Source: Methanobacteriaceae archaeon
Lineage (GTDB): Archaea; Methanobacteriota; Methanobacteria; Methanobacteriales; Methanobacteriaceae
Direction: 5' to 3'
DNA length: 38,915 bases
NCBI GenBank assembly: GCA_029219465.1
Contig: JAQXTL010000021.1
Coordinates: 1 to 38,915, forward strand
Positions 1-38,915 of this stretch are shown here, piece after piece (position 1 is the first letter of the stretch; each line of letters starts with the position of its first letter). A program made the position numbers and the translations under genes. A model generated the notes under the pieces. That model saw only the letters and a program-made list of their open reading frames with translations. It was not told where the DNA came from and searched no databases.

Positions 1-72
1 CTTATTTAAGTAATTTACTATTTTTTAGCCATTAAAATTTAAATTAAAGAAAAATTAGAACGAATTTTCATC

Positions 73-150
73 GAAGTGAAACTTCAACTGTAAAAAATTT
101 AAAATCAAATAAGCCTATAAAATTTTACAGACTCAAAAAAAAGAAGAAAA
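73..150 (-). terminator. probable 3' end of the pyrP-upp transcript
   Basis: Just after the upp stop, the minus strand carries a run of eight T (plus-strand A at 135-142) followed by further T-rich sequence. Beyond it is a short hairpin, GAAGT/ACTTC with a 3-nt loop, at 73-85. Archaeal RNA polymerase ends transcription at such T-runs. No gene is seen between 1 and 166. Confidence 0.4.
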
Positions 151-166
151 GTGAAGATAAACTTTA

Positions 167-793
167 CTATTTGGTTCCATATACTCTGTCACCAGCATCT
201 CCAAGACCTGGGAGAATATATGCATTTTCATTTAATTGTCTGTCAACAGTTGCACAAAATATTTTAACATCAGGATGATCGTTTTCAAGTGTTTCAATAC
301 CTTGTGGAGCAGCAACAATACATAAAAATTTGATGCTTGTTACACCATCTTGTTTAAGTCTGGAAATAGTTGCAGATGCACTTCCACCTGTTGCAAGCAT
401 AGGGTCAATTACTAAAACTTCCCTGTTTTCAATATCTTCAGGCATTTTGTAGTAATACTCTACAGGTTCAAATGTTTCTTCGTTTCTGTAAAGACCAATA
501 TGACCTATTTTTGCATTTGGAATAACATTAAGTACCCCATCAACCATGCCCATTCCAGCTCTTAAAATTGGGACAATTGCATAATTATTCTCATCTAAAA
601 TACCAGTTACCATTTCTTCGAGAGGAGTTTGAATAGTTGTTCTTTCAAGTTTTGCATCACGCATTGCTTCATAAACAAGAATAGTTGAAATTTCAGTAAC
701 TAATTCCCTGAATTCTTTGGTTCCAGTATTAATATCTCTTAGGAACGCAAGTTTATGAGTAATTAATGGATGATCTAAAACAAACTCATTCAT
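167..793 (-). CDS. upp: uracil phosphoribosyltransferase
   Basis: This cytoplasmic enzyme converts uracil and PRPP to UMP for pyrimidine salvage. The PRPP-binding loop is visible as VLVIDPMLATGGSA, and the C-terminal GLGDAGDRVYGTK resembles the uracil-binding tail of bacterial-type UPRTs. The length, 208 aa, is normal for the family. The reading frame also allows an upstream TTG at 814, but I chose the ATG at 793 because a strong GGAGG lies just before it and the protein then begins MNEFVLDHPL. The start overlaps the end of pyrP by 8 bases, so the two are probably translationally coupled: PyrP imports uracil and Upp traps it as UMP. Confidence 0.95.
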   Translation of the reverse strand: MNEFVLDHPLITHKLAFLRDINTGTKEFRELVTEISTILVYEAMRDAKLERTTIQTPLEEMVTGILDENNYAIVPILRAGMGMVDGVLNVIPNAKIGHIGLYRNEETFEPVEYYYKMPEDIENREVLVIDPMLATGGSASATISRLKQDGVTSIKFLCIVAAPQGIETLENDHPDVKIFCATVDRQLNENAYILPGLGDAGDRVYGTK

Positions 794-2075
794 GTTTTTC
801 CTCCGGAATTGCAAGATTTAAGACAATACCGACAATAGCTGCAAGGGACATACCAGACATTGCGATTGATAAATCACCGTATGCAAGAGCTAATGTTGCT
901 CCACCTAAACCTAAAACAAGCATAGTTGCAACAACTACAACATTTTTAGTATTGTTAAAGTCAACTTGGTTTTGGATTAAAATTTTAAGACCGTTTACAC
1001 AAATAAATCCGTATAAGAGTACAGAAATACCTCCTAAAACAGGAGCAGGAATTGCGGTTAAGAGTGCGGTTAAGTGTCCTGAGAATGCGAAGATAATTGC
1101 AATAATAGCAGCAAGACCAATTACATAAACAGATGCTACACGGGTCATACCAACAACGGAAGTGTTTTCACCGTAAGTAGTGTTAGCAGGACCACCTAAT
1201 AAAGCAGCACAAAATGTAGCAATACCGTCACCCATTAAAGTTCTGTCAAGACCAGGATCTTCAATTAAATCACGGCCAATGATTTCACTTAATACTTTGT
1301 GGTCCCCAATGTGTTCTACAATTGTTACTAAAGCGATTGGAACAATTGTAAGAATAGCAGCAAAGTTTAAGTCATAATGCATGAATGGCAAGTAGAATTT
1401 AGGTATTTCAATTACATTTGCAGCTAATGTTTGGGAAAAATCAACCATACCAAGAGCAGCTGCTACAATATAACCTGCAATAATACCTATTAAAAATGGA
1501 ATTACACGTAAAATACCTTTTCCACGAACTGCTAAAAATGCAGTGGTTAAAAATGCAACTAAAGCAACAATAAGATTTTCTAATGGGATTACTGGTAAAT
1601 CTAAACCAATTTCACTAATTGCAGTTGGAGCAAGGGATAATCCAATAACCATAATCATAGGACCAACAATTACTGGAGGTAACAATTTATTAATCCATGC
1701 TTTTCCAGAAACTCTAATAATACATGAAATAGCGAAATATAATAAACCAACAATCATTAATGCAGTAAATACACTGCCTTTACCAGCTAATGCATAACCT
1801 GCAACCATAGGAGCGATAAACGCAAAAGAACTTCCTAGATATACAGGACTTCTTCCACGAGTACAAAGAAGATAAATTAATGTACCAATACCTGATGTGA
1901 CCAATGCTACTGGAATAGATAAAACATCTGCACCTGCAGTGGTGTTTACAACAATAGGTACTAAAATAGTAGCACCAAACATTGCACATACATGCTGAAT
2001 AGCAAGTAATACCCAATTAACTGCAGGAGGTTTATCACGAACTCCAAGCAACATATTATTATTTTCTTCAACCAT
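786..2075 (-). CDS. pyrP: uracil permease, NCS2 family
   Basis: This is a membrane transporter for uracil uptake, 429 aa, rich in hydrophobic segments across its whole length (a dozen or more, as in UraA-type NCS2 proteins). Family signatures visible include AIQHVCAMFGATILVP near the N-terminus and GGPANTTYGENTSVVGMTRV in the substrate-binding region around residue 300. An upstream GTG at 2084 is possible. I prefer the ATG at 2075, preceded by GTGAT that can pair with the 16S tail. It is first in a two-gene unit with upp. The leader of about 120 nt is unusually long for this window. Confidence 0.93.
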   Translation of the reverse strand: MVEENNNMLLGVRDKPPAVNWVLLAIQHVCAMFGATILVPIVVNTTAGADVLSIPVALVTSGIGTLIYLLCTRGRSPVYLGSSFAFIAPMVAGYALAGKGSVFTALMIVGLLYFAISCIIRVSGKAWINKLLPPVIVGPMIMVIGLSLAPTAISEIGLDLPVIPLENLIVALVAFLTTAFLAVRGKGILRVIPFLIGIIAGYIVAAALGMVDFSQTLAANVIEIPKFYLPFMHYDLNFAAILTIVPIALVTIVEHIGDHKVLSEIIGRDLIEDPGLDRTLMGDGIATFCAALLGGPANTTYGENTSVVGMTRVASVYVIGLAAIIAIIFAFSGHLTALLTAIPAPVLGGISVLLYGFICVNGLKILIQNQVDFNNTKNVVVVATMLVLGLGGATLALAYGDLSIAMSGMSLAAIVGIVLNLAIPEEKHE

Positions 2076-2218
2076 AAATATCACAAAAATTTCCTATATT
2101 TATCATAAATTGATTAACAATTTTAAAAAAATTTATTGAATAATCTAAAAATAATCGTTAAAATATCTAAAAAATACAAAACAATCTTTTTAAATATCTT
2201 TACAATAATTTCCGACCA

Positions 2219-2234
2219 TTAATATATATTTAAA
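2219..2234 (-). promoter_or_regulatory. candidate TATA box for pyrP-upp
   Basis: On the minus strand TTTAAATATATATTAA is the best TATA-like stretch upstream of pyrP. It would start transcription near 2199 and give a leader of about 120 nt. A second TATA-like stretch near 2185-2200 is a rival. The region is very AT-rich, so the call is soft. Confidence 0.4.
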
Positions 2235-2282
2235 CAAATAAATAAAATACTTTACGATTAAAAAAAGATTTATATAAAAAAT

Positions 2283-2309
2283 AAAAAAAGTGGGAAAAAT
2301 TAATTCCCA
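2283..2309 (-). terminator. hairpin and T-run after the YhhQ-family gene
   Basis: On the minus strand TGGGAA and TTCCCA form a 6-bp stem with a 7-nt loop (2291-2309), followed directly by C and seven T (2283-2289). It sits about 10 bases beyond the stop of the transporter gene and before the pyrP promoter. Confidence 0.65.
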
Positions 2310-2319
2310 TAACCCATAT

Positions 2320-2961
2320 TTAAATATCTGCAGGTTTTCCTTTCTCAGCCCATTTAACAGTTAATTTAGTAAATGGTTGAGCGATTGCACTCCAAATCAA
2401 ACTTAAAATCCAATGTGAGATAATCATTATTAAAATATCTCCAACAGTGAATACTCCGATAAATGCAAGACCAATGAATATGAAATTATCAATTAATTCA
2501 CTAAAAGCAATGATTCCTAAGTTTTTAACAGAAGAATATTCTTCGCCTTTGTTTAATTTTGCAGTGATTCTTGCGTTTACAAAGTTACCTATTAAGTAAC
2601 TAATGTATGAAGCAACAAGGATTCTTGGAGTTTGTGTGAATACGAATGCAAGGCTGGAATCTCCAGTAAAGAATGCTGGAGAAGGTAAGAATAATATTAA
2701 AGTTGTCATAAAGACAAATAAAATATCTACACAAAGACCTAAAATAATGGTTCTTTGAGCTACTTTTTCACCATAAACATCAGCAATCACATTTGTTAAA
2801 ATATATACCAAAGGATAGATTAAAACTCCAGCAGGAGTTTCCATACCTAAAAATCCAAGGTCGATTACTTTAACAGTAATTAAGTTTGCAATTGTAAATG
2901 CCATACAGAAAAATGCAGTTATAATTACACGTTTTTCAGTAAAATCAAAATTAAAATCCAT
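2320..2961 (-). CDS. yhhQ: queuosine precursor transporter, YhhQ/VUT family
   Basis: A 213-aa integral membrane protein with about six hydrophobic segments. Typical features of the YhhQ family are the early TVKVIDLGFLG region, the PAGVLIYPLVYILTNVIADVYG segment around residues 43-65, and a late FIFIGLAFIG helix. Known members move 7-deazaguanine precursors such as preQ0/preQ1. In an archaeon the likely use is salvage for archaeosine in tRNA, which is inference. No good ribosome binding site precedes the ATG. A TATA-like TTAAATTTAATAAT at 2985-2998 lies about 30 bases upstream, so the mRNA may be leaderless. It is separate from the eha operon behind it. Confidence 0.88.
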   Translation of the reverse strand: MDFNFDFTEKRVIITAFFCMAFTIANLITVKVIDLGFLGMETPAGVLIYPLVYILTNVIADVYGEKVAQRTIILGLCVDILFVFMTTLILFLPSPAFFTGDSSLAFVFTQTPRILVASYISYLIGNFVNARITAKLNKGEEYSSVKNLGIIAFSELIDNFIFIGLAFIGVFTVGDILIMIISHWILSLIWSAIAQPFTKLTVKWAEKGKPADI

Positions 2962-3042
2962 ACAATTAACTTTTGATTATTACTATTATTAAATTTAACC
3001 ATAAAATTGGCTGTTAAATAAAAATAGAATTGATAAAAATAA

Positions 3043-3105
3043 TTCTAAAGAATCAATAGAAACTTTAGAACATTTACCATCAATTAATGGACGTAAATCC
3101 ATTAA
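3043..3105. repeat. two tandem perfect inverted repeats between the eha cluster and yhhQ
   Basis: TTCTAAAG (3043-3050) pairs with CTTTAGAA (3063-3070), and TTAATGGA (3084-3091) pairs with TCCATTAA (3098-3105). Both stems are perfect over 8 bp, with loops of 12 and 6 nt. Neither is followed by a T-run on the minus strand, so they are not classic terminators. They could shape the 3' end of the long eha mRNA or be protein-binding sites upstream of yhhQ. Confidence 0.5.
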
Positions 3106-3138
3106 AATTTTAAAGAGTCGATTTATGAAATTAGACTA

Positions 3139-3774
3139 CTATCTTCTTGCTTTTCCAACTCTACGAGCAATAACCAATTCTCCAACAGAAATTAAACCTG
3201 CAAAGAATTTTTCTAAACCACCAGTAGACCAGATAGCTTCACCGAAGGTGGAATTCATAATAACTTCTTCGTATTCCTCTGCAGTGATTTTAACACCTGT
3301 GGTTTTTTGGGAGACTAAAGCTGATGCAGCCATTAATTCTTCCCATGATACTCCTTTAAGTTGGTTTTGCATTGTTTTATAAAGATTTGAGACTTTAATA
3401 TCATATAAATCACATAATAAGTCTACAATATCACATGAACGAACAATACCAATAACCTGTTTATCATCATTTACAACAGGCACTGTAACAAATTTGTTAT
3501 TTGCAGTTAAGATTACTGCTTTTCTTGCAGGATCATTTTCATGAACGGTTCCAATTTCTTCATAACCACTCATAATTTCAGAAATTTTTTCATTTCCTTC
3601 TCTTAATCCTTTAGTAATGTCAAATGAGGTTACCCATCCAATTAACTGTTTGTTGTCATTTACAACAGGACAAGTAAAACGTCTAATTTCTTCCATTACT
3701 TTAGATACTTCAACAACACTATCATTTGCATTTAAATATACAAAATTTTTATCCATTAACTCTTTAGCTTTCAT
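3139..3774 (-). CDS. two-CBS-domain protein
   Basis: A soluble protein of 211 aa. Two tandem CBS domains fill roughly residues 1-125 (MKAKELMDKNFVYLNANDSV, then the PVVNDDKQVIGIVRSCDIVD repeat near residues 97-117). The C-terminal 80 residues form an unassigned helical tail ending in basic ARRVGKARR. CBS pairs usually bind adenosine nucleotides and sense energy state. It is the last gene of the eha-linked run, 10 bases after the polyferredoxin, with GGGG before the ATG. This suggests, without proof, a sensor that adjusts ferredoxin or hydrogenase function. The partner is unknown. Confidence 0.85.
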   Translation of the reverse strand: MKAKELMDKNFVYLNANDSVVEVSKVMEEIRRFTCPVVNDNKQLIGWVTSFDITKGLREGNEKISEIMSGYEEIGTVHENDPARKAVILTANNKFVTVPVVNDDKQVIGIVRSCDIVDLLCDLYDIKVSNLYKTMQNQLKGVSWEELMAASALVSQKTTGVKITAEEYEEVIMNSTFGEAIWSTGGLEKFFAGLISVGELVIARRVGKARR

Positions 3775-3784
3775 AAATAAACCC

Positions 3785-4612
3785 CTATTCTAGTACTACT
3801 CTTTTTAAAGCAACAACAGGACAATGACTTGTGCATTTAATACATCTAATACATTTATCATCGTCTAAAACAACTTGTCCTCCAACTAGTTCAATAGCTC
3901 CAGTTGGACAATTTTCTTCACATAAATAACAGTTGACACACAAATCGTGATTAACATCAATTACACGACTGTGAATGATTGGTCCTATATAACGGTCCAA
4001 ATCGATTGCATAGTCATTTAGTGAAATTTCAACACATGCCCCGCATCCAATACACATCTTTTCATTGACATATGGATATAATTCATCTTCAATAAGATCA
4101 ATGCCCACATCCATATCCAAATCATCAAAAAACTCCTTAAATTCAAGAGTAAATGCATTAGTAGGACATAATTTTGCACAATCATCCCAATTATTATCAA
4201 TAGAATAATCAATTGAAATATTATTCATACGAATAACTCTGTGGCGAGAACTGACATTAGCTAATCTATACTCAATTACATTATCTTCATTCTCACTATC
4301 ACAGATAATTGAATTATCAATTAATTTAATTGCAGAAACTGGGCAAGTTTGAACACAAATCTCACACTTAACGCAATTATCAGTTATTTTAGCTATTCTA
4401 AAAATATTAGCTGGTTCAATTGCATTAACTGGACATTCTCCAACACAAAGATTACATTTCACACATTTAGGTGAAATTGCAAGGATTTCATCATGAGCAT
4501 TGAAATCATCAAGCTCAAACTGGAAATCATCACCATCATCATCTAAATCAACAGATTTTAAAAGCACTTCACGTTCCAAGTCTTCCATCTGTTTTATAAA
4601 AGATACATTCAT
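3785..4612 (-). CDS. polyferredoxin linked to the eha operon
   Basis: A 275-aa ferredoxin-repeat protein. Four full CxxCxxCxxxCP motifs are seen: CVKCNLCVGECP and CVKCEICVQTCP near the start, CVNCYLCEENCP and CIRCIKCTSHCP near the end. Two middle repeats are damaged: CAKLCP keeps only two cysteines, and CIGCGACVEISL lacks the last cysteine. It therefore probably binds four [4Fe-4S] clusters, with one or two further sites that are lost or altered. The N-terminus is acidic, about 40 residues with no cysteine. It follows the PfkB gene and precedes the CBS gene, in the same direction as eha. It probably passes electrons between Eha ferredoxins and partners. Confidence 0.88.
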   Translation of the reverse strand: MNVSFIKQMEDLEREVLLKSVDLDDDGDDFQFELDDFNAHDEILAISPKCVKCNLCVGECPVNAIEPANIFRIAKITDNCVKCEICVQTCPVSAIKLIDNSIICDSENEDNVIEYRLANVSSRHRVIRMNNISIDYSIDNNWDDCAKLCPTNAFTLEFKEFFDDLDMDVGIDLIEDELYPYVNEKMCIGCGACVEISLNDYAIDLDRYIGPIIHSRVIDVNHDLCVNCYLCEENCPTGAIELVGGQVVLDDDKCIRCIKCTSHCPVVALKRVVLE

Positions 4613-4659
4613 TTTAATACCAACTAATCAATTTTTTTAATTTAATCTAATAAATTCAC

Positions 4660-5592
4660 CTAAAAGACATCTTCCAAATCTTTAGCAGATGGGAATTTGT
4701 CCATTCCAAATCCTTCGATTGATTTACTAGCAACCCAATTTCCTATTTTACAGGATTTTTCTAAATCATACCCTTTTAAGAAAGAGTATAAAAATCCACT
4801 ATTGAAACTGTCTCCTGCACCAGTAGTATCCACAACATCAGATTTATACGCTTCAACAAAGCAGTCTGTTGAATTATCCATTGCAAATACTCCTTTTGCT
4901 CCTTGTTTTACAACAACAGTTCCAATTCCTAATTCAAGAAAACCAATAGCTAAATCTTTTAAGGAATCTTTATCATTATTACATAATAATCTTAATTCGG
5001 ACTCATTGATAAGTAAAATATCAGTTCTATCAAGAATTGGTTTTAACTCATCAAATCCTTTTTGAACATATAACATTCCAGGATCAAAACTTAGAATTGT
5101 ATTTTCATTTAACATTTCCAATAATTCTATTTGAGTTTTAAATGAATCCCCAACAAAAGATGTATAATGCATTATTTTACATCTCATTATGTTTAAAGGG
5201 TTGATTTCATCAATTTTAATCTCATCATTAACACCAGGGTCAATGTAGAGACATCTCTCACCATTATCATCAACAAATCCTAAGCATTTTCCGGTTGATC
5301 CGGTTTCAGAATATATTAAATTGTTTGCATAAACTCCATTAATAGCTAAATTATATTCAATTAAGTCCCCGTCATCATCTTCAGCAATTTTTCCAATGAA
5401 AGATGTAGAGCAACCTAATCTTGATAATCCTACTATAGTATTTGCTGCAGAACCACCTGGAGAATCAGTTTCAGCAGTTATGAAACTTTCTTCATCTTTA
5501 CCTGCGATGTTTGCAACAGAATAAAGTTTATCTACATTTAATGCTCCAAAACCGATAATTTCTGCATTAATATCATCATCTAGAATTTCCAT
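4660..5592 (-). CDS. PfkB-family carbohydrate/nucleoside kinase
   Basis: This cytoplasmic kinase of 310 aa has the ribokinase fold. The first PfkB signature appears as GGSAANTIVGLSRLG near residue 47. The second, VVDTTGAGDSFNSGFLY near residue 255, holds the anion hole and catalytic Asp. The substrate cannot be read from sequence: ribose, adenosine and fructose phosphates are all phosphorylated in this family. I chose the ATG at 5592, which follows AAGG, over the TTG at 5598. It sits inside the eha-linked run, 10 bases after the formyltransferase paralog. A ribokinase-like gene lies at the same place in Methanothermobacter, as I recall, so the linkage looks old. Confidence 0.9.
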   Translation of the reverse strand: MEILDDDINAEIIGFGALNVDKLYSVANIAGKDEESFITAETDSPGGSAANTIVGLSRLGCSTSFIGKIAEDDDGDLIEYNLAINGVYANNLIYSETGSTGKCLGFVDDNGERCLYIDPGVNDEIKIDEINPLNIMRCKIMHYTSFVGDSFKTQIELLEMLNENTILSFDPGMLYVQKGFDELKPILDRTDILLINESELRLLCNNDKDSLKDLAIGFLELGIGTVVVKQGAKGVFAMDNSTDCFVEAYKSDVVDTTGAGDSFNSGFLYSFLKGYDLEKSCKIGNWVASKSIEGFGMDKFPSAKDLEDVF

Positions 5593-5602
5593 TTTCAAAA
5601 CC

Positions 5603-6493
5603 TTACTTTAATATATCTAATAAATTTATATTTTTATCTCCAAGTTTACCGTCAAAATTACCTGCAGATATTCCAATTACGCCATCAAATTCCAAAGCAG
5701 CATCAATACCTGCTTTAACAGCCGTATTCATTGATTTTTCATCAACTGCATTTATAACTATTTCTGGGATATAATTAACTCCTTCAGGAACTTTGGATTC
5801 ATCACCTAAACGTTCTTTAAGAGAAGGACAATAAACATGATTTGTAGTTGGGCCAATTTCTGGGAAATTAGTTTCAGGTTTTGATGCAGCAGAACAAATA
5901 TCAAATGGAGCTGTGGCTCCTTCAACATCCATAATTGCATCAATAACTGCTTCACCAGCTTCAATAACTGCTTCATGAGTAGAACATAAATACCAGAAGT
6001 TTCCACCCATTATTCCATCATTAATTTTAAATTTTTCTTCAATCTGGAAATCAGGAACTGCAATTGGAACATTAATCATTTTTCTGCCATATTCCTCAAC
6101 AATCCATTCGTATCCGTCACCACAGTGACCTACAATGTCCATCATTTCAATGTATTCATCACTGTCATTATCAGAATAATCAAAAATACGGGTAAATGGT
6201 TTTACTAAGATGTCCTGTCTTAATCTGTAGGATAATTCGAAAGCAAATTTATCAACATCATCTCCACCTAACCAGTATTGAACAACAGCACCGAATCTTC
6301 CATCAGGAGTTTGGGATTCATCTAAAAATCCTTCAACACCACCTTCTACTCTTCCGATAACTGCACTTGGGGTTGATGTGGAGTCATAAGCTGCTCTTTT
6401 TACTATGTTTTCAGTTGGACCTGTAATTAAAGCACGTACGTATTTTCCTTCAAATGCTTCAAAGAATGTGTCTTCTACTTTTTCGTAACTCAT
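5603..6493 (-). CDS. ftr2: formylmethanofuran:tetrahydromethanopterin formyltransferase paralog (Ftr II type)
   Basis: A 296-aa soluble protein close to Ftr in length and pattern. It has [18 protein letters not shown] at the N-terminus, [13 protein letters not shown] near residue 60, and a [19 protein letters not shown] region late in the protein. Ftr moves the formyl group from formylmethanofuran to H4MPT, the second step of CO2 reduction to methane. As I recall, Methanothermobacter has a second Ftr gene at the matching place beside eha, distinct from its main ftr. Whether this copy is active is unknown. It sits between ehaR and the PfkB gene with gaps of about 10 bases, with GGTG before the ATG. 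Confidence 0.85.
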
Positions 6494-6503
6494 TTTAATA
6501 CAC

Positions 6504-7550
6504 CTAACCTAATTCACCTATATCTTGACCGCGAATAGTATTTCGCATTTCTTTACTATACTTTAAAATTTCATCAAAGTTATCTTCATTGATAATTTGG
6601 ATTAATGGGTACTGTTTATCATTAAAAACAGCAAAGAATCTTTCTTTTATTTCATTATCAATATTATACTTTTCAAATAATTCTTCATAATTATCCAAGT
6701 TATTATAATCATTAATGAATTCAATGACTTTTGTTTTATCATTATTTGCATAAATATTAGCAAGTACTGCAGTTGTTATTGCACTTGGAGATACAACCGC
6801 TATTTCAGCAACTTTAAGAGGATATTCATTACCATTAAATGATACACTAATACCATTGTTCTTAAAAGCGAAATCTAAAGGTTCAACATCAGTAATACTG
6901 TCTCCAATATAGAATATTTCATTTTTATTGATATTGTCCCTTTCAATGATTTTGTCAATAGCTAATTTTTTTCCTTGTCCTCCAACGACTTCAATATCTT
7001 TGATATTTTCATAAATACTCATTTTTGCAATTTGAGAAAAGAAAATATCATCAAATAACTCATAATCCTCAGGATTATCTAAAATCATTTGTTTGAATTC
7101 ATTGATTTTATTAATTTCATCGTCAGTTAGTGCTAATGCATCTACATCTACTTTAGTGTAAAATGTATTTTCAAATGGTAATTCCATATAATTTGAAATA
7201 GCTTCAATATATTGACCATAACTAGTACTAACTATGTAAGTATTCATTGCTTTTTGCAAGTAAGTTAAAAGGAATTTTGAGTCCTCAACTGAATAAATAT
7301 GATTTTGTGAAAAATCAACTAAATCTTTATTTTTAAGATTCTCAACAACAAAAAATGGTAAGATTAATTTTAATGTATTACCTGCTTTGTAATTTTCTTT
7401 TTTTACAATATCAACCAAGTAATCATCATATAAACTGAGAATTTTAAATAATTTCCCACCATTTTCTATGAAGTTATCTGCCAATTCAAATGCATTGTCA
7501 TTTAATGTTAATGGACCTTCACAATCAGTAATAAATGATTTTTCAAACAT
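6504..7550 (-). CDS. ehaR: energy-converting hydrogenase A subunit R, HAD-like protein
   Basis: A soluble protein of 348 aa with HAD-phosphatase signs. The motif I region reads [13 protein letters not shown] (Asp-9, with Glu where Asp is usual at +2), and the motif IV region reads [17 protein letters not shown] around residues 215-231. A Lys-rich [10 protein letters not shown] lies before it. It is the last hydrophilic gene usually counted in Eha and follows the 10-cluster polyferredoxin by 4 bases, with AGGTGAG before the ATG. The D-to-E change at motif I leaves it open whether it is a working phosphatase. No substrate can be named. Confidence 0.8.
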
Positions 7551-7554
7551 TTTC

Positions 7555-8913
7555 TCACCTGAAATTAATTAATCTGATTGCATCAAGCGGACAGATTTCT
7601 TCACAGTTTCTACAGTAAATACATTTTTCACTGTCAAATTCCATCATATTATCACCTAAGGTTAATGCTTCAGTTGGACAGTTTTTAGCACAGATTGCAC
7701 AAGCCTGACATTTTGCATTTGAAAGAGTGAAATCCGCTACTCTTTGACCATGCAAATAAGATCTAGCATAATACAAATCAGTTTCCTTACTGTAGAAATA
7801 ATCATCATACGCTCCAATTGCATCGAATTTACATTGTTCTACACATTTACCACAATAGATACATTCATCTGAGATAGTAATAGGATTTGGTCCGTTTAGA
7901 TTTATTGCACCAACAGGACATACATTGTAACAATCTCCACAAGCAATACATTTATTGGTGTAAACTTCAATATTACGGTCCATTAAATAGGAACCAAATA
8001 GCTTATTGAATACTCCGACTTCAATATTTGAATTAAGACTAATGCTTAATTCTTTTTCCATCATATCATTTACTTTACATTCAATGAAATTCTCGAAAGT
8101 CTGATCATTGAATTCTAATGCAATGGATTTACCAACTTTTCTTAAAACAGTGTTTAAACTGATTAAATCCAAGGATAATCTTTTAATATCATGATCAACA
8201 ATGTCAGAAACTATATCAAATGATTTAATCTCACTATACATTTTATAAGCTTTTTTACGTGAAGAGTATTTGATTGCTCCTGAAGGACATGAGTGCATAC
8301 ATTCTTCACATCTTGCACAATATCCTGGATTAATGTAGGGTAATTTGTTGGTTCTTGCAACATTTAATGCCCCCATTGACGGACAGACTCTTGTACATGT
8401 CATACAACCAATACAGTTGTCCTGATTAACAACAATTGCCTTACCTCCTTTGACTGTTTTAGGAAGTAATTGACCATATTTAATTGCATCAGTCGGACAT
8501 ACTCTAAAACAATATCCACAACGAACACAGCTTTCTTTATCGATTTCACTGTGAGGAGGATGTTTTCCATCAGAAACTATATGAATTGAACCTTTTTTAC
8601 ATGCCTGTACACATGCTCCACATGCTTTACATAATTTTACATTAATATTGGGAACATTTTCCTTTATAGGTGGATCCATATGTACATCAAGAGAAATTGC
8701 ATCATATGGACATGCATTACGACATAATACACAACCAAAACAGGTGCTTCTTATTTTAATAATATTTTCTTCAATATCTGTGTAAATAGCATCAATAGGA
8801 CATGAATTAAGACAAGGTTTATCCTTACAGTTTGCACATTTTGTTTGATCTATTACATAATCAACATCAACACGTCTTAATGGCCTTGGTGTTTTAGTAT
8901 AACTATCAATCAT
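7555..8913 (-). CDS. ehaQ: Eha polyferredoxin with ten [4Fe-4S] motifs
   Basis: A 452-aa cysteine-rich electron carrier of the Eha complex. Ten cluster motifs can be counted: CANCKDKPCLNSCP, CFGCVLCRNACP, CKACGACVQACK, CVRCGYCFRVCP, CIGCMTCTRVCP, CARCEECMHSCP, CIACGDCYNVCP, CIYCGKCVEQCK, CQACAICAKNCP and CIYCRNCEEICP. This matches the 10-cluster polyferredoxin described for Eha. A cysteine-free linker near residues 215-315 splits it into blocks of six and four. The frame is open from 8937, but GGAGTGAG before the ATG at 8913 decides the start (MIDSYTK), 4 bases after the ehaP stop. Confidence 0.95.
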   Translation of the reverse strand: MIDSYTKTPRPLRRVDVDYVIDQTKCANCKDKPCLNSCPIDAIYTDIEENIIKIRSTCFGCVLCRNACPYDAISLDVHMDPPIKENVPNINVKLCKACGACVQACKKGSIHIVSDGKHPPHSEIDKESCVRCGYCFRVCPTDAIKYGQLLPKTVKGGKAIVVNQDNCIGCMTCTRVCPSMGALNVARTNKLPYINPGYCARCEECMHSCPSGAIKYSSRKKAYKMYSEIKSFDIVSDIVDHDIKRLSLDLISLNTVLRKVGKSIALEFNDQTFENFIECKVNDMMEKELSISLNSNIEVGVFNKLFGSYLMDRNIEVYTNKCIACGDCYNVCPVGAINLNGPNPITISDECIYCGKCVEQCKFDAIGAYDDYFYSKETDLYYARSYLHGQRVADFTLSNAKCQACAICAKNCPTEALTLGDNMMEFDSEKCIYCRNCEEICPLDAIRLINFR

Positions 8914-8917
8914 AAGC

Positions 8918-9940
8918 TCACTCCACAATATCCTCATTTAAATTAGATGCTTTAACAATAATATGAATATTTTCATCATCACATGCAAATTTAGCCATGA
9001 AATATTTAATTACTGAGAACGGACAGGTCTGATAACAGATACTGCAACGTAGACATCTGCTTTTATCCCTTACAATAGTATCTTTATCATCATCAAAGGA
9101 AATACAGCTAGTAGGACAATCTGGGATACATAATTGACATTTTTCACATTTTGATTTATCCCAATCAATTACTCTGATTTTAAGTCTGTTTACTGTATTA
9201 GACATGATTTCAAAAGAAACTTCCCTATCAGGAATAATTTTTAATGCATCATCCATGATTTCAGAAATTGAAACATCGTACTGTAAAAGACCATTATGTT
9301 CTAGAGACCTTAAATCATCTTCTTTTGAATTAATGAAGTCTTCAAGATAATTTACACATAATAAAATCAATTCTTTTTGATCTTGTAAGTTATCAACAAA
9401 TACTCTTTTCATAGCTCCATTAACTGGACATACATCTAAACAGTCACTACAATAGATACATTTAAGTTGATCTACAACAATTTTACCATCTTCTTGACCT
9501 ATTGCATCAACCGGACAGTTTTTCAAACATTTTTTACATTTAATACATAAATAATCGTCAACAATAAATTGTCTTTTTGACGGAATAAGATTGAATTCAG
9601 GCAATATTAAATGATTTAATCCACATTCCAATGTTTTTGGATCGGTTGGACAAACTTCAGCACAAAAACCGCAGCGAATACATGAACTAGGATTGATAAT
9701 TGGATAAGTAGAACCTTCACCAGATTCATCATCCATTTCCCTTACAATTTTAATCGCATGAGGAGAAGGACAGGAAACTGTACATGCTCCACACCCTATA
9801 CAGAATTCTTTATTAACTTTTGGAAAATCTCTAAACCTTTCAGGTTTTTCAGCAATTTCTGGATTTGTCTTTGCATCAGTAAATGCACTAGCCCATGCTT
9901 TTCTTGCAAAATCATAAATATACCACATTAGAGATGACAT
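8918..9940 (-). CDS. ehaP: Eha polyferredoxin with six [4Fe-4S] motifs
   Basis: A 340-aa ferredoxin subunit of Eha. Six motifs are visible: CIGCGACTVSCP, CIRCGFCAEVCP, CIKCKKCLKNCP, CIYCSDCLDVCP, CEKCQLCIPDCP and CLRCSICYQTCP. This fits the 6[4Fe-4S] polyferredoxin known from this operon. They come as three pairs, with a helical cysteine-free stretch between pairs two and three. It follows ehaO with the start touching the ehaO stop (GAGGTG precedes the ATG). It probably passes electrons from the small subunit to EhaQ or to soluble ferredoxin. Confidence 0.95.
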   Translation of the reverse strand: MSSLMWYIYDFARKAWASAFTDAKTNPEIAEKPERFRDFPKVNKEFCIGCGACTVSCPSPHAIKIVREMDDESGEGSTYPIINPSSCIRCGFCAEVCPTDPKTLECGLNHLILPEFNLIPSKRQFIVDDYLCIKCKKCLKNCPVDAIGQEDGKIVVDQLKCIYCSDCLDVCPVNGAMKRVFVDNLQDQKELILLCVNYLEDFINSKEDDLRSLEHNGLLQYDVSISEIMDDALKIIPDREVSFEIMSNTVNRLKIRVIDWDKSKCEKCQLCIPDCPTSCISFDDDKDTIVRDKSRCLRCSICYQTCPFSVIKYFMAKFACDDENIHIIVKASNLNEDIVE

Positions 9941-11064
9941 TATTTCACCTCATGAATATTTTTAAATTCTGTTTTTCCATGCTCATTGGTAATAGCTACT
10001 CTTTCAGCACAAGCAACACAAGGATCACATGATGCGTAGGTTGCAACAGCATCAGCAATTGTTGGAACATCCCTAATCATATATTTTGCACAGGAATCCA
10101 TATTTGCAATACTTGGAGTTCTAATAGAAATATGTTTAATTAAATTACCATTAGTTTCAATCATGTAGGTTACTTCTCCACGAGGAGCTTCGTTTTTAGT
10201 CATTGCATATCCTGATTTTAAATCAACAGGAGTACGGATATCTCCTTTAGGCATATTTTCAATAGCTTGTCTAACTAAACTGATTGATTCTGGAATTTCA
10301 TCAAATCTAGTTAATGTTCTAGCGTAGTTATCCCCTTCTTTTCTTCTGATTACTTTAAAATCAAAATAATCATCATAAGTGTAATGACCATTCCTGTAGT
10401 CTTCTTTAATACCTGAAGCTCTTCCAATAGGTCCAACTGAACGTCCTTTAATAGCTTCTTTTTTACTCATGTATCCAATTCCTTTGGATCTTAGAGCTAA
10501 AACTGGACCTTCTGCAAATAATGCTCTTGTAGTTTCAAATCCTTCTTCAATTTTTTTGAGGTTTTCAAGAATCGGTTCGAAATGGCGCTCATCTGCATCC
10601 ATTCTAACTCCTCCGACAACATTCCAACCCATATTAACTCTGTTTCCAGTTAATAATTCAATTGAATCCATTGCATATTCCCTTAATTCTAAAACATGCA
10701 TAAATAATGTTTCATGGTCCAATGATTTGAAAAATGTTGAGTTAGCAAGTAAATGACTTTGAATCCTGTCAAGCTCATTTGTGATTATCCTTAAAAACTG
10801 AGCTCTTGGAGGGACATCAACATTGGAAATTTTTTCAATTGTCTCTGCGAATGTCTGAGTGTGTTCATATGAACAGATACCACATACTCTTTCACAAAGA
10901 TAAATTCCTTTTTGCCAATTTTGCCCTTCAATTATCTTTTCAATTCCTCTATGAACATAACCATATTCAATTTCAGCTTTAACAACCCTTTCACCTTCAG
11001 TTTGAAGTTTAAGTCTAACAGGTTCTTTTAAAGCAGGGTGAATAGGTCCTATTGGTACAATCAT
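9940..11064 (-). CDS. ehaO: Eha [NiFe]-hydrogenase large subunit
   Basis: This catalytic subunit of 374 aa holds the Ni-Fe centre. The N-terminal ligand motif reads [12 protein letters not shown] near residue 59. The C-terminal one reads [11 protein letters not shown] near residue 347, so all four cysteine ligands are present and the enzyme should be active. About 25 residues follow the last ligand pair. The protein resembles the Ech/NuoD group of energy-converting hydrogenases. With the membrane subunits it couples H2 oxidation plus ion influx to reduction of low-potential ferredoxin. It overlaps ehaN by 4 bases. Confidence 0.97.
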
Positions 11065-11510
11065 TTTTCTTCCCTCCCACGATCAGCAATAGCCTGTGGA
11101 CCTACAGATAAAATTGCTTCTAAAATTTCACTAGGTCTAGGTGGACATCCTGGAATAGCTGCATCAACTGGAATAAAATCAGATGCTGGAGCGTGGACTT
11201 TACCACCTTCTTGAGCAAAAACATCCCCAGACTGAGGACAATTCCCAACAGCAACTACGATTTTTGGTTCTGGAGCTTTATCATAAACTCTTTTTAGATT
11301 ATGAACCCATTGTTCGGTTACAGCACCAGTTAATAATAAGACATCTGCTTCACGAGGATTATTATGAACGTAAATACCATATTGCTCTAAATCATATCTT
11401 GGAGATAATAATGCGACGACTTCAACATCACACCCATTACATCCTCCACAATTTACAATACAGACATGAATTGAGCTTTTCCTCACAGCATCTTTAACAA
11501 CGTCTAACAT
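11061..11510 (-). CDS. ehaN: Eha [NiFe]-hydrogenase small subunit
   Basis: A 149-aa NuoB-like subunit carrying the proximal [4Fe-4S] cluster. Visible ligand motifs are [11 protein letters not shown] near residue 22, the VGNCPQSGD cysteine near residue 95, and [11 protein letters not shown] near residue 121. It pairs with EhaO, whose start overlaps its stop by 4 bases. GAGGGAG precedes the ATG. Length and motifs fit the short energy-converting type rather than the long signal-bearing uptake hydrogenases. Confidence 0.96.
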
Positions 11511-11545
11511 GTACTCCCTCTTTTATTTAAATAATCTAATAAACA

Positions 11546-11932
11546 TTAATATTCAGTTTGTCTTTTCAATAGTTCGAATAATTCTAATCTACCTTCTTTT
11601 AAGGCATCCTCATAAGATTTGCCGTTTTTAACTTCGTTTACTAATTTCATTTTTAATTCTTTACCATCTTTGCGAGGTATTAATTCTAATGTGTCTATAA
11701 ACCAGCATAATCTTAAATCTGCATTAAATTTTTGATATAAACATATATCATTAGCAGATTCTAAGGTACCATGTAGAGCTTCAAGTGAACTCATATCCAA
11801 CAAATCAAAGAATACTTTCTCCAATTCATCAGTGCTACAGTCAAACTCCTTAGAAAGTGGAACAATAATATCTCTTTGCCAAGCATAACTTTTAATTATT
11901 CTATTTTGCATTAATTCTAATTTATCATCCAT
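11546..11932 (-). CDS. ehaM: Eha subunit M, hydrophilic
   Basis: A soluble 128-aa protein, mostly helical by composition, with no metal or nucleotide motif. It is called by place and size: the Eha operon has one hydrophilic gene of this length just before the small subunit gene. GTGAT sits 4 bases before the ATG. Its exact role in the complex is unknown. Confidence 0.85.
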   Translation of the reverse strand: MDDKLELMQNRIIKSYAWQRDIIVPLSKEFDCSTDELEKVFFDLLDMSSLEALHGTLESANDICLYQKFNADLRLCWFIDTLELIPRKDGKELKMKLVNEVKNGKSYEDALKEGRLELFELLKRQTEY

Positions 11933-11937
11933 TTAAA

Positions 11938-12243
11938 TCACAACATCCCACTTTTTAATAAGAAATATAAGACGACAGCAACAATTAAACCGCAAGCAGT
12001 TTCTTTTCTTCCATATCCTGGTCTTCCACCCATTACAAATCCTGCTACTAAAAAACCAATAGTTGCTAGGACAATATTATTGGATAGAAAACCTAAACAC
12101 CAGCCTACAACTGAACCTACTGCCAACAATACATTAAATTCAGTGTTTGCAACATAAGGTTCACCATGTAATTTATAACTGTAAAGTAAACCAAGAATAG
12201 AACCTATCGCAAATACAACAATATAAATCATATAATCTAACAT
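11938..12243 (-). CDS. ehaL: Eha subunit L, membrane
   Basis: A 101-aa membrane protein with three to four hydrophobic segments and a glycine-rich FVMGGRPGYGRKE turn near residues 69-81. It is identified from its position between ehaK and ehaM. GGGGATATT precedes the ATG. It is one of the small non-conserved membrane subunits of Eha, of unknown individual function. Confidence 0.83.
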   Translation of the reverse strand: MLDYMIYIVVFAIGSILGLLYSYKLHGEPYVANTEFNVLLAVGSVVGWCLGFLSNNIVLATIGFLVAGFVMGGRPGYGRKETACGLIVAVVLYFLLKSGML

Positions 12244-12251
12244 AATATCCC

Positions 12252-12506
12252 CTACATTGGTTTATAAAGCAATATAAATGAACAAATAATTGCAATTAAT
12301 GTTATAACAAAACATATTTTTTCCATACTTTCTATTTTATGTGAAAAGTTACCTCTTGACAATAATAAAAAGACTGTTAAGATGATTCCAATTACTACAA
12401 TAGGTAAGAGAACTACAGAGTGTAATAATGTTGCCAATATTCCTACAATAATTACACCAACACCAACTAATGTAGTTAAATATACAATCACATCTTCACT
12501 ATTCAT
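12252..12506 (-). CDS. ehaK: Eha subunit K, membrane
   Basis: An 84-aa membrane protein with about three hydrophobic segments. The frame is open up to 12551, but that stretch overlaps ehaJ. The sequence GGGGTGAT three bases before the ATG at 12506 decides the start (MNSEDVIV). It then overlaps the ehaJ stop by only 4 bases, like other pairs here. Called from order and size. Confidence 0.83.
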
Positions 12507-13375
12507 AAAATCACCCCACCAAACATCATAATTATTGTTCCGAAGAAACAAATAGCTCCAATTGTTATTTGAGTCATTACTGAATGATTTGGACTTAAAA
12601 TCGGAGTTGTAGCATTAATAAATGCTGTGATGAATGTAATTAGAATCATTCCAACTAAATATCCGACTGCATTCAATGGTCCGAAGAATATTGTTAAGAA
12701 TACCCATAACAATACATACCATGCAATGGATTCTGAAAATAACATGAAACCTCTTAAAAATCCAAAGTGTTCTGTTTCAAAACCTGAAACTAATGCTTTA
12801 TCCTTTGTTATTGCAAATGGAGAATATGGTGATTTTGTAATAATCAACATGAAAAACATCAAAGCAGCAAGAGGAATAGTAAATACTAAAGGTCCATGAG
12901 CTGATTGATAAGCAATAATCTCACCAATATTCATTGAGCCAGTAACCAAATAAACAAATACAATTGCTGCAAATAATGGAAGTTCAGTTGCCGCAGATAA
13001 TACTGCCCTTACACAGCTTAATTTACCATATGGTGAACCTGAACTTGATCCAGAGTTGTGTTCAACAATTTTATAAACTGCATATACTCCAAATAAGATT
13101 AATAAAGAATTATGAGCTACAGGACCTACAATAACCCCTACAATCCAGATTAATGCTAAAATAAATACAATACCTATGTAAAATATTTTAGAGACTGTTT
13201 TTGGAAATGCTGTTTCTTTAAAGAAAAATTTCAAAGAGTGTAACAAGTGTTGGACAATAGGTGGTCCTGGACGTTTTTGAACACGAGCCATAATTTTTCT
13301 ATGTAAACCTAAAAGTAAACTTCCAGCTACAAATGCAATAATAACTTGAATTAAAATTTCTGCCATTAAATTCAT
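12503..13375 (-). CDS. ehaJ: Eha subunit J, NuoH-like membrane protein
   Basis: One of the two conserved integral membrane subunits, 290 aa with about eight hydrophobic segments. It resembles NuoH/HyfC/Ech[20 protein letters not shown] at residues 21-39 matches the family loop before the long cytoplasmic connection, and a [17 protein letters not shown] region lies late in the protein. This subunit forms the contact between the hydrogenase arm and the ion-moving membrane part. The ATG at 13375 follows GTGGTATT. Confidence 0.93.
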
Positions 13376-13384
13376 AATACCACA

Positions 13385-13600
13385 CTAATATCCAGTAAAC
13401 GGTTCTTTCACCCTTTCGTCCGCATCTTCAGGTCTTGGTTTAGCCATAGTCAATAAACCTAAAGACAATAGTAATGTAGGTATACCAAAGATAGCTACAG
13501 TATAAACAATCCATGCTTCAAAGTTTATAACTAAACAAGAAAGAATAGCTATTGTTGATAACACTACTAAAATAATACATAAACTTTTTTGACTATCCAT
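13385..13600 (-). CDS. ehaI: Eha subunit I, membrane
   Basis: A 71-aa protein with two hydrophobic segments and a charged tail (AKPRPEDADERVKEPFTGY). The ATG at 13600 is preferred over a GTG at 13609 because it keeps the gene clear of the ehaH stop and gives a normal spacing to GTGGTAG. It is identified from operon order. Confidence 0.82.
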   Translation of the reverse strand: MDSQKSLCIILVVLSTIAILSCLVINFEAWIVYTVAIFGIPTLLLSLGLLTMAKPRPEDADERVKEPFTGY

Positions 13601-13608
13601 AACTACCA

Positions 13609-14280
13609 CTACCCCAATACTAATAATAAAATTTCAACAGCTCTTACAATAATAAACAATGAACTTAAGTGAATAATAACAATAAATGGAGATCCAGCAG
13701 TCCTAAACATTTCTGCTTTACTTGCAAAGAATGGTGCTACTCCACTTTCACCTAAAATACCTATTAACATCAATATTGCACCAAATACCATCATAGGTGT
13801 TGCTGGCATTTGAGACAATGCTGCAAGAGATAATGTTCCTGCAGATGCAAGAATAATAGCTGCACCACCAAACAATGGTAAACTACACATCATAGCAATT
13901 AAACCATAGTTAAATGCAGAGTTTAAAACACTTGTTTGTTTTACAGCAGATACAATACCAATGTTTAACATACCTACCAAAGCCATGAATAATGTGAAGT
14001 TAAATAAATCTCCAGTAATCATTGCTCCTGCAGATGCTATTCCACAAATTACAGATAAGAATCTTCTTTGTTTAAATTCTTTAGCTCCAACTTTAACTTC
14101 TGTGTTGGTTAAATGATGCATTGAAGCTTCTATTTGAGTTTCAGGTTTACTTAGACCAATCATTATTGTAAAACCGATCAATACTGTAAATAAGAACAAA
14201 TTAAACGGAGTTAAGTATAATACAATATCTCCAAGTGGAATTGTTCCAAGTACATTTCCTCCAAGTGTAACAAAATCCAT
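13609..14280 (-). CDS. ehaH: Eha subunit H, antiporter-like membrane protein
   Basis: The second conserved membrane subunit, 223 aa with about six hydrophobic segments. The [18 protein letters not shown] stretch near residues 88-105 and the later [13 protein letters not shown] resemble NuoL/M/N-type antiporter subunits, but the protein is far shorter than a full one. It is thought to help move the ion (H+ or Na+) that drives ferredoxin reduction. The sequence AGGTGAT lies 4 bases before ATG 14280. ATG 14286 is a possible alternative. Confidence 0.88.
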
Positions 14281-14289
14281 ACTCATCAC

Positions 14290-14982
14290 CTACTCCTTAT
14301 CAATGTCCTCTCTCATAAGTAGTCCAATTAAACCTATTTTTGAAGCTACTTTTAGTAATAAACCACATGCTGCTAAGAATAAACTCAATAACCAGTATTG
14401 AGGAGCTACGAAGAATAATAAGAAACCTATTATCCATATACACCATGCAATACCTGATACTCCTGCAAGACCATCCACAACAAGTACTGGAAGACCTCTT
14501 GCTTTTTTAGACAATGCATATAATACTATTCCACCACCAGCTACTGCACCTCCAGTAAAACCAGTTAAGAAAATACCATAACCGATTAATACCAATGCAA
14601 TAAAGTTAGGAGCAGTTTGCATAATTTCCATATTTAAAGCAAATGGCTGTGGGAATAATGAAGAAGATTTAGACATCTTTCTTGAATTATTCTCAATCAT
14701 ACGCATTTCACGTGTAATTAAAATTTCAGAAATTGCCAAAGTTTCTGCAAGTTCTACTACCAAACCAGGTAAGATTAAAGATTCTGCAAGATCAGTACCA
14801 ACAGCAGATACAACAAAAATCATAGCAAGACCAACAAGGTCAGTTAAGATAAGAATATGAATTTCTTCTCTTTTTAGTGCTATTGCCATTGTTGCAATAA
14901 ATCCTACAATTAATCCTGCATAAATTGCTGGCAAATACATGTTTAAAAACATAGTTGGAACAAATTCAGGTAAAAGCACCAT
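14290..14982 (-). CDS. ehaG: Eha subunit G, membrane
   Basis: A 230-aa membrane protein with about six to seven hydrophobic segments. A charged cytoplasmic loop near residues 90-105 (TREMRMIENNSRKMSKSSS) splits it. The start codon shares one base with the ehaF stop, and GGAGGG precedes it. It is called from order and size within the Eha operon. The individual role is not known. Confidence 0.86.
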   Translation of the reverse strand: MVLLPEFVPTMFLNMYLPAIYAGLIVGFIATMAIALKREEIHILILTDLVGLAMIFVVSAVGTDLAESLILPGLVVELAETLAISEILITREMRMIENNSRKMSKSSSLFPQPFALNMEIMQTAPNFIALVLIGYGIFLTGFTGGAVAGGGIVLYALSKKARGLPVLVVDGLAGVSGIAWCIWIIGFLLFFVAPQYWLLSLFLAACGLLLKVASKIGLIGLLMREDIDKE

Positions 14983-15575
14983 CAGTTATCCCTCCTTAAT
15001 TGTTTTGCTCTAGCTTTTGAATCACTTGCTTTAACTTCATTAGCTACTTTAGTTGAGTTGTCAATAGCTTTTTTAACATCTTTTTTAATTTCTGATTTGT
15101 CATTTTTCCTATCCATTGTATAATTGATAGATAACCATGAAGCAATGATAAATGACATCATTAAAATGGAAGACTCCAATATAGTATCGAATCCCCTTGT
15201 ATAATACAAGATTTCATCTATAAGCCCACCAGGAGATGAATAAATAGATGTTCCAAAGTAAGGAGATATTGAAGATATCCATTGAGCTAATGGAGACATA
15301 TAACCTGTTATCATACCTAATTGAGCGGCATTTTCAGGATACTGTGGATTAATATTTCCCGGTTGAGTTAAAACTTCCCCACCCCTATCATAAGGTGCAA
15401 GAGCTAATCCTTGATCTGCTTGCTCTTGTGGAGCAGGCCTTACATAAATTTGATCCGGATTTAAAGCCATCGGAACAATTAATCCTATAATTAAAATAAT
15501 TCCTAAACTGAATGCAAATAATCTAGGAATATTTTTTGGATTAGCTAGCTTATTCCATAAAACACCAATCCTCAT
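14982..15575 (-). CDS. ehaF: Eha subunit F, membrane
   Basis: A 197-aa protein with one membrane helix near residues 17-37, a long extracytoplasmic loop rich in Pro/Gln/Tyr (about residues 38-130), a second helix near 137-152, and a lysine-rich cytoplasmic tail. The overlap ATGA links it to ehaE. Its large outside loop is unusual among the small Eha membrane subunits. Called from order and size. Confidence 0.85.
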
Positions 15576-15832
15576 ACATCAGCCCCCATTTCTTCTAAAC
15601 GAATAATAGCTCTAAATAAAATTAAACTAATAATCACAGTAGCTGCAAGTAATGTAAATAATGCTAAGACATGATTATAACATAACAATACTAAACAAAC
15701 ACCAATTGAAGCTATTTCAGTATTGAATGTCCTAACAACAGGGTCGTTTACACCAGGACCCCATGCTGCAGCAATACTTCCTATAATTGCAAGGAAAATT
15801 CCAAAGTAAAAGAATAATGAAACATTAATCAT
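15572..15832 (-). CDS. ehaE: Eha subunit E, membrane
   Basis: An 86-aa membrane protein with two to three hydrophobic segments. The frame is open to 15883, which would overlap ehaD by 59 bases. GGTGAT four bases before the ATG at 15832 (MINVSLF) decides the shorter form. It overlaps ehaD by 8 bases and ehaF by 4. Called from order. Confidence 0.83.
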
Positions 15833-16094
15833 CAGCATCACCACTTGCAATTTTCTTTTTTCTAATCTCATTAATCTTAACAATAGATAAAATGAATATC
15901 AATGTGGATAATGGACCTACTAATGCAGCAAACATTGATACATCCAAATATTTGAATAAAACAATTACCAATACAAATCCCAAATCCATTATTGAAAACA
16001 TTATGACTTTATCTAATGGTTTTTTGAGAAATATAACTCCCAATGCTCCGATAAGCATTAATGCAATTGCAATTATTGATACGAAAAACTCCAC
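15825..16094 (-). CDS. ehaD: Eha subunit D, membrane
   Basis: An 89-aa membrane protein with three hydrophobic segments and a short charged tail ([14 protein letters not shown]). It has a GTG start at 16094, supported by GGAGTGAT four bases upstream. The hairpin arrangement of three helices resembles small MnhF/NuoK-like antiporter pieces, but this is only a likeness. Called from operon order. Confidence 0.83.
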
Positions 16095-16099
16095 TTAAA

Positions 16100-16348
16100 T
16101 CACTCCAAAAGAATCTCATCATCTAATCTATTTAATGTATAAGCAATTGCGTTGGCACTGATTGTAGAGCATATAAATACTGCTGCTGCAACAACAAGTG
16201 CAAATGGAGTGTTAATAACTAATACTATAATAGCAGAAACTCCAAATCCCATTACATTTAGATATAATAATCTTTCAACTCTATTTCTTGTTACAAAAGC
16301 TCTTAATGCTATGAATATGACTATAACACCAATAATCTCAACATACAT
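16100..16348 (-). CDS. ehaC: Eha subunit C, membrane
   Basis: An 82-aa membrane protein with three hydrophobic segments and a short Arg-rich loop (VTRNRVERLLYLN) near residue 20. GAGTGAT precedes the ATG. It lies 6 bases after the ehaB stop and 5 before ehaD. Called from order and size. Confidence 0.83.
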   Translation of the reverse strand: MYVEIIGVIVIFIALRAFVTRNRVERLLYLNVMGFGVSAIIVLVINTPFALVVAAAVFICSTISANAIAYTLNRLDDEILLE

Positions 16349-16354
16349 ATATAA

Positions 16355-16852
16355 TCACTCTTTAGCATACCTATTGAATTTTTTTGCAATTTTACCTAAA
16401 ACAGAAGATGCTCTAGGTTGGTCGATTCCCATAATTGTTAAAATTGCAATTACCATTCCCACAATAAACATTTCAGGAGTCATGCCCACAAATGAACAAA
16501 CAAAAATGATGAAAGTGATGGATAAACTTCCAAAAGTTCCAGCATATCCAGGATCAGCACACAATCTGTTTCCAATAAATACAAAGAAAGCTGCTATGAT
16601 ACCTCCAGGAATTCCTAAAAGCAAATATCCAATTGAAGCTAATAATGTTCCTGCAGATGCATCCGGAGAACATAAAATGTTTCCCTGGAAAAATCCACCA
16701 GCGATGTCTCCCCCTCTTTTTTCAACATCCTGTCCGACAATTTTAGCACCTAAAACTCCAGGCTGCTCGGGAAGTCCGAAATATGTGTCAATTACAACAA
16801 AATTCAACCAACAAATAATTGCAGCAATTATTATTCCAATTATCTCATTCAT
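16355..16852 (-). CDS. ehaB: Eha subunit B, membrane
   Basis: A 165-aa membrane protein with about four hydrophobic segments. A long loop after the first helix (residues 24-65, with [20 protein letters not shown]) is probably outside the bilayer. I chose the ATG at 16852, preceded by GGGGATG, over a TTG at 16855. It overlaps the ehaA stop by 8 bases. Called from order and size. Confidence 0.84.
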
Positions 16853-17234
16853 CAATTACATCCCCTTCATCTTCACTTAGAGGCTTTGGAAATACGAAAT
16901 CAAACAAGTATTTCACAAATAATGCAGATAAAATACCAATTACAATAGCTAAAACCAATCCATTATACATAAAAGTATAGTTCAATACTAAAAATATTGA
17001 AAAAATACCCATTGCAATAATTGGAGTTGGATATATTGCACTTACATCAAAAGAATACCTATATGGTTTACTTGGCAATAATGGAATTCTTAAAGCATAT
17101 GCAACAACTATTGAAACAATAATAGTTACAATATAAGCTAAAGCAATATCCATTGGACTAATTGTAATATTAGTAATATTAGCTATATTGCCATAAGAAG
17201 CAAAAAATAGGGTAGTATCTATTAAATTAAACAT
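16845..17234 (-). CDS. ehaA: Eha subunit A, membrane, first gene of the operon
   Basis: A 129-aa membrane protein with about four hydrophobic segments. The loop after helix 1 ([21 protein letters not shown]) is conserved-looking, and the C-terminus is acidic ([11 protein letters not shown]). It opens the long minus-strand operon. The ATG has AAGAGGAG upstream and a TATA box about 45 bases away. Called from its place at the head of a run matching ehaA-R. Confidence 0.85.
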
Positions 17235-17242
17235 ATTATTAA

Positions 17243-17284
17243 GACTCCTCTTAATTAATAATATATGTAAACTAAAAATATATA
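17243..17284 (-). promoter_or_regulatory. eha operon promoter and ribosome binding site
   Basis: The minus strand shows a TATA box, TATATATT at 17277-17284. Transcription would begin near 17253, directly before AAGAGGAGTC (17243-17252), which is the ribosome binding site for ehaA. The leader would be only about 19 nt. All genes down to the CBS gene lack another clear promoter. Confidence 0.6.
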
Positions 17285-17427
17285 AGTATTGTTACTTGAA
17301 TAAGAATTGAAAATAATTGCTATTAATTGTTTAAATCAAAAATAAGCTATTTTAAAGGCAAATAACATCGAATGCAAACATGAAAAAATGAAAAAATAAG
17401 CTAAAAATATTAAGTAAAAAAAGTAAA

Positions 17428-17799
17428 TTAGTGGAATCCACATCCACTACAGGTATCACATTTTTCTTCTTCAACTGGATCATAAGTTTTGTCCTCTTGA
17501 AGAGTAGCTGAAATGAAATACTGATCAAATTCATCTTTATTTTTTAAAACAGGAGAAATACCTTTAAAATCACATTTAATATCTCCAGTTCCACCAATAT
17601 CTACTAAAATTGGTTCACCTAATTTGAATCTTCTGAAATATTCTTCAATTTCATCTTTTAATTCTCCAGGAACTCTGAAATTAAAAGATAAAATATTATT
17701 TTCCTTCATTTTTAAACCAACATATTTTTGGTCTATTTCATAATTCAAACCTAATTGTTTTTTGAAAAGTACAGTAGTACCAATTTCATCAGATGACAT
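17428..17799 (-). CDS. unknown 123-aa protein with a C-terminal cysteine tail
   Basis: I do not recognise this soluble protein. The body (residues 1-108) is mixed alpha/beta with an acidic pI. The end reads CDTCSGCGFH, a compact CxxCxxC plus terminal His that could bind Zn, Fe or Ni. The frame has a good AAGGAGAT before the ATG, so it is real. It stands alone between the eha promoter and a divergent regulator gene. A perfect 16-bp palindrome covers its probable TATA box. A role in metal or redox handling is only a guess. Confidence 0.75.
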   Translation of the reverse strand: MSSDEIGTTVLFKKQLGLNYEIDQKYVGLKMKENNILSFNFRVPGELKDEIEEYFRRFKLGEPILVDIGGTGDIKCDFKGISPVLKNKDEFDQYFISATLQEDKTYDPVEEEKCDTCSGCGFH

Positions 17800-17847
17800 T
17801 CAATTAATCTCCTTTCCTAAATAAATATAAATAAAAATTATTTTTTT

Positions 17848-17863
17848 AAGTATTTAAATACTT
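17848..17863. promoter_or_regulatory. 16-bp perfect palindrome over a TATA box (candidate operator)
   Basis: AAGTATTTAAATACTT reads the same on both strands. Its centre TTTAAA is TATA-like. On the minus strand it would start transcription near 17829, about 30 bases before the ATG of the 123-aa gene. A repressor bound here would block TBP. The divergent XRE-cupin gene starts about 150 bases away, so its product is one candidate binder. Confidence 0.5.
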
Positions 17864-17924
17864 TCATTAATAATAAAAAAATTTTTATCTAAATTATAAT
17901 GAATTATCACTATTTCGAATAACC

Positions 17925-17976
17925 TTTATATAATGATAAAATCAAATCTAATATATGTTATATTATTATATAATAA
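17925..17976 (+). promoter_or_regulatory. promoter region of the regulator-acs-vor-gat operon
   Basis: TTTATATAAT at 17925-17934 is a good TATA box (start near 17956). A second AT palindrome, TTATTATATAATAA at 17963-17976, is another TATA candidate or an operator. AGGTG at 18004-18008 serves the first gene. Which TATA is used cannot be settled by reading. Confidence 0.45.
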
Positions 17977-18014
17977 ATCAATTTTTTAATCAAATATAAA
18001 ATCAGGTGTTTATT

Positions 18015-18566
18015 TTGAATGAATATAATAAAGATATTGGAAATAGAATTAGAGAATTAAGAGAATTATCAGACATTACAATTAGTGAAATTGCATCTGA
18101 CTTAAATATTAAAGAGGAAACCTACATCCAATATGAAAATGCGGAAGTTGACATTCCTGCTAGTTTCTTATACGAACTTGCACACATTTTTAAAGTTGAT
18201 TTAGGATTATTATTAACTGGAGAAGAAAGTAGGATGAATATCTTCGACGTTACCCGTGCAAACAAAGGAGTTTCTGTCGACAGACGAAAAGAATACCTGC
18301 ACGAGAACTTATGTTCCAAATTCATCAACAAAAAGGCTGAAACATTCCTTGTTGTTGTAGATCCTGAAAAAAATCCAGTTCCTTCACTTAATGCACACCC
18401 AGGTCAAGAGTTTGCATATGTAACTGAAGGTACATTAAAAGTTTACATTCACAACAATGAAATAATATTAAACGAAGGAGATTCAATATTTTTTGACTCC
18501 ACACACAGACATGCAATGATAGCGCTTAACGACAAACCTGCTAAGTTCATAGCAGTAATCATGTAA
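18015..18566 (+). CDS. XRE-family regulator with C-terminal cupin domain
   Basis: A 183-aa DNA-binding protein. Residues 1-65 form a Cro/CI helix-turn-helix ([20 protein letters not shown], then [17 protein letters not shown]). Residues 105-180 form a cupin barrel ([19 protein letters not shown] and [17 protein letters not shown]), the likely effector site. Such proteins often sense small metabolites. I chose the TTG at 18015, spaced 6 bases from AGGTG, over GTG 18006. It is followed 22 bases later by the acyl-CoA synthetase, so it probably controls its own operon in response to an acid, acyl-CoA or amino acid. That effector is inference. Confidence 0.9.
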
Positions 18567-18588
18567 TCATTTAACCGAGGTAATATAA

Positions 18589-20262
18589 ATGACATCATTA
18601 ATAGGAAACTTTGTTGAAAGAGTTGACTTTAACTCTTATGAAGATTTTAAGAAAAATTTCAAATTAACATATGAACCAGATTTCAACTTTGGTTTTGACG
18701 TAGTGGATAAATATGCAGAAATTGATCCAGACAAAGTCGCATTAATCTGGACCAATGACGAAGATGAAAACCACACATTCACATTCAAAGATATTAAAGA
18801 ATATTCCAACAAAACTGTTAATTTACTTAAAGGATTAGGCATTAAAAAAGGCGATAAAGTAATGCTTACCTTAAAAAACAGATTTGAATGGTGGTTCTGT
18901 ATGGTTGCACTCCACAAAATTGGTGCAATCGTTATTCCAGCAACACACATGTTAAAACTTCATGATATTGAATTTAGATTAAAACAAGCTGAAGTAAAAG
19001 CAGTAATCAGTGTTGAAGAAGATTCATTACTTCCTGACTTTGAAGAAGCTGAAAAAAGTATTGACTGGGACATAGAAAAACTTGTTATCGATACTGATAG
19101 AGATGGATGGATTAACTTCACAAAAGCTATTGAACAAGAAAGTCCAGTTTATGAAAGACCAACTGATGATGAAAATCCAATGGCTGATGAAACATTCTTA
19201 ATCTATTTCACATCAGGTACCAGTGGAAACCCTAAAATGGTTTCACATTCTCATACTTACTGTTTAGGACACATTCCAACTGCTAAATACTGGCATAATG
19301 TAGTAGAAGATGGAATTCACCACACTGCTGCAGATACAGGATGGGGAAAAGCAGTATGGGGTAACCTTTACGGACAATGGATTGCAGGAACAGCAGTATT
19401 TATCTACGACTATGTAAGATTTGACGGAATCAAATTACTCGAAAAAGTCATTGAAAATAAAGTAAATACTTTCTGTGCACCTCCAACAATTTACAGATTC
19501 TTAATTAAAGAAAATATTGAGGGATACGACTTTTCCAATTTAACTTATGTAACTACAGCAGGAGAACCACTCCCTCCAGAAGTATCTGAAAGATTCTATG
19601 AAATCTCTGGATTAAGAATTAAAGAAGGATTTGGACAAACTGAAACAACATTATCTATTGCAACCTTTGTTTGGTTAGATGCTAAAGTAGGTTGTCTTGG
19701 TAAACCTTCCCCACTTTATAACTTAAAATTATTAGATGAAGACAACAATGAAGTGGATATTGGTGAAAAAGGAGAACTTTGTTTCGATATTTCCAATGGT
19801 CCTACTCCAGGATTATTCACAGGATACTACAAAGACCCAGTAAAACAAGCTGAACAATGCCACGACGGTTACTACTACTGTGGAGATACCGCTTGGGTGG
19901 ATGAAGACGGATACGTTCACTTTGTTGGAAGAAACGATGACATCATCAAATCTTCAGGTTACCGTATTGGACCGTTCGAAGTAGAAAGTGCAGTTTTATC
20001 CCACGAAGCAGTATTACACTGTGCAATTACTGCTTATCCTGATGAAGTAAGAGGTCAAATCGTAAAAGCAAGTATTGTTTTACAACCTGGCTTTGAACCA
20101 TCAGACAAACTTACCAAAGACATTCAAAATCACGTTAAAAACGTTACAGCTCCTTATAAATACCCAAGAATGGTTGAATATGTAGATTATATTCCAGAAA
20201 CCATCAGTGGTAAAACCAGAAGAGTTGAAATCAGACAAAAAGATCAACAAAAAGCTAACTAG
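18589..20262 (+). CDS. AMP-forming acyl-CoA synthetase
   Basis: A 557-aa cytoplasmic ligase that turns a carboxylic acid, ATP and CoA into acyl-CoA, AMP and PPi. The AMP-binding P-loop reads YFTSGTSGNPKMVSHSH near residue 205, the adenylate motif GFGQTE lies near residue 347, and the C-terminal acylation lysine sits in ISGKTRR. It resembles medium-chain/MACS-type synthetases. Directly downstream is VorCBA, which acts on branched acyl-CoAs, so isobutyrate, 2-methylbutyrate or isovalerate are the likely substrates (inference). GAGGTAAT precedes the ATG. Confidence 0.9.
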   Translation: MTSLIGNFVERVDFNSYEDFKKNFKLTYEPDFNFGFDVVDKYAEIDPDKVALIWTNDEDENHTFTFKDIKEYSNKTVNLLKGLGIKKGDKVMLTLKNRFEWWFCMVALHKIGAIVIPATHMLKLHDIEFRLKQAEVKAVISVEEDSLLPDFEEAEKSIDWDIEKLVIDTDRDGWINFTKAIEQESPVYERPTDDENPMADETFLIYFTSGTSGNPKMVSHSHTYCLGHIPTAKYWHNVVEDGIHHTAADTGWGKAVWGNLYGQWIAGTAVFIYDYVRFDGIKLLEKVIENKVNTFCAPPTIYRFLIKENIEGYDFSNLTYVTTAGEPLPPEVSERFYEISGLRIKEGFGQTETTLSIATFVWLDAKVGCLGKPSPLYNLKLLDEDNNEVDIGEKGELCFDISNGPTPGLFTGYYKDPVKQAEQCHDGYYYCGDTAWVDEDGYVHFVGRNDDIIKSSGYRIGPFEVESAVLSHEAVLHCAITAYPDEVRGQIVKASIVLQPGFEPSDKLTKDIQNHVKNVTAPYKYPRMVEYVDYIPETISGKTRRVEIRQKDQQKAN

Positions 20263-20271
20263 ATGATTATA

Positions 20272-20559
20272 ATGATTGAAGAGGAGATATCTTACCCAGT
20301 TATTAATAAAGAAATATGCAAAGGCTGTATGAGATGTATAGTCGGATGTCCTCAAAATGCAATATTACTTAGTGAAGAAATGAATAACGCAGGATATCAA
20401 TTTGCTTATTATAGTGGTAATGGCTGTACCGGATGTAAAGACTGTTACTTTACCTGTCCGGAGCCATTAGGATTAGAAGTACATCAAATAAAAAACATTG
20501 CTAACGATTCCATTGCAAAAATGATTAAAGCAAAAGTAGCGGGCAAAGGGGGAAATTAG
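20272..20559 (+). CDS. vorC: 2-oxoisovalerate ferredoxin oxidoreductase, ferredoxin subunit
   Basis: A 95-aa two-cluster ferredoxin. The first motif is CKGCMRCIVGCP and the second CTGCKDCYFTCP, giving two [4Fe-4S] clusters. It is the delta subunit that passes electrons between the TPP enzyme and ferredoxin. The frame also has an ATG at 20263 directly after the acyl-CoA synthetase stop. Spacing to GATGAT favours 20272, weakly. It is encoded directly before vorB. Confidence 0.88.
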   Translation: MIEEEISYPVINKEICKGCMRCIVGCPQNAILLSEEMNNAGYQFAYYSGNGCTGCKDCYFTCPEPLGLEVHQIKNIANDSIAKMIKAKVAGKGGN

Positions 20560-21675
20560 ATGAGCAATCAAATGGTAAAAGGAAATACAGCAGTTATTGT
20601 CGGCGCAATGTATGCTGGATGTGACTGTTTCTTTGGATACCCAATCACACCTGCAAGTGAAATCTTGCACGAAGCATCCAAATACTTCCCGATGGTTGGA
20701 AGAAACTTTGTACAGGCTGAAAGTGAAGAAGCATCAATCAACATGGTCTACGGTGCATCAGGAACAGGCCACAGAGTAATGACCGCTTCATCAGGACCTG
20801 GTGTGAGCTTAATGCAAGAAGGATTCACCTATCTCGCTGGTGCAGAACTTCCTGCAGTTATCGTGGATATTATGAGAGCAGGACCTGGACTTGGAAACAT
20901 CGGACCTGAACAAGGAGACTACAACCAGATAGTTAAAGGTGGAGGACACGGAAACTACAAAAACATCGTACTTGCTCCAAACAGTGTTCAGGAAATGTGT
21001 GACTTGACCATGAAAGCATTCGAGCTTGCTGACAAATGGAGAAATCCTGTTGTTGTTTTAGCTGACGGTACATTAGGTCAAATGGCAGAACCATTGGAAT
21101 TCCCAACTGAAGCTATCAAACCTGAAAATGATGAATCCTGGTCAGTTAGAGGAAACAAAAACACTATGGACAACCTCATTACTTCAATCTTCAATGATTT
21201 CGATGAATTGGAAGACTTCAACTACAAGCTTCAGGAAAAATACGCAAAAATCGAAGCTGAAGAAGTAATCGTTGACGAATACCAAGTTGAAGATGCAGAC
21301 ATCGTTTTGGTTTCATACGGAATAAGCAGCAGAATCGCAAGATCTGCAGTGGATAAAAGCCGTGAAAACGGAATTAAAGTTGGACTCTTAAGACCAATCA
21401 CTTTATCCCCATTCCCAACTGAAAGAATCAAAGAGTTATCTGACAAAGGCGTTGAATTCATTTCCGTTGAAATGAGTAACGGTCAAATGCTTGCAGATGT
21501 ACAGTATGCTGCTCTTAGAAGAGAAGGAACCCATCTTGTAAACAGAATGGGTGGAAACTTAATTGAATTGAAACAAATTCTTGCTAAAGTTTATGAAATT
21601 GCTGGCTTTGAAGACCATGACTTAGACTTATCCAAAAGAACTTCAGAAAAAGCTAGTCCAAATATAATTGACTAA
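20560..21675 (+). CDS. vorB: 2-oxoisovalerate ferredoxin oxidoreductase, alpha-type subunit
   Basis: A 371-aa subunit of a 2-oxoacid:ferredoxin oxidoreductase, with the alpha-type start [30 protein letters not shown], and a [15 protein letters not shown] loop near residue 80. A second domain begins near residue 235. Gene order (ferredoxin, alpha, beta-gamma fusion) and subunit sizes match VorC-VorB-VorA of Methanothermobacter rather than four-gene KOR or POR. VOR interconverts branched 2-oxoacids with acyl-CoA plus CO2. In methanogens it can run in the carboxylating direction. GGGGG lies before the ATG. Confidence 0.85.
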
Positions 21676-21688
21676 AGGATGTGGAAAA

Positions 21689-23134
21689 ATGAGTGAACAA
21701 GAAATTGGTAAAGATTATGAATTAAAAGTACGTAGAAATCCACAATCCCTTTTAGAAGAATATCCAAGAAAAGGAAACAATATCCAGTCAACTCACTACT
21801 GTGCTGGTTGTGGACACGGAATTATACATAAATTAATTGCAGAATGTATGGATGAACTCGGAATCCAGGAAAGATGTGTAATGATTTCCCCTGTAGGATG
21901 TTCCGTATACGCATACTTCTACTTCAACTGCGGAAACTTCCAGACCGCTCACGGAAGAGCACCTGCAGTAGCAACTGGTATTTCAAGAGCTGAAGATGAT
22001 GCAATCGTTATGAGCTACCAAGGAGACGGTGATTTAGCATCCATCGGTTTAAACGAAACATTACAGGCTGCTAACAGAGGAGAAAAAATGACCGTATTCT
22101 TCGTGAACAACACAGTTTACGGAATGACCGGTGGTCAAATGGCTCCAACCACTTTAATTGGTGAAAAAACAGTTACATGTCAAACAGGAAGAGATCCTAA
22201 CTATGCAGGACACCCTACTCACATGTGCGAATTGATTAATACTTTAAAAGCACCTGTTTTCATTGAAAGGGTTTCCCTTGCAAATCCACTTAAAATCAGA
22301 CTTGCTAAATTTGCAATCAAACAGGCATTGACCATACAGAAAGAAGGAAAAGGATATTCATTTGTTGAAATCTTATCCCCTTGTCCTACCAACTTAAAAC
22401 AGGACGTTAAAGGAGCTCAAAAGTTCATCGAAGAACAAATGGAAAAAGAGTTCCCTGTTAAAAACTTCAGAAACGACATGTACAGAAGAGAACCTGTACA
22501 AAGACCTGTAAGTGACTTTTCCACTGAAACATTGGATAAAGTGTTCAATGTTAACAGAGAAGGTGAATCAGGTTACGTTGATGATGCAAGCATCACTCCA
22601 ACCAGTATTAAAGTATCCGGTTTCGGTGGTCAAGGAGTATTAAGTGCAGGACTTACCATTGCACACGCTGCTTGTGATGAAGGAAAACACGTTTCATGGT
22701 ATCCAAGTTACGGACCTGAACAAAGAGGAGGAAAATCCAACTGTTCAGTAGTTATTTCCAATGAAACTATAGGAACTCCTGTAGTTGATGAAATTGACAT
22801 TCTTATTGCTTTAAACAAACCTTCCCTCGAACAGTTTGCACCTGACGTTAAAGTTGGCGGAACTATTCTTTACGATTCCAAAATCGGAGAGTTTGAAACC
22901 GACAGAGACGTTAACGTGATTGCTATGCCATGTATGGACATTGCAGAAGAGCATGGAAATGCAAGAACTGCAAACACCGCATTGCTTGGTGCATTGACTG
23001 AACTTACTGATGCTTTAAAAGCAGAATCCTACGAAAACGCTATTCGTGACATGTTTGCATCCAAACCTAAAGTTATTGACGTAAACATTGATGTTTTAAA
23101 AGCAGGAGCAGAATGGTTGAAAAACAATTCATAG
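21689..23134 (+). CDS. vorA: 2-oxoisovalerate ferredoxin oxidoreductase, fused beta-gamma subunit
   Basis: A 481-aa fusion. Residues about 1-290 are the TPP-binding beta part: [15 protein letters not shown], then the [20 protein letters not shown] site and [11 protein letters not shown]. Residues about 300-481 are the gamma part, opening with [19 protein letters not shown] and containing [15 protein letters not shown]. The fusion is what Methanothermobacter VorA also shows. The frame opens at a TTG at 21668 inside vorB, but the ATG at 21689 after AAGGATG is better. It lies 9 bases before gatD. Confidence 0.87.
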
Positions 23135-23143
23135 TGTGATTTA

Positions 23144-24454
23144 ATGACTTACAAAGAAAATGCTGAGAAATTTATTGAAACCTATGGTTTAGGTATAGGA
23201 GATACCGTTAAAATCAACAAGGAAGATATCTCCTATACTGGTATCTTACTTGACAGACCAGAGGATGCTGATGATGGATATTTAGTTTTAAAATTATCCA
23301 GCGGATACAATATCGGAGTAGCTATCGAAAATACTACTGCAGAACTCGTTGAAAAAGGTGAAAAACCTAAAATAGGATTTGGAGAAAGTGAAATTCCAAA
23401 CGATCCTGATAAACAGAACATTTCAATCGTTTCAACCGGTGGTACAGTATCATCCGTTATCGACTACAGAACCGGAGCAGTTCACCCTGCTTTTACCGCT
23501 TCAGACCTTATAAAAGCTAATCCGGAATTATTGGACTATGCTAACTACAACGTTAAAGCTTTATATAATATATTAAGTGAAGACATGAAACCTGAATACT
23601 GGGTAAAAGCTGCTGAAGAAATAGCAAACGATATCTCAAACGGTACTGACGGTGTTGTAATTGCACACGGTACTGATACTATGCACTACACTGCAGCTGC
23701 ATTAAGCTTCATGCTTAAAACTCCAGTTCCTATTGTCATTACAGGTGCACAGAGAAGTTCCGACAGACCTTCAAGTGATGCGAACATCAACTTAATCGAT
23801 TCTGTAATCGCTGCTAAATCAGACATTGCAGAAGTATCCGTATGTATGCACGGAAGCTTAAATGACAAATACACTTACTTACATAAAGGAACCAAAGTAA
23901 GAAAAATGCACACTTCAAGAAGAGATACATTCAGAAGCATCAACGCTCAGCCAATAGCTAAAATTGAAAACAAAAAAGTCAACATTAATCCCGACTACAC
24001 TTATACCAAACGTGGTAAAAACGAGTTGGAATTGAATACTGCTATTGAATCAAAAGTAGGTTTCATCAAAAGTTTCCCAGGAATTTCTCCTGACTACATT
24101 GAATATCACATTGATAAAGGATACAAAGGACTTGTCATTGAAGGAACCGGTCTTGGACACGTTCCAAATGAACTCATCGATTCATTCAAAAGAGCAAGAG
24201 ATGAAAACATTCCAGTCATCATGACATCACAATGTCTCTACGGAAGAGTCAACATGAACGTTTACTCAACCGGACGTAACATCATCGATGCAGGCGTAAT
24301 TTCAGGTATCGACATGACTCCTGAAACCACCTACGTGAAATTATGCTGGGCATTAGGTCAAAGCGATGACTACAGTGAAGTAAAAGAGATCATGCACAAG
24401 AACATTGCAGGTGAATTCAGCAAAAAATCCTCCATTAAGGATTTCTTGAACTAG
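23144..24454 (+). CDS. gatD: Glu-tRNA(Gln) amidotransferase subunit D
   Basis: A 436-aa asparaginase-type subunit that frees ammonia from an amide donor for conversion of Glu-tRNA(Gln) to Gln-tRNA(Gln). This system is specific to archaea. The catalytic threonines lie in [18 protein letters not shown] and [14 protein letters not shown], with [14 protein letters not shown] following. The N-terminal ~85 residues form the small beta domain of GatD. The GTGAT motif and the short gap to vorA suggest cotranscription with the vor genes. Confidence 0.97.
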
Positions 24455-24465
24455 GGTGATTAAGT

Positions 24466-26331
24466 ATGGATTACGAAAAATTAGGATTAAAAATGGGACT
24501 TGAAATTCACCAACAATTGAACAGTGAACACAAATTATTCTGTCCTTGTAAAACAGAGCTTGTTGATGATGACTTTGATGAAATAGTTCAAAGGAAATTA
24601 AGACCAACCCAATCAGAGCTTGGAGAAATCGACAGAGCTGCACTTCAGGAATCTTTAAGAGGAATGAACTTCAAATACGAAAACTTCGCAAAACACACCT
24701 GTCTTGTTGAAAACGATGACGAGCCACCTCACAGCTTAAACGAGGAAGCACTTGACATCTGTATTACAATTGCATGCTTAATGAATATGCATGTTGTTGA
24801 CGAGTTCCATACAATGAGAAAACAGGTTATTGACGGAAGTAACACCGGTGGGTTCCAGAGAACCGGTATGGTTGCAACCGACGGATACCTTGAAACCCCA
24901 TACGGAAAAGTTGTAATCGAAAGTTTAGGTCTTGAAGAGGATGCTGCAAGAAGAATTGAAACCAAAGACGGTTTTACCGAGTTCAGATTGGACAGACTTG
25001 GAATACCTCTTGCTGAAGTAACCACTGACCCTTCAATGCACCACCCGGATCAGGTACGTGAAGTTGCATACATGCTCGGTCAAATCTTGAGAAGTACCAA
25101 CGTTAAAAGAGGACTCGGTACAATCAGACAGGACTTGAACATTTCCATTGCAGAAGGAGCACGTGTGGAAATCAAAGGTGTACAGGACTTGGACTTGATG
25201 GCTGAAATCGTAAACCGTGAAATCCAAAGACAGCTTGCTTTAATTGACATTAAAAAACAGCTTAAAGAAAGAAATGCTGAAGTATTGGATGAAATCCACG
25301 ATTTAGATGAACTCTTTGAAGATACTGAATCCAAAATCTTGAAATCAGCTGAAACCATCAAAGCAGTAGTTTTAAAAGGCTACGACGGATTGATTGGTGT
25401 TGAAGTACAGCCTGGAAGAAGATTCGGAACTGAAATTGCAAGCTATGCTAAAAAACGTGGAGTATCAGGTATTTTCCACTCCGATGAATTGCCTGCATAC
25501 GGAATCACACAGGAAGAAGTTGACAAAGTAGCTGATTACTTAAACATCGGCGAAGAAGACGCATTCATTATTGTAGCTCACGATGAAGACATTGCAGTTT
25601 CCGCTTTAGAGGAAGTAAAAAGAAGAGCAGCACTCGGTTTAGATGGAGTAGTTGAAGAAACCCGTAAGGCATTAGAAGACGGTAACACCGAATACATGAG
25701 ACCTCTTCCAACCGCTAACAGAATGTATCTTGAAACAGACATTCCATTATTCAAAATTACATCTGACAGAGTTGAACCCATTGCAAACAACTTACCTGAA
25801 CTTCCTGATGTAAAACAGGCAAGAATCATTGAAGAATACAGCTTAAGTGAAGACCTTGCTGCACAACTTGTCAGAAGACAGGAAGCAGACATGTTTGAAG
25901 CTATTTTGGCAGATGTTGATGTGGACTCAACTCCTGTAGCATCACTTCTTGCATATGACCTTCGTGAGATCAAAAGGGAAGGCCATGACATTAATGTTTT
26001 AACCTTAGACCATTTCAAAGGAATCTTTACTCTCCTAGCAGAAGGTAAAATTGCAAAAGACAGCGTACGTAAACTTGCCGTTGAAACCATAAAAGCACCT
26101 GAAAGCGAAGTAGCTGAAATTGCTGAGAAAAACAACTTGACCATGCTCAGCGAAGAGGACGTCGTTAAAATCATTTCAGAAATCGTTGCTAAAAACGAAG
26201 GAATGGTAAAAGAACGTCAAATGGGAGCTATGGGTCCTTTAATGGGTATATGTATGAAACAGCTCAAAGGAAAAGCAGACGGTGGTATGGTCAACAAGAC
26301 CGTACGTGAAGAAATTCAAAAATTAATTTAG
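24466..26331 (+). CDS. gatE: Glu-tRNA(Gln) amidotransferase subunit E
   Basis: A 621-aa partner of GatD. It phosphorylates the glutamyl end of mischarged tRNA-Gln and accepts ammonia. The GatB-like core opens with [23 protein letters not shown]. An inserted AspRS-like (GAD) domain occupies roughly residues 290-410. The C-terminal YqeY-like helical domain ends in [24 protein letters not shown]-type sequence near residues 598-621. Length is normal. GGGTGAT precedes the ATG. A clear hairpin terminator begins at the stop codon, so the operon ends here. Confidence 0.97.
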
Positions 26332-26362
26332 GATCAAAATCCTAAATTCATACTCTTTTTTT
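26327..26362 (+). terminator. terminator after gatE
   Basis: TTTAGGAT and ATCCTAAA form a perfect 8-bp stem with loop CAAA (26327-26346), and a T-run follows at 26356-26362. The stem includes the gatE stop codon. This ends the regulator-acs-vor-gat unit. Confidence 0.75.
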
Positions 26363-26404
26363 ATAATCACAACATTAATATGCAAAAAGACCGCATTTAA
26401 TGTT

Positions 26405-26842
26405 ATGACAACCGACAACCATCTAAACAGTTTTGCAGAACTTGACTGTGAAACTACTGAAAATCATTCAAAGACTGCTGAAGAACTCTTAAATGTTGAA
26501 AATTTGGATTTTGACAATACAAGGTATCTGGCAGAGATACTGTTTAAGCTTAAAAGGTACGATGAATCCATCAAGCAGCTTAAAAGGGCATTATCATTAA
26601 GTCATGATGATGAACTATTAACATTGATTGGAATCACTTATTTTAAAATGGGAGAATATGAAACTGCAATCAGCATAGATTCCAGAAATCTCAACTTTTA
26701 TCTAGAATACATATCTCTGCTTATGATAGACGGGGAAGTTGAAAAAGCAAAGAAAATGTACAACCGGACGCTATTATATTTCCCGCTTTTTGATAAAAGC
26801 TTTGATGAAATTGAAGCCACATACCAAAATATGATTATTTAA
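26405..26842 (+). CDS. TPR-repeat protein
   Basis: A soluble protein of 145 aa. Residues about 48-130 hold degenerate tetratricopeptide repeats (YLAEILFKLKRYDESIKQLK, then LIGITYFKMGEYETAISI). Two to three repeats are likely, used for protein contacts. The first 40 residues are acidic and probably flexible. No clear ribosome binding site precedes the ATG. Function and partner are unknown. It lies alone between the gatE terminator and a broken gene. Confidence 0.75.
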   Translation: MTTDNHLNSFAELDCETTENHSKTAEELLNVENLDFDNTRYLAEILFKLKRYDESIKQLKRALSLSHDDELLTLIGITYFKMGEYETAISIDSRNLNFYLEYISLLMIDGEVEKAKKMYNRTLLYFPLFDKSFDEIEATYQNMII

Positions 26843-26913
26843 TCCAGACACATATAGAAATAGTGATATACAAGCAAACCTAAAATTAAGGTTAACTATA
26901 AGAAGATGATATT

Positions 26914-27206
26914 ATGATCAGCAACAAAGAAAAAGATAAAATCAAAGAAGAAATTTTGAGAAAATAAACTCAGTTTTAGAAAAAAACGGCGAATCATTCA
27001 GACTTGACCAGGTAAATGTTCTAAAAAGAAGTGAAAGTGTCAAGTTTATGGGAAACTACAGGGTTTATGACAGAAGAAACTATGATTCCGTTTCAAGGGA
27101 AATTAATTCCTTTTTAAAGAAATACGGAAAAGTTGAAATAAAATCCAAAAAAATCAGAGACAACGGAATGAAATTTACAACTGTAAGCTTCAATTTTGAG
27201 TTGTAA
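26914..27206 (+). pseudogene. small gene broken by a one-base frameshift
   Basis: An ATG with GATGAT upstream starts MISNKEKDKIKEEIL and stops after 17 codons. A second frame is open from 26955 without a start: FEKINSVLEKNGESF and on to FTTVSFNFEL, 83 codons. Joining the frames by adding one T to the TTTT run at 26954-26957 gives a smooth ~98-aa protein, MISNKEKDKIKEEIFEKINS and onward. So one base is missing, either in nature or through a sequencing error. The joined protein is small, charged, and not recognised. Confidence 0.7.
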
Positions 27207-27251
27207 ACTGATTTTAATTAAAAAATTCTTTTTTTTATAATTTTAAATATC

Positions 27252-27776
27252 ATGAATATATTTTTAACAGGAAATGTGCAAGTTGGAAAAAGTACTATCC
27301 TGAACAGGTTTATTTCCAATCATTCGGATTTGAAGATTGGCGGTTTCAAGACCTTGACTAATTTTGATGAAAACCTTGGTATTTATAGAGGAGTATATAT
27401 AGTGCCAGCCACTAAATTTGAAGTTGATTATAGTAAACATAGTCACGTTGGAACTAGGACTCATAAAAGAGATGCTTATCCTGAAAACTTTGATTTAAGA
27501 GGGGTCGAGATACTAAATTCACCTGGAGATTATGATCTCATACTGATGGATGAAATCGGATTTATGGAAACACGTGCCCTGAAGTTCAACAGACGTGTTT
27601 TGGAAATTCCTGACAGTGCCGTGCCCGTGATTGGAGTTGTAAAACCAATGATGAAAGGACTTCCATTGGATGTGAAAAATCATCCGGATACAACAGTTCT
27701 TGAAGTGACTGTGGAAAACAGGGAATATGTTTATCTTGAATTTTGTGAACTTATGGAGAATGAAGTTTTAGGTTGA
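27252..27776 (+). CDS. P-loop nucleoside-triphosphatase, THEP1-like
   Basis: A 174-aa soluble NTPase. The Walker A loop reads GNVQVGKST (residues 7-15) and the Walker B region DLILMDEIGFME near residue 97. Size and order match the archaeal NTPase_1/THEP1 family, which hydrolyses nucleoside triphosphates or acts as a nucleotide kinase. The true cellular role of the family is not settled. No good ribosome binding site is seen. A TATA-like TTTTTTATAATTTTAAA lies just upstream, so it may be leaderless. Confidence 0.85.
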   Translation: MNIFLTGNVQVGKSTILNRFISNHSDLKIGGFKTLTNFDENLGIYRGVYIVPATKFEVDYSKHSHVGTRTHKRDAYPENFDLRGVEILNSPGDYDLILMDEIGFMETRALKFNRRVLEIPDSAVPVIGVVKPMMKGLPLDVKNHPDTTVLEVTVENREYVYLEFCELMENEVLG

Positions 27777-27889
27777 CCTAAAAAAATGCATACCTATATA
27801 TACTATGATGACCAACTATGTAATAGAGATGAAATTTATGGACACCTAAAAATATTCTCTTATATTATTAGACAACTAATAATAAATCT

Positions 27890-28047
27890 CCATATTATAA
27901 AAGTTCGTGTTGAATTAGATTTTCACACAATTTCTCTAATTCGATGCAAGTCGTTGGAAAATTAAAAAAATCTGCCACATAATAATTTTCCTTAAAAAAA
28001 CACGAGGTGTTTGATTCGTCGGTCCAACACCTATTATCTCTCTTTTT
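27890..28047 (+). ncRNA. candidate structured RNA with three hairpins
   Basis: The 321-base gap 27777-28097 has no ORF but has strong structure. Hairpin 1 is a 13-bp stem with three G-U pairs (27907-27919 with 27935-27947). Hairpin 2 is a perfect 9-bp stem GGAAAATTA/TAATTTTCC (27956-27964 with 27983-27991). Hairpin 3 is AGGTGTT/AACACCT extended by GATT/GGTC around a CGTC tetraloop, with one mismatch (28005-28032). A T-run follows at 28043-28047. A TATA-like TATATTAT at 27861-27868 would start an RNA near 27890. No known family (SRP, RNase P, box C/D) fits. The strand is inferred from the T-run. Confidence 0.5.
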
Positions 28048-28097
28048 AAAAATATTTTTAATTTTTATCAACTATTTTAAATACAATCAAATTAAAT

Positions 28098-28658
28098 TTG
28101 AGTTTAGAATGGAATGATGTTGTTCTTAAGGATGTTTTATCAGAGAAAGGATATATTAGAGGGCCTTTTGGTTCCGCATTAAAAAGAACTGAAATGAAAT
28201 CTGAAGGAATTCCAGTTTATGAACAGCAAAATGCAATATATGATAATCGAATTTTTAGATATTTTATTGATGAAGAAAAATACCAATCATTAAAACGATT
28301 TACAACTTATCCTGATGATTTGATAATTAGCTGTTCTGGTACTGTTGGTAAAGTTTCAATAATCAAAGATGATGATCCAAAAGGAATTATAAGTCAAGCT
28401 TTATTGACTTTAAGAGTTAATAAAGATTTAATTCTTCCAGAATTTTTAAAGTACTTTTTCTGTTCATATGAAGGGTATAATTCATTAGTATCCCGTTCTA
28501 CTGGCTCTGTCCAAGTTAATATATCAAAAAGAGCAGTCATCGAAGAAATTCCTTTAAAACTACCTCCATTGGATATACAACAAAAAATAGTTTATTACTT
28601 GAGTTTAATTGATAAAAAAATCGAAACAAATGAGGAAATAAATAAAAATTTTAAATGA
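28098..28658 (+). CDS. orphan half HsdS, type I restriction specificity-like
   Basis: A 186-aa protein with one target-recognition domain (GPFGSALKRTEMKSEGIPVY, then YPDDLIISCSGTVGKVSII) and the start of a conserved helical spacer (LPPLDIQQKIVYYLSLIDKKIETNEEINKN). Normal HsdS is about 400 aa with two of each and continues past the point where this stops. No hsdM or hsdR is nearby. The start is a TTG with no ribosome binding site, so it may be a decayed remnant, a spare cassette for recombination, or a subunit acting in trans. Sequence cannot decide. Confidence 0.75.
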   Translation: MSLEWNDVVLKDVLSEKGYIRGPFGSALKRTEMKSEGIPVYEQQNAIYDNRIFRYFIDEEKYQSLKRFTTYPDDLIISCSGTVGKVSIIKDDDPKGIISQALLTLRVNKDLILPEFLKYFFCSYEGYNSLVSRSTGSVQVNISKRAVIEEIPLKLPPLDIQQKIVYYLSLIDKKIETNEEINKNFK

Positions 28659-28709
28659 CTTATTATAGTTTAGGGTATTGATTAGATTTACAAATATTTG
28701 GAGAATATT

Positions 28710-28941
28710 ATGAAATTATCAGAGAATGCAAGATTAATTAAAAATAATAAGAATATCTCAAAGCAAATCGCAGAATGGTAATTTAATGTTAGATATGGGA
28801 AGAAATATAAAGATACTAATGCTTGGAAAGTTTTTAAAGACAAATATATTAAAAGAATGAACTGATATACTTCTTCAAAATGAATATGTATATGATGAAG
28901 AATTAAAATATAAATATGGTATAGATTTTGAGGACAGATAA
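28710..28941 (+). pseudogene. decayed short ORF after the HsdS half
   Basis: An ATG with GGAG upstream opens MKLSENARLIKK and then stops in a run of A. The +1 frame continues NNKNISKQIAEW, stop, a 25-codon piece, stop, and TDILLQNEYVYDEELKYKYG to a TAA at 28941. This pattern, with gene-like composition cut by two stops and one shift, suggests an eroded gene. I do not recognise the product. A spurious reading is possible. Confidence 0.4.
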
Positions 28942-28956
28942 TTATTGAGGTTTACA

Positions 28957-29556
28957 ATGTCAGTTAAGAAATGGGATAAAGCAAAAGAAAAAGATAAAGA
29001 AGGAAAATATGCAAGAATAGGTATGGAAACTATGTGTGCACACTGGTTTAATATAGAGAAGAGGAATTCTGCATGTGTTAAAGCAATAGTTGATGATTAT
29101 CTAGAAAATGTCAATATGGATTTTTTTATGTGGATTCGTTGCGGTAGTCCTAAACGTTCTCCAATAATTTTAAAAAGAAATTATTTGGAAAGTAATTATA
29201 GTGATCTGTTAATGGTTTCAGATGACTTGCATGTTATTGCGGATTTATTCTTACATTTATATGGCCAGAAATTTTTTGTTGATGATAATGCTGACTGTAT
29301 TTACTCAACGGAGTTAAAAGATTTCAATAGAAGAAAATTAAATTATATTGGTATCATGATGGAATTAGAAAGATTAACAACTCTTCATGAAAGAAATGTT
29401 TTGACCTGGGAAGATATTGATGAATCTGTTGAATTATTGAATAAATATGGTTATGATATTAATCAAGACAATAGCTATCGTACAGATGATTTATATGAAA
29501 CTGCTGCCAATATTGAAGAACGATTGAATTTAATATTTAACATTACAGATGATTAA
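28957..29556 (+). CDS. unknown 199-aa protein
   Basis: Not recognised. It is a soluble, acidic, mostly helical protein, without transmembrane stretches. It has a lysine-rich start (MSVKKWDKAKEKDKEGKYAR), an aromatic middle (NMDFFMWIRCGSPKRSP), and a long helical end. The frame opens at a TTG, but GAGG before the ATG at 28957 supports that start. It is first in a same-strand run of four genes (to 31388) that includes TPR-HIRAN and zinc-ribbon proteins. Confidence 0.65.
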   Translation: MSVKKWDKAKEKDKEGKYARIGMETMCAHWFNIEKRNSACVKAIVDDYLENVNMDFFMWIRCGSPKRSPIILKRNYLESNYSDLLMVSDDLHVIADLFLHLYGQKFFVDDNADCIYSTELKDFNRRKLNYIGIMMELERLTTLHERNVLTWEDIDESVELLNKYGYDINQDNSYRTDDLYETAANIEERLNLIFNITDD

Positions 29557-29580
29557 TATACTCTGTAAAAGGTGATTTTT

Positions 29581-30471
29581 ATGAATGAATGGCATATAGG
29601 AGATCCAGTAGATTGGGGAGACGGTTGGATGGATGCCCAGAACTGGGGTCACGGTCACGATGATGAGAAAGAGCATCACAAGGGTATTGAAGTTGATTTA
29701 ACAACTCGCAAGATAAATGAATACTCAAAAAAAGCTTGGAATCATTATATGGAGTTCCAAGAGGAAGAAGCACTTCACTATATTAACTTAGCATTGGATT
29801 TAAATGACAGACATGCAAACAACTGGAACAGAAAAGCAATTATTCTTGAAGGCATGAAAAGATATGCCGAATCTGAAAAATGCTATAACAAATCACTCGA
29901 ATTATCTCCACAGAAGTTGGTTTATGAAAACAAAGCCAGAATGCTATTGAGTTGGTCACATCAATTACTTGAAGAGTCAAAAGAATTACCAAACGGATTA
30001 AATAAACTGAAAGAAGCAGAAAATAAAATCATAAAGGCAATGAATGCTCTTCCTGGAGATAGTGAGGAAGATATCAATAAATATCTTAGAATGAGAGACA
30101 GTATTAATTTTTATATAGATTATGAAAATAAATTCCAACGAAATCATGAAACTTTGAAAGGATATGATAAATTTGAACTGTTTACAATAACAGGAAGGAA
30201 GTTTTATAGAAATAATATAACTCTTACTTCAGGCATGCCTTTAAAACTCGTTAAGGAACCCGATAATGAATTTGATAAGGATGCAATTGCAGTATATGCT
30301 AAAAATGAAAAGATAGGTTATGTAGCAAATAAAGATTATACAAAATATGAATTAACCTCATCAGCATCTGAACTGCAAGATAAAATTGAAGATATTGCTC
30401 AAGGAAGCTATTTATTATATTTGGATAGATATGCAGATATACAATTCCATATTGGGAGAATAGTCAAATAA
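29581..30471 (+). CDS. TPR protein with C-terminal HIRAN domain
   Basis: A 296-aa protein. The start is rich in Trp, His and Asp (WHIGDPVDWGDGWMDAQNWG). Residues about 45-125 form TPR repeats (AWNHYMEFQEEEALHYINLA and the next one, NWNRKAIILEGMKRYAESEK). The last ~98 residues match HIRAN: FTITGRKFYRN, LKLVKEPDNEFDKDAIAVYA, KIGYVANKDYTK. HIRAN domains, as in HLTF, can bind DNA ends or stalled forks. GGTGAT four bases before ATG 29581 decides the start. Joining TPR and HIRAN suggests a scaffold near DNA, which is inference. Confidence 0.8.
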   Translation: MNEWHIGDPVDWGDGWMDAQNWGHGHDDEKEHHKGIEVDLTTRKINEYSKKAWNHYMEFQEEEALHYINLALDLNDRHANNWNRKAIILEGMKRYAESEKCYNKSLELSPQKLVYENKARMLLSWSHQLLEESKELPNGLNKLKEAENKIIKAMNALPGDSEEDINKYLRMRDSINFYIDYENKFQRNHETLKGYDKFELFTITGRKFYRNNITLTSGMPLKLVKEPDNEFDKDAIAVYAKNEKIGYVANKDYTKYELTSSASELQDKIEDIAQGSYLLYLDRYADIQFHIGRIVK

Positions 30472-30487
30472 AAAATATGGTGATTTT

Positions 30488-30802
30488 ATGAAATGTCATT
30501 TTTGTGATGAAACATTAAAAGAAGGGGAATTAATATGCCATAATTGTAAATCAATGGTTATCGATTTTAATTACATGAAAAATTTACGTGAAATAGAAAA
30601 TAAATATAGTAAAAGAGATTTTCTAGAGTTATCAAAAGAAAAATTAACTTTTCCGGAAATAGTGACAATACTCACTTTCATTAAAAGGTCAGACCGTCAT
30701 GCCGGTGATACATACATGCAAGATAAATGTAGAGAAGACGGAACATGCTCCAACCTGCACAAAAGATTAGAAGAAATAAGAAATGAAACAGACAATATTT
30801 AA
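30488..30802 (+). CDS. small zinc-ribbon protein
   Basis: A 104-aa protein with an N-terminal zinc ribbon, CHFC at residues 3-6 and CHNC at 17-20, and a helical rest. A second Cys pair late in the protein (CREDGTC) may add a site. GGTGAT precedes the ATG. It sits between two genes with HIRAN-like domains. Function unknown. Confidence 0.7.
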   Translation: MKCHFCDETLKEGELICHNCKSMVIDFNYMKNLREIENKYSKRDFLELSKEKLTFPEIVTILTFIKRSDRHAGDTYMQDKCREDGTCSNLHKRLEEIRNETDNI

Positions 30803-30851
30803 TTTATTCAATTGTTCTCGTTAAAGGATATGGTGATTTAAGGTAGATATT

Positions 30852-31388
30852 ATGGAATGCAGTTCAAATTTGGGAAGTGCAACATTAGAGAAAATAGGTA
30901 AAGAAAATCTAATGGCTTTTGATACAGAATTAATGGATTCTCCAAAAGAATTTTTCAAAAAAGGGGATGTACTTAAAATAGAGAAAAAAGATTGGGGAGG
31001 AGAATTTGTACCTAATCTGGTAGTTTATTTGGATGATATGCTGATAGGTTACGTTGCAGATGATAAAGATACTCCAAAAGAATGTTCAAAGGCATCAGAC
31101 ATTGAATATCTTCCGGGTAAAACTTATGCAATATATTTGGGAAAATGTGAAAACAAGATTATTGAAAATGAATATTTCCATGTTGCAAAAATAATGTTCG
31201 GGAGTGAATCTAAAGTAACTGATTGGGTAAGGAGCATGGAATTGAGTGAATGGATATCCCGCTACGATTTACTGGATCATGATTATCACAAACTATTGAT
31301 GCTGCTGCGTGAAGGAGCTCATGAAAATCAATCCGCAGAAGAAGTCTTAAAAAAAGCAAAAGAAAAAAGATTAAAAGGTTTACACTAA
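30852..31388 (+). CDS. divergent HIRAN-like domain protein
   Basis: A 178-aa protein with a central domain (residues about 38-118) that I can line up with the HIRAN part of the gene at 29581: LKIEKKDWGGEFVPNLVVY, MLIGYVADDKDTPKE, then ASDI, a gap, YAIYLGK and FHVAKIM, at the matching spots. The typical EPDN/YD residues are weak, so the call is tentative. The C-terminal 60 residues are helical (WISRYDLLDHDYHKLLMLLR). It closes the same-strand run of unknown genes. Confidence 0.6.
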   Translation: MECSSNLGSATLEKIGKENLMAFDTELMDSPKEFFKKGDVLKIEKKDWGGEFVPNLVVYLDDMLIGYVADDKDTPKECSKASDIEYLPGKTYAIYLGKCENKIIENEYFHVAKIMFGSESKVTDWVRSMELSEWISRYDLLDHDYHKLLMLLREGAHENQSAEEVLKKAKEKRLKGLH

Positions 31389-31452
31389 TTAATAAGATAG
31401 TTGATTATTCTTATGATAATTTACCTCCTTTAGATATTAATATAAAAAATAT

Positions 31453-31615
31453 TTATTTAATATCTTTAGAAAAACTTTCAATTGGTACAATAAAATCTTT
31501 TTCTGTTTGTTGATAACATCTATAAATAGCTTGAGCGCCGTTTTCAGTATAAACCCATTTGGTTTAATAGAAAGTGTTTAATAAAAACAAGCATTCCATC
31601 TGTTTTAGCAATCCA
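31453..31615 (-). pseudogene. eroded gene remnant, minus strand
   Basis: The 313-base gap 31389-31701 holds decayed coding sequence. On the minus strand 31453-31563 reads as 37 open codons: TKWVYTENGAQAIYRCYQQ then EKDFIVPIESFSKDIK and stop. Upstream in another frame (from 31615) WIAKTDGMLVFIKHFLLNQ runs up to it. The pieces look like one protein split by a frameshift, with no start left. The rest of the gap shows nothing. Confidence 0.5.
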
Positions 31616-31701
31616 CTAGAAGTTCATGAAGATTAATGCAATAAATCCTATACATAATTTTAATTATCATTTGACTTAATATATAATTAGAGGTTTTTAA
31701 C

Positions 31702-32613
31702 ATGAATCAATATGATATTATTATTATCGGAGCCGGACCTGGCGGATTGACCGCTGGAATTTATGCAGGCCGTCAGGGAACTAGAAATTTAATTTTGGAC
31801 AAGGACATGGCAGGAGGCCTGGGCCGTGAGGTTCCTGCAATGGAAAACTATCCAGGATATGACATGATTTCAGGTCTTGAACTTGTAGAAAAGATGAAGG
31901 AACAGGCCATAAAGAACTGTGAGTTAAAGGAAATGGAATGCGTTGAGGAAATCACAAAGGAAGATGGTGAATACAGATTCACAGTTAAGACCAGCAAGGA
32001 AACATACCAATCCAAAACAATAATTCTTGCAACCGGAAGCTCACACAGACAGTTAGGTGCAAAAGGAGAAGAAGAATTTAGAGGAAAAGGAGTTAGCTAC
32101 TGCGCTACCTGCGACGGATTTTTCTTTGCCGGACGTGACATTGTAATGGTGGGTGGAGGAAACAGTGCACTTCAGGAAGCATTATACCTCAAAAACCTTG
32201 GAGCAAACGTTACCCTTATTCACAGAAGGGATGAATTCAAGGCTCAAAAGCACTTACAGGACAAAATAAAAGAAAATGAAATAAAAACAATAATGAACGC
32301 AACCGTTGAAGAGATAAAAGGAAACATGCTTGTGGAGTCTGTTGTATTAAAAGACACAAAAACAGGAAAATTGAGTGAACTTCCAACTAATGGAGTGTTC
32401 GTAAGCGTAGGATACATTCCGCATACTGATTTGGCATATCAGCTAAACGTGAAACTGGATGAATCAGGACATATCATAACTGACAAAGCTCAAAAAACTA
32501 ACGTTGACTATGTATATGCCGTTGGTGATGTCTGTGTTGGCTTAAAACAGTGGGTTGTAGCTTGTGGGGAAGGTGCAGTCGCTGCAACTTCCGCATTTGA
32601 AGATATTCAGTAA
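31702..32613 (+). CDS. trxB: thioredoxin reductase
   Basis: A 303-aa flavoenzyme that reduces thioredoxin-like partners. The FAD site reads IIGAGPGGLTAGIYAG (residues 9-23), the redox pair is CATC at residues 134-137, the second nucleotide site is MVGGGNSALQEA, and the end has DYVYAVGDVCVGL. The length is typical. In methanogens the electron donor may be other than NADPH. AGAGG precedes the ATG, and TTAATATATAAT is a TATA candidate just upstream. Confidence 0.93.
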   Translation: MNQYDIIIIGAGPGGLTAGIYAGRQGTRNLILDKDMAGGLGREVPAMENYPGYDMISGLELVEKMKEQAIKNCELKEMECVEEITKEDGEYRFTVKTSKETYQSKTIILATGSSHRQLGAKGEEEFRGKGVSYCATCDGFFFAGRDIVMVGGGNSALQEALYLKNLGANVTLIHRRDEFKAQKHLQDKIKENEIKTIMNATVEEIKGNMLVESVVLKDTKTGKLSELPTNGVFVSVGYIPHTDLAYQLNVKLDESGHIITDKAQKTNVDYVYAVGDVCVGLKQWVVACGEGAVAATSAFEDIQ

Positions 32614-32750
32614 TGTTCTTGCAAATAAATGTAGATAAAAAATGCTATTACTAACACTACAAGTACCGGCAACAGCCAAAAGAATATTTTAAGTAAAACT
32701 ACTGCTATTAAAATTGCAGCAATAACGAATATTAAATCTTTAAGTTCCAT
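32607..32750 (-). CDS. 47-aa small membrane protein
   Basis: On the minus strand an ATG opens MELKDLIFVIAAILIAVV and closes with IYIYLQEHY. Two hydrophobic helices flank a short KIFFWLLP turn, a normal small membrane protein. The stop overlaps the trxB end by 7 bases, convergently. A TATA-like TTTATATATT lies about 30 bases before the ATG, and no ribosome binding site is seen, which suggests a leaderless message. Function unknown. Confidence 0.55.
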   Translation of the reverse strand: MELKDLIFVIAAILIAVVLLKIFFWLLPVLVVLVIAFFIYIYLQEHY

Positions 32751-32849
32751 ATAAGATTGATTTATTTTATTTAATATATAAATTTTTCAATAAACTATAA
32801 TAAATAAAAAAACTAAAAATAATATCATTATATTTTAATGGAGCATAAG

Positions 32850-33422
32850 ATGACAATTTTAGTAATTAATAACAAAGGCCAATATAATCACAGAATCGCT
32901 AGAAGTTTACAATACTTAAAAATTCCAGCTAAACTAGTTTCAAACGAATTATCCCTTGAGGAAATTGAAGCTGAAAATCCTATCGGATTAATTTTAGGTG
33001 GAGGACCATCAATTGAAGGTGCAGGTTTAAGTGAAGAGTACATCAAACACTTTGACATTCCAATACTCGGAATCTGTCTTGGCCATCAGTTAATTGCTAA
33101 AGCATATGGTGGAGAAGTAAGCACTTCTGAAACTGAAAGTTATGCTCAAGTTAAAATAGACATTAAAAATGATGAAAACTTATTTGAAGGTCTAGCTCCT
33201 GAAATCGATGTTTGGTCATCCCACAAGGATGAAGTTAAAACAGTTCCTGAAGAATTCGAAGTCTTGGCTAGTTCCAACTTATGCGATGTTGAATCATTTA
33301 AACATAAAGATAAAGATGTATATGGAATACAGTTCCACCCTGAAGTACATCACACTCCAAAAGGAGAAGTAATTTTTAATAATTTTTATAAAATCTGTAA
33401 AGATAGGTGCGAAAATGATTGA
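32850..33422 (+). CDS. guaAA: GMP synthase glutaminase subunit A
   Basis: A 190-aa class I glutamine amidotransferase that gives ammonia to the GuaAB ATP-PPase subunit for GMP from XMP. The nucleophile Cys sits in [17 protein letters not shown], and the catalytic His/Glu in [12 protein letters not shown]. Archaeal GMP synthase is split in two proteins as here. I chose the ATG at 32850, with GGAG before it, over 32838. Confidence 0.95.
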
Positions 33423-33678
33423 TAATGCTGATGATTTAAGAGATAAAGCAAACGAATTCAAAACAGGATTAAAAAAACAATCCATCAACATCCCTATTGG
33501 AGATGAAGAATACGGTTTTAGAATTTCGGGTATTGGTCAAAAATCCGTGAAATTAGAAAAATACGTTAAATTTGATGAAATCTTTGAAGCTATTGAATCA
33601 GGAAATGACAATGGCCTTGAAGCAATTATTAAACAGTTAATTGAAGATTACGAAGAAGAGGAAGACGAGGAATTATAA
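33415..33678 (+). CDS. 87-aa acidic protein between the GMP synthase halves
   Basis: Not recognised. A soluble small protein with a lysine-rich start ([13 protein letters not shown]), a beta-like middle ([20 protein letters not shown]) and a very acidic end ([11 protein letters not shown]). It overlaps guaAA by 8 bases, and its stop shares a base with the guaAB ATG, so it is coexpressed with both. It may bridge or tune the two GMP synthase parts. That role is inferred from position only. Confidence 0.75.
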
Positions 33679-34604
33679 TGTTAAGCCCAAAAGAATTTAT
33701 CGAAGAATCCATTCAAAAAATCAAAGATCAAATTGGTGACGAAAAAGCGATCATTGCATTGTCCGGTGGAGTAGACAGTTCAGTATGTTCTGTTCTCGTA
33801 CAGGAAGCAATTGGTGACAACTTAACTGCTGTTTTTGTTGACCACGGTCTTTTAAGAGAAGGAGAAGTTGAACAAGTAACCAACACTTTCAAAGACAGAT
33901 TAAACTTTAAATTTGTTGATGCTTCCGATGAATTTATGGATGCTCTTGCAGGAGTTGAAGATCCTGAAGAAAAAAGAAAAATTATCGGAAAAGTATTCAT
34001 TGATGTATTTGAAAGAGAAGCAATTAAATCTGGTGCTAAATTCTTAGTACAAGGAACCATTGCTCCAGATTGGATTGAAACTAAAGGTGAAATCAAATCT
34101 CACCACAACTTAGCTCTTCCAAGCGGAATGGAATTAGAATTATGTGAACCAATCCGTGACTTATACAAAGACGAAGTAAGAGAAATCGGTGATGAACTCG
34201 ATTTACCTGCAACTACCGTTTACAGACAACCTTTCCCAGGACCTGGTCTTGGTGTGCGTGTTGTTGGAGCACTTACCCGTGAAAATGTTGAAATCTGTAG
34301 AAAAGCAAACAAAATTGTTTGTGATGAAATTGAAGCTGCAGGAATCGATAAAGAAGTATGGCAATACTTTGCAGTATTAACCAATACCAAAGTTACTGGT
34401 GTAAAAGGTGACCAAAGAGACTTTGGATACTTAGTTGTTGTTAGAGTAGTTAACTCTATTGATGCAATGACCGCATCTGTTGCTGAACTTCCATGGGAAG
34501 TTGTACAAACTATATCCAAAAGAATTACCTCAGAAATTTCTGAAGTTACCCACGTCGCTTTATCTGTAAGTGACAAACCACCTGCAACCATCGAATTCTG
34601 TTAA
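33678..34604 (+). CDS. guaAB: GMP synthase ATP-pyrophosphatase subunit B
   Basis: A 308-aa subunit that adenylates XMP and accepts ammonia from the glutaminase subunit. The PP-loop reads [14 protein letters not shown] (residues 28-41). The dimerisation/XMP part holds [16 protein letters not shown] and the C-terminal [12 protein letters not shown]. It starts inside the stop of the small gene before it and ends in a hairpin terminator. Confidence 0.97.
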
Positions 34605-34637
34605 ATACTATTTTATTAATAGTATTTTCTTTTTTTA
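34604..34637 (+). terminator. terminator after guaAB
   Basis: AATACTATT (34604-34612) pairs perfectly with AATAGTATT (34618-34626) around a TTATT loop, then a T-rich run continues to 34637. The stem begins at the last base of the guaAB stop codon. Confidence 0.75.
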
Positions 34638-34656
34638 CTTTTTTACATAAGATAAA

Positions 34657-35829
34657 ATGAAAACCACAAAAAATGCTTATCTTGCCAAATTAACAGAACA
34701 AATCCAAATGAAATCTGTTAAAGTTGGAAAAAATCTTGAAGGAACAACCCCCCCATCAGTATTTATTGGAAGATGGTCCTATCCTAAAGTTTATGCCGGA
34801 CCTATGATGAGTTCTCAAATGGGAGATACATCAATTATGGACACTCCTGAAGAATGGATTGGTCAAAATAAAACCCAGGAAGAGATTATCAACTACAGAA
34901 TGAATCTTGTAAGAGGAAAACAACTAATAAAAGTTGATGATTTGGAAAATCCATTTATTGAAAAGCTTCAGGATATTTCTCTTGCATCAAAATCAATTGA
35001 CAGTGAAGCAACATTTGGAAGAAGACCAACAGGGTCTTTACTTACCGAAGACAGTATGCCTCACGGACCAAGTGCAGTTATTGAAAAGTTTGATATTGAT
35101 GCAGTTAAATGGGACAGACAATTAGAAAAAACATTTTATGATACTGATTTAAAATCCGCAGAAGCTATTGTAAACCTTCACAATAAAGACGTTCCATTTA
35201 CAGCAATGCAAAAAGCATTTTCAGTAGGTGCTATTGGAACTAAAAAAAGAAGAAGACTTGTTCCAACACGCTGGTCTATTACAGCATGTGATTCAACTCT
35301 TGCAGATGAATTTTTAAAAGAAGTTAGAAAATTCGAAATACTGGATACATACAGAGTTTTCGAATTTGGAGCTTTAAATAATTATTATGTAATCATATTA
35401 ACTCCAACAGAATGGCAATATGAATGGTATGAAGCATTTATCAAATTAATGAGAAATGAAGAGTTAATCTTTTCTGATTATGAAACAAATGGTGGTAAAA
35501 AAGAATATTCCATTGTTGGAGGATGTTATTATACTGCAAAAATGGCAGTTTTAGATTATTTAATGCAAATTAAAAAGCAATCTGGACTTTTAATTTTAAG
35601 AGAAGCATATGATGGATATGTTCCTTTAGGTGTTTTTAATGTACGTGAAAACATTAAAGAAGCAATGCAAAGACCATATATAGAATTTGAAACCTTAGAA
35701 GACTGTTTGGAATATGCAGGAACTAAACTTAGAATACCTATAAACAAATATGTAAAACAGGGAACATTAATGAATGAAATGCTTCACACAAAACAAACAA
35801 CATTAGATATGTATTTTAAAAGTGGATAA
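34657..35829 (+). CDS. nreA: archaeal DNA repair protein NreA
   Basis: A 390-aa protein of the archaeal Nre family. The N-terminal region [19 protein letters not shown] and the [19 protein letters not shown] region are typical. The C-terminus ends [11 protein letters not shown], a PCNA-interacting (PIP) box of the form QxxLxxYF. Halophile NreA is linked to repair of mitomycin damage through PCNA. The biochemical activity of the family is not settled. The next gene begins two bases after its stop. Confidence 0.92.
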
Positions 35830-35831
35830 TT

Positions 35832-36788
35832 ATGTTTAAATTTAAAACTATCTCACAAAAAACAAGACGTGTAATGTCTGAAGTTGCATTAGGAAACTTA
35901 AGTAATATAAACTTTGAAGAAAGTTGCTGTGAAAAAATCAAAACATTAACAAATAAAGATGAAGTGAAAATTTGTTCCAGTGGAAACAATGGTATTTTCA
36001 TTACACTTTCAGCTATTAAAGGAGATATCATTGTTCCAGATCAGGGAGGATGGCACGGATTTAAACAGATTGCAAAATTTTTAGATAAAAATGTAATAAC
36101 TCTAAAAACAGATTCTGGATTAATTGAACCTAATTATATAGATGATTTGGATATAAAAGAAGATTCTGCATTAATTTATACAAGTTTTGCAGGATATTGT
36201 GCAGAGCAAAACACCAAAGGCATTGCAAAATACTGTAAAACTAACAATATATTAACTATTGAAGATGCATCTGCAGGTATTGGAGATAACAAAAACAAAC
36301 TTGGAAGACATTCAGATATTATACTTGCATCTACAGGATCACCTAAGATAATTAATGTAGGACAGGGTGGTTTTATTGCATCAAACAATGAAGAAATTTT
36401 TAAACAGTCTTCACTTCCTCAAAAATTAAGTAAAACATCACAAATTGTATGTGCTGGTATAGATAGTGAACTTGATAATGTTGGAAAAAAACTAGAAGAC
36501 ACAGTAAATGCAACAGACTACATAAAAAAACACATTGATAGTGCACTACATAAAGATAAAAGAGGCATAAATGTAATTATTCCACATGATGATGCAAAGT
36601 CAATAGGTTGGAATTTGAAAAAAACACTAACTACAGATAAAAGTGGATTTATTACAACATGTCCAAATTATAATAGAATAAAACAAAAAGCTATTGCAGT
36701 AGAAATAAAAAATCTGGACTATGAATGTCTTAAAAAAGAGAATTTGGATAAAATAATTGAAGAATTAAAACTTAATAATTTACAGTAA
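35832..36788 (+). CDS. PLP-dependent aminotransferase-fold protein
   Basis: A 318-aa protein with the DegT/aspartate-aminotransferase look. An early ICSSGNNGIFITLSAI helps bind phosphate, a buried Asp sits in LTIEDASAGIGD, and the probable PLP lysine in ASTGSPKIINVGQGGFI. The substrate cannot be named. It is shorter than most DegT proteins (about 370 aa). It follows nreA by two bases and overlaps Cgi121 on the other strand by 17 bases at its 3' end. Confidence 0.75.
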   Translation: MFKFKTISQKTRRVMSEVALGNLSNINFEESCCEKIKTLTNKDEVKICSSGNNGIFITLSAIKGDIIVPDQGGWHGFKQIAKFLDKNVITLKTDSGLIEPNYIDDLDIKEDSALIYTSFAGYCAEQNTKGIAKYCKTNNILTIEDASAGIGDNKNKLGRHSDIILASTGSPKIINVGQGGFIASNNEEIFKQSSLPQKLSKTSQIVCAGIDSELDNVGKKLEDTVNATDYIKKHIDSALHKDKRGINVIIPHDDAKSIGWNLKKTLTTDKSGFITTCPNYNRIKQKAIAVEIKNLDYECLKKENLDKIIEELKLNNLQ

Positions 36789-37263
36789 GTTTTGCAATTC
36801 TATCAATAATTATGTCTTCTAAAGACATATTTATAATTTCATCATCACTAATTTTATAAATTTTTATCAAATTAGATTCATCCAAATCAAAAACACTATC
36901 ATCAGGTGTAAAAATTTTAGACAACTCTTCAAAATGATCTTTGCTGTTAATTAAAATAACGCATAAGTTCATTTCACCTTCTTTTAAACCAAGAATATTA
37001 AATGCTTTTGAAATTTGTCTTTGGGCAGAACATCTAAGAGCAATCTCAACACTTAAATCATTAGCCAGATTTTCACCTCTATCAAAAGCAAGAAGTGCCT
37101 GATTAACACCATGAATTATGTGATTTTTTGAAACTATTGAATCTGCATTTAGAAGTTGTATAATTTCACCATCTTCCTTAATACTATCAATATAATCAAG
37201 TGTTTCTCCAATAGAATTAATTGTTCCTTTGAAACCCAAAATTTGAATATTATCCATGTACAT
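36772..37263 (-). CDS. cgi121: KEOPS complex subunit Cgi121
   Basis: A 163-aa member of Cgi121/TPRKB, which binds tRNA and the Bud32 kinase in the KEOPS complex that makes t6A37 in tRNA. The core helix region VEIALRCSAQRQISKAFNIL at residues 72-91 is the family signature, followed by LGLKEGEMNLCVILIN. AGGTG before ATG 37263 supports the start. It follows the acyl-condensing synthase by 8 bases. Confidence 0.88.
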   Translation of the reverse strand: MYMDNIQILGFKGTINSIGETLDYIDSIKEDGEIIQLLNADSIVSKNHIIHGVNQALLAFDRGENLANDLSVEIALRCSAQRQISKAFNILGLKEGEMNLCVILINSKDHFEELSKIFTPDDSVFDLDESNLIKIYKISDDEIINMSLEDIIIDRIAKLTVNY

Positions 37264-37271
37264 GTTTACAC

Positions 37272-38741
37272 CTAATCACGCAATAATCTGTTAACTCCTG
37301 CAACATAAGCTTTTACACTAGCATTAATAATATCAGGTTCAGTACCACGAGCAGAAACAACTTTATCTCCTTTTTGCAATTTAATAATTACATCAATAAA
37401 TGCATCAGTACCACCAGTAATAGCATCTACGTGATATTCAATTAAATCCACATCACTAAATGCATCAAGAGATTTTAAAGCATTAATAGCAGCATCAACA
37501 GGACCTAAACCTACACCAGCATTAAGAACTTCATCACCATCAAAAATAATCTTAACAGATGCAGTAGGCATTACTTTATTTCCAGAAACAATAGTTAATT
37601 CATCTAATTTAATTCTATCTTCGTGGTTAATTTCCAAAACGTTATCAGCAATTGCCTGCAAATCAACATCAGTTACAGTTTTTCCTTTGTCTGCTAAATT
37701 TTTAATATCATTACAAATGTGCTGAAGCTGGGTTTTATTAACATGTAACCCTAACTCTTTAAGTTTGTTATCCAATCCATGAGTACCCATGTGTTTACCA
37801 ATGACAAATTTACGTTTTCTTCCAACAAGTTCAGGTGTCATAGGTTCATAGGTAGCAGAATTTTTAATAATAGCATCAGAATGAATACCTGATTCATGAG
37901 CAAATGCATTCTCACCAACAATTGCTTTATTTGGCTGAATATAAACACCAGTTGATCTTGCAACTAACTTGGAAATGTCATAGATTTCATTGATTTTTAT
38001 ATTAGTGGTGAATTGTGAAAATAATCTGTCAATACTAACAACACATTCTTCAAAAGAAGTATTACCTGCTCTCTCACCAATACCATTAATAGTAGAATGG
38101 AAGGTAGTAGCACCACCTTTAATAGCAGATAAAGTATTAGCAACTGCAAGTCCAAAATCGTTATGACAATGAGCTGAAACTGGAACTTTAAAGTCTTTAA
38201 AATTGCTAAATAATTCAAAAGAAGAATCTGGTGTTAATATACCCACAGTATCACAAAGACAGATTCTATCAGCACCACATTCAATACCATTTTGATAAAC
38301 AGATTTTAAAAAAGAAATATCTGATCTGGAAGCATCTTCAGCAGATAACTCAACAGTTAATCCATGGTCTTTACAATAATCAACAGCATTATTAGATAAA
38401 TCGATTAATTCCTCACGGGTCATTTTTAATTTATCTGAAATATGTAAATCTGAAGTTGGAACAACCAAATTAACTCCATCAACATCACAATCTAAACAAT
38501 AATCAATATCAATAGTTAAAGGTCTGGAAAAACTTAGAATCTCAGCATTAAAACCTTGTTGAGTAACTTCCTTAATGGATTCACGTTCACCTTCAGAAGT
38601 AATTGCAGAACCTGCTTCAATATAGTCAACACCAATTTCATCAAGTTTATTTGCAATTCTCAATTTTTCTAATGGAGTTAAAGAAACACCAGGAGTTTGT
38701 TCTCCATCACGTAATGTAGTATCTAAAACTTTAATTTTCAA
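37272..38741 (-). CDS. cimA: citramalate / 2-isopropylmalate synthase family enzyme, most likely citramalate synthase
   Basis: A 489-aa enzyme condensing a 2-oxoacid with acetyl-CoA. The HMGL-like catalytic domain begins [19 protein letters not shown]; the metal HxH is in [13 protein letters not shown], and the [15 protein letters not shown] motif follows. The C-terminal ~130 residues are a LeuA-type regulatory domain ([15 protein letters not shown]). The [12 protein letters not shown] stretch resembles the methanogen CimA as I remember it, but LeuA or homocitrate synthase cannot be excluded. The TTG at 38741 follows GGTGAT and is preferred over 38753. Confidence 0.7.
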
Positions 38742-38835
38742 AAAAATCACCAAAAATATGCAATTGATGTAAATAAAACAGTTAAAATAAACAAATCAAA
38801 AATAAGTAAAGTATAATAATAATTGTAATATAGAA

Positions 38836-38915
38836 GGCTTGCAGCGAAATGAAATTCCCATAGAAAACCATAGTACACAAACAAAACACAAAAGGACTTC
38901 ACTACTGGGATCGAA
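38836..38915 (-). rRNA. 5S ribosomal RNA, 3' part
   Basis: On the minus strand from the right edge, the sequence shows 5S landmarks in order: the loop C region TTCGATCCCAGTAGTGAAG ending in AAGTCC, the hairpin TGTACTATGG-TTTT-CTATGGGAA, and an end GCAAGCC that would pair with the missing 5' strand. About 80 of some 120 bases are present; the 5' part lies outside the window. A T-rich tail follows. No 23S rRNA sequence is seen in the window. Confidence 0.8.

What the first reader, a model, noticed from the sequence alone, without database searches (positions are those of the whole stretch)
28957..31388. Accessory cluster with two HIRAN-type genes, a zinc ribbon and an unknown protein
Four same-strand genes (unknown, TPR-HIRAN, zinc ribbon, HIRAN-like) lie between decayed ORFs and next to a half-HsdS. 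HIRAN is best known fused to helicases and nucleases in DNA repair. Here it stands with TPRs and small proteins with no enzyme, which suggests a DNA-linked sensing or defence module not described before.
Basis: partly seen in the sequence, partly recalled or inferred. Interest (0 to 1): 0.6.

Follow-up and report, generated by a model that had tools for sequence, protein, structure and literature searches.

The report
DNA-end-binding HIRAN gene cassette, methanogen
A gut methanogen carries a small accessory gene cassette whose core protein joins a protein-docking repeat domain to a domain predicted to grip DNA ends; it travels with a small zinc protein and often lies beside anti-virus or DNA-repair genes in related genomes, so it may be an undescribed DNA-sensing defence or repair accessory.

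Summary
Four same-strand, closely spaced genes lie at 28957-31388. p2 (29581-30471) is a TPR-HIRAN protein: HIRAN is over Pfam's cut-off, the model is confident, and the HLTF-type ssDNA pocket positions are kept. p4 (30852-31388) is a real but degenerate HIRAN relative that lost the pocket's Asn and Asp. p3 (30488-30802) is a C4 zinc ribbon plus a DUF6508-like tail. p1 (28957-29556) is an orphan.

The four genes are not a fixed operon. p2 belongs to a genus-wide, multi-copy Methanobrevibacter family. p3 in its zinc-ribbon form sits directly next to a TPR-HIRAN gene in 10 of 11 strong cases; the eleventh lies at a contig end. p4 is known only here and in one sister genome. p1 relatives survive only as pseudogenes, again just upstream of TPR genes.

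Neighbourhoods of the p3-bearing loci hold HsdR, Cas1, UvrD and PD-(D/E)XK genes that a same-size control lacked. Neighbourhoods of the p2 family in general do not. Three of about 18 close p2 homologues sit directly beside an exonuclease-III-like gene.

Best reading: a recombining accessory DNA-end-binding adaptor cassette used in conflict with foreign DNA or in DNA-end repair. Mechanism unproven.

The parts
28957..29556 (+). p1, 199-aa protein of unknown fold; the only intact copy found
   Evidence: ORF; no Pfam, NCBIfam or PADLOC hit. Relatives only as decayed copies: G061:C17 (50% over residues 9-62) and G019, each upstream of a TPR gene
29581..30471 (+). p2, TPR-HIRAN protein (296 aa)
   Evidence: Pfam HIRAN 33.2 bits and TPR over cut-offs; AF2 pLDDT 87.6, TPR helices 40-193 and beta domain 200-294; Foldseek hits TPR proteins and lp_0118 3k2y
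29581..29658 (+). N-terminal tag MNEWHIGDPVDWGDGWMDAQNWGHGH of p2, shared with proteins of other architecture
   Evidence: Iterated profile finds 42 tagged frames; search of genomes finds the tag in 20 genomes of the genus; disordered in the model
30166..30468 (+). HIRAN domain of p2, pocket residues F208, N229, F231, D232
   Evidence: Alignment to HLTF and lp_0118; N229 and D232 invariant in 25 homologues
30488..30802 (+). p3, C4 zinc ribbon plus DUF6508-like C-terminal tail (104 aa)
   Evidence: Cys 3, 6, 17, 20 conserved; DUF6508 below cut-off for p3 itself (15.7), above cut-off for a relative beside a TPR-HIRAN gene (30.6 against 23.6)
30852..31388 (+). p4, degenerate HIRAN domain with helical C-terminal tail (178 aa)
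   Evidence: hhalign 98%, profile and shuffles; Asn and Asp of the pocket absent; AF2 pLDDT 76.7; Foldseek inconclusive
28098..28658 (+). half HsdS, type I specificity subunit remnant (flank, not part of the cassette)
   Evidence: Methylase_S 53.2 bits; the only such hit in the genome
31382..31510 (+). possible second HsdS remnant (LPPLDI motif) just after p4; weak
   Evidence: 16-residue match to the upstream HsdS, E 5e-5 in a single pairwise comparison

Best explanation
The region is a recombining accessory cassette whose core is p2 plus p3. Shown: p2 carries a TPR scaffold and a HIRAN domain whose HLTF-type single-stranded-DNA pocket positions are kept; p3 (zinc ribbon plus DUF6508-like tail) is its conserved gene partner; p4 is a HIRAN relative without the pocket signature. 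Inferred: p2 binds 3' or single-stranded DNA ends through HIRAN and holds one or more partners on its TPR face (p3 here; in some relatives an exonuclease-III-like nuclease encoded next door), marking exposed DNA ends for processing. p4, probably unable to bind DNA, would act as a decoy or regulator of p2. The most likely use is handling foreign or broken DNA ends as an accessory to restriction, CRISPR or repair genes.
For: HIRAN call and pocket positions in p2; NN90,91AA in HLTF abolishes DNA binding and Y72/Y93 stack the bases (PMC4666394), and the Asn91, Asp94 and two aromatic positions are kept in p2. Confident model. p3 linkage: zinc-ribbon p3 is adjacent to a TPR-HIRAN or tagged gene in 10 of 11 strong matches. 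Exonuclease-III-like genes directly adjacent (gap 42, overlap 11, gap 40 bp) to close p2 homologues in three species. PADLOC families at E<=1e-10 among 94 neighbours of p3- or p1-bearing loci: 126, including HsdR, Cas1 and GajB/UvrD, against 8 among 94 proteins from random regions, with none of these. Low G+C (0.29-0.33) against nearby housekeeping genes (0.37-0.41); frequent decay of copies.
Against: No DNA-binding, interaction or infection experiment. Neighbourhoods of close p2 homologues in general show little PADLOC signal, so p2 may mainly serve something else. The defence comparison uses unequal sampling: p3-bearing loci were taken +/-9 kb, two loci were added for p1 or truncated p2, and control genomes were fewer. 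Family counts overstate hits, because one HsdR or Cas1 matches many models. DUF6508 and the TPR partners have no known function.
Confidence: 0.42

Rival explanations
1. A housekeeping-type DNA-repair accessory: TPR-HIRAN recruits exonuclease-III-like or other repair enzymes to host 3' ends or stalled forks. The defence context only reflects the variable regions where such genes collect.
For: Adjacent exonuclease-III-like genes in three species; p2 family in 109 of 139 genomes at some level; p2 between the two sister genomes shows 7 synonymous and 1 nonsynonymous change; few defence genes near p2 homologues in general.
Against: No nuclease gene in this cassette, and the genome's only Exo_endo_phos match is the housekeeping one, on another contig. 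Patchy p3, p4 and p1, with many pseudogenes, is unlike a core repair function.
Confidence: 0.27
2. HIRAN here no longer binds DNA. The tagged or zinc-ribbon TPR proteins, SseB-type and zinc-ribbon neighbours form a lineage-specific scaffold or stress-adaptation set of Methanobrevibacter with no DNA role.
For: Neighbours rich in zinc-ribbon and SseB proteins; the tag is shared by proteins without HIRAN; p4 has lost the pocket.
Against: N229 and D232 are invariant in 25 homologues that fall to about 29% overall identity, which fits retained ligand binding.
Confidence: 0.2
3. A toxin-antitoxin or effector-immunity pair, in which p1 or p3 is toxic and p4 or p2 neutralises it, as HipN (HipS-HIRAN) is thought to do for HipI.
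For: HIRAN proteins are predicted antitoxins in hipIN (PMC8262856); small closely spaced genes with decay and duplication.
Against: No kinase, nuclease or other toxin domain in p1-p4; p3 decays without p2 and p2 often stands alone.
Confidence: 0.08

Closest known systems
HIRAN domain of HLTF/Rad5 (PDB 4XZF, 4S0N, 5BNH)
   Same: Same domain; Asn91, Asp94 and the aromatic positions of Y72/Y93 kept as N229, D232, F208, F231
   Different: No helicase or RING; fused to TPRs and a disordered N-terminal tag
lp_0118 of Lactobacillus plantarum (PDB 3k2y)
   Same: Closest solved relative of the HIRAN part by sequence (E 9e-6) and by fold
   Different: About 109-residue structural-genomics protein; no TPRs
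HipIN / HipL HIRAN toxin-antitoxin kinases (PMC8262856)
   Same: C-terminal HIRAN in a small accessory operon; proposed sensing of phage DNA ends
   Different: No HipA-type kinase and no HipS domain in this cassette
PADLOC candidate PDC-M03
   Same: p2 matches model PDC-M03B, E 2.3e-6
   Different: Match covers only the HIRAN stretch; no other PDC-M03 component among p1, p3, p4
DUF6508 (PF20118)
   Same: C-terminal half of p3 and its relatives
   Different: p3 itself scores below the cut-off and carries a zinc ribbon in place of the N-terminal part; no literature found

Membership tests
HIRAN domain (PF08797), p2 | Score over the curated cut-off and the N-x-(Y/F)-D-x-x-A-I signature | tested here: met
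   33.2 against 24.7 bits; signature NEFDKDAI
HIRAN domain (PF08797), p2 | Beta-barrel HIRAN fold | tested here: met
   AF2 pLDDT about 93 over the domain, Foldseek hit 3k2y E 4.5e-4
HIRAN domain (PF08797), p2 | Binding of ssDNA or 3' ends | not testable with these tools
   Only residue conservation shown
HIRAN domain (PF08797), p4 | Score over the curated cut-off | tested here: not met
   No Pfam hit at E<=1
HIRAN superfamily (distant), p4 | Homology to HIRAN by profile | tested here: met
   hhalign 98%, E 2.3e-13; shuffles
HIRAN superfamily (distant), p4 | HIRAN fold by structure search | tested here: inconclusive
   Foldseek best HIRAN hit 4xzg, probability 0.28, E 1.1
DUF6508 (PF20118), p3 | Score over the curated cut-off | tested here: not met
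   15.7 against 23.6 bits; relatives reach 24-31
HipIN/HipL toxin-antitoxin | HipA-type kinase in the operon | tested here: not met
   No kinase domain in p1-p4
PADLOC PDC-M03 | Partner component beside the HIRAN protein | tested here: not met
   p1, p3, p4 have no PADLOC hit
Type I restriction-modification | HsdR and HsdM beside a full HsdS | tested here: not met
   Half HsdS only, no second Methylase_S in the genome; no large HsdR- or HsdM-size ORF beside it

The most novel reading that the evidence does not exclude
An undescribed archaeal defence accessory: a polymorphic, multi-copy family of tag-TPR-HIRAN DNA-end sensors paired with a zinc-ribbon/DUF6508 protein, inserted into restriction and CRISPR loci of Methanobrevibacter, with swappable C-terminal and partner modules and HIRAN-derived regulators that no longer bind DNA.
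Probability: 0.25. Interest if true: 0.65.

Novelty: new variant of a known kind. Interest (0 to 1): 0.4.

Why it matters
Prokaryotic HIRAN domains are common but uncharacterised. This cassette gives a stand-alone HIRAN adaptor with a conserved partner and no catalytic domain, so the DNA-end-sensing idea can be tested in isolation. It also points at a genus-wide accessory family in rumen and gut methanogens, whose defence repertoire is poorly known and matters for phage- or enzyme-based methane control.

Tried and rejected
p1 in 85,000 species, plasmids and 139 family genomes: no intact relative. p3 in plasmids and viral contigs: none. HIRAN in viral contigs: 55 loci with only the generic domain, not followed. 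PrimPol_Msp hit on p2 (NCBIfam) is only the TPR stretch and far below its cut-off. Foldseek on p4 gave no significant fold. p4's model was built on an alignment that contained HIRAN sequences, so it is not independent evidence. Exonuclease-III clustering of 8 of 14 within 5 kb against 0.24 expected is biased, because the genomes were partly chosen for it (0 of 6 in G039, G061, G098); I rely only on the three direct adjacencies among homologues chosen by p2 identity. Conserved four-gene operon: rejected.

Full report
What is there. The four ORFs are real and on one strand: p1 28957-29556, p2 29581-30471, p3 30488-30802, p4 30852-31388. Gaps are 24, 16 and 49 bp; p2, p3 and p4 have a GGTGAT box upstream. 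G+C is 0.29-0.33 against 0.37-0.41 for nearby housekeeping genes, which fits an acquired segment in an A+T-rich genome. The window is contig C21 of a 1.66-Mb genome.

p2. Pfam gives HIRAN 33.2 bits (cut-off 24.7) at residues 201-250 and TPR at about 80-111. The AF2 model from 25 homologues has mean pLDDT 87.6: helices 40-193, a beta domain 200-294 and a disordered N-terminus. Foldseek finds TPR proteins and the bacterial HIRAN-type protein lp_0118. A HIRAN-only profile hits lp_0118 (E 9e-6) and human HLTF (E 0.0014). Against HLTF, N91 and D94 align with N229 and D232, both invariant in 25 homologues, and Y72/Y93 align with F208/F231. In HLTF the NN90,91AA mutant binds no DNA, and Y72 and Y93 stack the bases of a single-stranded dinucleotide (PMC4666394). 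HLTF N90 is Asp in p2. That p2 binds DNA is therefore likely but inferred.

p4. No Pfam hit, but profile-profile comparison to HIRAN gives 98% probability, E 2.3e-13. The HIRAN profile scores 24.9 bits on p4 and 39.5 on its paralogue in genome G061, against 8.5 for the best non-HIRAN protein of the loci and at most 13.9 in 3000 shuffles. It lacks the Asn and Asp of the pocket and has a helical tail. Foldseek is inconclusive.

p3. Cys 3, 6, 17 and 20 form a C4 ribbon conserved in the zinc-ribbon relatives. The tail matches DUF6508 weakly (15.7 bits), but a relative beside a TPR-HIRAN gene in G055 scores 30.6 against a cut-off of 23.6, so the tail is DUF6508-derived.

p1. No family in any library. 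Relatives are remnants only. In G061 contig C17 a p1 fragment is followed by a DUF6508 remnant and then a zinc-ribbon TPR gene. Contig C17 ends in an exact 141-base overlap with contig C22, which continues that gene into HIRAN-like domains. In G019 a p1 remnant precedes a tagged TPR gene. So p1 is a rare member of the same kind of locus, not a chance neighbour.

Conservation. p2-like matches occur in 109 of 139 family genomes, often several per genome, with full-length homologues of 50-68% identity in about 20 loci. p3 with its zinc ribbon gives 11 strong matches in 10 genomes. Ten are directly beside a TPR-HIRAN gene, mostly with p3 upstream of the HIRAN gene; the eleventh (G087:C5) lies at a contig end. 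p4 is found only here and in G061. In G061 the block from window 29533 onward is nearly identical, but upstream of it p1 is replaced by a tagged TPR gene and a p4 paralogue. The cassette is therefore modular and recombining.

The tag. The first 26 or so residues of p2 (EWHIGDPVDWGDGWMDAQNWGHG) start 42 frames of differing architecture, in 20 genomes of the genus. In some p2 orthologues a zinc ribbon (MGICPNCGSWVDEGDICMNCGG) stands in its place. The 93-99 bp encoding the tag are 83-88% identical at the DNA level to the starts of otherwise different genes, consistent with exchange of 5' ends. What the tag does is unknown.

Neighbourhoods. Close p2 homologues in general: few PADLOC hits among 104 neighbours. 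p3- or p1-bearing loci: HsdR, Cas1, GajB/UvrD-type helicases, DUF2779 PD-(D/E)XK nucleases and Schlafen-group helicases among 94 neighbours, against none of the first three in 94 proteins from 13 arbitrary regions. Sampling was not matched, so this is suggestive. Exonuclease-III-family genes stand directly beside close p2 homologues in G071, G038 and G084; the window genome has only its housekeeping copy elsewhere.

Mechanism. Most likely p2 is a DNA-end-binding adaptor with p3 as partner; p4 is a pocket-less HIRAN relative that may regulate it; the cassette serves foreign-DNA conflict or end repair. Steps shown: domains, pocket conservation, linkage. Steps inferred: DNA binding, p2-p3 contact, p4 regulation, purpose.

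Literature. The paper searches found no description of this pairing: no paper mentions DUF6508, and none was found on TPR-HIRAN in Methanobrevibacter. The library is partial. The nearest published idea is that HIRAN in HipL/HipN recognises phage DNA ends (PMC8262856). HIRAN-HipA-diDNase clusters near defence genes are also reported (PMC11706625).

Noticed in passing
29581-29658, and 42 frames in related loci: A short N-terminal tag (EWHIGDPVDWGDGWMDAQNWGHG and the variant VGDPADWGD.VGVPDIPYMGYL) heads proteins of different architecture in this genus, swaps with a zinc ribbon in orthologues, and is conserved at DNA level; function unknown.
   Followed up: partly
26958-27206: Remnant or alternate-start copy of a ~97-aa protein of unknown function (MGNYRVYDRRNY...) that is 77-85% identical to copies in G045, G070 and G089 TPR-HIRAN loci.
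   Followed up: no
L079:14580-15836, L083:7456-8733: Exonuclease-III-like domain fused to a zinc ribbon and a further ~150-aa C-terminal domain without a Pfam hit, directly beside TPR-HIRAN genes.
   Followed up: partly
L096:2890-4160, L110:1887-3124: cas1 (and a probable cas2) lie within about 6 kb of a p3 gene (G087) and of a p1 remnant plus tagged TPR gene (G019).
   Followed up: partly
L089 and L100: A DUF2779 PD-(D/E)XK gene and a UvrD-type helicase gene flank the p3/TPR-HIRAN cassette in G039 and a truncated TPR gene in G040.
   Followed up: no
window 29533-34601 against L011: Cassette plus trxB and the next gene are almost identical between the two sister genomes, while guaA differs at 68 sites, suggesting a recent recombination tract.
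   Followed up: partly
G000:C17:43000-43173 (L017): The genome's only other HIRAN match sits in a 68-aa ORF, probably a fragment.
   Followed up: no
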